From Symbiodinium sp. CCMP2592 (Eukaryota; Sar; Dinophyceae; Suessiales; Symbiodiniaceae): a stretch of 64,000 bases of DNA. A model generated the notes under the pieces. It worked only from the letters and a program-made list of their open reading frames with translations, did no database searches and was not told the origin of the DNA. Below, piece by piece: positions 1 to 64,000 of the stretch (positions are counted from its first letter, which is position 1; every line of letters begins with the position of its first letter). Location: positions 1-64,000 of the forward strand of contig CAJNDT010006140.1 in assembly GCA_905221615.1 (NCBI GenBank). Direction: 5' to 3'. The position numbers were made by a program, and so were the translations under genes.

Positions 1-540
1 CCTGTATATTCATACGTGTGTGTGCCTTGGCCTTATTACTGTCTTGGTCGTGTTCCGAGTTCTGTCTGTGCTTCTTCTGCTTGTTTTTTTCTGGTTGTTA
101 TAATTATGATTATCACTGTTGCTATTGTGGTTGATGCATTGCTGTTGTTGCTGTTGTTGTTGCTGTTGTTGATGTTGTTGATGTTGTTGTTGTTGCTGTT
201 GTTGCTGCTGCTGCTGTTGTTGGTGTTGTTGTTGTTTGTTTGTTTGTTTGTTGCATGGCTCTGTTTGTTGTTGCAGATACTGCTGTTCGTGTGTTTTGCT
301 AACTCATGTCATTATTATCGTTATTGCTATTGTTTTTGCTATTGTTGTTGTTGGTGGTGGTGGCGTTGTTGCTCTGGTTGTTTGTTGCTGCTGCTGCTGT
401 CGTTGTTGGCGTTGCGGCTGCTGATGCTGTTGTTGCGATGCTTCTTGCTGGGAAAGGAAAGCAGGGTGCTTCACACCCTCACGCCCCGGCTAGGGGCACC
501 TTCAAGTTTGAAAAAAACATCGATTGTGAATAACGTCTCT
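1..540. repeat. TTG/CTG trinucleotide low-complexity block
   Basis: About 131-440 is an imperfect TTG/CTG repeat. It is open in several frames only because the repeat encodes Leu, Cys and Val runs. I see no gene here. The flanks (1-130, 440-540) are unremarkable. Confidence 0.85.
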
Positions 541-1064
541 TCCTAAGCACCGGAATTGATGTAGGAATGTTTTCGCCTGTGCCAGCCCGGTGGTCGGGTA
601 GCCACATCCATCTCACACCCTGAATCCTAAACCCTGTGCTTCGGGCATATTCCATCCTCCCCAAAGCATCGAACCCTGAACCCTAGACTTTCGAAAACAC
701 CATCATTGTGCGCTTGAAGTTGATGGTGTTGAACCTTACTGTTCCCAATCCGCACAGTCCACACGGCAACGAAAGCTCGAAGTTCCAAGCAGACAAGTAG
801 ACTAAGTAGACCCTAGCACGTTAACAAACAAACAAAAGCATTGTTGTTGAAGTTTTAAAGGTATTCAACAATCCCACAAAGAACAGAGAGCAAAAGTAGA
901 AACCAAAACATACTAAAACCATCTTTTATCATTCCTCAACCCTAAAGCTTAAACCCTGAACCCCCCCCCCCTAATAGGAACCCTTACAATAACCCTTATT
1001 GTAGAATCTTATGGGTACCCCTATAAAGGAGCCCTAAATAAACCCTGGTACGAAACCTTAAGTC
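541..1064. other. No gene seen; scattered telomere-like motifs
   Basis: This stretch holds isolated ACCCTAAA-type motifs (about 610-690 and 940-1000) and a poly-C run near 961. I see no exon with splice sites. Confidence 0.6.
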
Positions 1065-1251
1065 CCCAGAGACTCCAATATCCCTTAATTCGGGAATACT
1101 CCTTATATCATCTTAAGGATCCTACTATAACTTAAGGTCTATTCCTTAATTAAGGGATACCCCTAAGCCCTAAACCCTATAGATCCCTTAAAGGATCCCT
1201 TTAAAAGGAACCCTAGGAATTCCTTAATTAAGGGATCTTGGAGTCTCTGGG
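1065..1251. repeat. Palindromic element, family A, copy 1
   Basis: The ends are inverted (CCAGAGACTCCA at the left, TGGAGTCTCTGG at the right). The interior has ATCCCTTAATT-type inverted segments. Related copies lie at 27017, 33049 and 35429. Confidence 0.8.
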
Positions 1252-1299
1252 TTTAGGCCGAGGAACTCATCAGGGCAACTGTCGACCTTCTGTCGGATC

Positions 1300-2300
1300 T
1301 GCAGCGTGAGGATGTCCTCATACTTGAGCCCAAGATCCTCCAAGTGCCTGAGTTCTAAACCCTTTATGGTTTAGGGCTAGGTTTAGGGTTTAGGATGTAA
1401 CGGTTGGGGTATACTTGAGCCCAAGATCCACAAACTGCCTGATTTTCGTGCTTTTAGGGTTTAGGGTTTAGGTGCTGGGTTTAGGATGTAAGGGTTGGGG
1501 TATACTTGAGCCCAAGATCCTCCATTTGCCTGAGCTTCGGGCTTTTTAGGGTGTAGGGCGAGGGTTTAGGCTTAGGGTTTAGGATGTAAGGGTTAGCCCA
1601 AGATCCTCCAAGTGCCTGAGTTCTAAACCCTTTAGGGTTTAGGGTTTAGGTTTAAGGTTTAGGATGTAAGGCTTGGGGCATACTTGAGCCCAAGATCCTC
1701 CAAGTGCCTGAGTTCTAAACGTTTTAGGGTTTAGGTTTAAGGTTTAGGATGTAAGGGTTGGGGTATACTTGAGCCCAAGATCCTCCATTTGCCTGAGCTT
1801 CGGGCTTTTTAGGGTGTAGGGCGAGGGTTTAGGCTTAGGGTTTAGGATGTAAGGGTTAGCCCAAGATCCTCCAAGTGCCTGAGTTCTAAACCCTTTAGGG
1901 TTTAGGGTTTAGGTTTAAGGTTTAGGATGTAAGGCTTGGGGCATACTTGAGCCCAAGATCCTCCAAGTGCCTGAGTTCTAAACGTTTTAGGGTTTAGGTT
2001 TAAGGTTTAGGATGTAAGGGTTGGGGTATACTTGAGCCCAAGATCCTCCAACTGCCTGAGTTCTAAACCCTTTAGGGTTTAGGGTTTAGGTTTAAGGTTT
2101 AGGATGTAAGGGTTGGGGTATGCTTGAGCCCAAGTCTTTCCAACTGCCTGAGTTTCGGATCGGATTTTTAGGGTTGAGGCTTAGGGTTTAGGATTTAAGG
2201 GTTAGCCCAAGATCCTCCAACTGCTTGGGTTCTAAACCCTCGGTGTTTTAGGGTTTAGATTTAGGGTTTAGGATTTAAGGGCTAGGGTGTTCTTGAACTC
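1300..2300. repeat. Telomere-like degenerate tandem array with 263-bp higher-order unit
   Basis: Units combine TTTAGGG-derived sequence with a non-telomeric block beginning CTTGAGCCCAAGATCC. The basic period is roughly 80-95 bp. The segment starting TATACTTGAGCCC at 1501 recurs at 1764 and 2027, giving an exact 263-bp spacing for two complete higher-order copies (1501-1763 and 1764-2026). No coding sequence is visible. Confidence 0.85.
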
Positions 2301-2332
2301 AAGATCTTCAAACGGGCTGAGTTCTAAACCCT

Positions 2333-2444
2333 ACTTGGAGGTTTATGGGTAGATATAACTGGAGTCATAAGTACCCTAATATGGGTTATAAGTATAGTTG
2401 CCCTACTTATGACCCTACTTATAACTGCCCATGAACCTCCAAAT
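2333..2444. repeat. Palindromic element, family B, copy 1
   Basis: The ends are ACTTGGAGGTTTATGGGTAG and its near inverse CTGCCCATGAACCTCCAA. Family B is the commonest palindrome in the window (at least nine near-complete copies). Confidence 0.85.
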
Positions 2445-2856
2445 AGGTTGTAGGGGTTAGGGTTTAAAGTTTAGGGTTTAGTTGAGTTCTAGGCCCTAGG
2501 CTTCAGGGGTTGGGGTCACTGCCTGAGCTCAAGAAATTCAGGCTTTAGGGCTTCTGGGGTTTAAAGGGTCAGCGTTGAGGGTATAAGGGCTTAGGGTTTA
2601 GGCCCTAAGGCAGTGAGCCCAAGAACCTCACCTACCCTTAGGAGCCCTTAGAGTTTTTTTCAGGAGTTTCATGTGGTTTCTGAGGGTCTTCTAGTGCTTT
2701 TACTTCAGGATAACGGAACTAGTTTCGGGCCGTATGGGCTTTCGTTGGATTGTATCGGGATTTATAGGGTGCATTGTAGATGCTGCGATAAATAGAATAA
2801 GTCTGTGCATGATGTACGGTATTCAGGAGAAATACCCTTAGTATGGAAGCTTAACC
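2445..2856. other. No clear gene; 3' flank or intron of the methyltransferase gene
   Basis: Telomere-like motifs run to about 2640, then non-repetitive sequence. On the minus strand this lies downstream of the last methyltransferase exon I can place. Later exons may be here, but none has convincing coding content. Confidence 0.4.
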
Positions 2857-3644
2857 AGAGCTCAGTTGCTTGATGACCCAAGCGTTGTCCCGGCAATTCA
2901 CGTGGCCTGACGGCAGTTAGGGTTTAATTAGAAGTTTAGAGACGCAGACGGACAAGAGTTGCCGTTAGAGTTCAGAATTTACTACTATTTGCTTAAGGAC
3001 CCCCAAAAAATAAAAAATATATTCCTTATGGGGGTAATATAGGGATTCTTATTTTTATTTTTTGGGGGTTTCTTAAGCAAATAGTAGTTTAAGGACTAAG
3101 ACTGAGGGAATGGATTTCAGGCCCACCCGTGACCTGCGCCCGGTTGCCCAGGTATAGCCCAGGATAGAACGATGCCTTTGCGCGCTCCGTTTGCAATGTT
3201 TCGCATGTAGGCATCTTGAAATGCTTCTGGTATGTGCTCCGCCACTTCCAGTGAAAGGACAAGATCGGCCTTGGGAAGCGTCGAGTCAAGCTTGCTCAAG
3301 TCAGCAACTGAACAGAGATTTCTGGAGAAGACTTTCACGGCCGGGTTCCCATCAACACAAGCAGTTTCAAAGCCATGGTCTCTCATGTACAATGCATAGG
3401 CGCCGGTACCCGCCCCATAGTCAGCGAAGGAGTTGCAGTCCCATAACCGTGCGATGTCTCGGATTACCTCGCTGGCACAGTTGTTCAGACCTCCATTTTT
3501 CCGAGAAAGCAGATGAAATACACTGGAAACGCCAGTCCATGCCCCTGTCTCCGGATCAAAGACGGGCTCCCGAAGCTGGATTAGAATAAACAGCAATCCT
3601 GTGAAAAGCAAGACTGCCAGGAAGCGGCACCTTCCAGAGAGCAT
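2857..3644 (-). CDS. SAM-dependent class I methyltransferase, membrane-anchored, two exons visible (3' end uncertain)
   Basis: Exon 1 runs 3644 to 3134 and exon 2 runs 2906 to about 2857. Exon 1 begins with a short basic segment and a hydrophobic helix (residues about 8-24, LAVLLFTGLLFILIQL), probably a signal anchor. It then carries SAM-binding motif I (FADYGAGTGAYALYM), an acidic motif II (CVDGN) and ADLVLSLEVAEHIP, all typical of Rossmann-fold methyltransferases. The sequence WAIPGQPGAG then breaks off, and exon 2 resumes in phase as HVNCRDNAWVIKQLSS, the usual continuation in this family. The donor is GCAG^GTCACG and the acceptor is CCGTCAG^GCC, giving a 227-bp intron (2907-3133). Exon 2 is followed either by a stop four bases past LSS or by another donor (G^GTTAAG), so the C terminus is uncertain. 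The substrate cannot be inferred. Confidence 0.72.
2982..3087. repeat. Palindromic element inside the methyltransferase intron
   Basis: Long inverted ends (CTACTATTTGCTTAAG and CTTAAGCAAATAGTAG), each followed inward by ACCCCCAAAAAATAAAAA or its complement. It lies wholly within the 227-bp intron at 2907-3133. A TTTA direct repeat abuts both ends (2978-2981 and 3088-3091), a possible 4-bp target duplication. Confidence 0.85.
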
Positions 3645-3883
3645 GGCACTACGATGCGCTCCGGCACATCTTCGAAAGCTACGCCTAAACCCTAAACCTG
3701 AACCTTACCTTCGGTCGCTCATTGCTTCACTAAGACTAAGATTGCACCGTCGGTGACTGAACCCCTATACACCCTAAAGCCCTAAACCCTACACCCTATG
3801 TTGAATATAAGCCCCTAAACTACTCAACCCTAAACCCTACATCTGTCATGCTTCAGCCTGACCATGGCAGAACGGCGCTGCGC

Positions 3884-3998
3884 AGGGGCCTTAACAGTTA
3901 GAATGAATGGGGTTTGGGGGTATAATGTAATTACTATATTCACAATAGGGAACTCCCCGAAATAGTATAGGTAATTATTATTCAGGCCTCTATATTAT
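3884..3998. repeat. Palindromic element, family G, copy 1
   Basis: It starts AGGGGCCTTAACAGTTAGAA and ends GGCCTCTATATTA. Similar copies lie at 6457, 22575 and 42873. Confidence 0.65.
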
Positions 3999-4417
3999 CA
4001 GGTTTAGGTTGTTAGGTTTGGAGTTTCTGGGCTCAGGGCTCAGGGTTCAGGGGGTATAACCACAAAAACCTCATGTATCCGACAAGCCATCAAACCGCAA
4101 ACAGCTCCGAATTTTTCGTCGGGGGGTTGGGGGTCTCGACATCGATGTTTGTTGTAACTTTGCCCAGTAGCAGCCGCAAACCCAACTCTTTAGGTCTCTT
4201 GAAGTGACAGACCACGGAAAGGATCATGGGACGGCGACACGGAGTTTATAGTCAGGTAACTATACTCATAGTTACAGGTTTTTAGCCTTAATTACTAAGT
4301 TAAAGTATAATCCTAGCACTAGTCCTCCTAAACCCATGTTCCAACTTTCCGGAATTCGCTGTATTGACAAGATGCTTGCAAGAAAAGGAGCCTACCAGCC
4401 TGGGAAGGGATCTACAT

Positions 4418-4507
4418 TCTTTCTTCTTCAACAACCGGGCCCCACAAAAGTTCAAACTTTAGAAGATAGAGCTTATAATTATACAAGGCGCAAAAGTTTA
4501 AGGTTCC
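4418..4507. repeat. Dispersed repeat, copy 1
   Basis: The segment around TTCTTCAAC...CGGGCCCC...GATAGAGCT is similar to 19869-19951. Both end in AAGTTTAA(A)GGTTCCCC-like sequence. They are diverged copies of an unidentified element. Confidence 0.6.
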
Positions 4508-5407
4508 CCAACCCTAAACCCTAAACCCTCAACACTATCTAAGCATTCTGCGGGTCTCTGGACAGTTTGGACGGGAATGCAGCAGCTTGGCTGAGTCTAC
4601 CGTGGACCGTTCATCTGGGTTTAGGGCTTAGGGTTAGGAACCTTTTTTCAGTTATGTGGGAAAGAATTCTACGGTTTATGGCTCTATAACTAATTATGCA
4701 GGGACTGTAAGGGAGTGATGTTTCCAATTCTGCATGCCCACCATCCCTCCTTCACCGGACTTAGAGGGACGTCAACGACGCCTTTTGCAGCACAGTCGCG
4801 TCTCTCTGTCCCTGCCAAACTAAGTGACACCAAACAACCTACCGTAACGACGTATAAAACTAATCACACCAATGACAACAATAATATTAATAGTAAGGAG
4901 CCCTGATAGGGCATGTTATTTGGCGCCCCTGTAGGCTTTCGGGACGTTTAAGATCTGGGGCTTGCGTTCGTTTCGGGTTTAAGGATCTGTACGATAAGAC
5001 ATGCCCCTAAACCCTAAGCACATCGGATAAGATGTGTGAGCAATCAACCCTCACATCAGGTCATCGTTCTCGCCAGGCTCATCATCGTCCTCGCGAGAAA
5101 CCCCCCAACCCTAAACCGCTAAGGGCTGAGGGTTTAGGGTTCCCCAAAACGGCAACGTCTGAGATTCCAATATTCCCACAATCCTGATTCCTGTCTCGTT
5201 ATTCAGGCCCCTATATTGCAACATGAAGCCTTTCTTACACACAGACTCCACCCGGTGCTGTCCCGATCTTCGCGTGAATCCGGCGGGATCGCTGCGGCAA
5301 GGTCCGCCTGAGGGCTTTTAAGCACGGTTTGAGGGGGTTAGGCGGGTTGAGGGTTTAAGAAATCGCCCTAAAGCCTGAACCCGATATAAGCCATCAAGCC
5401 ACACCAT

Positions 5408-5408
<1 letters not shown>

Positions 5409-5485
<77 letters not shown>

Positions 5486-5813
5486 CCCGGTTCTCGGTTC
5501 ACCGACCCCCCCCCAATGGTATCCCCCCCCCCCCCCCCCCCGCCCTGCAAGCTTTTTCCACACGAGGGCTCACACACCACACCGACCCCCCCCCCCCCCA
5601 ATGGTATCCCCCCCCCCCCCACGCTCCCCAAGCCGAATCTGTGTGTGACTGTGCAAGCTTTTTCCACAAGAGGGCTCGCACGCCAAGCAGACCCACTCCC
5701 GAACCACACCACACCACACCACAGGGAACAAGAAGCAGCCCACAACCACACCACACCACAGGGGGGAGGAGGAACCATTGGGGGGGGGAGGGGGGGGGGC
5801 CGGCCGAACCGGG

Positions 5814-5850
<37 letters not shown>
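5409..5850. repeat. AT-microsatellite-bounded element with inverted ends and poly-C/poly-G tracts
   Basis: An (AT)n tract at 5409-5482 is followed by GATCCCGGTTC. The right side is GAACCGGGATC followed by (AT)n at about 5817-5850, so the ends are inverted. Inside are long poly-C and poly-G runs and a direct repeat (GCAAGCTTTTTCCACA at 5547 and 5653, 106 bp apart). The apparent reading frames are repeat artefacts. Confidence 0.75.
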
Positions 5851-5853
<3 letters not shown>

Positions 5854-6456
5854 TATGCAACTGGGAATACGGTGTGGCGCTTTAGCTCAACGATGTGGAG
5901 TTTGGCATGTCTGGCTGAGCTTTGGATCCATATACAAGAGTCTATGGCTCTTTGGGATTCAGGACGGGTTCCAGGTTTACCACGGACCCTACTACAAAGG
6001 CCCGAATCACAAGACTAGGGCTAGGGTTTGGGGAGACCTTCTACCATAAATGTATGAGGACTCTACCTTCACCGCTCAACATGGCCGTGCACCAGAGTCC
6101 CTTTACGGGAGAGCCCGTAAAGAAGGTACCTTAGTTGATCTGCCTATTGACTAGGATCACCAGCAAGCTGGGAATAAAAAGGGCACTCTTCTTGGTCTTG
6201 GGTAGTCTCTAAGGAAGCCAGCCCATAAAAAGGAGAAAGCGGGCCCACCTTGCGACCTAGTTGACCGTCCTCAAACCCTAAACCCCAACTGCAAAAGGCA
6301 ACCCTGCTTTAGATTTCATTTAACATTTTTGATTCGGCTTTCGGATCTGCTGTGCAGTGCATGAGTGGGAACCTTTTGAACGCCCATGTTGACAGCATGA
6401 CGTGCACAACGACGCGTTGCTGAAGTGAGGCGTGGTTGGTGCTAGCAGCTTGTACT

Positions 6457-6560
6457 ATAGGGGCCTGAACACTTAGAATAGGGTTTTGGGGCCCAATATA
6501 CTATAGTTATTTTAAGGAACCCCCAAACTAGTATTGGTACTTATTTAGGCCCCCATATTA
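6457..6560. repeat. Palindromic element, family G, copy 2
   Basis: It begins TATAGGGGCCTGAACACTTA and ends TTAGGCCCCCATATTA, roughly inverted. Confidence 0.65.
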
Positions 6561-6635
6561 CATGCACGCGCCTGCGATTCCGTGGTCGCAAGTCAGTTCC
6601 ATGTGCAGCTTCGTAGCTAGAAACGTTGGACCCAA

Positions 6636-6737
6636 AGGCTCCATGTACCCCTTATAGTAGGTACTTAGGCCGTAAAGTACCTATATAGAGACCCCTTTAA
6701 GGCCTAAGTATCTACTACATGGGTACATGGAGTCTTA
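6636..6737. repeat. Palindromic element, family J, copy 1
   Basis: Inverted ends GGCTCCATGTACCC and GGGTACATGGAGTC. The interior has the TAGTAGGTACTTAGGCC inversion. Confidence 0.8.
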
Positions 6738-6827
6738 GGGAGACATCAACGCGCAGTCTAAGCCGTCCCCGGGCCATCCTAGGCCGGGACCTCAAAGTTG
6801 TGAACAGGTTTTACATGGACATGTCGA

Positions 6828-6928
6828 AGTTTCCGAAAAGAAGGGTCGACCCTGATATGGTACCCTAAATAGTAGCATGCTTATCATAAGGACCCCAAGA
6901 TACAGTACCCCTAAATTCGAAAACTCCC
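6828..6928. repeat. Palindromic element, family E, diverged copy
   Basis: It runs from AAGTTTCCGAAAAG to CTAAATTCGAAAACT. The internal ACCCTAAATAGTAGCATG and AAGGACCCC blocks match the copies at 36268 and 36771. Confidence 0.7.
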
Positions 6929-7199
6929 AATACGTGCAACGGAGTTAGACGTAGGGTAAACCTATACCCTGAGTTGTCGGCTTACACTTGCAAGGCCCTC
7001 TCACGCAATGCAGGTACAGAATGCTCTTGTCGTGTCCTAATTCTGTAGATGGTTCACCCACAATAATTCCATACTACACTGCGACACCCTCTGTTTCTTC
7101 TGCGAGGTTCTGAGTCCGCCATCCGCGAACATAACCCAAATACCTTCAACTCTACAACCTAAGGAAGACACTGAATGAATGAATTCAGCAGTGTAATAT

Positions 7200-7451
7200 A
7201 GAGATGGACACCGAATTTTTTCTTATGCTATACCCCGCTTTTTCTTATGCTGGACCCGTGGCCGGCTGTGTTTTTATGCTACACCTGCTTTTTCTTATGC
7301 TTGACCGGGGTTTTCTTTATGCTGTGGCTCCTTCCTTTATGCTGACCTAAGTTTTTTTTATGCTTTGTGGGGGGGGCTGCCTAGCCTTTCCTTCCTTTAT
7401 GCTGACCTAGGTTTTTTTCTATGCTCCCTGGGGGGGGGCTGCCTAGCCTTT
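7200..7451. repeat. Cluster of TTTTATGCT motifs (left cluster)
   Basis: Nine TATGCT motifs, mostly preceded by T runs, occur in about 230 bp. They include a 60-bp direct repeat beginning CTTCCTTTATGCTGACCTA at 7331 and 7391. The motif is the complement of AGCATAAAA, which forms the right cluster at 18010-18540. It lies just beyond the 3' end of the MULE transposase gene. Confidence 0.75.
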
Positions 7452-7517
7452 CCTTTCACCAACCTAGCTCGTTGGGTAGTAGTATCGTAAGCGGCAGCAG
7501 CGGCAGCAGTGTCATCG

Positions 7518-10500
7518 TCATCGTTTAGGGGTTAGGGTAGCAGCAGCAGTGTCGTCGTCAGTTTGGGAGTAGTAACAGCAGCACTCGTAGCGGCCGAGAC
7601 CCTGAGCTCTTGTGGCCGAGGTTTCGACCTCGCCAACAAACTTAGGCATAGATTCTTGAGGCATTTCTCCTACAGGCACCGCGCTCCGCAAGCTTTGTTT
7701 CACAGTGGTTCTGGCAGCTTCCGGCGGTTCTGCGCTGTACATTGCAGAAGGTACCGAAGCTTTTAAACGGTGCCGGCCTAAACAGCTTCTGTGCCGAGGC
7801 GGGCTTTTCTGTACGAAGTGCGGCATCGCCACGCAGGCCGCTGCAACCGGCCGCGAGGTCTGACCTCGGGCACGCTTGCAAGATTGGGCGGTCCTCCTTT
7901 GAGCGCACCGACGAATTTTTTCGTGCTCGCATTCCGAGTGGAGTACATGGTGGACGCAGGTGCAGACAACACGTTGCTGCTCCCCGCGGTGTCCACGTGG
8001 CCAATATGCCTGGACCCAATGCCCTTGGCAAACCACACAATGATCCACAAAGTACTTCTTTAGCACCTTGGGATCCAGCTCATGACCTCCCCGTTCCTTG
8101 GGCACGAAGATGCCCGCCTCGACCAGGAGTGCCGTGAGCTCGTCACCATCGCGGTACAGCATGTAGCAGAGCCGGCGGGCGAGCTCCTGCACCGGAACTG
8201 CACTTGCTGGCACACACGGGACGAGGACATGCCTATGCCTCCATGCACCTTTGTCTGAGACTTATATCGTCGTGTGCGGCATGCGCGCGCCTTGTCCACC
8301 GGCGCTGTGGGAGAGGCCAGCACCCAGAAAGTCGTATATTCCGATTCCTCGGTGTTGGGACCTCGAGGCGTGCCGGTACCTTGGTGCGGGAACATTCTTC
8401 ATTGATGGATGCCTTCTACCTCCCTCAAACCCAGCATGTCGACTTCCGTCGTCGCGTAGGACATCTGCCCTCTCCCTTCCTCACCCCCACGCAAGTCAGT
8501 CTACTTGCTGCCGAAGGCACAGACATGAAACTTGACGTAATTCCCCTCGCTACGCTTCGCCCAGTAGTCGACTGCGGGAGAGCGCCCTTGCGTGCGAAGT
8601 GACCCGCTGTTCAGCAAGTAGTCGCCTTCTTCGCTGGGTGCATGCGTCATTTTGATCTTCTTACCCCAGTCAAAAATTTTCAGCCACTTTTTGTAGAGGT
8701 GCTGCAGGCCCGCCAGAGCCGACACCAAGCCGTCCTTGGTGCGATTGAGCTCGGCTTCCCAGGAGCCATGCCGCGCCTCGAGCGGGTTTGTCCCGCCGCC
8801 CGCGCCTGGACATGTGCCGAAGACGCCCGTCCAGAAGCTCGGAAGCCAGAGCTTGGTCGCCCCGCGCGCCGGGGCCTGGACGGTCTTGAAGATGTGATGC
8901 AGGTCAGCCACACTGGCTTGATCGAAGTACTCCTTCTGCAAGTATGTGGCGGCCTGCGTTGGCAAGTTCTCGAAGATGACCTGCCAAACAGCGTCGGCGA
9001 GCTGCACACTTGGCAAACACCTGTGCAGGACGCTGCTTTAGATCTCTGCTCTGTAGGAGTATGTGCGTGATCACTCCTGCAAGTGTTGATTTTTTGAGGC
9101 GCTTGCATGCAGCCCGCCTTCTCTGTCTAAGTTAGTCTTCTGTCTATACTTGATAAGACCCGACCCGTGCACCTCGTCAAATCGGACAAGTGCGACACGG
9201 CTGCCACGTTGGGGTCGCGTTTCTTTCTGCCCTTTGGCTTGGCACTGCCTTGTTGCGCCTTCTGAAACTTGCTCGGCAAGGTCTTGAACAAAGCCTTCTT
9301 GTAATGGAAATAATCACCGATCAGGCGCACGCCCGGGAAAACGTTGCGCCGCGCTGCCGCTATACCGGGTGCATAGTCAGCATGCACGTGCAAAATCTGT
9401 GCCTTCAGGTCAAAGCCAGCGACTTCCTGGCATAACCAGCACAAGTCCTCGAAGCAAGCTGTGACATTATCTTCCCTCTCGGTGTGCACGATGGCTTGCA
9501 TGATCGGCTGCGCTGTGCACGTGTGGGCCAGGTAGGTCTGCCGCCGTCCTTTCAACATGGCCGCGGTCGTGTTCCGCAGACGCGCACTGCTGGTTGCGAA
9601 GCAAAGAGTGATCACGCCGTAGTTGTTTGCCACGGCACCCATCTTCATGTCCACGATGAGTCTGATCCGGTGCTTGGCCGCATCGCGGAGCCGTTGCAGC
9701 ATTCCCGGGCACGAAAGTGGCACGTAAACCCTGCTGTCTTCCACCACGCTGCCGTGCGGCGATTTCAGAACAATGAGACGCGACAAGTCCTCCTCTTTGT
9801 CGAGATCTTGCGGCAAATCCGCCTCCCACGCTTTCACTTCATCCAGGAAAATCTGGATGGGTACCTTTGCGACATGCGAGGTCTGCTTGTTCTTCTGCCG
9901 CAAACGCCTGACAAGGCTGTGCACCTGCTCTGGCTCGCAAGCCAGGTCCAGGTTTGCACGTTCCACAGACTCACGTAGATTCTTCGTCGTGATGGGAACC
10001 TTTGCCTCGGTCATCTCGCTCACAACGTTCTGCAACTCCGCCGACAGCAACCGACCGCCCTGTGCCAGCTTTTTCTTCGCGTGCTCACCTCGATGGCTGA
10101 CGGTGAACTTCCCCTCGCCCGGGCCATCGATGCAGATGGTCACACGCGCAGAGAAAGTACACTTCGGCTTGCATTCGGCACAGGCGCCCCACAGCTTGTA
10201 CACCGACTGCCCAGCCTCGTTCACGAGCCGCTTCGTGGTGAAGGAAACACTGCACGCAGGCTTCGTCTTCAGGCAAAGACGCGCTACCCGCGTGGCCTCC
10301 GGGATGGTCCGGGGAATCTCCTCGTCCTCAAGAGCACCTCTGTTGGCCTCCTGGTAAATCCCTCGGCCAGCATCTGCCTGCGCCGATTGTTCTGGCTGTC
10401 TGGCGTTCTGGCTGGTCTCGCTCGTCTTCTCCTTGGCGGCCTTTGCGTCTGGCTTGTCCGCCAACGCAGGCTCGCGGTGGCCCTGGGCAGCTCCAGACGC

Positions 10501-10930
10501 AACGACGGCTTCAAAGCCCACCGCGCCGTGCACGCCGTGCAGCTCCTGCCCGCTGCCTGTTCCTAGACCGTCACGCGGCGCAGGAAACCCTTTCCTCATT
10601 CCCACGGCCATGGCGGACTCCTCCAGGAAGCCACGGAAGAATTGTAGCGGGATTGCCCATTGACGCGCTGTACTCCGAGCCTGACTCGACATGCTTCCCC
10701 ACCGATGCTTGACGAAGACAGGCCACGCGCCGGGGCGTATGTTCAAGACGCCGAAGTCGTGGCGTTCGAGATATTGCCCCGTTGCCACGAGCTTCTGGTA
10801 TAGGCATCCTCCCGCTTCACGGCATCGCCCGAGTACACATTGCGAAACACAGGCACATTGCGCCCTGCCACATCGGCATAGATGACGGGCCCCGGAGTTG
10901 CTCGCAAAAGCTTGACTGCCACCTCAGCTT
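7518..10930 (-). CDS. MULE (Mutator-like) transposase, split into several segments
   Basis: The longest segment (9127-10788) contains a WRKY/GCM/FLYWCH-like zinc finger (C203-x2-C206 and H232-x3-H236), the first catalytic Asp in LIVDMKMGAV (D380) and the second in HADYAPGIAAAR (D471), followed by VFPGVRLIGDYFHYKKAL, a MULE hallmark. The next segment (about 8501-9003, probable acceptor GTGTGCAG^CTCGCC) holds TNPLEARHGSWE with the third acidic residue. The last segment (7518 to about 8190, probable acceptor GGTGCAG^GAGCTC) carries VCTCVHHVLHSECEH, a CxCx8CxH SWIM finger as found at MULE C termini. An upstream segment (about 10812-10930, IYADVAGRNVPVFRNVYSGD) is in another frame with no obvious intron between, so a frameshift or assembly error near 10810 is possible. 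Order and motifs make the identification strong. Whether the gene is intact is unknown. Confidence 0.82.
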
Positions 10931-11225
10931 CTTCTCGCCCCTACACCAAAGACCATACGTGTCACTACACACACGACGCAAGCAAAGAAGGCTGCTGTGC
11001 AAGGCACGTCCTGCGCGTGAGAAGCCGCAGCCTTGAAAGGCCCCACGGATCGACGCACTCCTGCTCCCTCCCTGGCTCGCCAGCTGGCTCGGCTGATGTC
11101 AACATCCAACATGTTGAAGCCTCGCGCGAGTCGTCGGTGAGTCCATTCCAAAGCCAGTTTGCTCGCAGACGCTGGGATTTCACGTGGCCCGCTTGTGAAA
11201 GGGCGCCGCTCCACGATGGACGCAA
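10924..11225 (-). CDS. Exon-like segment between the protease and the transposase
   Basis: The frame reading PASASKLALEWTHRRLARGF then NMLDVDISRASW (about 11190-11090) looks coding and lies between the USP exons and the transposase on the same strand. It could be a linker exon of a single fused gene, but no splice pair is decisive. I do not recognise a domain. Confidence 0.35.
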
Positions 11226-11342
11226 TGGCTTCTTGGCATATGGTCGTCAGAAGACCTGCGCCGCAAACACGAAGACTTGCCGACTATAACTCTACCGCCA
11301 ACCCCATGCTTCCTTACGCACGCCCAGGACACCGCTTCTATT

Positions 11343-14300
11343 CTACATTATAGGCCTGGACATGCCGCCCCTGCCTTCGTGGGTCCAGAAGTAGGACAGC
11401 TTCTCAAACATGGAGTTGAGTGTGCCACCATCGGCATAGTATGCATCTTGCGAAGCTTCGTGCATCGCGCCTCGGGCCTCGAGCAGTGCGGCCTGCCCAA
11501 CTGCATCTAGCTTCCAGACAAGCTCATCACCGTGTAGGGGCACCTTGTGTCCGACATGCACGATTACACGCTGGAAGATCTCCGCCATGAACTCAACAAA
11601 CTTGTCCCGTAGCCCCGCCGGATATGATAGCTGACTGCCACGCCGCCCGGCAGAAAACACACAGCCTGGCTAGCAATAACTGCTACAGTGCTGCACAGCA
11701 TATGTGCAGATCAAGCAAACCCGGCAATCAACAAACAGTGCGGCTTGCAGCTGCAGGCCGAGTCGCGGTTCGCGAGTCCGATCTTGTGCCGCGCCTCGCT
11801 TGGCGCCCACCACGTGCTTAGGACGGACGGCTGCTGCAGTAGCACCATACCAATGTTGGTCGTCTCGAAATGCACACCGCAGTCGACTCTCTCTTCGTGG
11901 CCCGCGGTCTTCCGAGCCTTCCCGGGCCGGGCTAGGACATCGGCTTGCGTGTCCCAGTCGTAGCGCCCTCCGTGTGCTGCTTCCTGAAGTCTGGTCAATA
12001 CGATGTGCGAGTCCTTGGTAAACTTGCCCGACTTGGCATATTCCGGGCAGAGAAAGGCAGACCCTTCGGGGCCAACCAACAACCCGTGGCCGTCGCCTTG
12101 CTGCAAGCGCGCATTGAAAGCTGCGTGCGTGGACTCGGTAATGAGATGGTACTCCATCTCTCCCGGCCCCGCAAGCCACTGACTCACTCGCTCCTCCGCC
12201 TAGACGTGGACGAATGACGAATCTACGACCGGCACTTGTACCCTGGCTGACTCTGGCTCTGACACGTAGACACATAAACACTTTCACTGCGCAACAGCCA
12301 AGATGCCGCAGCACGCTTGAAGGCCTCCCGCACTGTCTTCATCACAGGCGACTTACCGGTGCCTATGTCAGTCACCACCTGCGCCCAGTAGCGATGGGAC
12401 AATGTGTAATCGGACCACTGCACGGACAGATTCCGATGTAGCAGTGAGGACACGAAAGCTTTGAAGGTCTCCAGCAGCATGGTCGAGGACAAAGCAACTA
12501 CACGTGCAAAGGCTTCCACGTAAACTGCCAGACGATAGTCTGCCAGCCACCACAGCGGCGTGAAGACATCGACCTCCTCCGGCGCTGTCAGTGTGCCTTC
12601 TCGCACAGCCCTGACCCCCGCCTGCAGTCGGCTGAGGCATTGCTCGAACGTGAGCTTTTCCAGGACCGAACTTCGGGCAGGCACGTCCCGCAGGGCCTCT
12701 GCAATTGATCCAGTACTCACCGCAGCAAGGAAGGCTACCACATCCTCTTCGAACAAGCTTTCCGCGTCTTCCAAACCCATGTCTTGGCCACGACTCAGAG
12801 ACTGCATGGGACTTGCAGGCGGTGGGAGCACCCCGTCGACACCAGCAGCACCGCGACCGCCACTGGGCCAGGATGGTTTCGTGTCGACACTTGTTGGCTG
12901 GCAGCTGCTCTGGCCTGGCCTGGGGCCGACATTGGATGGAGGTGGAGGTGACACTAGACTGCTGTTGCTCGTCCGGTCGCATGGCGGAGGTGGAGGCGAG
13001 GAGTTGCCTCCTTCTGCGGCGGCCTCTCCCGATGAACCCAGTGTATCCTGCTCTGTGGGCACAGGCCGAGACGACACACTTCCCGCAGCCCTCGCCAGAA
13101 CCACATAATATAATTCGCCGTCCATTGCGCCAGATCTTTGCTGCTCCAAAACCTTCTCCTCGCTCACGTCCTTGATCTCCTGGTCATTTGCGAGCAGCCA
13201 GCCGCCGTCCTCACCGCGCACTGCGGCGTAATAGTGCCCCGCCGCCGGGGACTCACCTCTGTGGTACACGGCTGCTACCACTGTGTAGCGATTTCCCTGC
13301 ACATCCACTGTCTGCGGCATGCCCACCGTTCGTCTGTCCTTGTGCTGCACGAACTGGCCATTGTCCAGAGTTTCTGTGCGCCACCGCTTCAACACAGCCA
13401 ACAATACACTTGGTGCCTGTTCAACACGTAGTTCTCTGGCAGGCACGGCCGTGGACTCGCAATGGGGGCACTGCCACGGTCGATCCAGGTATTTCACATC
13501 CTCCGGCGCCAAACTCGAAGAGAAGTAATTATCCACCACGGCTTGCAGATCTTTCAAGCCACTTGGCAATTCCATCTGCATCTCGGACATTGCTGTCGCA
13601 GCACCGTGGGGAAAGGCTTGCCTGCAGTCTGCACAACGAAGGTAGAACTGTTCCAGCCCACACGTAAAACCTGTCAAACCCGCAGATTCGGCAACTCCAC
13701 AAAGGAACTCGAAGCTGTCCTCCTGCACTCCATGATACCACCGCTGCAGAATGGGCTGCGGCCTTGTAACGGTCGCGGCCGTCATTCCACGCCATACCTG
13801 CCAAAGCTCGCTGGCCACATCATTGCTCTCCTCCGTCAGCTTTTGCCGCCAAAGTGGAGAGCTATACAGGCCTTGCAGTGCAGCGTTGATGAAGCAGCTG
13901 TGCCCCACGTTTTCCAATCCACCGCGCTTCGCTCGGTCTTGGACTCTGCTCTCCAGCGGGCAGAAGCCCACCCATGTTGTTGGTCCCCGCTGGCGCTTGA
14001 ACGGGACCGGTTGGGCCAAGCGGTAGGAGTCGTTGATCGGCCACAGATGCGTTTGCTTGTACGGTAGTGCCTCCACGACCATCCGATGCTCGCCTTCGTA
14101 ATCTTTGAACTCCTGCACGCATCCCGGGACAAAGGATTCTCCGAACATGCCCCAGCCGCGGATCTCGCCCCCGGCTGCCAGCCAGCTGCTGCCCGGCGAA
14201 CAAGCAAGGTGGCGCACCTCCATGGTCTTGACTCGTTGCAGCACCCGTTCAAGTGTTTCCACGTCTCGATAAAGTAGAACACGATCGCCCAAACTAGGTT

Positions 14301-14898
14301 CTGCATCTCGGAGAGGCTGCTTCCTTGGCAACCCTCCCGCTGGGTCTATAAGTGGACCCGGCTCGAGCGACTTCTGACTCACTGCCCGTGTCTGCACCAT
14401 GGCTGCTGGGATCCTGCGAGAGAGTTGCTGCGCCGCAATTACGAGTCTACACTTTGTCCAGTGAAGCTTCAAAGCACTATAGCCACGGATGCGAAATTCC
14501 AGCGCAAGCATGTCCATGCACGGTCTGGCCGGGCTGCGTTCCCCTGCTCCCACAAGCCGTCTTCTGCATGGTAGAACCATCCCCTCCCAGGCCTCCGACC
14601 AGCTCGCGCTCTCAGCACATGCACGGACCTCAGAACCGGCTCCAGTCCGACATGCGTGTCTGCAGCATCGGCCTAGCACATATATTCCTGGCGGCTACAT
14701 ACCTTCGCCAATCCCTTCGCGCGCAGCCTCAGACTGCCCTCCGTCTAAGACGGCTTCGCAAGGTCCCTCTGCATGCAGGACTTTGTCGTCGTCCTTTATC
14801 AGGTCCTGATCGACGTCGTCGTCGTCGGGTTCTCCTGCTGTTGCCAGTGCCCATTCCGGGTCCCTGTTAGTCTTTCCTCGCCCATGTTCACCGGACAT
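11343..14898 (-). CDS. Ubiquitin-specific protease (USP, peptidase C19), multi-exon
   Basis: Exon 1 is 14703-14898 (ATG; MSGEHGRGKTNRD, then acidic DDDDVDQD) with a GAAG^GTATGT donor. Exon 2 starts at 14405 (CCCAG^CAGCCATGG, phase-consistent) and runs to about 12280. It holds the Cys box GLENVGHSCFINAALQGL (nucleophile Cys about 13896), a YHGVQEDSFEFL box, a CxxC...CxxC zinc ribbon (CADC, CPHC) and the His box AAGHYYAAVRGEDGGWLLANDQE with the catalytic His and Asn/Asp. All USP catalytic elements are therefore present. A Ser/Pro-rich linker follows, then a helical region. Exon 3 (about 12199-11738, acceptor CGTCTAG^GCGGAG) and exon 4 (about 11640-11343, LRDKFVEFMAEIFQRVIV) extend the protein in the same direction. 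It is adjacent and co-oriented with the MULE transposase and may be the cargo or N-terminal part of the same element. USPs remove ubiquitin; the substrate here is unknown. Confidence 0.8.
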
Positions 14899-15120
14899 GG
14901 TCGCGGCTGCGGTCCTGCATGCCTTTGTAGCCGTTAGCCACAACATGCGCGTAGGGTTCACCCCCCAAACCCCTTCTCAAGGACGGGTTTCTTGCTTTCT
15001 GCTTCCCTTCGCAGCTCTGTCTAAAACGACCGCATGTCATAGCAAACCACAGCTGACATGGATTGGTGTTGGGTTGCGCATTCCCGGGGCCTGTGCAGGC
15101 CGCTCGACGAGAAGCCAACT
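14899..15120. other. 5' flank of the protease gene
   Basis: No palindrome or telomere-like repeat occurs here. A minus-strand frame stays open but has no recognisable content. This is where the promoter or trans-splice acceptor would be expected. I see no clear motif. Confidence 0.4.
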
Positions 15121-15131
15121 ATTGCTATTGT

Positions 15132-15220
<89 letters not shown>

Positions 15221-15469
15221 TTGCTCCTACGTCGTCGTCGTCGTCGTGTCGTCTTCGTTGCAGTAGCAGCACAGGTAATATAGCACAAGTAGTGGTCCTA
15301 GTAGTAGTCGTAGTCGTCGTCGTTGTAGCGGTACTCGTAGTCGTAGTCGGTCGTGGTCGTAGTTTTAGTAGTAGTAGTAGTAGTAGAAGCAGAAGAAGTC
15401 CTAGTAGAAGTCATAGTTGTAGTCGTAGTCGACGTCGCAGTCGTCGTCGTAGTAGTCGCTTAGCAGCAA

Positions 15470-15542
<73 letters not shown>

Positions 15543-15640
15543 CGTAGTAGTAGCAGTAGCAGTAGCAGTAGCAGTAGCACTAGCAGTACTAGCAGTAGTA
15601 CTAGTAGTAGTACTAGTCGCAGCAGTCGTAGTCTAGGAGT
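15120..15640. repeat. Compound trinucleotide array (CTA/GTC/AGT)
   Basis: (CTA)n at about 15125-15221 (roughly 32 units), GTC repeats at 15228-15250, mixed AGT/CGT, and (AGT)n at about 15473-15552. All long frames across it are repeat artefacts. Confidence 0.95.
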
Positions 15641-16540
15641 AATCATCGTCGTCGATGTCGGTTGTTGTTGCAGTTGTTGACTTTGTGGGCTTCTTTGTTC
15701 CTTGTTGTTGTTGCTGCTACTGTTGCTGTTGGTGCTTGTGTTGTACACTATATAAAACATATATATATATATATATACACATACACATATATACATAATA
15801 TATGCACTAGAGTAGAAATATATCTATATGTACAACCTAGTATAGCTAATGCGTATATATGTATTCATCAAAACTATATATAGATGGATTTTACCTCATG
15901 CATGTAAATGCAACATATATGACATTTCAAACATGACGTGTAATGTCTATAACATGCCATACAACATTGACTTATATTACATATTGTACATACATAACCT
16001 TAGAAGGACCTTCATAAGATATATATGTATACACACCTACATAACGTACATTACGTTACATATCTTATACACATATATTATGTTCTATATGTAGTACGAT
16101 TTAAATGTTGGATCTAAATATATGTCTATAAACAGTTTTTCTGTACATATACATCTATATATATATATATATATATATACATATGTGTGTTGGTGTACAA
16201 GAACGACTGCAGCAAAGGCTTGCATGTGATGGAAAGCAGTGCGGCAACCTTTCAAATCACCGGTGCAGCTCAAAAACTCTAAAGGCATGGACAAAACTGT
16301 CTAAAAATTCAGGTGCGGCATGGTGACGTAGAGGCATGCCTGTGTTTGGGGGTCTTGTTTTGGTAATGACACTTGAGCTTTTCAAGCGGGATTTTCGTGC
16401 AGACTGAAGCCAACAATACCTGCAGAACCAAGGCTCTTTCACGATTGGAAACAGCACAAACGAGGCCCAAAATAGCTCTATTTTTGGTGATTTTTTGCTA
16501 CTGCCGGCCTAGGGATTTTTTTCAGTCGTTTCGCGTGGCG
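15641..16540. other. AT-rich stretch, no gene seen
   Basis: (AT)n at about 15760-15780 and 16156-16180, many TATATGTA-type motifs, and a TTG-rich patch at 15660-15740. No splice-flanked coding block was found. From about 16300 the sequence grades into the satellite. Confidence 0.6.
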
Positions 16541-16555
16541 CGCTTTTGGTCCCGA

Positions 16556-17889
16556 AAAATAGCCATAAACGTACTTGCACAAATTCAACCACGTTTGCCG
16601 TAGCTATGCAAAACCTAGGTTTTCGCTCTGGAAGCAGAAACCGGGAAACCCACAAAAACCACCGGCGCCCCTCAAACACGAAGCCGATGTCCAAATCTGC
16701 CAAAACACTCTAGGACCTGCGAGATTCTAATTTGGACTTTACGTGTTTTCCCAAAGCATTCCATGGTTTTTCATTCCAGCTGCGTGCCGTTCTAAAGTAA
16801 TTACACGGCCGCCTGGAAGCCTACCCCTGCCTGCTTAAAGGCAAAGTTCGGTAGCGAAAAATCTCCATAAACGTACTTGCAAGAATTCAACCACGTTCGC
16901 CGTAGCTATACAAAACCTAGGTTTTCGCTCTGGAAGCAGAAACGGAGAAACCCACAAAACCCATATGCGCCCCTCAAACACGAAGCCGATGTCCAAATCT
17001 GCCAAAACACTAGAGGACCTGCGAGATTCTATTTTGGACTTCACGTTTTTCCCAAGGCATTCCATGGTTTTTCGTTCCAGCTGCGTGCCGTTCTAAAGTA
17101 ATTACACGGCCGCCTGGAGGCCTACCCATGCCTGCTTAAAGGCAAAGTTCGGTAGCGAAAATTCTCCATAAACGTGCTTGCAAGAATTCAACCACGTTCG
17201 CCGTAGCTATGCAAAACCTAGGTTTTCGCTCTGGAAGCAGAAACGGAGAAACCCACAAAACCCATATGCGCCCCTCAAACACGAAGCCGATGTCCAAATC
17301 TGCCAAAACACTAGAGGACCTGCGAGATTCTATTTTGGACTTCACGTTTTTCCCAAGGCATTCCATGGTTTTTCGTTCCAGATGCGTGCCGTTCTAAAGT
17401 AATTACACGGCCGCCTGGAGGCCCGCCCCTGCCTGCTTAAAGGCAAAGTTGGGTAGCGAAAAATCTCCATAAACGTACTTGCAAAAATTCAACCACGTTT
17501 GCCGTAGCTATGCAAAACCTAGGTTTTCGCTCTGGAAGCAGAAACCGGGAAACCCACAAAAACCACCGGTGCCCCTCAAACACGAAGCCGATGTCCAAAT
17601 CTGCCAAAACACTCTAGGACCTGCGAGATTCTAATTTGGACTTTACGTGTTTTCCCAAAGCATTCCATGGTTTTTCATTCCAGCTGCGTGCCGTTCTAAA
17701 GTAATTACACGGCCGCCTGGAAGCCTACCCCTGCCTGCTTAAAGGCAAAGTTCGGTAGCGAAAAATCTCCATAAACGTACTTGCAAGAATTCAACCACGT
17801 TCGCCGTAGCTATACAAAACCTAGGTTTTCGCTCTGGAAGCAGAAACGGAGAAACCCACAAAACCCATATGCGCCCCTCAAACACGAAG
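16556..17889. repeat. 301-bp satellite, five copies, last one truncated
   Basis: The CCATAAACGT landmark occurs at 16563, 16865, 17166, 17467 and 17769 (spacings 302, 301, 301, 302). Copies 1 and 4 share diagnostic differences (CACCGG, CTCTAGGACC, TTTACGTGTTTTCC) and copies 2, 3 and 5 share others, giving an ABB-AB order and a higher-order unit near 904 bp. Copy 5 breaks off at about 17889 into the purine-rich motif region. A minus-strand frame (LPERKPRFCIATANVVEF) is open in successive copies, but this follows from recent duplication. Confidence 0.92.
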
Positions 17890-18009
17890 TTGATGCTCAA
17901 AGGCGACATTCGCCTTCTAGCAAGCGCTTTAAAGCGAATTTCCGCCTTTTCGCAGCCCCCGCTTCCTTCCATCTGGCCCGCGGAGCATACGGAGGAAGGG
18001 GCGAGGGGG

Positions 18010-18540
18010 GGGGCAGCATAAAAAAAGTCGAACTCGCCCAAATGGGCCGCCCCTCGCCCCCTCCATCTGGCCCATAGTGCATAAGGGGAGAGGGGGGGCA
18101 GCATAAAAAAAGTCAGATTGGCATAAAAGGACTTGGGGCAGCATAAAACAAAGTCGGGCTCGTCCAAATGGGCCGCCCCTCGCCCCCTCCATCTGGCCCA
18201 TAGAGCATAAGGGGAGAGGGGGGGCAGCATAAAAAAAAGTCAGATTGGCATAAAACTGACACCAGTCTCAAGCATAAAATGGAAAGAGGCAATGGGGCCC
18301 AGGCCTCCCCACCCTCCCAGCCGGCCCATCAAGTATAACAAGGAAAGGGGGCCGCATAAAAAAAGGTCAGATTGGCATAAAAATAGAGACCAGCAGCATA
18401 AAAAGGATAAAACTCAAGCATAAAAGGAGACTCCATGCGCATAAGAACAAAACCTATCGACGATGGGATGGAGACATGGAGGTCAATGGAGACGGAAAGG
18501 TGCACAGCATAAAAATAAAAACCCTCAGCATAAAAATTAA
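18010..18540. repeat. Cluster of AGCATAAAA motifs (right cluster)
   Basis: About sixteen GCATAA motifs, mostly GCATAAAA, occur in roughly 530 bp. A 126-bp direct repeat is included (AATGGGCCGCCCCTCG at 18041 and 18167). The orientation is inverted relative to the cluster at 7200-7451, so the two bracket the USP-MULE island and the satellite. Confidence 0.8.
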
Positions 18541-18742
18541 TACCAAGTCCTATAGAGATTATGACACCAAAACTGCTGATATTCAGGCTCCCAAAAAACC
18601 CTGAGCCTGCAACCGAACCCAACCCTCATCCCTAAGCCCTAAACCGTAAGCCCTAAACCCCTAAAGCCGCAAACACTCACGCCTGGATTCGCTTGCGCTT
18701 CTCGCGCACACTCCTCGGCTGCTTCGGTGTTCTGCGGGCCTT

Positions 18743-18854
18743 ACTTAAAGGATCATGGGACTTAGTAACTAGGGTTATAATTAGGGTAACTATACTTATA
18801 ACCCCGATTAAGGTACTTATAACCTTACTCACTAAGTCCCATGATCCTCCAAGT
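18743..18854. repeat. Palindromic element, family C, copy 1
   Basis: The left end ACTTAAAGGATCATGGGACT is inverted at the right end as AGTCCCATGATCCTCCAAGT. Copies lie at 20606 and 21082. Its internal layout resembles family B but the terminal words differ. Confidence 0.85.
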
Positions 18855-19017
18855 AGACCCTAAACCCTAAACCCCTATAGTACCCCTATAGATCCCTTAA
18901 AGGGACCCCTATAACCTTACTTACTAGGTCCCGTGATCCTCCAAGTAGGGTGGTTGGGGTCTAGTCTTTAGCAGTCTGAGGTTCAATAGGGGCTTGTCCT
19001 TCAAACTTTATGGTTTG

Positions 19018-19125
19018 TGGTTTACCTTAAAGCTCCTGGACCCTCGTAATGAGATCCCGGACCCTAGCCCCCAAAGCCGAAACCCTCCCCCAGAAAGCCC
19101 AAGACCCTCTTTGGAGCCTTAGGGT
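19018..19125. repeat. About 105-bp duplicated block, copy 1
   Basis: It runs from GTGGTTTACCTTAAAGCTCC to GGAGCCTTAGGGTA and is repeated almost identically at 20869-20970, about 1.85 kb away in the same orientation. Confidence 0.85.
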
Positions 19126-19868
19126 AGGATGCAGGGCTGTTGCTTCCGACAGCGTGGTCTGGAGATGTTTAGGGTTTGGGCTCCAGGTTAGGGAATTTGT
19201 CCGCGCAAGGGCTCAACAAGTGTCAGGCTTTTGCCTGAACCCACGGGCCCCCAAAGTCTAAAGCCACAGCCTGCCTTCGAAAGGTCGGGAGGCTTCCCCT
19301 AGAGCTCTGGTTACCCGAACGCTGGGTTACTGGGAAATACAGAGTACAGTATATGGCTTAGTAACCTACTTTTTGAAGAATTGGAGCCCTAGCGACCTTT
19401 CATCACGGGATGTTGCGATCGGGAGGAGAGACGTCAAGCGGCGCAGTAGATGTAGTGGTTACAGGTGAGGTTGCTGCATTACCCATAATAAGGACTATAC
19501 CATAATTCCCATAGTCTAGGGTATTGCAGGACTTATATCATCAGCCGTAAATTCGGCTCTTAAAGGGTTCGGGGTTTGGCAGTTGGTGACTCGGATCCAG
19601 GGATTAGGATCTACCTGGATCATCTACAGGAACCTACCGTTTAGGGTTCCTAACATGGAAGTCTCCGAGAAACATCCAGGGTATCTCATTTTGGGGTCCT
19701 TATGGGTCCTACTATGTAGGGTACTGTACTGGGGGCCGCTGTTTTCGGAAACTCCCATATGACTTCCTTACTATATGTCCTTTGTTTAGGAACCAGGTAA
19801 GATCTAAATGCAGCTCCCAGGCTTTCGGGTTTAGGGGTCAGCCTTTGGGATGTAGGTTCGCTTGTAGT

Positions 19869-19951
19869 CCTCTCTTCTTCAACCGGGCCCCAAAAAGATC
19901 AAACTTTCTAAGATAGAGCTAATACATAAGGCCAACAAGTTTAAAGTTCCC
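19869..19951. repeat. Dispersed repeat, copy 2
   Basis: A diverged copy of 4418-4507, recognisable by TTCTTCAACCGGGCCCC, GATAGAGCT and AAGTTTAAAGTTCCCC. Confidence 0.6.
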
Positions 19952-20129
19952 CCGTTTGCTATCTAAGTAGTCTGGATAACATTCCTCGAGCTCCAAGAAA
20001 TTAAGGGTTGCATACACAAGAAGCCAAGGCTCTAGGTCAGGACTGCTTGGGATTTGAAGCCTACTTCTCTTGAGTTGCCCCCTGACTCCTATACTTAGAT
20101 CCCAACCCACTGATTCCGAAATGACCTAA

Positions 20130-20205
20130 GCTCAGGCCAATCCGAGGGTCTGGATGGAGTTGTCGCGATACAGGAGCATTCCAACGAAGAGCGCGGCCAA
20201 CTGAA
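20130..20205 (-). CDS. Possible C-terminal exon with a membrane helix
   Basis: The minus strand reads LAALFVGMLLYRDN and a short tail, then a stop, after an acceptor ACTGCCTTCAG^TTGG. CCCTAAACC-like sequence precedes the acceptor, as in other exons here. The gene is not identified. Confidence 0.35.
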
Positions 20206-20462
20206 GGCAGTCTTAGGAAAGGTTTAGGGTGGTTTGGGGTCAGGGGCTGTGGCGGCTCGGGACGGTGGGGGAACGTTCGGGGCTTTAGAGCCTGGGATGG
20301 TGCCTCAATCTGCGGCAGCAGGTTTTGGGGCAAGTCAGGTGTTTGATGAAGGTACAAGTTTTCTGCCGAGATGAATGCAGGTTGAAGTGACCGCGAGTGA
20401 GTCTAAGACCGTAGGGGTTACGGGTGAGGTTGATGACATAAATCCTGCATTACCCATAATCT

Positions 20463-20570
20463 AGGATGCCCAGTAATCTAGGAATAAAAAGGGCTCCCTT
20501 TTTGGTATTGGGTATCTTTATCAGGAACCTAGGACTACAAAAAGGGAATAAGGGTACTACTGGGCATCCT
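20463..20570. repeat. Palindromic element, family D, copy 1
   Basis: Inverted ends AGGATGCCCAGTA and TACTGGGCATCCT, with inner AACCTAGGAATAAAAAGGG-type arms. Copies lie at 33269 and 38577, with a relative at 49982. Confidence 0.9.
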
Positions 20571-20605
20571 AGTAATAGGACTATACCGTATACCATAGTT
20601 CCCAT

Positions 20606-20717
20606 ACTTGGAGGATCATGGGACTTAGTAAGTAAGGTTACAAGTACCTTAATTGGGGTTATAAGCATAGTTACCCTAATTATAACCTTAGTTACTAAGT
20701 CCCATGATCCTTTAAGT
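20606..20717. repeat. Palindromic element, family C, copy 2
   Basis: The ends are ACTTGGAGGATCATGGGACT and AGTCCCATGATCCTTTAAGT. It is only 35 bp from the family D element at 20463-20570. Confidence 0.85.
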
Positions 20718-20868
20718 AGTCTAGGGTCTTCACCGCGAAACTTCAGGGCTTCTGAAACTTCAGTAAACTACGAAACCCTGCTTTGTTTGTAGGTTCTTAT
20801 TCTAAACCCTAATGTGGAATTCATGGGTTTAGGGTTTAGGGTTTAGGGTTTAGGGTTTAGGGTGTGGT

Positions 20869-20970
20869 TTACCTTAAAGCTCCTGGACCCTCGTAGTGAG
20901 ATCCCGGACCCTAGCCCCCAAAGCCGAAACCCTCCCCCAGAAAGCCCCAGACCCTCTTTGGAGCCTTAGG
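20869..20970. repeat. About 105-bp duplicated block, copy 2
   Basis: A direct repeat of 19018-19125, here preceded by a short TTTAGGG array (about 20826-20866). Confidence 0.85.
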
Positions 20971-21081
20971 GTAATGTGGAATTCATGGGGAACCTACCAA
21001 AACAGTCGGTTTTGGTAGGTTAAGGTATGGTTAAGGGGTCTTAACTTTGAGGGCTTAGGCATACGGCGTAAACTCCTCCTG

Positions 21082-21192
21082 CTTGGAGGATCATGGGACT
21101 TAGTAAGTAAGGTTATAAGTACCTTAACTGGGGTTATAAGTATAGTTATCCTGATTATAACCCTAGTTACTACGTCCCATGATCCCTTAAGT
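21082..21192. repeat. Palindromic element, family C, copy 3
   Basis: It starts CTTGGAGGATCATGGGACTT and ends GTCCCATGATCCCTTAAG. Confidence 0.85.
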
Positions 21193-21301
21193 GTCGGGGG
21201 TATATATCCCGCCGCGTTTGTGCCAACTTCCCCAGAACCCAGATCCGACTTCTCGAAACCGTGAGGCGGAAGTTCCAAACCACGGAACTCTGCAAACCCT
21301 A

Positions 21302-21390
21302 CCTTCACCCTGAAGAACCTACCTTTTAAGGACGTTTATAAGGAAATCATAATTTGGAACCCTAAAAAGGTAGGTTCATCAGGGTTAAGG
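21302..21390. repeat. Palindromic element, family I, copy 1
   Basis: CCTTCACCCTGAAGAACCTACC at the left pairs with GGTAGGTTCATCAGGGTTAAGG at the right (both shown split by small mismatches). A relative lies at 40911-41004. Confidence 0.7.
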
Positions 21391-21541
21391 TAAACCCTAA
21401 ACCCTGCAAACCCGAATCATGGCATCGAGAAGCTCAAAAATCACACCGTAAACCTTGAAACTCATCAGAGATTCCGAAAACTCAGACGCTTCAGCCATAG
21501 TAAGCCTGTAACGTTGGACTCCAAATCCTAAATGCAAACAG

Positions 21542-21725
21542 GCCGTCCGTCGAAACTGAGGCTGAGGTCCGCTCCAAGCAGACGCCCTCAGTGAGACGCA
21601 AAGACAAGAGCATGAAAAAGCGGAACCTGATTCCTAACATCAGCGCCAAAGCTTACAAAGTGTGGAATTCCTGCACTCGGGAACAGCATGTAAATGTAGG
21701 CTTAGGGCTTCTTATTGCAATTTAA
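21542..21725 (+). CDS. Exon-like segment, basic region
   Basis: The plus frame reads RPSVETEAEVRSKQTPSVRR then KDKSMKKRNLIPNISAKAYK and stays open to a stop at 21725. A possible acceptor (GCAAACAG^GCC) lies at its start. Highly basic and unidentified; it could be a chance frame. Confidence 0.33.
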
Positions 21726-22277
21726 CACTTCTTCAATGCGACTCTGAGATCTACATGTGGAGTACCGGGAAGTCTTCAATGCTCTTTAATGGCATTCCTT
21801 GTCTTCTGTTCTTGAACTAGAAATTGCCGGCATCGCTTTAGGAGGAGCGTTTAGCGAGCTTCAGAAAGAAAAGGATCCGAAGGTAGATCATGAAGCGGCC
21901 GTCTGTTGTCGCAATCCGCGAAGGGACGATTGGTGGTCGTAGTGAACATAATTACAGTAACCGCTGAGTCGCAAAAAACACGGTATGAATAACACACCCT
22001 CTATCTCAAAATACAGCGTCCCGTGCACCCATCTCGGAATTTCTCCAGAAAGCCTGCAAGTCCGTCTTGAGCAGGGTTTAAACTGCCGTGGCTTGAGGAC
22101 TAACGAGACAGTCACTTTGGGCCCTGCACTAGGTGTATTGTGAGCACCCGACACGGACCCTCTGCAACTTTTAGCAAGCTTTTACTGAAACTTCTGGAAG
22201 GCTCCATGACGATGAGCGGGGTATGGCTTAGTGTTAGTGGCTGTCTGCCGGCAGCTGGAGATGCTACCTCAACACTG

Positions 22278-22383
22278 CAAAGGGTCCAAAGTACCTAAAA
22301 AGTAGGATGTAGGGTTCGTATACTAGCATTTACCATTATGACTGAGGGAATGTCACCCATAACAGTACCTAGGACCCTTTGGG
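22278..22383. repeat. Palindromic element, family K, copy 1
   Basis: AAAGGGTCCAAAGTACC at the left pairs with GGTACTGTTATGGG-type sequence and CCTAGGACCCTTTGGG at the right. Copies lie at 35631 and 46060. Confidence 0.7.
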
Positions 22384-22574
22384 AACTGCAAAAAATAAGG
22401 AACGGCTTGATGCCGATGGTGACCGCTCAACCTAGCGGTTGTATGCAGAAGCTGCAGCGACCCTAGGGGACCTCAACACACTAATGTAGTGGCCTTAACA
22501 ATGAGGATAGGATTCCTTTCAGGGCTCCATTTAAAGGAGTCGTTAAAAACGGATCTATAAGAAGGGATCTATAG

Positions 22575-22686
22575 AGGGGCCTTAACGAATAGGGTTTTGG
22601 GGCATATTATACAAAAACATATTATAACTGTAATAAGGACCCCCCCAAAAAAAATAAAAAACATTGGTAATTATTTGGGGTCCTAC
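22575..22686. repeat. Palindromic element, family G, copy 3
   Basis: It begins AGGGGCCTTAACGAATAGGG and contains GGACCCCCCCAAAA. It abuts the end of the exon-like segment at 22690-22960. Confidence 0.65.
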
Positions 22687-22689
22687 AGT

Positions 22690-22960
22690 AGCTTCAGGTA
22701 ACAAGAGCTCAAGTTTGTCCTGACATTTCCTCCAAGTGACCAGACTGCTCATGCCAACGTCCCGTAGGGATTTCTGAGAGCTTCTTGCAAATGGTGGCCG
22801 CAACTCAACGGCTGCATTTACCCTAAGGGACCTTAACACGTTTTCTGGGAGTTTGATGCACCTGGTCCCACAAAGCCGCACCCAGCAGCGACAGAGGCAG
22901 AGCTTTCTCAGGAAGGCATGGCCCACAGCGACGCACGCAGCCATGACGCAGGCAGAAGCT
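22690..22960 (-). CDS. Exon-like segment, unidentified
   Basis: The minus frame includes GTRCIKLPENVLRSLRVNAA and SLRDVGMSSLVTWRKCQDKL. The composition looks coding, and a family G palindrome begins where it would end. There is no recognisable domain. Cys-rich flanking parts may be intronic. Confidence 0.3.
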
Positions 22961-23337
22961 TTCTAAGTCCCCGCACCTCATGGCCACAGCCCTCAACATA
23001 CCACTGGAGCGCGAGGGCAGAGGATGCAGGGATGTGGGCCTACAAGTACGGCTTATAGCCCTAAACCCTAAACCATAGCATTCAGAAGCCAAGGGATCGT
23101 TTAGAAACCCCGGCTGAACTCCCTTGCTCTGAGCTCGGGCCGAACCCTTATGACTCTATAAACCCTAAACGCTAAACCGGCTAAAGGATGTTTAGGGTTT
23201 AGGGTTCCAAAACCTACTCTCCTTGTCTGCGGTGAAGGTCAAGCAAGCCCTTACTGGTGCTAGGTATACTATGATATACCCTACCTTAACCCCAATATGA
23301 CCTACCTCTTTAAAGACGTATATCAGGAAGACGTACC

Positions 23338-23442
23338 CTAAGGGTCCATGTACTCATATAGTATATACATTGGCCTTAATGTAGTCCCGATTTAGGTACT
23401 TTGGGGCTCATGTATCTCTATATGGGTACATGGAGCCTTAGG
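23338..23442. repeat. Palindromic element, family J, copy 2
   Basis: Inverted ends AGGGTCCATGTACTCATATA and TATATGGGTACATGGAGCC. Confidence 0.75.
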
Positions 23443-23472
23443 GATATAAAGAAACAACTTCAGTGGGACATG

Positions 23473-26400
23473 CTTCCTACGTGCGTCACGGAAGGCGTGG
23501 CTTGCACGATGCGGACGAGACCATCCTCGAACGCTTGCAGGGCCTCCTGGTGGCTGTCCTGGACTCGTTGGGGGCTTTGGGTTTTGGGGCTCTAGGGTTT
23601 TAGGGTTGTAGGGCTTGAGGGGTTTATGGATTGAAGTTTGAAGCTAAGGGCTTCTTCTTCTTCTTCCGCTCTCGCTCTCTCCCTCCTCTATATATATATA
23701 TATATCTCTCTCTCTCTCTCTCTCTCGCTCCCTGCTGTATCCCGATGGTCCGACAACATGGGGCAGCAAGACTCGCGCCATCTCAGCGGGGGTAGCCACA
23801 GATCCGTGGCTGTGGTTTATAACTCTGGACTTTAGGGTTCCGGATACGCGGTTTAAGATTTAGGGCTTGGAATACAAGCTTCAAGAGCGAAGGATTGCCT
23901 AAACCCTAAACCCCAAACCCCAAACCCTAAACCCTAAACCCTAAACCCTAAACCCTAAACCCTGAACCCTAAACCCTAAACCTTAAACCCTAAACCCTAA
24001 ACCCCAAACCCTAAACCCTAAACCCTAAACCTTAAACCCTAAATCCTAAACCCCAAACCCTAAACCTTAAACCCTAAACCCTAAACCCTAAACTTGGGGC
24101 TGAGGCTTTTAAGGCTTAGCGCTCCAGGGCCCGAGCTGGCCCATCGTCAATTTCAGGTTCTTGGACTCAGGATTTAGAGAGGAGTAGGGTTTAGGGTTTA
24201 GGATTTAGGGTTTAGGGTATAGGGTTTAGGGTGTAGGATTTAGGGTTTAGGGTTTAGGGTTTAGGTTATAGGGTTTAGAATTTAGGGTTTTAGGGTGTAG
24301 GGTTTAGGGTGTAGGGTTTAGGGTTTTAGGGTTTTAGGGTTTAGGGTAGAACCCAAGTAAAGTTGAAGTTATAAGATAAATCGTCAGCCCGTGTAAGCAG
24401 CTTCAGCACAACTCTCCAAAGGCAGGCGGCCTTTTCCAAGGTGGGAGCCCCATAACCCGGCTTTCAACTCGACACCCTGAGCGCTACAGTCATTTCAGCA
24501 ACAGACTTGGCGAATACCGGCCCTATGCCCAAACCCCAAACCCCATAGCAGCCGGCCGGCGCCTCCTTGAAGACCTTGCGGTAGCAAAGCAATGGGCTTT
24601 CCAGGCTGCTGCCGTTGAGAGCCATGAGCGACAAGCCTGGATTCGGGGTTGGGGGCTGCTGGGTTTGGGCTAGAAACCCTAAGCTCTAAAGTCTTTGTGT
24701 CTCTTCAACAAGGGCTTGCCAGAACTTGCAGGCTTTCGATGCCGAAGCACATTCACATGCTGAGGGCTTCAGGTTTTCCACACTTCAGCTGGGCACGCGA
24801 TCTTCCATCAAGCTGCCAAGCTTTGAAACACAGCCGGGTGCCTGTTGATCAGAGACATTCAACCGCCGGAGTTGATCCATTCCATTCCCAGTACATTCCC
24901 AGGCACCTAAAGACCTAAATCTGAAACCCTGTGCACGAACCAACGCGTTGATGAACAGAACTGCTACGTCTGCCGCTCGCACCACTGCCAAGCCCACCTC
25001 CCACAAGATCCCACCACCACTACCACTACCACCAGCTCCAATTGAGTAACCAGCAGTACAATCTGCCATGAAAATCATTCAACCCTAGCCCAGTAACCTG
25101 AAACCTAAGCCCTAAGCCCTCAAGTTGCAGGAACGTCTGAACCCACAAGCAAACATCTCCAAAACCCTGGCTGCCGCAGGCCCAGGGGCGTAATCTTCTC
25201 TCTGCCTCATGGTTGGGCAGGTAGTCTGCAGGGTCAGTGCTGCGCCCGCCCCGGCTCACCAGATTCATCTGCAGACCGGCGTGGTTGTCCGGAAGCCAGG
25301 CCTGGTCGTCGGGCTGTTGGATAAGGGCAGGACCGTTTCTTAAAGTCCGGAGCTTCAGAATGTAGGGAGGTTGGGGATCTACGGACCACAGATACTTAAG
25401 AGATAGAGTCTCGTGGCCTGGGGCTCTGAGTTGCATCCATCTCTTCGGCCCCCTTTTTTCTCCCAGACCTCGTGGGCCAGGTCATGAATGTAGGTGGCCT
25501 GAACGATGCAGGTGGCGAGCAACCTGGGCTCAAGCAGAGCTCACCATTCGAGCTGGCGGCTGAAGTTCTTGGAGGTTCATGGGTAGTTATAAGGGCTCCT
25601 TTAAGGGTCCCTTTAAAAGGATCTATGGGGATTCTAGAAGGGTATAGGGTTTAGGGCCTACTTGGAGGTTCATGGGTAGTTATACAGAACATAAGTAGGG
25701 TTATATGTAGGGTGCCTATACTTATGACCCATATTAAACTTATAAGCCACTTAATATAACTACCCATGAACCTCCAAGTTCTAGGGCTTTTAGGGCTGAG
25801 GGTTGGAAGGTTGAGGATCTGGACATTTTGAGTTCAAGGTTGAGGTCTTCGGATTGGGCATGTAGGCTTTAGGAAATCTAGGTCGAGGCTGTTGAATCCG
25901 GAAAAACGGACATTCTGAAGGCTTTCAGCGCTTCTACAGGATCCCAAAGCTCCTTTCACCCTATTTGGAGGTTCATGGTTAGCTATAAGTGGGGTTATCA
26001 GTAGGGTAACTATGTTCATAACCCATACTAGGGGACTTATAACGCCACTTAGAACTACAATGAACCTCCAAGTAAACCCTCAACCTGAAGCTTCGAACCC
26101 AGAGCGCAATTAGAGGGCGGCAGCCCGTGGCCACAGGAAACAACTAGTGCCCTCATGCCCTCTCCTAACTTGAACATGGCCCCGTATGAAACAACTACTT
26201 CTTGGCCCTGCAGAGGGTTATCCACGTTGGTAGGTGTTGTTGTGATTCGGGAGGTGCACAGTCTACACAGTGAAACCACCCTCACCAAGGCGGATCGTCC
26301 CTGTGTGAAACACCTAAAAAGCCTTCCCTAAACATCTCACTCCAACCCTGCGGCCTCAGACCCCCATGAAACAACAGAACAACTCCGCAAACGAATGCAA

Positions 26401-29400
26401 AGCCCCTAATGGTAGCTAAGGGAGAGGTGCCGTCAGCTGGGCTATGAACTTTCACCGCTCCCTATCGTACGGTGCTGAGAAAAGTACCCTGCTTAGCGGA
26501 ATCACGCACGCCCCTGTGGTGTGGACTGGCCGTAGCCCACCCTTGAGAAAGCCCTGCGAAGGAAGACCCCAAGCCCTTAACCCCTAGGTTTAGGGCTCAA
26601 GGCGGCTCGAAAGTCAAGGCAACTATCTAATTGGAGCCCAAAATTAAGGGCTACTTGCGCGCCCACGGTTTCGACTGCAAAGTTCAAAAAGCCAAGGCCT
26701 TAAGGCTTCGAGTTTAGAATCTGATGGAAAAGGATATGCTCTTAAACTCCTCGGGGAGTTTAGGGTTTAGGGTCACCGAGGAGCCGTGCCAAGGAGGCCC
26801 GAGACAGATCGCGCCTTGCCGGCTGCATCTGCTTCCACCAAATGGCCTGGTTAGGGTTCAGGGTACTTGGAGGGTCGGGAGACTTAGTAAGTAGGTAGTA
26901 AGTAGACTTAGAAGTACCCCAAAAGGGACCCTAATTGGGGTCATGGTACTTTTCAGTCCCTGAAATAGCCAGTTACTAATTCCCCCGACCCTCCAAGTAG
27001 GGTCTAGGGTAGGGTTCCCAGAGACTCCAATATCCCTTAGTTAAGGTATGCTCCTTAAATCATATTAGGGATCCTACTATAATTTTTTGGTATATTCCTT
27101 AATTAAGGGATACCCCTAGATCCCTTAAAGGATCCCTTTAAAAGGAACCCTAGGTATATTCCTTAATTAAGGGACTCTGGGCTTAGGAGGTTGGAGTGCA
27201 AGAGCTTGGAAATGTTGTGCACAGGGTTTAGTTAGGAGATTGTATGTTTCGGTTTAGGAATTTCAGGTTTAGGTTTTGTAAGAATTAAAGACATCGAGGG
27301 TTCAAGAGCAGAGACATGCAAGCCCGGGTCTGGCTTGCCAAGATCTTAGAGTTTTGAATGTTCGGATTTTAGGAGGTCGTGCAGTCAAGGAAGCATAAAA
27401 GTTTAGGGTTGCTTTAAGAGCTAGAGCTTGGGCTTCGGCGTGTCTCAGTTGGGGCTTTGGGGCTGGAGGCGTGGGGGGGATGTGGGTTCAGGTTTGCGGG
27501 TTTAGGGACGAAGGCTGGGCTTAGTTGCTGCACTGTATGGGCATATGAATTCCTGTTCATGGGTTCTGTGCCCCTCAAACTGGAACAAGCGAGGCGTGGA
27601 AGCGGCCCGGCCTCAAACTCCAAACCCACAAAAACCTCGAGTCTAAACCTTAAGTTTAGGGTTTAGGGTTTAGGGTTTAAGTTAAACCCGACTAACCTGC
27701 CGAGTTCAGTTGCCTCCCACCAGGCACGTAGTGCCGGATCCTCCTCCCGCCAGTATGCCTAGGTTTTGAAAAGAAGTGGCATTCGATTGTGCGGTTGAAT
27801 TAGGAGCGGTCTTTCTAGGGTTTGGAAATGCTGTTGTTTCCGTTCCTTCTTTGTTTCATGCTTCCATTCCATTACATTATAAACAAAGCGAACGGAATTA
27901 ACAGCATGAACAAAGGCTCGAGGTTAGACGGGTGTTCCTTGTGTAAGACAGCGGTAATAATCTTCAATGGGAAATGAACCAACAACTTCTAAGGTAAACA
28001 GGTGATAGGATTAGAGGTTAAATATAATGAAACAAAACTACCAAAACAAAGCTCTTTTCCTGGCATGTGATGATGTATTAAAATGAAGATTACCAACAAT
28101 TAAATCCTAAGAAAAACACCATTTCGTTCGTATTTTCTTGTGGTCTTTCGGGGGCTTTCCTTTACCCCCAACTACCCTCTAACCCCAAACACCCAGAATT
28201 AAGAATCATAAGGCCATAAGGGCTCTATTAAGGAGCAGCCCGGGGGTTGAGGGTTTTCTGTTCTGAGGTTAAACTCTAGGGCCAGTTTAGGCTTAAGGTA
28301 TGATGTTTAAAGGTTTCAGTGGTTTGAGTGGTGACCGGTGTAGTGGCTTCGGCTTCAGTGTTAAGGCATGTAAGTTGCGGGATAGGGCAAAGACTCATAG
28401 ATACACTGCTGGCAACAGGACAGGAACAAGTACGAAGTACGAACAAAGCGGTTGTTGATAAACCCTTAAAGCAAGCAAAGACAGTCATAAGAAATGCAAA
28501 CACTAAAGCGCAGAAACTGAAACCTTCAACCCACACTGCAGACTCTAAACCCTTCAATCCGGTCGCCCTGCAGACCTTAAACTCCTAAACCCGAAGCGCC
28601 CTAAACCCGTGCACCCTACTTGGAGATTCATGGGTAGTTTTAAGTGGGGTTATAAGTCCCCTAATATGGGAAAGAAACATGATTACCCTACTTACAACCC
28701 TACTTATAACTGCCCATGAACCCCTAGACCCTAAACCCCTAAACTCCAACCTGGTTGCTTCCACCACGAAGCTTGTCCAAGCCAGGGTCACATCGAAGAA
28801 CCTGCGCGCCGTGTCCCGCACCACGAAGGGGGTGGACTCCTTGACGCCGCAGCCTCCCATGACCTTGGACATATAACTTCATGTAAAGCAAAAGACACGA
28901 ACTCCATAGATAGACATATAGCCAGCATGTGTGTGTGTGTATATATACATATATATATATATATACACATGTATATGTATATGTCTGTGTGTGTGCGCGT
29001 GTAGAGGTATATGTGAACGTATATGTATGTATATATGCACTTGTGGATGTAGACGTAGAGGTAGATGTATAGGTGTAGGTGTATGCATATACATATACAT
29101 GTATGTATGTGCGTATATACATAAATATATATATATATACATACATACATACACTGATCTAATGGATGGGTGATGCTTAGGGGTTTGTGGAAGCTTCGCC
29201 ACCTTCCGTCAAGGCGTTGCAGGGATACCGAGGATGGCAATGCCATGAAGCTGAAACGGGTCCTGAAGATCCGAAGCATGTCCTTGCATGAAACCATGCT
29301 AGCATAGGGTTTAGTTTAGGGTTTCGTTTATCGGTTCAGGCTTTTGGGTTTTGAATTTCAGTTCAGGCGAGACTCGTAGCCGCCCTCGTCGAACCAAAAC

Positions 29401-30668
29401 CAGGACTTAGTGGGCTCGAAGCTTTGCTGCGCGTGGAGGATCTGGCTCAAGACCCCTGCCTCAGACACGCGAATCAGGTTGCAGGGTTTAGCGTCGCAGT
29501 GCCTAAAGGGCTTCTCAGGCCTCAACACTGGGCTCACCCCACACTCAACCATTGATTCGAAACAGCCAAAAATCACCCCAAAGTGAACTGAAACCACACC
29601 GAAGCACTTTAGACCCAGTCGCAAACCCTAAACCCCCGAACCAACCTACGGAAGCCAGCCTCGGACAGCAGCGCCCTGGGTGTCACTGGCGCAATGCACC
29701 AGTCATTGATGGGCTCCCCGGTGCCGTTCACGAGTATGTCCTGTGAAGCTACGGGGTTTAGGGTTTGGTGTTGGGGTATATCAAAATCTCATTGTAATTT
29801 AGATCCTAAGGATTAATTTTAGGAAATATTCCGGCGCCCATGTGAATCACTTTGGCTTGCTGGGGCTCTTTAGCAGTTCAGGCTCGCGTTCCTCAGGGGG
29901 TTGGTACTTCAGGCTTGTGATTCACGGTTTGGGTTTTAGATTTGGCCTCACACTGTGGACATAGGATTTGCGGCACTTCCTACTACAAGCAAACTCTGAG
30001 TATGTCATGCAGCCACCTGGGTAAGGACTCTACTTACTCTGGATTCCGATGCTCTGGAAGTCGAGACTCTCGTTTGTCTTCGGAATGATACTACATGTAA
30101 CCCTTTGGTCTGGGGTTTAGGGTTTAGGGTTTGTTTAGGGTTTAGTGTCTTTATTTAGGGCATCCCACCATGCTCAATACCAGGGTCCATCCCCCAGGAG
30201 CGGTTCACAAAGCCCACGTCGCCACTCACGGGCCCCAGTAGCTTGAAAGCGTAGTGCTCGGGCGAGAGGTGCTTGTAGGCGAGCGCCACGAAGGTTTCCA
30301 TGACCATGTGGCCATTTACCAGGTGCTCCTGGCAAGACCGAACCCCCTCACCTCGTTGTTAACAATAGTCACTACTAGATTGTTGTTTACTATTACTCTT
30401 ACCCTTTTCTTATCATTGCGAATGGTATTACACCGTTGTGCAAACCTCTTCTGCTCAGCTCCTGGTACTGATGGCGCTGGAGTGCTCCTGCCACGGCTTG
30501 ACGTTTCGCCCACAGCCACTCCTCGGCGCCTGTGTCAGGGCGGTACGCCGTCTCGGGGCTCCTGGCACCCCCTGTCACAATGGCTTCCACCGCGAGGCCT
30601 TGTTTCTCCTCCCAGAGGGTGCACGCAACAGTATAGTATATACTTTTGGGGCCCAAATGTCTCCCAGA

Positions 30669-30714
<46 letters not shown>

Positions 30715-31445
30715 CCATGTACATGTACATATATATATATATATATACACACATTCATAATATGTATATGTTGGTCGTTGGATCCTCCCCTTGGGTCCTG
30801 ACGGAAAACGACCCGGCAAGGGTGGTAGACGTGGCCCTCACGCAGCTCAAAGCCCTGAAGGGGCTCCCTCAGGTCGCAAACCACCGCATCTCCCCAGACT
30901 GCCTCGGCCGGAAGAGGGGCACGCAGCATGGTGCCGCCGAAGTGTGCGTTGAAGATGTCGTTGAAGAAGTTGTCGTCCAGCGACGACTTGAGCAGCTCTT
31001 CATCTGCGTTGCTTGCTGCGCCGCCGCAGCAGCCCGCGAAGTTCACACAAAACAGGTCCATTGCAGTGCTGCAGCCAGTTTTGCATATATGCTCACTCGC
31101 TTCCACAAAGACGAGGTTGAAGAAGATGGTGGTACGCTGGAAGTGCTCAATGTCAGACATAGTCGTTGCTTTGCCCCCAGTGCGGGGATAGCCCTCATGA
31201 TGTACCATGTACGGCTCCACGGAAGGCCAGCCCATATCGTCTTCCCCCACCGAGGCCCCGATCTCTGCAAAGTAACGGTGTCGCAGCATTTCCGACCTGT
31301 CTGACATTGTGACACCGCAGGACAGGCAGGTATAGAGTGGCCGCGACAGAATACATGCCAACTTTTGCTTCTGGTCCTCTGTGACCATGACCTGTTGGTT
31401 CGGTGCTTGCTGGACCAGTGGCTCGAGGTCCGCCATAACTGTCAT
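23473..31445 (-). CDS. Lipoxygenase-like gene, about a dozen exons (partly reconstructed)
   Basis: Minus-strand exon-like blocks spell the lipoxygenase catalytic domain in order. 31445-30793 carries the upstream part of the domain (VVCDLREPLQGFELREGHVY); 30600-30462 has EEWLWAKRQAV and RHQYQ; 30328-30188 has EHLVNGHMVMETF, the HxxxxH iron-binding helix, then LSPEHYAFKLLGP; 29740-29650 has DILVNGTGEPINDW; 28867-28751 has FFDVTLAWTSFVVE; 27758-27697 has YWREEDPALRAWWEATELG, equivalent to the family's YY..D..LQ.WW; about 25545-25455 has ATYIHDLAHEVW, the third iron-ligand helix with His-x3-His; 25330-25140, 24640-24545 and 24165-24122 are further blocks; 23570-23473 has EALQAFEDGLVRIV near the C terminus. 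The usual terminal Ile is not seen, so the end may be missing. Lipoxygenases add oxygen to polyunsaturated fatty acids. Identification rests on motif order; exon borders are approximate. Confidence 0.68.
23690..23728. repeat. (AT)n/(CT)n microsatellite
   Basis: An AT run is followed by a CT run, inside the lipoxygenase-like gene near its 3' end. Confidence 0.9.
23898..24093. repeat. CCCTAAA telomere-like array
   Basis: Near-perfect CCCTAAA repeats with single-base variants. With the TTTAGGG array at 24185-24348 it brackets a short exon-like block (24122-24165). Confidence 0.97.
24122..24165 (-). CDS. Small exon between opposed telomere-like arrays (lipoxygenase-like gene)
   Basis: The minus frame reads SKNLKLTMGQLGPWS after an acceptor AAATCCTGAG^TCC. 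The candidate donor is GAGC^GCTAAG (GC type). CCCTAAA repeats precede it and TTTAGGG repeats follow it on the sense strand. Confidence 0.4.
24185..24348. repeat. TTTAGGG telomere-like array
   Basis: TTTAGGG repeats with TTTTAGGG and GTGTAGGG variants, opposite in orientation to 23898-24093. Confidence 0.97.
25455..25545 (-). CDS. Lipoxygenase-like exon with third iron-ligand helix
   Basis: It encodes LLATCIVQATYIHDLAHEVW followed by EKK. It aligns with the family segment ending SA.HAAVNFGQ, placing His and the His/Asn position four residues apart. A family B half-element (25568-25630) begins within about 20 bp of its 5' side. Confidence 0.6.
25660..25779. repeat. Palindromic element, family B, copy 2 (with half copy at 25568-25630)
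   Basis: ACTTGGAGGTTCATGGGTAG is inverted as CTACCCATGAACCTCCAAGT. A left half of the same family lies immediately upstream. Both are in a lipoxygenase-like intron. Confidence 0.88.
25963..26073. repeat. Palindromic element, family B, copy 3
   Basis: It runs from ATTTGGAGGTTCATGGTTAG to CTACAATGAACCTCCAAGT, in the same intron as copy 2. Confidence 0.85.
26074..26776. other. Intron of the lipoxygenase-like gene, unassigned
   Basis: Mostly unique sequence with a few TTTAGGG motifs (26580-26600, 26757-26775). Small exons may be hidden here, but none was convincing. Confidence 0.4.
26777..26846 (-). CDS. Lipoxygenase-like exon candidate
   Basis: Acceptor CTAACCAG^GCC and donor CTCG^GTGACC bound it. 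One frame reads WWKQMQPARRDLSRASL, resembling the family's WWPKMQ...L segment. A second frame (VEADAAGKARSVSGLLG) is also open, so the true phase is unsettled. A family F palindrome starts 18 bp away. Confidence 0.42.
26865..26998. repeat. Palindromic element, family F, copy 1
   Basis: ACTTGGAGGGTCGGGAGACT at the left and CCCGACCCTCCAAGT at the right. A copy lies at 36958-37088. Confidence 0.85.
27017..27181. repeat. Palindromic element, family A, copy 2
   Basis: CCCAGAGACTCCAATATCCC at the left and GGGACTCTGGG at the right. It includes the same GGATCCCTTTAAAAGGAACC block as 1065-1251. Confidence 0.85.
27182..27696. other. Lipoxygenase-like intron, no exon recognised
   Basis: Unique sequence ending in a TTTAGGG array at about 27655-27690. 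Open frames near 27460-27660 look non-coding. Confidence 0.4.
27697..27758 (-). CDS. Lipoxygenase-like exon with LRAWW motif
   Basis: It encodes YWREEDPALRAWWEATELG, the counterpart of YY..D..LQ.WW in lipoxygenases. It is bounded by an acceptor AAACCTAG^GCA and a donor GGCAG^GTTAGT. Strong motif match in one short block. Confidence 0.68.
27770..28610. other. Lipoxygenase-like intron
   Basis: AT-richer unique sequence with no palindrome until 28618. An open minus frame at 28276-28557 lacks splice support and family similarity. Confidence 0.4.
28618..28724. repeat. Palindromic element, family B, copy 4
   Basis: It starts ACTTGGAGATTCATGGGTAG and ends ATAACTGCCCATGAACCCC, 27 bp from the donor of the neighbouring exon (28751). 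Confidence 0.82.
28751..28867 (-). CDS. Lipoxygenase-like exon
   Basis: It reads VMGGCGVKESTPFVVRDTAR and FFDVTLAWTSFVVEAT. The donor is AACCAG^GTTGGAG. It falls between the HxxxxH exons and the LRAWW exon, where the family has DG..W.AI..FV. Confidence 0.5.
28931..29150. repeat. TG/TA microsatellite tract
   Basis: GTGTGT, (AT)n and GTATATG-type repeats lie in a lipoxygenase-like intron. The overlapping reading frames are artefacts. Confidence 0.85.
29160..29300 (-). CDS. Exon-like segment, weak
   Basis: After GATCTTCAG^ the frame DPFQLHGIAILG ends at a possible donor CTCG^GTATCC. Alternative frames are also open. It may belong to the lipoxygenase-like gene. Confidence 0.28.
29360..29525 (-). 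CDS. Exon-like segment, unidentified part of the lipoxygenase-like gene
   Basis: The minus frame includes EKPFRHCDAKPCNLIRVSEA and SFEPTKSWFWFDEGGYESRL. It looks coding, is co-oriented and lies between lipoxygenase-like exons, but does not match the family motif order clearly. Confidence 0.38.
29650..29740 (-). CDS. Lipoxygenase-like exon
   Basis: It encodes DILVNGTGEPINDW and VTPRALLSEAGF. The acceptor is CTTCACAG^GAC and the donor TTCC^GTAGGT. CCCTAAA precedes the acceptor and TTTAGGG follows the donor on the sense strand. Confidence 0.55.
30188..30328 (-). CDS. Lipoxygenase-like exon with HxxxxH iron-binding helix
   Basis: It begins EHLVNGHMVMETFVALAYKH and continues LSPEHYAFKLLGP, closely matching the family's H.L.TH...E.F...R.LS..HP...LL.P. 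The acceptor is CTTGCCAG^GAG. The reading frame joins the previous exon in phase (RHQYQ then EHLVNGH) if that intron uses a GA donor. Confidence 0.7.
30462..30600 (-). CDS. Lipoxygenase-like exon preceding the iron-binding helix
   Basis: It encodes GLAVEAIVTGGARSPETAYR, then EEWLWAKRQAVAGALQRHQY, matching the family's L.P.AI and W..AK..V...D..YHQ. The 5' border is not fixed. Confidence 0.6.
30670..30750. repeat. (CT)n and (AT)n microsatellites
   Basis: (CT)n at about 30673-30709 and (AT)n at 30728-30748, in the intron between the first two lipoxygenase-like catalytic exons. Confidence 0.92.
30793..31445 (-). CDS. Large exon, N-terminal part of the lipoxygenase-like protein
   Basis: This is the longest single exon of the gene (about 215 residues). 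It starts at ATG 31445 (an in-frame TAA lies upstream) or at a nearby acceptor. It contains LYTCLSCGVTMSDRSEMLRH, a Cys-rich stretch (CVNFAGCCGG) and, near its end, VVCDLREPLQGFELREGHVY, which fits the segment preceding L.P.AI in lipoxygenases. The first two thirds match nothing I recognise. On its own it could belong to another gene, but order and strand favour the lipoxygenase-like gene. Confidence 0.6.
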
Positions 31446-32019
<574 letters not shown>

Positions 32020-32025
32020 TGTTTC

Positions 32026-32116
32026 CTTACCTTTGGTTAGTAGGGAATGGCAGAATGGTAGCAATCGTAGTTATAATTGTAACCCATTCCTCCATTCCCT
32101 ACTAACCACAGGTAAG
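32026..32116. repeat. Palindromic element with AGGTAAG at both ends
   Basis: CTTACCTTTGGTTAGTAGGG at the left, CCCTACTAACCACAGGTAAG at the right. Each end, read outward, gives AGGTAAG, a consensus-like splice donor. Confidence 0.85.
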
Positions 32117-32619
32117 AAGGTGGGACTCTACTCACTACAACCGATACGCCCGACCCTAAAGAGCACACCTGCTCAAGGAATTATAGGGTTTAGGGTCTAG
32201 ATATGGGCTTACCTTAACCTCAACTAATCTGCCGCTTTGAAGACTTAAAGAAGTAATCGTAATAAGGATCCCCAAAAGCTAGGCTGTATACCTAGGGTTC
32301 AGGTAGTCCTAGTTCATTATTGGCGAACACTTTCCGGCCCCCTTAAACCCATCTCTCAAAACTGCATCCCGGTGCCCCTATAGATGCTAAACATTCACGC
32401 CAAAAATCCAAGAAAAATACAGTCAAATTACTGTAGAGGTTGTCCAAAAGAGGAATAGTAACACCATGCACCTGGTCCTAACACAACTCTACTCCAATTT
32501 ACTCTGATTGTGAATTGCCTATATTCGCCCCTCAAAAGCCATGAGTAGAGGAATTTGGGCCCGGCCGTAAACCCCCAAACCCTAAATCCTAAATGCAGGA
32601 ATTTGGGCCCCCGGCCCCC

Positions 32620-32700
32620 AGGATCATGCATGCGAAGAAGCCAGCATCCAGGCCACGGAAGGTGCTCTGCAGTGAGCTCAGCCTGGGCTCAAAGTTGAGG
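32620..32700 (-). CDS. Exon-like segment
   Basis: The minus frame reads PRLSSLQSTFRGLDAGFFAC then MIL. Sequence rich in TTTAGGG follows on the sense strand. Unidentified; possibly an upstream exon of the lipoxygenase-like gene. Confidence 0.33.
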
Positions 32701-33048
32701 ATTAGAATAGGGTCCCTTTAAAGGTGTCTATCAGGGGCTACTATAAGGGATCTATACCAGGGTACTATAGTATAGGGGCCTTAATAATTCGACTAGGGTT
32801 TTGGGGCCAAAGTTGAAGGTTTCGGTCTTAGGCTTTAGGACTTAGCGGATTTCTGGGTTTAGGAGCGGTTCAAGTTGAGGCCTAAACCCTAAACCCCTAA
32901 ACCCCTAAACTCTACATAAACCCTAAACCACCCTAAACCCTAACAACCCTAAACCGTTCAAGGTTCAGAGCCTCGTGGTTTAGAGTTTGGGGATCAGGGT
33001 TTGCCTGCATTTTGAGCGACCTCTTTCTTAGACTTCGAGGGGTTTCGA

Positions 33049-33183
33049 CCAGTGAACCCTTATTAAAGGGATATGCCCTAAATCATGTTAGGGATCCTAC
33101 TATCCCTAAACCCTAAGCCTTGAACCCTAAACCCTAAACCGTAAGATATATCCCTTAATGAAAGGGATCTTGGAGTCCCTGGG
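33049..33183. repeat. Palindromic element, family A, diverged copy 3
   Basis: It contains GGGATCCTACTATCCC, internal CCCTAAACC repeats and the right end TGGAGTCCCTGGG. Confidence 0.6.
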
Positions 33184-33268
33184 CTCCTGCTCTTGACTCT
33201 CCTGAAATGCTCCCTGCTGCTTTCGACTCCTAACAGCATGAATAGGACGGCTGACAGCAAGTATAGCT

Positions 33269-33376
33269 AGGATGCCCAGTAACCTAGGAATAAAAAGGGC
33301 TCCGTTTTTGGTATTGGGTACCTTTGTAAGGAACCTAGGACTACAAAAAGCGAATAAGGGTACTACTGGGCATCCT
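33269..33376. repeat. Palindromic element, family D, copy 2
   Basis: AGGATGCCCAGTAACCTAGG at the left, TACTACTGGGCATCCT at the right. Confidence 0.92.
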
Positions 33377-34040
33377 TGACAGGTATAAGTCGTGCTAGAC
33401 CCTGAACCCTAAACCTTCCCCAATACGGGCGCCTTCATAGACAAAACTCAGGTTTTTGTGTACATTAATACACTAGAGCTATCGGAAGATGAGGGGATAA
33501 TATTACTAATTATTTCGACCCCTATATTAGATTCACTGGCAAAGCCCGTGTCCGAACAACTCCCAGCCGGAGAGTTTGCCATCATGCGATTGCGGGGTTT
33601 AGGGCTTTAGGGGTTCAAGGTCTAGGGGTTTAGGGTGGGGAGCTCAGGGTTCGGCTTTTGATAGGGCATGTCCGATAAGTTGAGGAAGCGATTAGTAGTA
33701 CATACCAAGGATCTAGGATTCCTGGGGCATGACCTGCAGATGCGCGGTTAAGGATCCACATGAAACTTTGAACCGGCCTAGGGTTTAGGGCTATAGGGTG
33801 CAGGGAACCTAAACGCTTAGCCCATGAGAGACTTGAATCCCAAAGCTCGTTGCGGATTCCCTGGCCCAACAAGCGGCTGTTATTGTCTTATGGTGAGTTA
33901 GTTACACCAGCAGAAACCAACCGAAAAGGCAGCATATTTAGTAGGACAGAACGACAACACCAAAATCCCCTAAACTGCCTAAACCCAAGCCCTAGGCCTT
34001 TAGCCCGAAGGATACATGCTCAGCTACTAGGAGCCAAAGG
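33377..34040. other. No gene supported
   Basis: TTTAGGG and CCCTAAA motifs (33400-33420, 33595-33640, 33780-33800) with unique sequence between. No splice-flanked coding block was seen. Confidence 0.45.
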
Positions 34041-34044
34041 GTGG

Positions 34045-34125
34045 CTAGGCTTCTGGCAGCTGTCGCTCAGCCACTGTTGCATTTTTGGTGTCCATCCTTG
34101 GAGGGGTTAGTGCCTTCTGGGCATG
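34045..34125 (-). CDS. Exon-like segment
   Basis: The minus frame reads KALTPPRMDTKNATVAERQL then PEA and a stop, after an acceptor-like GCCCAG. Hydrophilic and plausible, but short and unidentified. Confidence 0.33.
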   Translation of the reverse strand, partial: HAQKALTPPRMDTKNATVAERQLPEA

Positions 34126-34169
34126 GGGCTTCAAACATTCAACAACACAGGTACTCGTCGTCATCGTCG

Positions 34170-34331
34170 TGGCCCCAGGGTCACTGGTGCTGCTGCTGCT
34201 ACTACTAGTATTGGTACTAGTACTGCTACTGCCGCTGCTACCACTACCACTGCCACCGCCTTTTTTCATTATTGGCATTGCCACCACTACCACTACCACT
34301 ACCACTACCACTACCACTACCACTACCACTA

Positions 34332-34405
<74 letters not shown>

Positions 34406-34410
34406 GCGAC
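34170..34410. repeat. ACC/ACT trinucleotide array
   Basis: (ACTACC)n changing to (ACT)n at about 34280-34405, preceded by related interrupted triplets. The overlapping long frames are artefacts. Confidence 0.95.
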
Positions 34411-34609
34411 CACTAATAATATTAATAACAACAATGCTAATATTGCGACCACTACTGTGATGCCGACGACAAACTGCGACTCTGTCGCTACCATCAGTAC
34501 TGATACGTGTACGTACCGTTTGTCTTGTTGGGTCTCTGTGTATTCTTCTTGAGATGGGGTAGCCAAATCCAGGTCTAGGGTTTAGGGTAGGTGTTAAACA
34601 TATTGACAT

Positions 34610-34730
34610 CGGCAGCGGTATCAAAGGTCGCTGCCTCCAGTACAGAGGCACCGCGATGGACTTGTGCTTCGTGAAGAAGTAATTTCGGTTGTCCTCCAGG
34701 GTGGACTCGATACATCCAAACCCGAAGCCC
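34610..34730 (-). CDS. Exon-like segment
   Basis: The minus frame reads CIESTLEDNRNYFFTKHK followed by SIAVPLYWRQRPLIPLP. Composition is strongly protein-like, with an acceptor candidate TGTATCGAG^TCC. Possibly an N-terminal exon of the lipoxygenase-like gene. Confidence 0.42.
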
Positions 34731-34964
34731 AAAGCCTGTCCGTGAAGGGCTTAGGATTTGGGGATTGTGGGGCGGTTTGTGGGGAGGTTGTGAGCTTCCT
34801 GGAAATGCGTGTGCGGGGCCTTAAGAGTTAGAATATTTGGTTGCGCTGATATGCCTTGAGGTCAGGCTTCGGATCTGCAGATCGCCAAGGCGCTCTCTCG
34901 AGCATTCGGTTGAGGGCTTGCGGTTCAGGGTCTAGGGTATGGGGCTCAGGGGTTAAGGGCTTTG

Positions 34965-35040
34965 GGTTTGCGGTCGATGTCCTTGTACAAGCGAACCGAG
35001 ATCTGTTCCTTCAGCATGCTCTGCAGAACCTGAGTGCAGT
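34965..35040 (-). CDS. Exon-like segment
   Basis: After acceptor CTGCACTCAG^ the frame reads VLQSMLKEQISVRLYKDIDR. The plus-strand frame VDVLVQANRDLFLQHALQNL is also open, so strand is not certain. Confidence 0.35.
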
Positions 35041-35089
35041 CAAAATATTGCAAAGAATAACATATTATGTTGTCTGATCAGAACTGAAT

Positions 35090-35428
35090 TATGAGGATTG
35101 CAAAGAGCTTGTAACGCTGCAAGGTGCGAGCTCTTAACGCGCAAATCATCCAGATCCATCAGCCAAAACAAACCTTCATGAACTCTGCTTGGGTGCGCCT
35201 GGTCGGCATTCTCTATTGCTCACCACAGGGAGCAATTTCCCAGAGCCAAGGATTTACTGCAGAGTTATGTTTGGTCTTGGACGTCGGGTAAGAGAAAGCT
35301 AATTACCAGGGTCTGGTGCTTGGTGTCTCACCTGAAAGCGGAGGTGGGGGGCGGGGGAGGGCGACTTTCTCTGAGCGGCTCTTCCAGACTCGCGCTCCAC
35401 AACAACCATGTTGCGATACCTGCATCTA
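35090..35428. other. No supported gene, possible exon at the right edge
   Basis: Unique sequence. At 35370-35430 the plus strand has frames such as RLALHNNHVAIPAST that could be the exon before the family A element, but there is no clear donor. Confidence 0.35.
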
Positions 35429-35537
35429 CCCAGAGCCTCCAGAACCCCTTAATTAAGGAATATACCTTAAATTATAGTAGGATCCCCAATATGATTTGAG
35501 GTATACTCCTTAATTAAGGGGTTTTGGAGGCTCTGGG
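35429..35537. repeat. Palindromic element, family A, copy 4
   Basis: CCCAGAGCCTCCAGAACCCC is inverted as GGGGTTTTGGAGGCTCTGGG. It ends five bases before the acceptor of the exon at 35543. Confidence 0.92.
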
Positions 35538-35542
35538 TACAG

Positions 35543-35622
35543 CTTCGCGGCGGAATATCGCTAGCGAGCTGAAGGATCGGACCAAGGCTTCATGTGGCGT
35601 CGTCATATACATCTGTTTCCAG
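35543..35622 (+). CDS. Small exon sandwiched between two palindromic elements
   Basis: The plus frame reads SRRNIASELKDRTKASCG then VVIYICFQ. The acceptor is GGGTACAG^CTTCG and the donor TTTCCAG^GTAAGAAC. A family A element ends 5 bp before it and a family K element starts about 8 bp after it. Protein unidentified. Confidence 0.5.
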
Positions 35623-35630
35623 GTAAGAAC

Positions 35631-35739
35631 CCAAATGATCCTATGTACTGTTATGGGGGATACTTCCCTAGGTCATAATAGTAATTCCTAATATGGGAAC
35701 CCTACATTCTACTATATCGGTACATTGGACCCTTTGGGG
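35631..35739. repeat. Palindromic element, family K, copy 2
   Basis: CCAAATGATCCTATGTAC at the left; GGTACATTGGACCCTTTGGG at the right. Confidence 0.75.
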
Positions 35740-35764
35740 AAGAATCCTGCAGGAAGTTCGGGGC

Positions 35765-35883
35765 TACTTGGAGGTTCATGGGTGTTTTGTTTTTTGGTGG
35801 GGTTACAAGTGCCCCCAATATGGAGTATAAGTATAGTTACCCTACTTATAACCCTAGTTTTAACTACCCATGAACGCTCAAGT
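35765..35883. repeat. Palindromic element, family B, copy 5
   Basis: ACTTGGAGGTTCATGGGTGT at the left; TACCCATGAACGCTCAAGT at the right. A possible acceptor TCCTGCAG^GAAG lies between this and the family K element, leaving room only for a micro-exon. Confidence 0.82.
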
Positions 35884-35888
35884 AAGGG

Positions 35889-35960
35889 TTGCATGGAATC
35901 ATGGAAACAAGTTTCTGTTCGGTCCTGCGCAAGCGGTTGTCAAACCACCCGACCCATGTG
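35889..35960 (+). CDS. Exon-like segment of the plus-strand gene
   Basis: The frame reads AWNHGNKFLFGPAQAVVK then PPDPCE, with good coding character, directly after the family B element. Probably the same gene as 35543-35622. Confidence 0.42.
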
Positions 35961-36267
35961 AGGGGTTCAAAAAGACAGACAGGAACCGGACTTAGGGACT
36001 TAGGGGACAATCACAGCCGTTGACATCTGCACCGGGTGTCAGCTCCTTTCACTGCGACCCTGGATGCTCTATTTTCGGCGACCGCAACACGACAGACCTT
36101 GAATTCCCGGCCCTGACCTGAACCCTAAACCCTAAAATCTAAATCCTATAGTGAACGCTAAACCTTATTCATTCCCAAGGGTTCTGAAGGAGAACTCGAA
36201 ACCTTTGTCCCCAAACCCCGTGCTTTCAAGCCGTAGGGCTCTGCGCAATTGAGACGTAAGGTGTATA

Positions 36268-36368
36268 GGAGTTTCCGAAAATAGGACACCCTAATATTGC
36301 ACCCTAAATAGTAGGATCCTTATTATAAGGACCCCAAAGTAAGGTACCCCTAATTTTCGGAAACTCCT
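36268..36368. repeat. Palindromic element, family E, copy 1
   Basis: GGAGTTTCCGAAAATAGG is inverted as TTTTCGGAAACTCC. The inner arms are ACCCTAAATAGTAGGATCC and AAGGACCCCAAAGT. Confidence 0.92.
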
Positions 36369-36457
36369 ATCTCCTGTGGCAAAGGTCGCAAGCCCGACCT
36401 CCTCCATGAAAAAAACCCTCAACTCGTTTTAGCACTCGTCAGGTATCATGGGGAACT

Positions 36458-36528
36458 AAAGGTTAACCTTTTTGGTTATATAGGGATTATATAGGGACTA
36501 TACTACCCAAAAAAGGTTAAAGGTTGCC
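36458..36528. repeat. Small palindrome around AAAGGTTAACC
   Basis: AAAGGTTAACCTTTTTGG at the left pairs with CCAAAAAAGGTTAAAGGTT at the right. Only this copy was found. Confidence 0.7.
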
Positions 36529-36695
36529 TACTCTAATATTGGGGGGATGTTGGAAGTTGAAGATTTCGGGACTACATTGCGGTATATATGGGGGTCATAG
36601 AAGCTTGTCGCGGCAAGAAACTCAAACTTCAAAGCTCACCCTAAACCCTAAACCCTAAACCCTAAAAAGGAACCCTTCACCCGGTGCCTAGGGCC

Positions 36696-36771
36696 CGTCG
36701 GCGTGACAAAGCCAATGAGGTTGTTCCTGAGTCTGAACGACGAGACTGCAGAAACCGTTGAGCTTTACATG
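36696..36771 (+). CDS. Exon-like segment
   Basis: The plus frame reads GVTKPMRLFLSLNDETAETV then ELYM. CCCTAAA repeats precede it. It ends exactly at a family E element. Confidence 0.45.
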
Positions 36772-36888
36772 GGAGTTTCCGAAAATAGGGCACCCTAATA
36801 CCCTAATATAGCACCCTAAATTTTAAAATAGTAGGATCCTTTTTCTAAGGACCCCAAAATAAGGTACCCCTAATTTTCACAAACTCCC
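36771..36888. repeat. Palindromic element, family E, copy 2, with ACATG flanks
   Basis: GGGAGTTTCCGAAAATAGGG at the left, TTTTCACAAACTCCC at the right. TTACATG precedes it and ACATGG follows, so ACATG may be a target duplication. Confidence 0.9.
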
Positions 36889-36915
36889 ACATGGCGTCCA
36901 GGCTTTAGGTTTCCA

Positions 36916-36957
36916 CAGGCAGATACGGATCTGACTCTGAAGGTTCTCTGGCAACCC
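36916..36957 (+). CDS. Exon-like segment following the family E element
   Basis: Acceptor TTTCCACAG^GCAG. If joined as ATGG+GC the frame reads GRYGSDSEGSLATP. A family F element starts right after it. Confidence 0.35.
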
Positions 36958-37088
36958 CTTGGAGGGTCTGGGGACTTAGTAAGTAGGTAGTAAGTAGACT
37001 TATAAGCACCCTAAAAGGGACCCCAATTGGGGTTATGTTACTTATAGTCCCTAAAATAACCAGTTACTAAGTCCCCCGACTCTCCAAG
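36958..37088. repeat. Palindromic element, family F, copy 2
   Basis: CTTGGAGGGTCTGGGGACTT at the left, CCCCCGACTCTCCAAG at the right. Confidence 0.9.
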
Positions 37089-37225
37089 CCCCCACAAAAC
37101 GTCTCCCGTAACTCACAGATGCCGGATCCTTCCGTGCGTGTGCTCTCGTGATCATCGCAGTTCTTCCATGAATCATATGGCAGTAACCGTAAGACTAATA
37201 ACAGTAATACTTGCAACAGTAAACC

Positions 37226-37314
37226 CCCAGAGGCCCCATAGTAGTTCCTTTTTGGGATTACCTTATAGATTCTATATATGAACCCCTACAAGGAACTACT
37301 TGGGGGCCTCTGGG
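37226..37314. repeat. Palindromic element, family H, copy 1
   Basis: CCCAGAGGCCCCATAGTAGT at the left, ACTACTTGGGGGCCTCTGGG at the right. Confidence 0.92.
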
Positions 37315-38150
37315 TAGTGATGGTGATAGAAACAGCTCTGGGGATCGGGATCCTGCCCAAGAGAGACGAGCATCCGCGGGTGCTGCGTGCTGTCCTGGCT
37401 AAGATGTTTAGGGGTCTTACGGTTTTAGGGTTTAGGGTTTAGGGGTTTAGTGTTCAGGGGTTTAGGGGTTTAGGGTTTAGGGGTCTTACGGTTTTAGGGT
37501 TTAGGGCTGAAGAAATAGAATTATTAGGCTCCTTGATAGGGTCTTATACTACGGGGTACGTCAAAAGGCTCGGTATTGAGGGATACTAGAAGGGTCTAAT
37601 ACGGGGGCCTTAAGAATTAGAGTAGGGTTGCTTTGTAGGGTCATTATAAGATTGGGGCATATTCCATGATAGCCTGTACGGCCATTCGTACCCCTAGATT
37701 AAGGGTGATTGAGCTGCGGCTTTCAGGCCGGTGGTGGATACGGCTTTGGAGATCGGGGGTGCAGAATGTGAGATTTACAGTCCTGAACATAGCCCTCAAA
37801 GTCTCACTGCGGGCTAGCGGCTAGCTCCCCCAATCCTGAACTGAGTTGTCCTTTAAGCCCTTTGAAAATTATTTGCTATTATGGTTCTCTACAAACTAGT
37901 AGGGAAAATTAAAAAAGATCCCACAGGACAACCCAATGAAGTGCAAGCCCAAAGAAACTCATGCAAACTCCCCAACCCAACTGCTTAAACCCCAATGCCT
38001 AAACTGGAAACCCTAAGTCCTAAACCCAAAACCTTTAACCACCCAAATTCGTGATCCCCCAATCATGAGACCCAAGACCCTGCCAGTACCCAGAAGCCCT
38101 GAAGCTAGGGCTCAGAGTTCAAAGACTTCCGGAGTGGCCACAACGAATGG
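37315..38150. other. No supported gene
   Basis: TTTAGGG motifs at 37420-37510, a partial family G start near 37606-37630, and unique sequence. No convincing exon. Confidence 0.45.
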
Positions 38151-38153
38151 AAT

Positions 38154-38265
38154 ACTTGGAGGTTCATCAAGTAGGGCTATGTAGGGTTATAAGTAGGGTA
38201 ACTATACCTATAGCCCCGATTAGGGGACTTATAACCCCACTTATAGCTACCCGTGAACCTCCAGG
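38154..38265. repeat. Palindromic element, family B, copy 6
   Basis: ACTTGGAGGTTCATCAAGTAG-type left end (diverged) and TAGCTACCCGTGAACCTCC right end. Confidence 0.8.
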
Positions 38266-38576
38266 TTGGGTATCTTGTCAGGACACCCTTTTGATAGGGG
38301 TCTACAGGAGAAATTGTTACCACCAATCATTCATTCAAGCCCCTATATGAAACCTCAAACACCCCTAATTAAGACCCTCAGCCCCAAAGCCAAAGAATAT
38401 ACTCTAAGTGAGCCCTAGAACTTGAAGCCCCCAACCCTGAACCCTAACCCCCCCTCTAACCTCAATCCTAAAAGCTAGTCCGACCCCGCACAAGAAGGGG
38501 CGTGTCCCGTGCTTCGACGAAACAGAAACCCCAAACCCCAAACCGAATACAGGGGGTTTGAGTTTAGGGATTTACT

Positions 38577-38695
38577 AGGATGCCCAGTAACCCAGGAACA
38601 AAAAAAGGTTCCTTTTTTGGTATTGGGTACCTTTATGTACCTCTATAAGGAACCTAGGACTACAAAAAGGGAATAAGGGTACTACTGGGCATCCT
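38577..38695. repeat. Palindromic element, family D, copy 3
   Basis: AGGATGCCCAGTAACCCAGG at the left, CTACTGGGCATCCT at the right. Confidence 0.92.
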
Positions 38696-38795
38696 ATTCG
38701 AGGGACGTGTCCTGTGCTTCGACGAGATAGAAATGAGGCAAAGACCAGACCTGAGCAACTGCGGCCGACCCAAGGGGGGTCCGAAGGGCTCAGTA

Positions 38796-38885
38796 CCCTC
38801 AGGCCCCAAAGTAAGTTCCTTTTTGGGGTTCATATTAGAATCCTATAAGGTAATCCCAACAAGGAACTACTTTGGGGCCTATGGG
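38796..38885. repeat. Palindromic element, family H, copy 2
   Basis: CCTCAGGCCCCAAAGTAAGT at the left, AACTACTTTGGGGCCTATGGG at the right with minor mismatches. A weaker relative lies near 53383-53460. Confidence 0.88.
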
Positions 38886-39490
38886 TAGGTTAGGAGTTGA
38901 AGGGTTTCAAGGTTTTCAGGGCTTAGGCTTCAGTTCTCTGTTTTTTCGATGGGGGGTGGGCTATCTACTGCGGCGGCGGTTTCATAATCTTGGCGTTTCA
39001 CAAGTACTCAGGGGCCCAAATGTCCATGCATAGAATGCCAGAGGGTACTTCAAGGACCCCCTGGAGGGAGCCCCTGTGTTACCTGTACCTTCTGCTTTTT
39101 TCGGGGGTTTCAACTAGGGGTCATGCTCCCTAAACCCTAAACCCTAAACCCTAAACCCTAAACCCTAAACCCCTCCACCCTGCCGACCCTTTGGGAGTCC
39201 TGGGCTTGGGTTGGGGCTGAGAGAGTGAGATTCAATAACAGGGCTTGGGCAGATTTGGGTTTAGGGTTTAGGGTTTAGGGTTCAGCAGCTCCGGATCGAG
39301 CAGTTTTAAAGTAGAGTTGTGTTTACGGTTTAGAAATAACACCCACCCACCCTCAGAATCCCATAACATCAGGGAAATACAAGGTTTCACTTCTTTCACA
39401 GCTGGACATATTAACCCCTGAACCCTTAAACCCTAAACCTTTAAACTCTGAACCCTTCACTAGTCTTAAACTTTGAACCTCGCGTTCCGG
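38886..39490. other. Telomere-like motifs, no gene supported
   Basis: A CCCTAAA array at about 39130-39175 and a TTTAGGG array at 39257-39280 face each other about 80 bp apart, as at 24 kb and 49.8 kb. The block between them did not give a convincing exon. Confidence 0.5.
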
Positions 39491-39496
39491 TCAAGA

Positions 39497-39835
39497 GCTA
39501 AACCTTAAATATGTTAAAATGTCAGCACCGTCGTTGTCAAGTCTTAAGTAAAAGCCGTCCACACAATCATGTGGCTGAGCTAAACCTTAAATTTTATGCG
39601 ATGTGACTACCGCTGCTTGCTTGATGTAAAAGATTGAAGTTGTTGCTGTCGCTAAACCTTAAATTTCCTATGGTGTCAACACCGTTGCTTGCTTGTTTTA
39701 AGTAAAGTAAGTAAAAGATTGAAGTTGCTGCTGTCGCTAAACCCTAAATTTCCTATGGTGTCAACACCGTTGCTTGCTTGTTTTGAGTAAAGCAAGTAAA
39801 TAGTTGAAGTTGCTGCTGTCGCTAAGCATCCACAC
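39497..39835. repeat. Degenerate tandem repeat, 72-85 bp period, five copies
   Basis: GCTAAACCTTAAAT-type landmarks at 39497, 39579, 39651, 39736 and 39821, with GTCAACACCGTTGCTTGCTTG and GATTGAAGTTG in each unit. Confidence 0.85.
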
Positions 39836-40065
39836 TTTCAAGACATAAAGCATTGCCCGGAACAGTTGAGGCTGCGGTCACGCCATCGCTTTACGATGGC
39901 AACCACAGCTGTCAAGTTTCTTTGCGATGACCGAAAAGCTGAAACCCTACCCTAGATCCTTCGAAGCTTTGCCCAGCTTGAGGTTGCTTCGACACCTCCC
40001 CAACCCACCCTAGATCCTTCAATCAGAAATATCCAACCCACCCTAGATCCTTCCAAAGAATTTGT

Positions 40066-40190
40066 GCCTACCCTTTCGTGGGACGGGCCCGGGCCCGTCC
40101 CACGAGGAGTAGGCCCAAACCCACGAATTTGGGCCTCCCTTTCCCGGGCCCGTGCCACGAAAAGGTAGGCCCCGCGAAAGGGTGGGCACA
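40066..40190. repeat. GC-rich nested palindrome
   Basis: 40077-40104 is a perfect 28-nt palindrome with half-site CGTGGGACGGGCCC. Further inverted pieces (GCCTACCCTTTCGTGGG and CCACGAAAAGGTAGGC) surround it. Confidence 0.9.
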
Positions 40191-40194
40191 AGTT

Positions 40195-40480
40195 CGTGGG
40201 TTTGGGCCTAGATTCTGGATTCGTGGATTTGGGGCTTGGCTTTGGGCCTGAATTCGTGGATTTTGGGCCTGGTTCTGGGCCTGGATTCCTGGATTTTGGG
40301 CCTGTATTCGTGGATTTGGGGCCTGGTTTTGGGCTTGGATTCGTGGATCCTGGGTTTGGGCCTGGATTCGTGGATTTTGGGCCTGGATTCGTGGATTTTG
40401 GGCCTGGATTCGTGGATTTTGGGCCTGGATTCGTGGATTTTGGGCCTGGTCCACGAATTTTGGACCCAATTTTGGGCCTG
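40195..40480. repeat. 21-bp minisatellite (seven-codon unit)
   Basis: The unit contains GATTCGTGGATTTTGGGCC. Four perfect consecutive copies occupy about 40362-40447, with diverged copies on the left. A multiple of three, it leaves several frames open on both strands (plus DSWILGL, minus AQNPRIQ). No independent coding evidence. Confidence 0.9.
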
Positions 40481-41240
40481 ATCCACGAATTCCATTAAGG
40501 TTTAAATTACTATATGATAAAGAGGTTTAGGGTTTAGGGTTTAGGGGTTTAATTTAAGTTCCCGGAAATGGATTAAGCCCTGCAAGGTGGTTTAGACTAT
40601 CTAGGGTCAGTTTTGGGCTCAGGGTGTCTCGTTCAGGATTTTGGGTCTGGGCTTCTAGAACCCTATAAAGTACCCTTCAAGGGAACCTTATTCGAGATCC
40701 CTGCAGGACCCTACAGGACCATTAAAGGGCCTTGAGCAAGGAACGACCGCTCAACCCGAACCCTAAACTAACCGTAAACCTAAACTCAAGGCCTAGGCCG
40801 CCGACCTCCGAGGGTCATACTACGACGCAGTCGAACATACAGTCGCAAGATATTCGCTTTTGCGCCACTCTACGGCAAACCCTAAACCCTCAACCTTACG
40901 CCCTAAACCCTACCTTACCCCCAAATATCCTACCTGTTCAGGGCTCCTTATTCTGATTTCCTTATATGAGTCCTTAAAAAGGTAGGATGTTCAGTGTTAA
41001 GGTAAACCCCAGTAAGAACCGGCATGTGCCAAGGCCCTCTCGTACGGGATGTTGTTGGAGGCTGCCGTGAGATCAAACCTGGGTGTTCAGGGTTGAGGGT
41101 TTCTTTTGAAAACCTTTTTCCGTCTGCAGAGGTTGAGGGTTTAGGGCTTAGGGTTTAGGGTTTGGGGTTTAGGGGGTAAAGGGTGTAGGGTCTAGTCTCT
41201 TCTGTCAGGTTGTTAGACCTTATGTACAGGGGGTTCAGGG
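40481..41240. other. No supported gene
   Basis: It contains a family I palindrome (40911-41004) and TTTAGGG/CCCTAAA patches (40525-40550, 40878-40915, 41140-41190). Confidence 0.45.
40911..41004. repeat. Palindromic element, family I, copy 2
   Basis: TACCTTACCCCCAAATATCC...CCTACC at the left pairs with GGTAGGATGTTCAGTGTTAAGG at the right (with small gaps). Confidence 0.7.
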
Positions 41241-42152
41241 TGCGTTGGTTGAGTTTATGACCTCAAGGCTTTTGGTTTTGAGGGCTATGCTCAGACTCAT
41301 CTTACTGGGGTCTGTAGGCCTTGGTTTTCAGAGTTTGATTGGGGATATCAAAGGCAAGCTTCGGATTTCGATGCTCAAGATTCCAAGATTCAGAAGCTGC
41401 GGGAGTGGAGAATCTATAGAATCTCGGGGTCAAAAACCGGAAACCCCTCAACAGCTTGCTGTCGTTCTGCATAACAGCAAATATTACCTGAACATCCCAG
41501 TGATACTACATTATGTCTTTTCCAATCAAGTGCAGCACTCTGCTTTCTGCGAATGATCTGCCTAGTAAGATTGCGGGGTTTTTGGAATGCATTTGCACAC
41601 CTCAACTCGCTCAATTACCCGAGAACCTACACCCCAAACGCTGTAACCGAATCCATCTATGCCCCAAACCGCCAACTGTGATGAACACTCCCCGAAACCC
41701 TACCGAACCCCAAACCCTCAACCCTGAAGACCCTAAACCCTAAACCCTCAACCCTGAAGCCTAAACCCTGAAGCCTAAACTCCAAAACCCTAAAACCCCT
41801 AAACCCTAAAACCCACGCTCAGCCACGGGCATCCCGGGCAAAACGTCGCAGTCAGAACCGCGGTTGAGGACGCCGGACTGACAAGTACAGGCTTTCATTT
41901 GGGGGCGGGGGGGGTTGTCAAAATTAGGGTCCCTTTTTGGGTACCCTACATATTAGGTGCCGTAGTATTCTAAGGACCCAAAAAGGGGACCATGATTTTG
42001 ACAACCACCCATTTGGGGTTTTAAGGTTCATGGGTTTGGGGTTGTAGGGTTTAGAGGCTTGGATGTAGTGTTGGGGGTTCACAGGGTGTTGGCGCCGCAG
42101 GGCGTTGTTAAGAAGGTTGAGGGGTTTAAGGTTTTTATCTTTCAGGGTCTTG
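41240..42152. other. No supported gene; one palindrome
   Basis: An open plus frame at 41245-41556 is not supported by splice sites or similarity. CCCTAAA patches occur at 41690-41810. Confidence 0.4.
41913..42006. repeat. Palindrome around GGTTGTCAAAATTAGGGTCC
   Basis: GGTTGTCAAAATTAGGGTCC at the left and GACCATGATTTTGACAACC at the right. Confidence 0.85.
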
Positions 42153-42263
42153 CTTGGAGGTTCATGGGTAATTCTAAGTAAGGTTATAAGTAGGGTAACT
42201 ATACTTATACCCCATATTAGGGGACGTATAACCCCACTTATAACTACCCATGAACCTCCAAGT
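42153..42263. repeat. Palindromic element, family B, copy 7
   Basis: CTTGGAGGTTCATGGGTAAT at the left, ACTACCCATGAACCTCCAAG at the right. Confidence 0.92.
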
Positions 42264-43300
42264 AGTTTATATTTATACTGTCATGCCCGTGGTTGCGTAG
42301 GGACGCTGGATTGGGCCTGTTTTGGCAGGTTCATGATTCATGTCCACGGGATAATTTCAGAGGGCCTCCGGTTCTCCTCTGAAGTCAGGGCGGTGGATGC
42401 GTCTCTTACCATAAAAAGGAGGATGAGTGCAGCTTTCGCTTCTTGCCTGAGTGCTGTGCATTCCCCTGCGTTACCTCATGGACTTCGCATGGACAGGAAG
42501 GCTGCGATAGAGCTTTCAGATTCACTCGCAAGATCGCTACACAAGCTCCATATCACCTTGCATGTCAAAACTTTCTAGCCTATCATGGGCGGGACAGACA
42601 CGCTAGACACCCTCCATTAGTCGAACAGCACTCGCCGCGCAAGTACTGTCTCTTCGTCGGCAGCACCAAGGCCACTAGAGGGAGCCCTTTGCAACCGCGA
42701 CGGTGACTGCAGCATATCGATGACCCTGTGACGAACACTGCTAAGTGTCCGAGCGCCATTCTCGCGCACAAGTGCTGACAGTCACTGCCAGGATCAGTAT
42801 GCCTATGTCTCTTTCCGCCCACGAATGACCGGAGCTGCTCGTCTCATGCCATGAGCTTCAAAGTCAATGAATCTGTAATATAGCGGCCTTGATAATTGGT
42901 ATGAGGTTTTTGGGGCATACTGTACCATACTGAAAAAGCGGTACCCCCTAAATAGTACTGGCAATTGTTTCAGCCCCTATATTACAGGTACTCGGGCATC
43001 CATCTGAGCCGATCTTGGGTACAAGCACCCCCCTCTGTAGCCTTAAGATTCGTATTAAGTATTAGTACGAATATTTAAAATAGTAATATTCGTGTTTAGG
43101 GTCTAGGATTTGGGGTTATGTAGCCAGTGCAGAGGCAAAGCAGCCCGAAGAGAAGTAGTATAGGCATTCGTTCCCCAAAGGGGGAGAAAGGGGCTACCTT
43201 GCTGCAAGCAGACACTAGCTCTGAAGTCTAAGCCGCAAGTCCCTGCAAAATCGGACACCCACCCCTAAACCTAAGACACCTGACCCCTGGGCCGCTAAAC
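42264..43300. other. No gene recognised; one family G element
   Basis: 42280-42820 is non-repetitive and may contain exons, but I could not choose a strand or frame. The family G element is at 42873-42987, and an AT-rich TAGTACGAATATT-type inverted patch lies at 43050-43095. Confidence 0.4.
42873..42987. repeat. Palindromic element, family G, copy 4
   Basis: CTGTAATATAGCGGCCTTGA at the left and CAGCCCCTATATTACAG at the right. Confidence 0.82.
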
Positions 43301-43309
43301 CCTCAAGAA

Positions 43310-43400
43310 CCTCTGACATGGATTTGAAGACCGCATCGCAGTTGAAGGCCAGTCGCGCCTGCGATGCTCGCACAAGATTGGCGAATGGTTCTGTTCACAG
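43310..43400 (-). CDS. Exon of an unidentified minus-strand gene
   Basis: After acceptor CTGTGAACAG^ the minus frame reads PFANLVRASQARLAFNCDAV then FKSMSE. C-rich CCCTAAA-like sequence precedes it and TTTAGGG follows on the sense strand. Confidence 0.42.
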
Positions 43401-43764
43401 GGCCTGGGTTGGGGTTTAGCGTTCAGGACTAGGTGTCTTTCTTGTGGGGAGTTGGGTTTAGGGTCTCGTATTCCGGTAACCAATCTACGCCTCAGATTTT
43501 CGAGGACAGCAGTGCTGCTAGTAATAATGCTGAAGCACTGGTGATGCTTCTGTTGGTGATGCTCACTGTAGCCCCGGAACTTGCACAATTTCACTGGGGT
43601 ACCTACGTAGCTAAGAGCTGGACTAGGGTTCCTTGAAGGATTTGGCATCTTTATCGTTCCTCATTCCATGTTTCTGCATGACAGACAACCTGTCGTCCAA
43701 TCATGCCTTCGATGTCGCATCGGCAGTGACTTCGCAATCCTAAACCCTAAACCCCTCAACCCTA

Positions 43765-43825
43765 AACCGATGTCGCAAAACGCTCATTCTTAGGAGCCAG
43801 GATGCTCTCCGTGAACTTCTGTAGG
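43765..43825 (-). CDS. Exon of an unidentified minus-strand gene
   Basis: It encodes LQKFTESILAPKNERFATS. The acceptor ATCTCAAG^CCTACAG joins the exon ending at 44003 in phase (QL|SLQKFTES). The 177-bp intron between them contains a family B palindrome and its target duplications. Confidence 0.52.
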
Positions 43826-43874
43826 CTTGAGATGTGATCTTACACGTTTTCTACCGGAGCTAACTACCTGAGTT

Positions 43875-43987
43875 ACTTGGAGGTTCATGGGTAGTTATAA
43901 GTAAGGTTATAAGTAGGGTAACTCTACTTAGAACCCATATTAGGGGACTTATAACCGCACTTATAACTACCCATGAACCCTCCAAGT
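43875..43987. repeat. Palindromic element, family B, copy 8, with 22-bp target-site duplication
   Basis: The element runs ACTTGGAGG to CCTCCAAGT. The 22 bp immediately before it (43853-43874) and after it (43988-44009) differ at two positions and share CTAACTACCTGAGTT. Confidence 0.95.
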
Positions 43988-44002
43988 ACCAGAACTAACT
44001 AC

Positions 44003-44330
44003 CTGAGTTGCCCCCTTGCAAGTGCTCTATCCGAACTTTGGCCAGCTTCCCCCACTTCTTCGCCATCGTGTGAAGACGAGACCCCCACCAGCAGCTCCGT
44101 CAGCGGCATCGGAGGCTCCCTTGTGTGGTTCAGGGCGCTTTGATGTGAGCATCGTGCTCTGGTGGCGCAGGCGCAGGCTCCGTCGAACCATGTCTGGACG
44201 ATGTCCTCGTCCTTGGCCGTCGAGTCCGACAGCTCAAGGCCTGATGCCATGAGCATCCAGAGGCACATGTCCAATGGAAGTTGTCCCCACTTGGAGCACT
44301 TGATTGGTCTTCCACCTCTAGCCGCCCACC
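44003..44330 (-). CDS. Exon of an unidentified minus-strand gene
   Basis: The minus frame includes KWGQLPLDMCLWMLMASGLE and DEDIVQTWFDGACACATRAR, then an acidic/Ser-rich tail (SSSHDGEEVGEAGQSSD). The donor is AACTCAG^GTAGTT at 44003/44002. The 5' border is approximate. I do not recognise the family. Confidence 0.48.
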
Positions 44331-44439
44331 TCCTCCTTCGTGGCCACCGCTCTCAAGAGTCCGTTGAGTGAACCTGAACGGATAAGAAGGGCGAGTGGGC
44401 TGATCCAGCTCGAATTGTCCTTCACCCGACATCCTCATC

Positions 44440-45185
44440 GGCCAGCTACATAGCTGGGTACTGAGAACAAAAGCAGGTCGGATGTCCTAGGGATGCACAA
44501 AACGAACCCACATGTTTTAGGGTTCAGGGTTAGATGCCTTTCACATTCACAGGCCAAAGCAAACTTACTAAGCAAGCAAGTCCTGACTTGCTGAAATGTG
44601 CCATGAAAACCCTAAACCCTAAACCTAAAAACCCTGATACCCCCAAACAGGCAGATCCCCGAAGCCCCGAACTCTGAAACCCCAAGCCGCAAACCCTGAA
44701 ACCTAGCACCTTAAACGCCCAGAGTCTCCTATGGAGACAATATGAATCACTTCAAGTCAATAGAACCAAACCTCAGCATGGCCTTAGAAGCCTAATAAGT
44801 CGTACACAAGCCCCCGCTTAAACCACAAAGGCAAAAATACAAACCGAAACACTCGACACACCTGAACACTCAAAGCCCCAAATTTCTTAAGGCCTAACGG
44901 TTTAAAGACCGCTTACAGAACCCTTCAAGACACCCGCAAAACGAACCCCAGACCCTCATGTGCAGCCCTCTCCCCCTAGCCTTAGGGCATCCTTACGGAG
45001 CCCTGATAGGAACCTCTTAAAAGGAAACCTTGGAGATTCCCAACAAAGGTATCCTCAAAGAAACCGATTCAGGAACCCATTACAGGAACTCCAGCAACCG
45101 TTATGAATCCCAAAACGAGAACCCCTTTTAGGAACCCGTTAAAGAACCCGAAAAAATACCCGAAGAGGAACCCTCATTGGAAACC
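44440..45185. other. No supported gene
   Basis: C- and A-rich sequence with many AACCC motifs (degenerate CCCTAAA), notably 44600-45180. Probably intronic. Confidence 0.45.
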
Positions 45186-45187
45186 TA

Positions 45188-45262
45188 CATGCGTTGAGCC
45201 TGGCGAAGGCCTTCTTCGTTGAGCTCCTCGGGGTGAAGAACACCGGAGTCAAGCGGCGTCAT
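45188..45262 (-). CDS. Exon-like segment, minus strand
   Basis: The frame reads KKHMTPLDSGVLHPEELNEE then GLRQAQRM. Hydrophilic and protein-like, preceded on the sense strand by CCCTAAACC-like sequence. The plus frame (LSLAKAFFVELLGVKNTG) is also open. Confidence 0.38.
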
Positions 45263-46280
45263 GTGCTTCTTGAGGTTTTTGTTTGCCAAGGGGTTTGGGT
45301 TTTAGGCTCAGGGTTTAAGGTTTAGGGATTGGGTTTTAGGGTTTAGGGTTTCCTTTCACAGCTATAAGAAAATGAATCCTGCAGGTGTTCCTAGACGGTT
45401 AAAGTTTTCATGCTTTTTGCTGGGGGCCTCAGAGGTTACATGCGGTTCTTGATAGAGGGGCGTCTGCGGTTTTACGTATTCAGGAGTTTCGGGTTTAGGG
45501 TTTTGGGAGTCAGGGATTCCTGGCTTAAGATTTCGGGTTCAAGTTGAAGCATGTTTCCCTGGGCGGAAAAAGTATAAACTTGTATTTCATAAGGATTCCT
45601 TTAAGAGAAAAGTATGCAAGTATGGTACTACAAAGCCCAGTTCCACAACCACAAGGACGCCTCAAACTGGGTGTAGCATTTTTTGGGGGGGCCGTAAACC
45701 CTAAACCCTAAACCCTAATCCCTAAACCCTAAACCCTAAACCCTAAAACCGAGGCGGCCCAGGGTTTGGGATAGGACGTTCGGGAGAGCTTCTGGGTTTT
45801 TTTCTGGGAGCTTCTGGGTTTCTGTTATGGCTAATACCCTAGCTAATATGTTCTATGTAACAGACCCTAACCATAAAACTAGGTATCCTAAAAAAGGGGG
45901 TAGGGTATGAGCATGAAGATTTGAGATCCTCAGTTCGGGGTTTAGAGGCTCTGGGTTGGGTTTTATGGGGGCTTGATGGCTGTAGCCTTTGCGGCTCTGA
46001 GCATGCGGCTTTGGGAATCGGGGATTTCCTGAACCTGGAGTCACAATACGGATCCTTTCCCAAAGGGTCCAATGTACCGATATACTAGAATGTAGGGTTT
46101 CCATTTTGGGAATTACTATTATGCCTTAGGGAAGTATCCCCCATAACAGTACATAGGACCCTTTGGCTTATACTTCCGAAACTGTGAGATCCCGAAAGTT
46201 TAGCCAGTAGGATTGCCAGCTCGCTTTGTTTTTCGAACAAGCGGGGGGACCCGGAAGCCCCCTTGGGGACGTGGATATGT
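45263..46280. other. No supported gene
   Basis: TTTAGGG patches (45295-45355, 45480-45520) and a CCCTAAA array (45695-45750), plus one family K element at 46060-46166. Confidence 0.45.
46060..46166. repeat. Palindromic element, family K, copy 3
   Basis: CCCAAAGGGTCCAATGTACC at the left and GTACATAGGACCCTTTGG at the right, inverted relative to the copy at 35631. Confidence 0.88.
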
Positions 46281-46415
46281 CATAGGGATCCTTAGGGGTG
46301 TAGGGGGAGGGGGGGTAAGGGGCCTTAAGGCCCATAATAAGGACTAATAAGGCCTATTTAAGGAAATTATAGTCCCCTACACCCCTCCCCTCTACACCCC
46401 TAAGGATCCCTATGA
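46280..46415. repeat. Palindrome around CATAGGGATCCTTAGGGGTG
   Basis: The left arm CATAGGGATCCTTAGGGGTG is inverted as CACCCCTAAGGATCCCTATG. Inner arms carry GTAGGGGGAGG and CCTCCCC-type tracts. It ends about 33 bp from the donor of the exon at 46448-46505. Confidence 0.92.
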
Positions 46416-46447
46416 ATATGACGACGTAACAATTGTACATATCATAC

Positions 46448-46505
46448 GCCGCAGATGCAACCCAGCAGCATACCGCCTGACTTGAACGACGTCGTTGTTG
46501 GAGGC
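46448..46505 (-). CDS. Small exon, minus strand
   Basis: It encodes ASNNDVVQVRRYAAGLHLR. Acceptor GCAAGAG^GCC, donor TGCGGC^GTATGA. The palindrome at 46280-46415 lies in the following intron. Unidentified. Confidence 0.42.
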
Positions 46506-46609
46506 CTCTTGCTTGCATCGTTGTTAGCTTCGGGATAATAAGTTTAGCCTTCAACTGATTTTTAAAAGGGTTCCCGAGAATCCAGGACCCAAGTTCAGCC
46601 CACACGAGT

Positions 46610-46715
46610 AGCATATAGTAAAAGCCAGAAAGTTGGAATATGATTATCCTAAACCCTCTATGGTAAATTATAGGGTATACTACCCTGAAACCATAGTCCA
46701 ACTTTCTGGAGTTCC
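46610..46715. repeat. Palindrome around CCAGAAAGTTGGA
   Basis: CCAGAAAGTTGGAATATG at the left and GTCCAACTTTCTGG at the right. The word TCCAACTTTCCGGAATT at 4341 may be a relic of the same family. Confidence 0.75.
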
Positions 46716-46719
46716 CTGT

Positions 46720-47400
46720 AGCTCCTTGTTGCGCAAGCCCAAAGAACTCCCTTGGATTTCAAAGGCCACCAGCTCAGGTGGCCATGCGATGCGACCCCTT
46801 AAATCCTAAACCCCCAGGCGCTAAAAACCATAAAGCCCTAAAGCCTGAACCCAAATTAAAACTCCAAGACCTAAAACCACAAAGCCCTTAAGCATGAACC
46901 CTGTTTCAAACCCCAAGCCCTAAAACCATGGAGCACTAAAGTTTAAACCCTAACTAAAAAATAACTCCCTGGGGAGAGAACCCACTTGCCTTAAAGCGCC
47001 TTGCACACGTCACTATGAGAAATCCTTTGATAAAGGGCCTCGATCATTAGAACAGGGTTTAGCGTACATTGTCACACACATACCTTTATAGAAAGGAGAC
47101 CTAAGGACAAATATCATTACTACTTAGTCAGGCCTCCATATTCGTCTTTTGACCCAAAGACCTAGTGGCAGTAAACCTACGGAGTAGTATCACTAGATAC
47201 TCAGGCCTCTATATTGACCTTAGGACGGGTGGCAGGCCTAACGTTGCTCGCTACGTAGGCTTTGGTATTAAGCGGCTCCAAGTTCCCAAGTAGCCCCTTA
47301 ACAACGAAGGTACCCTTTTGTACTACAATTTCTTTCATAGGGGAGCACGGAAAGAACCAGGGCAAAAGGGTGCTACTGGGGAATCTCTGGTTTGACGGCA
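46720..47400. other. No supported gene
   Basis: CCCTAAA-like patches (46800-46960), a family G relative at 47034-47143, and an imperfect inversion at 47285-47395. Confidence 0.45.
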
Positions 47401-47406
47401 TCCTGT

Positions 47407-47503
47407 AGAAGGGACCCCCACCCTGTAATAGTGACTATATGGATTATATTAGGGCCCTCTTATATTCCTATTATACCACTATTACAGGGTGGGGGCCCCT
47501 TCT
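47407..47503. repeat. Palindrome around AGAAGGGACCCCCACCCTGT
   Basis: The left arm AGAAGGGACCCCCACCCTGT is inverted as ACAGGGTGGGGGCCCCTTCT, followed inward by AATAGTG and CACTATT. Confidence 0.95.
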
Positions 47504-47599
47504 AAGGTATCCTTGCCATCACCTTACATAGCCTCGGGGTCGATGTTGATGCTTGCCGTGGCGGCACTGATATTGACGATGCACCGACGATGATTCACT

Positions 47600-47685
47600 A
47601 AACTGACCATGGCAAGGCTGATGATGATGATGATGACGACAATGATGACGACAATGATGACGATGATGATGGTGGGTGAGGATGA
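47600..47685. repeat. GATGAT/GACGAC triplet patch
   Basis: A short imperfect triplet repeat; on the minus strand it encodes His runs. Confidence 0.8.
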
Positions 47686-47689
47686 TCCT

Positions 47690-47782
47690 GGTCTTAATCA
47701 TGACGAAGAGTTTCATCTTGGTGAAGCCGAGGTCGCCGACGGTGTTTTGATGATCACGAGCATTGGAGAAAGCTCTTGCAGG
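47690..47782 (-). CDS. Exon-like segment, minus strand
   Basis: After AACCCTGCAAG^ the frame reads NARDHQNTVGDLGFTKMK then LFVMIKTR. CCCTAAA repeats precede the acceptor. It grades into the His-encoding triplet patch. Confidence 0.35.
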
Positions 47783-47882
47783 GTTTAGGGTTTAGGGCAG
47801 GGTTTAGGGTTTAGGATTTAGGGTTTAGGGCGCAGCGTGTTGGAGAAAGCTCTCTCTCTTTCTCTTCTTCTTCCTCCGCAGC

Positions 47883-48075
47883 GTGAAGATGGGAGCAATC
47901 TACCGTGCCATCCTGCGTCCTGAAATCCGAACTAAAACTCTGCATCAGTCCGAATACTTAAGCCTCAAGATCCCTGCGATGATGGATAGATGGATAGACG
48001 AGGCACGACTTGAGGGGTTTACGGAGATAACAGACCTGTTCATCATTAACCGAAGCGAAAAAGGACAAGTATAAA
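47883..48075 (+). CDS. Exon-like segment, plus strand
   Basis: A pyrimidine-rich tract and CCTCCGCAG^CGTGAAG acceptor precede VKMGAIYRAILRPEIRTKT, and the frame continues to a stop at 48074. The acceptor is strong; coding content is plausible only for the first part. Confidence 0.35.
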
Positions 48076-48189
48076 GCATGCATAGAGGTTCAAGCCTAAA
48101 CCCAGAAAGCCCCACATCTTCAACCCTGCCCCAAAAACCTAAAGACCAGACACTTCAAGCCCTAAACCCCAAGCCCCCGGAAGCCCTAA

Positions 48190-48250
48190 ATCCTGTATCC
48201 AAAGGCAGGTACAGGAAGCTCGAAGTCTTCGATGAAAGAATACCGCACCT
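48190..48250 (-). CDS. Exon-like segment, minus strand
   Basis: The frame reads EAQVRYSFIEDFELPVPAFG. CCCTAAACC precedes it and TTTAGGG follows it on the sense strand. Unidentified. Confidence 0.4.
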
Positions 48251-48487
48251 GGGCTTCGCTTCTTGGGGGTTTAGGGTTTGGGGTTCTGGGTTTAGTAGGG
48301 TAGTGGGTTTAGGGGGGTTAGGGTTTGGGTTTAGGGGGAGCTTCCTGTGGCTTCTGATTCAGGGGTCCTGCCGGCACTCTTGTAGGGTTCATGTTTAAGA
48401 CAGCATATAGTCAACCCCAAAAAGCCGGAAACCGGATCAGGGACAAGTAGTGCTGGGATTCCCTATACATTCCTCTTAAGGATTGAT

Positions 48488-48617
48488 CCAAGGGTAAAAG
48501 GAGGGACCGTTAGGAAGGACCCCTAGGTATATACCCTTAATGTAGCTATTATATACCCATTATATAGCCCATTATAGGGTAGGGGTCCCCATTAAGGCTC
48601 CCTCCTTTTCCCCTTTG
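48488..48617. repeat. Palindrome around CAAGGGTAAAAGGAGGGA
   Basis: CCAAGGGTAAAAGGAGGGAC at the left, TCCCTCCTTTTCCCCTTTG at the right; inner arms GGACCCCTA and TAGGGGTCCC. Confidence 0.88.
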
Positions 48618-48721
48618 AATTGAGGCTATTGGGTGTGCAGCCTAGGGGCTTCTACTACTATAGTGCGCCGTAATCGTGCGCTTACAGAACGCTCAAAGAT
48701 CATCTGATCTATGAGTTTTTC

Positions 48722-48812
48722 AGACTCCTTTAAAAGAGCCCTACGAGGAACCTTTAAAGGAGCCCTAAGAGGAACCTTTAAAGGAGCCCTAAGAGGAACC
48801 TTTAAAGGAGCC
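48722..48812. repeat. 24-bp tandem repeat, about four copies
   Basis: The unit contains TTTAAAGGAGCCCTAAGAG. Eight codons long, so the minus strand is open through it (APLKVPLR repeats). Confidence 0.88.
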
Positions 48813-48859
48813 CCTTTCTGGGCTTCAGGGTTTGTTTGGACTTTCGGGTCCATGGTTCT

Positions 48860-49376
48860 GTTAACAGAAACCTTGTAGCAGCCCTTGCACTAAACCCTAA
48901 ACCCCTCAACCCAAAACCTCTTAACCCCCAAACCCTAAACCCTAAACCCCTAAGCCCTAAAACCCATTAGTTAGCCTTAGCCCCACGGCCTGACATCCAT
49001 CGGAACCTTAAGGTAACCCTCTAGAACCCTTGTAGAACTCTTATGGGAAACTCAAAGAGAATCTTTATAGTCGCGCTTACCATAGGAACCTAGTAGACCC
49101 TAAACCCTATAGGTATAGAACCGTCGAAGGAACCCCATGAACCCTCTCAGAAACCCTTGGAACACCCTCCAAGGAACCCTTGTTGATCCCTCTCAGGAAC
49201 CCTTATTAAAGAACCCTCCGAGAAGCCCTGTCTTAAAGTAACCCTTGACCTTACACTAAACCTAAACCCTAAACCCGTAGACCCCAAACTCATTAGCCTC
49301 GAGGCCCACAGAAACCCTTTAAGGAACCCTTGTAGCACCCTTTATGGAACCCTTATAGAAGCCTTTAAGGTGTATA
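48860..49376. other. No supported gene
   Basis: Degenerate CCCTAAA and GGAACCCTT motifs throughout. No exon. Confidence 0.5.
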
Positions 49377-49480
49377 GGAGTTTCCGAAAATAGGGGACCC
49401 TAATATAGTGCCCTAAATAGTAGGGGGATCCTTATAATAGGGACCCCGAAATAAGGCACCCCTAATTTTCGGAAACCCCC
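49377..49480. repeat. Palindromic element, family E, copy 3
   Basis: GGAGTTTCCGAAAATAGGGG at the left and CCTAATTTTCGGAAACCCCC at the right. Confidence 0.9.
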
Positions 49481-49495
49481 GATATACAAAACAAA

Positions 49496-49756
49496 AACCT
49501 AAACCTTAAACCCCAAACCCTAAACCCTAGACCCTAAACCCTAAAACCTAAACCCTAAAACCCTACACCCTAAAACCTAAACCCTGAAACCTAAACCCTA
49601 AACCCCAAACCCTAAATCCCAAAACCCTAAAACCCTAAAAACCCTAAACCCCAAAACCCTAAAACCCTAAAACCCCAAAACCCTAAAACTCTAAAACCCC
49701 AAAACCCTAAAACTCTAAAACCCTAAACCCTAAAACCCCCAAACCCTAAATCCTAA
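49496..49756. repeat. CCCTAAA telomere-like array
   Basis: CCCTAAA and CCCTAAAA units. It faces the TTTAGGG array at 49837-49968 across an exon-like block. Confidence 0.97.
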
Positions 49757-49779
49757 ACCTTCGGGTACGGCTTCAAAAC

Positions 49780-49835
49780 CGAGGGGCCGGTCGCATGAGC
49801 GTCTTCGCAAACATGTCAAGGCTCTCCTCGCAAAT
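49780..49835 (-). CDS. Small exon between opposed telomere-like arrays
   Basis: The frame reads ICEESLDMFAKTLMRPAPRF. Acceptor ACCCTAAG^ATT, donor CCTCGG^TTTT or CCTCG^GTTTT. On the sense strand CCCTAAA repeats precede it and TTTAGGG repeats follow. Unidentified. Confidence 0.45.
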
Positions 49836-49836
49836 C

Positions 49837-49968
49837 TTAGGGTTTAGGGTTTAGGGTTTTAGGGTTTAGGGTTTAGGGTTTTAGGGTTTAGGGTTTAGGG
49901 TTTAGGGTTTAGGGTTCTAGGGTTTATAGGGTTTAGGGTTTTAGGGTTTAGGGTTTAGGGTTTAGGGA
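49837..49968. repeat. TTTAGGG telomere-like array
   Basis: Tandem TTTAGGG with occasional extra T. Confidence 0.97.
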
Positions 49969-49981
49969 TCTTATGCGAGAC

Positions 49982-50077
49982 CCAAGAGTAACCTAGGCAT
50001 AAAAAGGGTGGGATAAAGGGGGTTATAAGGGAACCTAAACCCTAAAAAAGGGAATAAGGGCCTACTCTGGGTCCTAG
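49982..50077. repeat. Palindromic element, family D-like, with 10-bp flanking duplication
   Basis: It runs CCAAGAGTAACCTAGGC to GGCCTACTCTGGG. TATGCGAGAC stands on both sides (49972-49981 and 50078-50087). Confidence 0.9.
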
Positions 50078-50087
50078 TATGCGAGAC

Positions 50088-50750
50088 TTGAGCGTTTAAA
50101 ATAGGGTGGGGGGGGTTAGGTTTCAGGGTTTAGGGGTTTAGGGTTGGGGGTGTAGGGTTTAGGGTTGCGCGTTTAGGGTTTAGGGTTCAGGGTTTGGGGT
50201 TAGGGTGTAGAGTTGAGGGTTTAGGGCTTTAGAGTTTAGGTCAATGCAGTTGGGGGTCGAGGCTGCAGATCTTATGATCCAGATCAGATCGGCATTTAGG
50301 GAACACTCTCACCACGGGAGAACAGATACTTCATTTTCATGGGCAGGGTAACTTAGACTTCGCGATAGGTTGAGCTTTGCCTACATAGCAGCGGGTTGCA
50401 CTGACACCATTTCTAGCACAGCTACTCTGTCACTAAAACAAGCGAACCTAAAATCTGAAGCCGAAACAATGCAAAATCATCGGACACTAAGCAGTATGCC
50501 TGGGCCCTTCGTGGCACAGCTATTAACGTACATGACTCCAATGTCTGCATGTACTGCTACGTAGTAGGTTCGGGACGCAACCTTACACAGCCCCCCTCCC
50601 TCTAGGTCCCATTAGCGATCAACAAGATGTCTCTGCTCCTGGACGCCGGTCTGTAAAGACCAAACCTGTGGCTTCACCTGGTCCACTTGGCTGAGGGGAG
50701 CGAGCCGGTTTGATATGTTCTTAGCTGTCTCGCTTTACTCTCATTATTAT
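50088..50750. other. No supported gene
   Basis: TTTAGGG patches to 50240, then unique sequence. A plus frame at 50370-50564 is open but has no splice or family support. Confidence 0.45.
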
Positions 50751-50839
50751 TATTTTAATCGTATTATTATTATTATTATTATTATAATTATTATTATTAT
50801 TATTGCTCTTCTTCTTGTTTTATGTATACGCACAAGCTT

Positions 50840-50881
<42 letters not shown>

Positions 50882-50976
50882 TATATATATATACATATGC
50901 ATGTATGCATGTATGTATGTATGTATGTACGTATAAATGAACAAATATGCGTGTATGTATGTAAATAGTAGACCTA

Positions 50977-51016
<40 letters not shown>

Positions 51017-51070
51017 TATGCTTATGCATACGCGAGTGCGTGCGCGTGTGCATGCGCATGTGCGTTTTCA
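50751..51070. repeat. ATT, AT and GTAT microsatellites
   Basis: (ATT)n at about 50757-50803, (AT)n at 50843-50895 and 50979-51009, with GTAT repeats between. Purine-pyrimidine alternation continues to 51065 (CATGCGCATG). Confidence 0.93.
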
Positions 51071-52115
51071 TATACATTTTCGCGCGTTCATGTCTTTCTG
51101 CTAGGGGGGTGATTCAGGCCAGTATATATGGAGACGCCAGGATGTAGGGCTTTACGGTTTACGGGTTAGGGATTGAGGCCCAAAGGCCTCGGGATTTCGG
51201 CATGCCTTCAGGCCAGGTTTGGGTGTTTTGTTACAGCACCCTACTCCGCCTGCCACAGGTTTTGAGCGTTTGAAGAATCGGGTTTAGGGCTTCGAGTTCA
51301 GGGTTTAAGGGTTTAGGGACGACCACGCCCTCTGCCTTCGAGTTTTATGTTTTGGTGCTTTAGGGTTTCGGCGCGTCTGGGCTGAGGCTTTCAGTCCTTT
51401 TGGGCTCAGGCTTAGAGCCTAAACATACTCGGGCTGATGCTACACAAGCCCCAACCCCACACACCTTAACCCCCTACGTGCAGGTTGATGGGCGGATATT
51501 TTTGTGGGTTTACAAGTATGGTACCTATAGTACTTATAAACCTCCATGAACCTCCAAGTACTGTAAACCCTGGCAGAGCCGTTCCGAATCGGTGTCCGCA
51601 CCCTGTTGCCAATGGAACTTAAGAGCGCATAGAATAGTACAGTATATTCAATAAGCAATAATCCAGTCTTGGAGTCTACTGCTGTGTAGCTACATTCTCA
51701 TGTCTGGACTGTATAAGAGAATACTCCTATACTGTGTATTCAGATACCAGTACTCGGCTCTCAACGATTCGAGCACAGGTTTGGTTGGTGTGTGTTACAC
51801 CATAGCTATATATGGACCAAGGGATTCCGGAATTATACTACAAAGCCTAAACCCCAAACCCTAAAAAATTAGACCCTCTATCAGGGTCCCGGAATCACCG
51901 ATGTTTCCGACCTGCTCCCCGCGTGAGCCGCGTACTTGCAGGGGATTACCTCCATAGCACCTGGTTTAGGATTTATAGGATTTAGGGCAGTGGCTTGGGA
52001 AGCGAGAGAGTAAGAGAATGTGCCGAACTCGGTTGCTGCGTTCAGTTCCAGAGTCTGCGAAGTATGACATACACGCAGCAAGAAGCCTCCGCCGGAGGAT
52101 TTAGGCTGGTTTTTG
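51071..52115. other. No supported gene
   Basis: TTTAGGG-like patches and a family B fragment near 51500-51560. No clear exon. Confidence 0.45.
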
Positions 52116-52118
52116 CAG

Positions 52119-52179
52119 AATGGTTGTGATCGATGGGATGTCTGCCGTGTTGACCAGACCCATCCCACTCGTTCCGCAG
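52119..52179 (+). CDS. Small exon candidate with strong splice sites
   Basis: TTTTTGCAG^AATGG at the start and CCGCAG^GTAAGTTT at the end. Two frames are open (NGCDRWDVCRVDQTHPTRSA and MVVIDGMSAVLTRPIPLVPQ). Protein unidentified. Confidence 0.38.
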
Positions 52180-52860
52180 GTAAGTTTGATCCAGGGGCTT
52201 CACATACATGTAGGGATCTGCATTTCTTGTCGTCAGCTTCAATAGTCCGCAGCTTCAGCACTCCACAATCTCCAAGAATCGCTGGGAAAACAATTGCAGA
52301 GCATACACATACCCAGACCGACAACAAGTTTTGAAGTCATGTCTGGTCACCCCTCACAACACAGATGCTGGCTGCAAGGGCTGCTTAGACACATGAAGCC
52401 TGAACCTTTCCTGTGAAGATGACAGCTTTGCAAAGGAACGCCAGGAAAACACAGAAAACAAGACCAACACTCCATACAGCCAAATGCACCACTCCGCACA
52501 GCAAGAAAAGGCTCCAAGAAACAGCTCATCACGAACGGTCTTGAACATGCTCAACGTCTCCGAAAACTTCAAACAAACACTCACTACGCTGACTTGTCAC
52601 TACATAATTTGCCCTGCCACTAAAGTCACTAAACACAATGCTCAAGCCCATACCTGCAAGTCCGAAGCAAACCTTAAACCCTTAACCCTGAACCCTATAC
52701 CCTAGACTCTAAACGGTGGACAAGCTGGGATGTCCAACTGTGGCGGATACGGTCCGTCAGGTGGCACGACAACCTGTCGAAAGCAATCATGCAATCGGTA
52801 GTAGTGGTGTAGTGGTAACAATGAGACATAACCGCCAGAATATACATGATCAGATCAGGA
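52180..52860. other. Unassigned, may contain exons
   Basis: Non-repetitive sequence with open frames on both strands. I could not support a gene. Confidence 0.35.
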
Positions 52861-52879
52861 CCAGCTTTAGAAAACAGCA

Positions 52880-53002
52880 CTAGTACTCGTAGTAGTCGTG
52901 GTCGTGGTCGCGGCAGTGGTACGTAGTGGAAGTGGTAGTATTATTATTGTTATTCTTCTTAGTAGTGGTAGTAGTAGTAGTAGTAGCAGCAGCAGCAGGA
53001 GC

Positions 53003-53069
<67 letters not shown>

Positions 53070-53200
53070 CGTAGCAGCACTAGCAGCAGCAGCAGCAGCA
53101 GTGGCAGTAGCAGGAGCAGTGGCAGTGGCAGTGGCAGTGACAGTGGCAGTGACAGTGGCAGTAGAAGTAGCAGTAGTAGTAGTCGTCGTCGTCATTCGAG
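52880..53200. repeat. AGT/GTG/CAG compound triplet array
   Basis: (AGT)n at about 52965-53070, then AGC and AGTGGC repeats to 53185. Long frames are artefacts. Confidence 0.95.
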
Positions 53201-54602
53201 AAACTGGATGTGAGTTCATGGTTGTCCACTTCAACAAGCTAGCTATGGTTGTTTGCAAAGCCCTCTAATGGCTTGCTTTGAACTTCGGAAGTCTCCGAAT
53301 CGAGGTTTGGTGTAGCCTCCGTGTATCCAAGACTGACATAAGCCAGAGCATTGGAGCATGACCTGTAGTCTCGATGGTAGTTCCTTTTAATGGTTACCTT
53401 CTAAGGTTCTAATTACATTAAACCGGTTCGACCAAGCAAGGAACTACAATGGAGACGATAGGCAGCATACCCGCTTGCAGCTCGGCGGATTGTTCGAAAT
53501 TACCACACAAAGCAAAGTCGCACTAAGCACCTTTCCAAATCGACTCGTGGTGTTTGGTGGCGCGATGTGCCTGGTGGTGTCATCTGCCTGTGCCAATGCC
53601 ACGGAGCCTCCAACCTGAAATCCTGAAACCTTAACACTTTAAACTGGGTTGTTGTTAAGGGATTTAGGTGGAGTTACCATAATAAGGAAACCATGTTAAT
53701 TATTTGCTGTAGATACCTATCATGGTAACTTAAAATTTAAGCTCCTTAACAAAAACCTATGGTTTCTAAGGCTGAAGTCGGGTGCCCTAGACCACGAAAC
53801 TGCCTTAATCCCCTACTCGCAACAAGACCATCGCGTTTGGCAGGCTCCGGCAGGTGCATGTGACGGCTCCCAAAGAAGCAGGGCCTCTTACTACTACTTC
53901 AAGTAACATTTACATGCATGGGTCCAGAAAATCAACTCTCATTGCGGGGGATGGAGTCGCAGGCTCGAAATCCTAAACCGTAAACCCTCCTGGCTCTAAA
54001 CCTTCGGCCCGAGCTCTTTTGGGGGCTCTAAAATAGTCAGGAGCGCTCTTCGCTCAACTACTGAAAAAGATGCTGCGAGGATCCACTCCAGCCGGCCCTA
54101 GAAACGTCTCCGTGTCATGCTAGGTGAAATAAGCACGTCAATACCCATCGGGTCCAAGTACCAATATAGAAGGTTCTTAGTAGATATTTGGGCCCCAAAG
54201 TATTTACTATACCGTACCGGAACTTGGACCCTTTAAGATGTACGAATATCTACAAACTCATGTTCGGTCGCTGCTTGTTTAAATGTATTAAACGACTTTC
54301 CTGGTGCACTGCGGCCGTAACCCACAACGCATAGAAAGCGCCCGGATCGATGGCTCTTGGGGTACAGGCTAAACAGTCGGAAGACGCGGCATCCTAAGAA
54401 AACAAGCCAATAGTGAGGAATGCCCCCCTGTTACCTACACGAGCCCGAACTTGTACAACATTTTGTGAGCAGAATGCACGCACGAGATCGACATAAGCCC
54501 CAAACCCTGAACACTAAAACTTAGACCTGTGTGCCTGAACATGGGTAGTTCTCTGAAGTAAGGCTCCCTTTAGGGTCCCGTCCCAATTGAGTTTAGGGAA
54601 CT
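53201..54602. other. Two or three diverged palindromes, no supported gene
   Basis: A family H relative at 53383-53460, an inversion at 53656-53750 (GTTGTTAAGG and CCTTAAC arms) and a family J copy at 54150-54233. The rest is unassigned. Confidence 0.45.
54150..54233. repeat. Palindromic element, family J, copy 3
   Basis: GGGTCCAAGTACCAATATAG at the left; CCGTACCGGAACTTGGACCC at the right. Confidence 0.75.
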
Positions 54603-54718
54603 ACTTCGAGGTTCATGGGTAGCTATAAATGGGGTTATAAGTCCCCTAACATGGGTTACAAGTATAGTTACCCTACTTATAACGCTACTTATAACTAATT
54701 ACCCACGAACCTCCAAGT
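54603..54718. repeat. Palindromic element, family B, copy 9
   Basis: ACTTCGAGGTTCATGGGTAG at the left; TTACCCACGAACCTCCAAGT at the right. Confidence 0.9.
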
Positions 54719-55148
54719 ACCCGTCATGTAAACAGTGTGTCATGAGCTCAAGGTCTGACCTTCGAATCGGGGCCCACTGCCCCAAGCACTCTACACCTTC
54801 GAAGCCTAAACCGTCTCTTGCCCCCAAAAAACCTTTGCTTTTTGGAGAGCATATATAGAAACTACTATATGGAACCTACAAGCGGTAAGCTTTTTTCAGC
54901 TAAAGGTAGCACTCTATCCTTGACTATGCCCGAAGAATTCGCCTAGGGTCGAAGGTGATGTGGATGAACCCCCAAGGATCCTTGCACCTTCGTAGTGTAT
55001 ACTTATCGGCCTTAACGCGATTCCTGTATGGGTACCTCAAGGCCTAAGCTTCGGTCGGAATTGGATGCGAAGAACTCGCTACACGACGCGTCCTATCGGC
55101 TTCTCAGTCGCACATGCTTTCCCCGAGCAGCTGCAGGTCGGCTCATTT
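54719..55148. other. No supported gene
   Basis: Unique sequence; no telomere-like arrays. A partial family J end lies near 54985-55045. Confidence 0.4.
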
Positions 55149-55694
55149 TCAATCCATATGCATAGGAAGATGCTGCATCACTGCCCCGCGCTCACACAGC
55201 AGCTGGGGCCTGAGACAAGTCGACCGTTCGAGTTCTGCGAGGAAGACCGAGCCTCGTGCCGAGGCTGCTGCAGCATCGTCGTCCTTGTCGGAAGCGGCCG
55301 ATACTGCAGAGCGCTTACGGATTAACCCACCTGCACGTAACTCAGGAGCACCGCGTCCACGATGCAGACGTGAATGCCATGCCGGTCGTATGCCTTGGCG
55401 CAATTAAAACCACAATCTCCCGAGGTGAGAAGTCGAGGCCTCCTTCATGTACTCGATCTCGTGCTGGAGGTCTTCGGCCTTCACTTGCGAGCTGGTGCAG
55501 TCGTTGCCTTCAGCGTTTGGCATGCGACGCGAGTCAGTGCTTGATTCTGCAATCTTCCGGAGTTTTGAAGGAACTTTGTGCTCAGCTCGAGATTTCGGTT
55601 TCTCTGGTTCCTTCCCTGCCACCACATCGAGCAACCGCCTGCGACGATCAGCATGACCAGGCTGACGTCCTGAACGCGCGCTTCGAAACCGCAA
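55149..55694 (-). CDS. Coding-like region, unidentified
   Basis: Two minus-strand stretches look coding: EPEKPKSRAEHKVPSKLRKI ... KAEDLQHEIEYMKEAST (55694-55440) and SAVSAASDKDDDAAAASARG ... FLAELERSTCLRP (about 55310-55170). Hydrophilic, possibly a helical or disordered protein. No domain is recognised, and overlapping plus-strand frames are equally long. Confidence 0.33.
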
Positions 55695-55699
55695 GAGCC

Positions 55700-56188
55700 G
55701 TTATGCTTCGTCCTGCCGATCCTGCAGCGACGGCACATCCAGAAGCTTCCACAGGTGGCGTGCAAAGCCACCACCGCTAAATCCTTGTCCCCACGCCGGA
55801 TTATGAACGTCGGTGCAGCCCTGGGTCCCCCCAAACCCCTAGTGCAAAACGGGTAAGGGTTGGTCGAGGGTTCGGTTCTGGAAGCTATTTCGGAATACAG
55901 CTTACACTGTCGCATCCAACACCAGGTTTGACACTTAATTTTTTGTTTTGGCCTAAAATGACTGGTGTCCTGTCGTTGGCAGATCTTGTCTTAGTGGGCA
56001 CTTGACAAAAACCATGATTTTGAAGCTGATGGGGTTGATCTGTCCAGAGACTTGAATATGGCTGAAATCACAGCTGGAGCACGCACTCTGATCCAACTTC
56101 TAAAATTGGACTCCTGGTTAGGGCCTAATCTAGTAGACGTCTCTTCGAGCGCCCTTGTTCTGAAAGACTCTGCTTCTTTCGCATCCCG
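55700..56188. other. No supported gene
   Basis: Mixed unique sequence. Open minus frames to 55915 lack family similarity. Confidence 0.4.
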
Positions 56189-56446
56189 GTGTGGTTAGTC
56201 TCGCTGTTCGCAGAAAACAGAAGTGTTAGATCTACACACTCAGCAAAAGATAAAAATTTCCGAGGTCTGCACCTGGAACCTTCAGCAAGACATCAAAATT
56301 TCAGAGGTCTGCAACTGGAACCTGCTGAGGAGAGTTGCTGCAGATGCAGCATTTGCTCCCCAGAGGTCTTCCCTGCGCACCTGCGGAAAAATGAGAGTTT
56401 GATCACTTTGCCCTCGTGTGTCATCCTGAAAAGCCCTTTTCGTTGA
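56189..56446 (+). CDS. Short ORF with a 14-residue tandem repeat, doubtful
   Basis: The frame contains KNFRGLHLEPSARH followed by QNFRGLQLEPAEES, encoded by a 42-bp direct repeat (GAGGTCTGC at 56262 and 56304). The in-frame repeat with mostly conservative changes is suggestive but the ORF is short. Confidence 0.3.
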   Translation: MWLVSLFAENRSVRSTHSAKDKNFRGLHLEPSARHQNFRGLQLEPAEESCCRCSICSPEVFPAHLRKNESLITLPSCVILKSPFR

Positions 56447-56497
56447 AGACTTCAACTATTCAAAGAGTTCGGGTTTAGGATTTAAAGTTTTAAGGGG

Positions 56498-57062
56498 TTT
56501 AGGGTTTAGGAGTACTGCCAAGTAACAAACAAAACATCACAAAACACAGCAAACATGCCATGAATCACACATTGAGCTGCTTCAGGTGCTGATTTCACGC
56601 TGCCTGCCCCGAAAAGGCACGTTTTGGAGGTGAACGGGGCTGTGAAAGGCCACCATAGGGGAGCAACCGGGAGGGACAGTGGAGGGACAGTGGGAGCGAC
56701 AGTGGAGGGACAGCGGGAGCGACGGGAGCGACGGGAGCGACAGCGGGAGCGACATTCGGAGCGACAAACGGAAAACGGGAGGGACAGGGAGCGACAGTGG
56801 AGGGACAGTGGAGGGACAGTGGGAGGGACACTGGACAACCCAAGCTGAACCCATAACAAAAAACGTGCGTCTAAGCCCAATTCTTGCCTCAACGTGTCAT
56901 TCTTCGCAAAACCTATCCAAAATCTATCCTTGCCCTCGAAAAACATGACAGTTTAGGGTTTTTCGGGTTTAGGGTTTAGGGTTACTGCAAAAAGCACAAA
57001 ACATCACAAAACGCAGCAAACATGCCATGAATCACAAGTATTGGCGCTTAAAATGCTGATTT
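56498..57062. repeat. Minisatellite flanked by a 467-bp-spaced direct repeat
   Basis: AAAACATCACAAAAC...GCAAACATGCCATGAATCAC occurs at about 56531 and 56998 (467 bp apart). Between them, 56670-56835 is a purine-rich GGGAGCGACAGT/GGAGGGACAGT minisatellite. Reading frames over it are Ser/Arg/Pro-rich artefacts. Confidence 0.88.
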
Positions 57063-57438
57063 ACTTTTTGGCGGCACAGGACTTCGGAGCTGGTTGGCAA
57101 ACAGACCTTGCAAAGCTTGACTTTACACACAAGGCTCCATCAGACATAAACTTTCCAGTGCTTGACTGCACGCACAAGGACCCATCAAACCGCACCTCGT
57201 CAAGGCCCTCTTGGCCTTTCTCAGGTCGCGAGAAAATCAAAAGCACTTGGCCGCTCCTAGTCCTCAAACCTTCTGCAGCCTTTCTTTTCTTTGGTTTCCC
57301 CTGTTGGGGTGGCCCAAAATCCGGCTCCAGATCATCCATGGGCAGCGATGACAAAAGTTCTTGCGACATGTCAAAACTCCATAGTTCCAGACTCACATGT
57401 AACATGTTGTTTGGAACCAGAAAAATCACAACAAGCAT
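57061..57438 (-). CDS. Coding-like ORF, unidentified
   Basis: The minus frame reads DMSQELLSSLPMDDLEPDFG, PPQQGKPKKRKAAEGL (nuclear-localisation-like basic cluster), EKGQEGLDEVRFDGSLCVQS and ends SVCQPAPKSCAAKK then a stop. Composition is convincingly protein-like and the two Cys-containing SLCVQSS / ALCVKSS segments look like an internal repeat. No family is recognised. It lies beyond the end of the retroelement. Confidence 0.42.
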   Translation of the reverse strand: MLVVIFLVPNNMLHVSLELWSFDMSQELLSSLPMDDLEPDFGPPQQGKPKKRKAAEGLRTRSGQVLLIFSRPEKGQEGLDEVRFDGSLCVQSSTGKFMSDGALCVKSSFARSVCQPAPKSCAAKK

Positions 57439-57439
57439 G

Positions 57440-57791
57440 GAATCACATGGGATGAAATCATTACAAACGAGTCCTAAACTAGCACAAAAAAATATGCTGC
57501 TTTGTGATTTTCTGGAAAAGGGCTAATATTCTGGATGCTGAAGCAAGAGCCATCGACAAATCTCAGAACGAATGATTTGCGCTGAACACGGAACACGACG
57601 AGTCCTTGTCCTCAAAATCATATGTTTTACCCTAAACCTCCAACGAACCCGGCCTCCGGGTAGGGGACCCAGGGCTGCACCGACGTTCATACGCCGGATG
57701 TACCGGCACGGGGACTAAGGAGTCGGCGAGGCGGCCGTGATCGCCTCCACGACGCTGCTCGGCCTTCGGCGTCCGATTAGAATGCAACGGC
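57440..57791. other. No gene; flank of the retroelement terminal repeat
   Basis: Unique GC-rich sequence. I cannot place the exact end of the element; B2 ends at 57792 and shared sequence stops there. Confidence 0.45.
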
Positions 57792-58615
57792 CGTCTGTCG
57801 TGTGGTCCCAGAACTGTTAAAATCATCTGAAAGATATTTGAACGGTATTCCGTTGGAATCTCATCGAAACATATAAGTAATAAAATCTCGATGGAAATCT
57901 CAATCGGAATATATTGCGAGATATAATTCCGCAACTGCTCACCAAAGGATCGCGCATGTTTTTCACACCTCCCTCGCACTGCTCGGATCTTGGACGTCGG
58001 GGGTAAATCGATGGATGGCAGAGGCAACACTCTCCGACTCATCCACACCCGAAGGCATCACACCATTTCCCCCCAGGGTAGGGCGGGTGGGCTAAAAATC
58101 AAGCTTGATGCCCGACTTCGGATGTAGTCGCTTCACACAATTCCATGCGTGCATGAAAGTGCAAAGCATGTAAATTGGAAAGGTCGAAACACAAATGAAA
58201 TATCTCAAACTGTGTGACGACAAATTGAAGAAATGTTTTCTCGAGCTACCGCGAGGTGAAACATACAGTTCAGGGTTCGCTACGTGCCTACGCCCCACAC
58301 AACAGACAGAAGTATCCGCACGCAGACACTAGACGTCTGTCGTGTGGTCCCAGAACTGTTAAAATCATCTGAAAGATATTTGAACGGTATTCCGTTGGAA
58401 TCTCATCGAAACATATAAGTAATAAAATCTCGATGGAAATCTCAATCGGAATATATTGCGAGATATAATTCCGCAACTGCTCACCAAAGGATCGCGCATG
58501 TTTTTCACACCTCCCTCGCACTGCTCGGATCTTGGACGTCGGGGGTAAATCGATGGATGGCAGAGGCAACACTCTCCGACTCATCCACACCCGAAGGCAT
58601 CACACCATTTCCCCC
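57792..58615. mobile_element. Retroelement 3' end: split direct repeat B1-A2-B2
   Basis: A 282-bp sequence occurs at 58334-58615 and, in the same orientation and nearly identical, at 57792-58073 (offset 542). Between them is a 260-bp unrelated segment (58074-58333). On the element's coding (minus) strand the order is RT stop, B copy, 260 bp, B copy. The first copy begins one base after the RT stop codon. This matches the B1-A2-B2 layout of PAT/Ngaro-type tyrosine-recombinase retroelements; the matching A1 would lie upstream of Gag and is not in the window. No recombinase gene is visible here. A nested or tandem LTR arrangement is the main alternative. The repeat's open frames are not evidence of a gene. 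Confidence 0.75.
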
Positions 58616-58616
58616 G

Positions 58617-60842
58617 TCAACTGTGATGCTGAGCATACACCTTCATCAGATCATCGAGAGCAGCAAAGGAGAAACATGGGTCCTTGATGAATCGCAAGAG
58701 CTCATCAGGGAATGATACACCTCCCTGGTCAACTGCACTGAAGGATTCGCATAACTTCTTCGATTCGCCCCTGGAGGGCAGATCGGCCGGGTTCGATTTT
58801 GATGGCACCCTGTCGTACCAAGCACCGAACGGAAGAACTGCATCCATCGCATTGATCACTGCCATAATCCTAAACATGGCCTCTGACTGGCTCGATCTCT
58901 TGATGAGCGTGGCCAAGGCGGAGTTGTTGTCCACAAAGACGAAGCCCTTTCGAGCGCATAACCGCTTTCCGAAATGCCATCTAGCGCACAAGACAGCGAA
59001 GAGCTCTATCTCGCATATGATCTGCTCCCCAACGGTCAGAAGCCAATGTTGCCGGATGTCTTCAGGGATGCATCCAGACAGTGCGAACTTCTCCTGCGTC
59101 TCAAGGTCACATAAGAAGACTCCCCAGAGAGCCTGATCGCCTTCAAGAGAGCCGTCAGTATACACGATCACAGGTTCACGAGGATCGGTCACTCGCAAAG
59201 TCCTGGGCTTCATCGCACAGAAGACGGAGCAAAGCATGTCGTTGAGGCGAACAATGGCCTCCGAAGAAAACGTTGCCGGCCTCGCAGCCAACTTCGAATA
59301 CTCCCTCGCAATAGGCTTCAGAGCGGAGCCCAGGACGAAGCCACTGGCGAAGTTCAAGAGTCCATGAAGCGAAGTGGCAAGCTGCTTAACGTTGGAATCC
59401 TGCTTGGTCAGTTGCTGGGCGATCGACTTGATGCGGTCAACTCGGCCTTCTTTGTTTCTAACCTCAAGAGATCCTTGGTGGAGACTGGAGAAGTCGAACT
59501 CCGCCCCCAAGGCAACCCACTGGCTCGCGAAATCCACAGCCTTCTTCCCGGTGGTGGCGTGAATCCACCCCAAAGCGTTGAGCAGCCGGGAGAACGAATC
59601 CGAAGCGTTAGCGGCCAATGGAACAATCTCGAAGGTCGGGTAATCGTCCACATAGACTGAGGTGACAAGTCCCAGCTTCACCACTGCTACGTGCCACAAT
59701 GCACGGGAAATCTTGTTGAAGGAGAAAACCGAACCCGACCCACCAAATGGTAGACCTCGGGCCAGGTAAAAGGTCCATTTCGATTCTCGTGATGGCATGG
59801 CAATGACAGCGTATTTCAGCGAACATGTAGCCACCGGCACTTGCTTGTAGGCTTTAGAGAGGTCAAGACATCTCCCAACCCAATGCGCATCTCTGCTCTT
59901 AGGGTGCCACTCGCCTTCGAGGACCTCACCCGATTGAAGGGAAACACGCACCTTCTCCTTGTCGCTCCAAACCCTCGCGACGAAGAGAGCCATGGAGGCG
60001 ACGAAATCCAGGTCGTGAAGCTGCAGCAAGGATGTGGACCCGAACGATGCATTGACGCCAGAGTCCCTCAAGTTGTCAATGACACGCGGCTTTCTTGCTT
60101 CTCCCTGCAAGAGCAGGAATCTTTGACTTGGAGTCCACTGGCTGGTTCCCAACCTCTCAGTCACTTTCTCCTCGCAATCGAAAGGCCCCTCGAGAAAACC
60201 CAATCGGCACTCTTCGTCTGTCTCATCATTCAAGATGGTCAGCTCCTCCTGGGACAACTTTTGAGGCGGCTTTGAGAGGAGCTCACGGCGCCTCCAAATG
60301 GCCTGCGAGTCAAGCTGCTCGGGAGTGGCCCTCATGGGCTTGGGCCTGGTCGGAAACAAAGGAGAAGGAGCCTCGGCCCCCACAAGAGACACTCCCTCTT
60401 CCATGAAGCGGCAAACCTCCTTGTCCGGAAAACCAGTTTCCTCGATCAGCTCTCGAAAGAGCTGAAGACACTTGCCCCCCGTGATGGGGTGGTCTTCGCC
60501 AGTCCCAAGCTCGTTTGCCCTCGCCTCAATGCTCGAGAGGGTCTCATGCCTCATCTTCGCAATCTCCTCTGGGCCCTTGGTAGCCAAGTCAAAGATCGCC
60601 CTTCTTATGCAATCAGGGACGGTGCTTGCCGACTCAGCGGGATGCTCCAGTTTGGTTGCCAGATCAAAGTGTTCCTGCATCGTGTGATACACTCCCCAAG
60701 CCTTACTGGGATTCGAGGAGAAGACTGGTCCTCCAACCTCGCCTTCCCCCGCCACATTGGAGGGGCAGTCAGAGAGGTCGGGCCAAGCAAAGTGCAGGTC
60801 ACCAAAAAAACCGCCAGATCCCGGGGCGGAAGATTGTGCCAA
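58617..60842 (-). CDS. Retroelement ORF3: reverse transcriptase-RNase H
   Basis: 741 residues from ATG 60842. The first 200 residues are unassigned. Then RVIDN (253-257, fingers), RT motif A CLDLSKAYKQV (325-335), motif B PFGGSGSVFSFNK (365-377), motif C SVYVDDYPTFE with YVDD at 397-400 and a TTGKKAVDF...LG region. RNase H follows: VYTDGS (Asp 562), EIELFAV (Glu 611), VFVDNNSA (Asp 638) and NPADLPSRG (684-692, Asp 687), so all four acidic residues are retained. No integrase or protease domain is seen. The start overlaps the end of ORF2 by 238 bp in a different frame, implying re-initiation, frameshifting or splicing. The stop lies one base before the terminal repeat. The ORF is intact, so the copy may be young. 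Confidence 0.9.
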   Translation of the reverse strand: MAQSSAPGSGGFFGDLHFAWPDLSDCPSNVAGEGEVGGPVFSSNPSKAWGVYHTMQEHFDLATKLEHPAESASTVPDCIRRAIFDLATKGPEEIAKMRHETLSSIEARANELGTGEDHPITGGKCLQLFRELIEETGFPDKEVCRFMEEGVSLVGAEAPSPLFPTRPKPMRATPEQLDSQAIWRRRELLSKPPQKLSQEELTILNDETDEECRLGFLEGPFDCEEKVTERLGTSQWTPSQRFLLLQGEARKPRVIDNLRDSGVNASFGSTSLLQLHDLDFVASMALFVARVWSDKEKVRVSLQSGEVLEGEWHPKSRDAHWVGRCLDLSKAYKQVPVATCSLKYAVIAMPSRESKWTFYLARGLPFGGSGSVFSFNKISRALWHVAVVKLGLVTSVYVDDYPTFEIVPLAANASDSFSRLLNALGWIHATTGKKAVDFASQWVALGAEFDFSSLHQGSLEVRNKEGRVDRIKSIAQQLTKQDSNVKQLATSLHGLLNFASGFVLGSALKPIAREYSKLAARPATFSSEAIVRLNDMLCSVFCAMKPRTLRVTDPREPVIVYTDGSLEGDQALWGVFLCDLETQEKFALSGCIPEDIRQHWLLTVGEQIICEIELFAVLCARWHFGKRLCARKGFVFVDNNSALATLIKRSSQSEAMFRIMAVINAMDAVLPFGAWYDRVPSKSNPADLPSRGESKKLCESFSAVDQGGVSFPDELLRFIKDPCFSFAALDDLMKVYAQHHS

Positions 60843-62410
60843 TCACGAACCGTGAATGCCACCAAGACGGTGCGTCGACCCTGGGCCGGCATAACCTGAT
60901 GCGTGAAGCGGGTTTGAAGAAAGCACGGCTCTGCATGAACGGGCAGGGTTTGACCCTTCACACGCACGCCTCCATTGGAAAAGCGGGAGAGCGGAATGAT
61001 GACGTTGTAGAACTTGTGGTCGTTGTGAGCATCAACATGTTCAGGGCCATAGAAGTCGTCGAAGACGGCCAACGAAGAGTACACGGCACCTGGAGCGAAG
61101 TGCTGAACAATAGCCGCGAGAAGGCGGCACACGTGTGGCATAGATCGAGACACACTGTGAAGGCCCACCTGGGAAGAGAAAACGTAGGCACCACAGGTCC
61201 ATGCCAATCCGTCAGCAGTGGCCCCACGACGGGAGCGCTGAGAGGGCTCCAAGAGATTGACAAGTTGCAAAACATCATCCTGCGCGCAGGTCTTCTGCTG
61301 GAGCAGCGACCAAGCAAGCTTCTCGACCGCATGGGCATTAAGAGGAGCGGGAGAGTTCACAGGAGCCGGGCCAGTGCACACAGGCCAAGAAGGTGTAGCA
61401 GAGCCTGTGGCCGAGGCAGCATCCTTGGAAGGCACCATGTCGGGCAAAGGCTTGGCATCAGGATGGGGCGCCCGGTCGGCCCAAACAATCTGCCGGAACT
61501 CAGGGATTAGGGTGGCATGCTTTAGGGTCTGGGCGCCTGCAGCAGCAAGCGTGTCCAATCGAAATTGCCGAGTGGTTTCACGGAACAGAGCCGGACTCAC
61601 AGCAGCAGATGCCGCCTGTACGAGCTTTCGGCAGAAGACACGAGGGTATTGAGCCTCAGAAGAGGTATCGAAGACCCAAGTGCCCATACGCATCTTTTGT
61701 CCATAAGGAACATGAGAATGCCTCCCGTCGCAGGGGACCGAAAGGACCTCGAAGACCTTGGGCGTGCATCGAAGGCGTGTGTCCTTGCGGCGAGTTCCGC
61801 CGAACATGCAAAGGGAGAGGGACACATCCTGAAGCTCGAAGTACCAATCAGCGAATGCGGGACAAGAATTGTCACGCGCGAATCGGCAGATCAAAGCAGC
61901 GAGAGTGGCCCATGTCCACGCCCGCGCAGGGTTCTCGATGGTGACCAACGCGTTGACTTTCCAAGCAGCAAACAATGCCCGCACGCAGGTGCCATACACA
62001 GCGTTGGCAGCCTCGACCCGGAGACGTTCATGAGGCCTAAGATCAGGTAAACCCAAAGGGAACTTGGCCGATCGAAGCGGTCGTGGCTGTGGCACGCCCT
62101 GCGCCCGCAACGCAGAGCTGATGGGCAGCTGACGAGCGCGACTTCCAGTGCCACACGGCAGTCCAAAATGGAGCCAAAGGGGCCTGAGCTGATGAATCAT
62201 ATCGTCAATCAAGCGGTGCGAAGAAATTGCGCCCAAATCGATGGGCAAGCACGACACTTTGGGCTCAAAACGGTTTCCATGATGATCAATAGGAAAAACC
62301 TGCCATCCTTGAGAGGCGGCGGCATGCGAAAGAGAGGCCGAGCCACAACACAGCTCGACGAAAATTGCAAAGGGAGCGGCGTCAGTAGTAGGCAGGCCTG
62401 AGCGGCCTAG
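60605..62410 (-). CDS. Retroelement ORF2: C5-methyltransferase-like domain fused to a TET/JBP-like 2OG-Fe(II) dioxygenase
   Basis: The frame is open from the codon after the Gag TGA (62410) to 60605, 601 codons plus stop, and is in the Gag frame. The first ATG-independent part already holds a SAM-binding motif I (FVELCCGSASLSHAA, from 62362), followed by a PID-type acidic strand. Next come HFGLPCGTGSRAR, matching the catalytic PC motif IV, and VTIENPARAW, matching motif VI (ENV) of cytosine-5 methyltransferases, then CMFGGTRRKDTRL. After a Ser/Pro/Ala linker the C-terminal part has EHVDAHNDHKFYNVIIPLS with the HxD iron ligands (about 61039-61031), NGG, FTHQVMPAQG with the distal His, and RRTVLVAF with the 2OG-binding Arg: a complete HxD...H...R set. 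The spacing and the PLS.F.NGG...H.V.P..G.R pattern resemble the TET/JBP subgroup. Substrate is inferred, not shown. Confidence 0.72.
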   Translation of the reverse strand, partial: LGRSGLPTTDAAPFAIFVELCCGSASLSHAAASQGWQVFPIDHHGNRFEPKVSCLPIDLGAISSHRLIDDMIHQLRPLWLHFGLPCGTGSRARQLPISSALRAQGVPQPRPLRSAKFPLGLPDLRPHERLRVEAANAVYGTCVRALFAAWKVNALVTIENPARAWTWATLAALICRFARDNSCPAFADWYFELQDVSLSLCMFGGTRRKDTRLRCTPKVFEVLSVPCDGRHSHVPYGQKMRMGTWVFDTSSEAQYPRVFCRKLVQAASAAVSPALFRETTRQFRLDTLAAAGAQTLKHATLIPEFRQIVWADRAPHPDAKPLPDMVPSKDAASATGSATPSWPVCTGPAPVNSPAPLNAHAVEKLAWSLLQQKTCAQDDVLQLVNLLEPSQRSRRGATADGLAWTCGAYVFSSQVGLHSVSRSMPHVCRLLAAIVQHFAPGAVYSSLAVFDDFYGPEHVDAHNDHKFYNVIIPLSRFSNGGVRVKGQTLPVHAEPCFLQTRFTHQVMPAQGRRTVLVAFTVRDWHNLPPRDLAVFLVTCTLLGPTSLTAPPMWRGKARLEDQSSPRIPVRLGECITRCRNTLIWQPNWSIPLSRQAPSLIA

Positions 62411-63676
62411 TCAAGAGTGACGGCACTCGCAGTACGGCACTCCCTTCTTGAGGCAGTCCTTATGCCAGCAATTGTGCAAGCCGCGGTCGCATCGGGCTTT
62501 GGACTGATCAGGGCACTTGCCGTGCTGAAACAACACGCATAAGAACTGGCGAGTCTTGGGCATGCGCGAGACACAGTCCTTAGGCATCTCCTTCAGCAAC
62601 TGCAGGATCTCGGCACGCTTGGGGTCCACCTGAGCATCATCCCACTTGCGCTTCTGACCGCCTTTGTCGCCACGACCTTTGCCGCGACCACCACGGCCTT
62701 TGCCTTCGCGGTCACCTTTGCCATCGGCCTTGCCACCGCGATCGCCCTTGTCGCCTTTGCCTCCACCGGTGGCCTGCGGAAGGTTGGCCAAGCAAACATT
62801 GACACGAGTATGGGTCTGCAGGCGCTCGATGAAGACATCCAGGGGGGGTTTGACGCCCCCGATGACCTTAATGGAGCCACGACTTTCCTGAGCAAGAATC
62901 TGCCACAGCTCGCGGTCAGCGTTCAGAGCCTGGGCAATGCTGGTGAACTTGTGACCCGGTGGAGGGTCACGAGTCACTGAGTCAAACAAGTAGGTGTGCC
63001 ACGCCTCCTGGGCAGCAAACGACATGAGGCCAATTTGGTCGAAGGCCAACGCCCGTCGGGTGAAGGCCTCCCGAAGCCGAAGTTCTCCTCGAACGTCGCA
63101 TTCCAGGTCGGAGTGTTTCTTCGATATCTTCAAGCCACCTTGAGCATCAAGCGTAACTTGTTGAGAGGGTTTGTCGCTGGAAATTTCCAACGCTCTTGAT
63201 GGGCACTTATGCGGCGGTAGGTAGGTGAGCGTCCCGGAATCGACCATGGATTGGATTTTGTCGATGAGGCTGTGCGCCGGTTCCACCCGTTCGGTGAAAA
63301 CTATCCCGGTTAGCCGAGCCTTTTGATTCTGTAGGCGAGTCAAGCGCTCGGCCAAAGGAAGCTCTCGAGGCGGGTCAAGAGAAGAACGTTCCACCCGTGA
63401 CTTGAGATCAGACAGGGCAAACGTGTTGGCCTCGAACCACAATCGTCGAAGGTCAGGAAGCTCGCCCGGGGTGAGGTCACGAGACAAGAGCTTCTGTACC
63501 GCCTGAATGAGAGGGGTGTCATCGCCACTCTGCGGGCTGACAGCACAGATGTACGCCAGCTTTCCAAAGGTTTTGATCCCTGCGGCCTGAAGCGACTTGA
63601 CGAAACCATCATCCATACCGATTTCTCGGGCTCTGGCCAAGAACTCGGCTTCCGACTCAAGCAGAGTGGAAGTCAT
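62411..63676 (-). CDS. Retroelement ORF1: Gag-like protein with C-terminal Cys/His zinc-binding region
   Basis: I chose ATG 63676 (MTSTLLESEAEFLARAREIG), giving 421 residues; the open frame extends ten codons upstream without an ATG. The N-terminal two thirds is helical with no recognised fold. A Gly/Lys/Asp/Arg-rich linker (GGKGDKGDRGGKADGKGD) follows, typical of nucleic-acid binding Gag tails, then CVLFQHGKC, CDRGLHNC and YCECRH, forming CCCH-like fingers. The ORF ends TGA CTA G, a context known for stop-codon readthrough, and the downstream frame is open, so a Gag-ORF2 fusion is likely to be made at low level. Confidence 0.8.
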   Translation of the reverse strand: MTSTLLESEAEFLARAREIGMDDGFVKSLQAAGIKTFGKLAYICAVSPQSGDDTPLIQAVQKLLSRDLTPGELPDLRRLWFEANTFALSDLKSRVERSSLDPPRELPLAERLTRLQNQKARLTGIVFTERVEPAHSLIDKIQSMVDSGTLTYLPPHKCPSRALEISSDKPSQQVTLDAQGGLKISKKHSDLECDVRGELRLREAFTRRALAFDQIGLMSFAAQEAWHTYLFDSVTRDPPPGHKFTSIAQALNADRELWQILAQESRGSIKVIGGVKPPLDVFIERLQTHTRVNVCLANLPQATGGGKGDKGDRGGKADGKGDREGKGRGGRGKGRGDKGGQKRKWDDAQVDPKRAEILQLLKEMPKDCVSRMPKTRQFLCVLFQHGKCPDQSKARCDRGLHNCWHKDCLKKGVPYCECRHS

Positions 63677-64000
63677 GGCGTCCGTCCGAGGATCAGGCTT
63701 GAACAAAAACGTGTCACTCCAGGCGAAGGCTCACGACGGAGGCAGCAAGCATGGCTAAAACACAGATGCGCTGCATCAATGTTTGCGTCTCTGCTCGACC
63801 TTTCCGTGTCTAATCCCCCAGGACTCGCGCCAATCTGCACTGTTCGCAGAAGATATCCTCGCGCGGCTGCTGGGGGTCGAAACTGCACGCATCATAGTTG
63901 CTGTTCAAGGGTCTCCCGCATCTCAACAATGAGGCAGGGACCATGACAGCGTGCACAATGGAGGAGATCCGATGCCGGACGAAGGTGCCCGTCTCTGGCG
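63677..64000. other. 5' leader of the retroelement
   Basis: No homology to the 260-bp A2 segment (58074-58333) was found by eye, so the element's 5' terminus lies beyond the window. No supported gene. Confidence 0.5.

What the first reader, a model, noticed from the sequence alone, without database searches (positions are those of the whole stretch)
60605..62410. Retroelement ORF joins a cytosine-methyltransferase-like domain to a TET/JBP-like oxygenase
Seen: one uninterrupted frame carries motif I, PC and ENP motifs of C5 methyltransferases, then a complete HxD...H...R 2OG-Fe(II) dioxygenase core with a TET/JBP-like pattern. Known: dinoflagellate DNA is rich in 5-hydroxymethyluracil and methylcytosine, dinoflagellate retrotransposons have been reported to carry DNA methyltransferases, and TET/JBP enzymes oxidise methylcytosine or thymine in DNA. 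Inference: the element carries both the writing and the oxidising activity and could mark or unmask its own copies. I do not know of a described fusion of this kind.
Basis: partly seen in the sequence, partly recalled or inferred. Interest (0 to 1): 0.93.

Follow-up and report, generated by a model that had tools for sequence, protein, structure and literature searches.

The report
Retrotransposon fusing DNA-methylating and DNA-oxidising domains
A jumping element in a coral-symbiont type of alga (a dinoflagellate) carries, in one protein with its copying enzyme, a domain shaped like enzymes that methylate DNA and a domain shaped like enzymes that oxidise such marks; related copies keep both, which suggests that the element chemically edits DNA for its own benefit.

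The parts
63810..63998 (-). C-terminal end of a tyrosine-recombinase-like (YR) ORF that runs out of the window
   Evidence: Same C-terminus as the 682-aa ORF of L010; in that ORF R377, K406, H496-x-x-K499, H522/H523, Y534 are invariant in 5 of 5 aligned relatives. No relevant Pfam or PDB match, so the name rests on the motif, whose meaning is recalled.
62411..63676 (-). gag-like ORF (stop-to-stop 62411-63730, first ATG at 63676), ending in a Cys/His-rich stretch (by eye)
   Evidence: 98% identical to P0022, 66% to P0026, 35% to P0028
62407..62413 (-). in-frame UGA CUAG between gag and pol: probable leaky stop for a Gag-Pol fusion
   Evidence: one UGA with gag and pol in the same frame in 24 of 24 loci with adjacent gag and pol ORFs, CUA behind it in 18
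61436..62362 (-). C5-methyltransferase-like domain (ORF residues 17-325)
   Evidence: AlphaFold2 pLDDT 85.9; Foldseek/VIA top rows C5-MTases; phrog_757 DNA methyltransferase in 3 of 19 relatives, best 8.5e-7; C86, E159 in 22 of 22 loci
60806..61393 (-). TET/JBP-like 2OG-Fe(II) dioxygenase domain (ORF residues 340-535; H458, D460, N463, H504, R513, F519)
   Evidence: AlphaFold2 pLDDT 89.8; CcTet/NgTET1 top, JBP1/TET in BFVD; Tet_JBP weak match, E 0.071, over the core; catalytic residues kept
60804..60810 (-). homopolymer (A7 on +, T7 on the coding strand) at which the window copy loses the pol frame
   Evidence: 2OG and RT in frame in 12 of 14 clade loci
60605..60805 (-). out-of-frame tail of the finding's ORF; not element protein
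   Evidence: protein match to P0022 ends at residue 535
58620..60800 (-). reverse transcriptase and, by motif, RNase H part of pol (ORF 60842-58617; homologous from 60800)
   Evidence: RVT_1 4.9e-6, below curated cut-off; 97% to P0022 over 237 aa, 75% to P0021 over 738 columns. RNase H is named by eye (YTDGS, VDNNSA, SNPADLPSR); no Pfam match.
58334..58615 (-). direct repeat B1, 282 bp, directly behind the pol stop
   Evidence: 100% identical to B2
58103..58334 (-). repeat A2, 232 bp, between B1 and B2
   Evidence: 99.1% identical to A1 and to A2 of copy L010
57792..58073 (-). direct repeat B2, 282 bp; 3' end of the element
   Evidence: right boundary shared with L010

Best explanation
A DIRS-like (YR) retrotransposon of a Symbiodinium, about 8.5 kb, encodes a tyrosine-recombinase-like protein, gag, and a pol polyprotein MT-2OG-RT-RNase H (sequence shown; YR and RNase H named by motif). 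Gag-Pol is most likely made by read-through of one conserved UGA (inferred). The MT domain most likely puts a methyl group on cytosine C5 and the TET/JBP-like domain oxidises 5mC (or, in this type of genome, thymine) in DNA that the element handles: its own cDNA or double-stranded circle before the recombinase inserts it, or its resident copies (inferred). The gain would be DNA that host silencing or nucleases read as non-foreign or non-silent. The window copy has lost the joint frame at a T7 run. Sub-claims: architecture ~0.95; C5-MTase fold ~0.9; TET/JBP rather than another 2OG family ~0.8; both domains enzymatically active in a working element ~0.6; a 5mC-then-oxidise relay on its own DNA ~0.35.
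For: Relatives carry MT, 2OG and RT in one frame. Folds: MT; 2OG. H458-x-D460; H504 and R513 at H+9 as CcTet His376/Arg385; Asn at D+3 as TET2 Asn1387; Phe/Tyr at R+6 as CcTet Phe391 (PMC11040006). Catalytic residues: MT E19, G23, D42, P85, C86, E159, N160, P161 in 22 of 22 loci (7 further loci with short MT matches not counted); 2OG H, D, N in 29 of 29, distal H 28 of 28, R 27 of 27 with the column. Pooled dN/dS MT 0.07, 2OG 0.18 (10 copies), RT 0.08 (8 copies). 150 scored 2OG matches in the genome, 149 without a stop inside (MT not checked for most). gag-UGA-pol in 24 of 24. Repeats and shared ends.
Against: No Pfam C5-MTase match in any of 19 MT members. Tet_JBP never reaches its curated cut-off (34.9 bits; best 25.5, window 12.8); for the window domain SHQ1-like_CS scores slightly better (0.05 against 0.071) and one member matches Asp_Arg_Hydrox at 0.0065. 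TM-scores of the best Foldseek matches are low (0.3-0.5). A Burkholderia 2OG oxygenase and a Pseudomonas P4H follow CcTet at almost the same E-value, and AlkB-family structures are within 1 Z unit of NgTET1. The residue that contacts the base in TETs (R+8: His/Arg) is Val/Ile/Thr/Leu here. MT is very divergent in some relatives (L034, L035). CpG transitions between copies are not raised more than other changes at CpG, so no mark of 5mC was seen. No RNA structure behind the UGA (z -0.09). No expression data.
Confidence: 0.6

Rival explanations
1. Anti-silencing: the two domains act separately. The 2OG domain erases host 5mC from resident copies (as proposed for TET-bearing fungal transposons), while MT binds or methylates other DNA.
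For: PMC12730594 proposes counteraction of silencing for fungal TET+ DNA transposons (passages); MT and 2OG occur in two orders, so a fixed geometry is not needed.
Against: The domains go together: 6 of 6 loci fetched because they matched the ORF over its MT part only also carry 2OG (L023-L028).
Confidence: 0.25
2. Thymine hydroxylation: the 2OG domain works like JBP and makes 5-hydroxymethyluracil, the base for which dinoflagellates are known; MT is independent.
For: 5hmU MeDIP in Breviolum was ~2x enriched in multimapping reads, read there as repeats and transposons (PMC11071213, passage); Asn at D+3 could pair with C or T (inference); the R+8 His/Arg of 5mC enzymes is absent.
Against: No JBP structure is among the 50 rows shown (whether one is in the library was not checked); a paired cytosine-methyltransferase-like domain points to cytosine.
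Confidence: 0.2
3. Hitch-hiking or structural domains: MT and 2OG are non-catalytic nucleic-acid binders kept for folding of Pol.
For: Profiles are far from known enzymes; MT motif VI reads ENP, not ENV.
Against: The catalytic residues are kept even between loci whose domains differ at up to about half of nonsynonymous sites.
Confidence: 0.12
4. The 2OG domain is an AlkB-type repair or RNA demethylase, or another 2OG hydroxylase, that protects the element's RNA or cDNA.
For: ALKBH5 and FTO lie within 1 Z unit, ALKBH2/3 within 1.3; a P4H is near CcTet in Foldseek; Asp_Arg_Hydrox 0.0065 in one member.
Against: Tet_JBP is the family matched by most members and no AlkB family appears; the AlkB second Arg at R+6 (recalled motif RxNxTxR) is Phe/Tyr/Trp here.
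Confidence: 0.1
5. The T7 run is a programmed -1 frameshift site (U UUU UUG) by which MT-2OG is joined to RT.
For: A -1 slip there gives the RT frame (sequence).
Against: In 12 of 14 clade loci 2OG and RT are in one frame.
Confidence: 0.03

Closest known systems
SymbioDIRS-Dnmt3 retrotransposons (de Mendoza et al. 2018, PMC5890265; passages read)
   Same: Symbiodinium DIRS-like elements with a cytosine-methyltransferase domain sharing an ORF with RT, a separate tyrosine recombinase, A-coding-B-A-B repeats; purifying selection on DNMT like that on RT
   Different: Their domain is a Dnmt3; the present MT has no Pfam C5-MTase match. The word TET does not occur in that paper's main text. Here a 2OG domain is fused too.
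TET/JBP-bearing DNA transposons of fungi, Kyakuja and others (PMC12730594; passages read)
   Same: Mobile elements that encode a TET/JBP dioxygenase
   Different: DNA transposons and Helitrons; [quoted passage not shown] Here a TET/JBP-like domain is inside Pol of a retrotransposon, beside an MT domain.
CcTet (Coprinopsis), NgTET1 (Naegleria), TET2
   Same: Fold, HxD...H...R, aromatic at R+6, Asn at D+3 as in TET2 (PMC11040006)
   Different: R+8 base-contact His/Arg absent; structural-alignment identity only 11-16%
M.HhaI / M.HaeIII / DNMT3 C5 methyltransferases
   Same: Fold, PC of motif IV, Glu-Asn of motif VI (motif names recalled)
   Different: ENP for ENV, motif VIII unclear, no Pfam match; an invariant C227-x3-H231-x-H233 of unknown role
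Phage sets of C5-MTase and TET/JBP that hypermodify DNA
   Same: Writer and oxidiser in one genome, as PMC12730594 describes for phages (passage)
   Different: In phages separate genes, with glycosyltransferases; here one polyprotein, and no glycosyltransferase was seen

Membership tests
C5 DNA methyltransferase fold | SAM-dependent C5-MTase fold | tested here: met
C5 DNA methyltransferase fold | motif IV catalytic PC | tested here: met
   P85 and C86 in 22 of 22 loci
C5 DNA methyltransferase fold | motif VI ENV | tested here: inconclusive
   E159-N160 in 22 of 22 loci, but ENP, not ENV
C5 DNA methyltransferase fold | motif VIII QxRxR | tested here: inconclusive
   R207 22 of 22 and K209 20 of 22 may stand for it; not aligned to a known enzyme
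C5 DNA methyltransferase fold | transfer of methyl to cytosine C5 | not testable with these tools
   needs an assay
TET/JBP superfamily | HxD...H...R on a double-stranded beta-helix | tested here: met
TET/JBP superfamily | nearest structures are TET/JBP | tested here: inconclusive
   CcTet and NgTET1 lead, but ALKBH5 is within 1 Z (10.4 against 11.0) and a P4H near in Foldseek
TET/JBP superfamily | Pfam Tet_JBP at curated cut-off | tested here: inconclusive
   12.8 bits for the window domain, best relative 25.5 (9e-6), cut-off 34.9
5mC-oxidising TET enzymes (substrate class) | Asn/Asp at D+3 and aromatic at R+6 | tested here: met
   N 29 of 29; F/Y in 26 of the 27 loci with the column, W in one; positions from PMC11040006 (CcTet itself has Gly at D+3)
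5mC-oxidising TET enzymes (substrate class) | His/Arg at R+8 contacting the base | tested here: not met
   V, I, T or L in 27 of 27 loci with the column; hence not filed as a 5mC oxidase by membership
DIRS-order (YR) retrotransposon | reverse transcriptase in pol | tested here: met
   RVT_1 4.9e-6 in the window (below cut-off); PF00078 precomputed for P0005, P0006, P0023-P0026
DIRS-order (YR) retrotransposon | RNase H behind RT, no DDE integrase | tested here: inconclusive
   RNase H by motif only; no RNase H or integrase family
DIRS-order (YR) retrotransposon | tyrosine recombinase | tested here: inconclusive
   R, K, HxxK, HH, Y invariant in 5 of 5 upstream ORFs; no relevant Pfam or PDB match
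DIRS-order (YR) retrotransposon | split repeats A-coding-B-A-B | tested here: inconclusive
   B-A-B at the 3' end in 8 of 10 near copies, window included (not L015, L018); the upstream A only in L010, 1 of 8 copies with the 5' end in reach
SymbioDIRS-Dnmt3 | Dnmt3-type domain detectable with Pfam DNA_methylase | tested here: not met
   0 of 19 MT members match a C5-MTase family at E <= 10; no DNMT tree was built

The most novel reading that the evidence does not exclude
Pol of these elements is a self-contained DNA hypermodification enzyme joined to the reverse transcriptase: as cDNA is made, the MT domain methylates cytosines and the TET/JBP-like domain oxidises them (or thymines), so that each new copy enters the genome already carrying a non-canonical base; with many such elements per genome, they may be a main source of unusual bases in dinoflagellate DNA.
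Probability: 0.25. Interest if true: 0.93.

Novelty: new variant of a known kind. Interest (0 to 1): 0.8.

Why it matters
Retrotransposons that bring their own cytosine methyltransferase were already a puzzle. Here the opposite (or next) enzyme of the same pathway appears to sit in the same polypeptide, in many loci and under purifying selection. That makes a direct test possible: does a retroelement modify its own cDNA to pass host control, and do such elements contribute to the unusual bases of dinoflagellate DNA? It also gives a retrotransposon with a TET/JBP-like domain, where a survey of fungi found none, and a gag-UGA-pol read-through design kept across divergent relatives.

Tried and rejected
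Pfam on the whole 601-aa ORF finds no relevant family, PDB by sequence nothing, and PDB by profiles A3, A4, A5 nothing relevant. Viral contigs: no relative with the ORF or A2. I first took P0008-P0020 for MT-RT elements without 2OG and labelled the RT tree so; six loci fetched because they matched the ORF over its MT part only (L023-L028) all carry 2OG upstream of MT, so those labels are unsafe, and that tree has several long branches. What remains is that the MT-2OG-RT order is one clade (100/100), which the 2OG tree also shows. A -1 programmed frameshift at the T7 run: rejected, see rivals. RNA structure behind the UGA: none. CpG decay as a footprint of 5mC: CpG transitions 1.65x GpC, but other changes at CpG 1.86x, so no specific signal. 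The gag dN/dS is not used: the gag of L017 is not in place (another element's gag lies on its other strand). dN/dS against L019/L020 was not computable for MT, 2OG and RT (synonymous sites saturated). The SHQ1-like_CS, DUF4388, Xol-1 and BTBD8_C Pfam hits were taken as chance; Asp_Arg_Hydrox 0.0065 in one member was not followed up. In Foldseek's list for MT, 5 of 50 rows are not methyltransferases of this kind. Literature: searches (open-licence PMC only, TET JBP + dinoflagellate + reverse transcriptase, gave 0 papers): their listings show no description of an MT-TET-RT fusion; I opened passages or sections of four papers only (PMC5890265, PMC11071213, PMC12730594, PMC11040006), and subscription papers and preprints were not searched. 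The read-through papers were seen as a listing only.

Rows dropped: the MT residue counts use 22 loci with an MT match of at least 200 aa; L030 and L032-L037, with shorter, split or weak MT matches, were left out, so their MT residues are unchecked. The 2OG counts use 29 loci, of which L021 and L026 are truncated and lack the last columns.


Full report
WHAT IS THERE. On the minus strand the frame 62410-60605 is open for 601 codons and holds, in order, the motif-I-like FVELCCGSA, PCGTGSRAR, ENPARAW and an HVDAHND...THQVMPAQGRR core. This confirms the observation. The first Met is residue 71, behind motif I, so the whole methyltransferase-like domain cannot start at an in-frame ATG.

THE ORF IS PART OF A LARGER GENE. 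BLASTP against P0022 ends at residue 535 (92% identity over 6-535; other relatives end between 527 and 550), while the ORF 60842-58617 resumes the match in another frame (97% to P0022 over 237 residues, 75% to P0021 over 738 columns). Between them lies a T7 run (coding strand). In the window's own genome (G000, 1.098 Gb, 5383 contigs) 74 places match the ORF. Of 14 loci of this clade examined (L009-L022), 12 have 2OG and RT in one frame; 8 of them have a frame of 1261-1267 codons with MT, 2OG and RT (L012-L017, L019, L020). The exceptions are the window copy (L009) and the decayed L021. So the finding's ORF is a frameshifted half of pol, and its last 66 codons are not element protein. One genome match to that tail (C480, 66%) is at L022, where 2OG and RT lie in another frame.

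HOST. Contig lengths of C942 (111,279) and C1266 (68,615) equal those listed for P0022 and P0026, named Symbiodinium sp. CCMP2592. The host is inferred from this.

THE ELEMENT. Eight copies at different sites share a left end (L010 position 618) and eight a right end (L010 about 9118), hence about 8.5 kb. Within it: an ORF of about 682 aa with R377, K406, H496xxK499, H522/H523 and Y534 invariant in 5 of 5 aligned relatives, read as a tyrosine recombinase; Pfam and PDB profiles give no relevant match. Then gag (439 aa stop to stop), one UGA, and pol. RT is RVT_1-like; RNase H is named by motif only. Behind pol lie B1 (282 bp), A2 (232 bp) and B2 (282 bp; B1 = B2 at 100% in the window); this B-A-B is seen in 8 of 10 near copies, window included, not in L015 and L018. 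An upstream A copy (99.1%) is seen in L010 only, 1 of 8 near copies whose 5' end lay in reach. This resembles the DIRS-like elements described for Symbiodinium by PMC5890265 (passages), but the 5' repeat is not general here.

GAG-POL READ-THROUGH. In 24 of 24 loci with adjacent gag and pol ORFs these are in the same frame and separated by a single stop, always UGA, followed by CUA in 18 and CUAG in 17. In some of them gag itself is broken further upstream. Left out: L013 (gag frame broken at the junction), L017 (no gag in place), L033, L036, L037 (other layouts). Twelve of the 24 belong to the window clade and L029-L032 are near relatives of each other, so the number of independent lineages is smaller. 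UGA-CUA is a known read-through context (recalled; papers holding the words are in the listing). No RNA structure stood out behind the stop. Read-through is thus likely, not shown.

SELECTION AND NUMBER. Pooled pairwise dN/dS (Nei-Gojobori, pairs not independent) among 10 near copies (8 for RT): MT 0.07, 2OG 0.18, RT 0.08; against L022 0.06, 0.13, 0.06. The genome search with a related 2OG domain scored 150 of 4816 candidates, all 150 matching, 149 without a stop inside; with the window's own 2OG 150 of 3724 were scored, of which 14 (51-100% identity) are the window clade and the rest at most 41% identical. These are lower bounds, and most matches were not checked for MT or for domain order.

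TWO ORDERS. The window clade has MT-2OG-RT; it is one clade on the RT tree (100/100) and the 2OG tree (100/100). Twelve loci, L023-L032, L034 and L035, have 2OG before MT (with RT where the frame or locus reaches it). L023-L028 were fetched because they matched the ORF over its MT part only, and 6 of 6 carry 2OG, so the pairing is the rule in that small sample. L033/L037 carry both in one very long frame without an RT match.

MECHANISM. Shown: anatomy and conservation; predicted: folds. Inferred: Gag-Pol by UGA read-through; MT writes 5mC; 2OG oxidises it, or thymine; the target is the element's own cDNA, circle or resident copies. No CpG decay specific to transitions was seen between copies, so no footprint supports heavy 5mC on these copies.

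COMPARISON. PMC5890265 describes DNMT3-bearing DIRS and DNMT-bearing LINE elements in Symbiodinium; the word TET is absent from its main text. [quoted passage not shown] PMC11071213 reports 5hmU MeDIP enrichment in multimapping reads of Breviolum. I found no description of the present fusion in the listings of the searches named under Tried and rejected. I rate it a new variant of a known kind: a DIRS-like, methyltransferase-bearing element with a fused TET/JBP-like domain.

Noticed in passing
MT domain, ORF residues 201, 227, 231, 233 (61810-61712, - strand): C201, C227, H231 and H233 are invariant in 22 of 22 loci: a possible metal site, not known to me from C5 methyltransferases.
   Followed up: no
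L033 and L037: One very long open frame (2388 and 1946 codons in view) with 2OG and an MT match but no RT match; Pfam finds nothing in the L037 ORF. A different kind of element or gene.
   Followed up: partly
L036: A 1328-codon frame with a partial MT match before 2OG and no RT match in it.
   Followed up: no
L014 oriented 8294-9663: Three B and two A repeats in a row instead of B-A-B, as if a tandem or circle junction had been inserted.
   Followed up: no
window 56468-57062: TTTAGGG-like repeats and pairs of direct repeats about 470-490 bp apart (D3-D5); telomere-like sequence inside the contig.
   Followed up: no
window 55796-55830 and 57663-57697: 35-nt inverted repeats, 94% complementary, 1.8 kb apart, the nearer arm about 95 bp beyond the 3' end of the element.
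   Followed up: no
window 12223-14679, - strand: 818-codon ORF that by eye resembles a ubiquitin-specific protease (GHSCFINAALQGL, HYYAAVR); no search was run.
   Followed up: no
window 9127-10788, - strand: 553-codon ORF that by eye resembles a MULE/FAR1-type transposase; no search was run.
   Followed up: no
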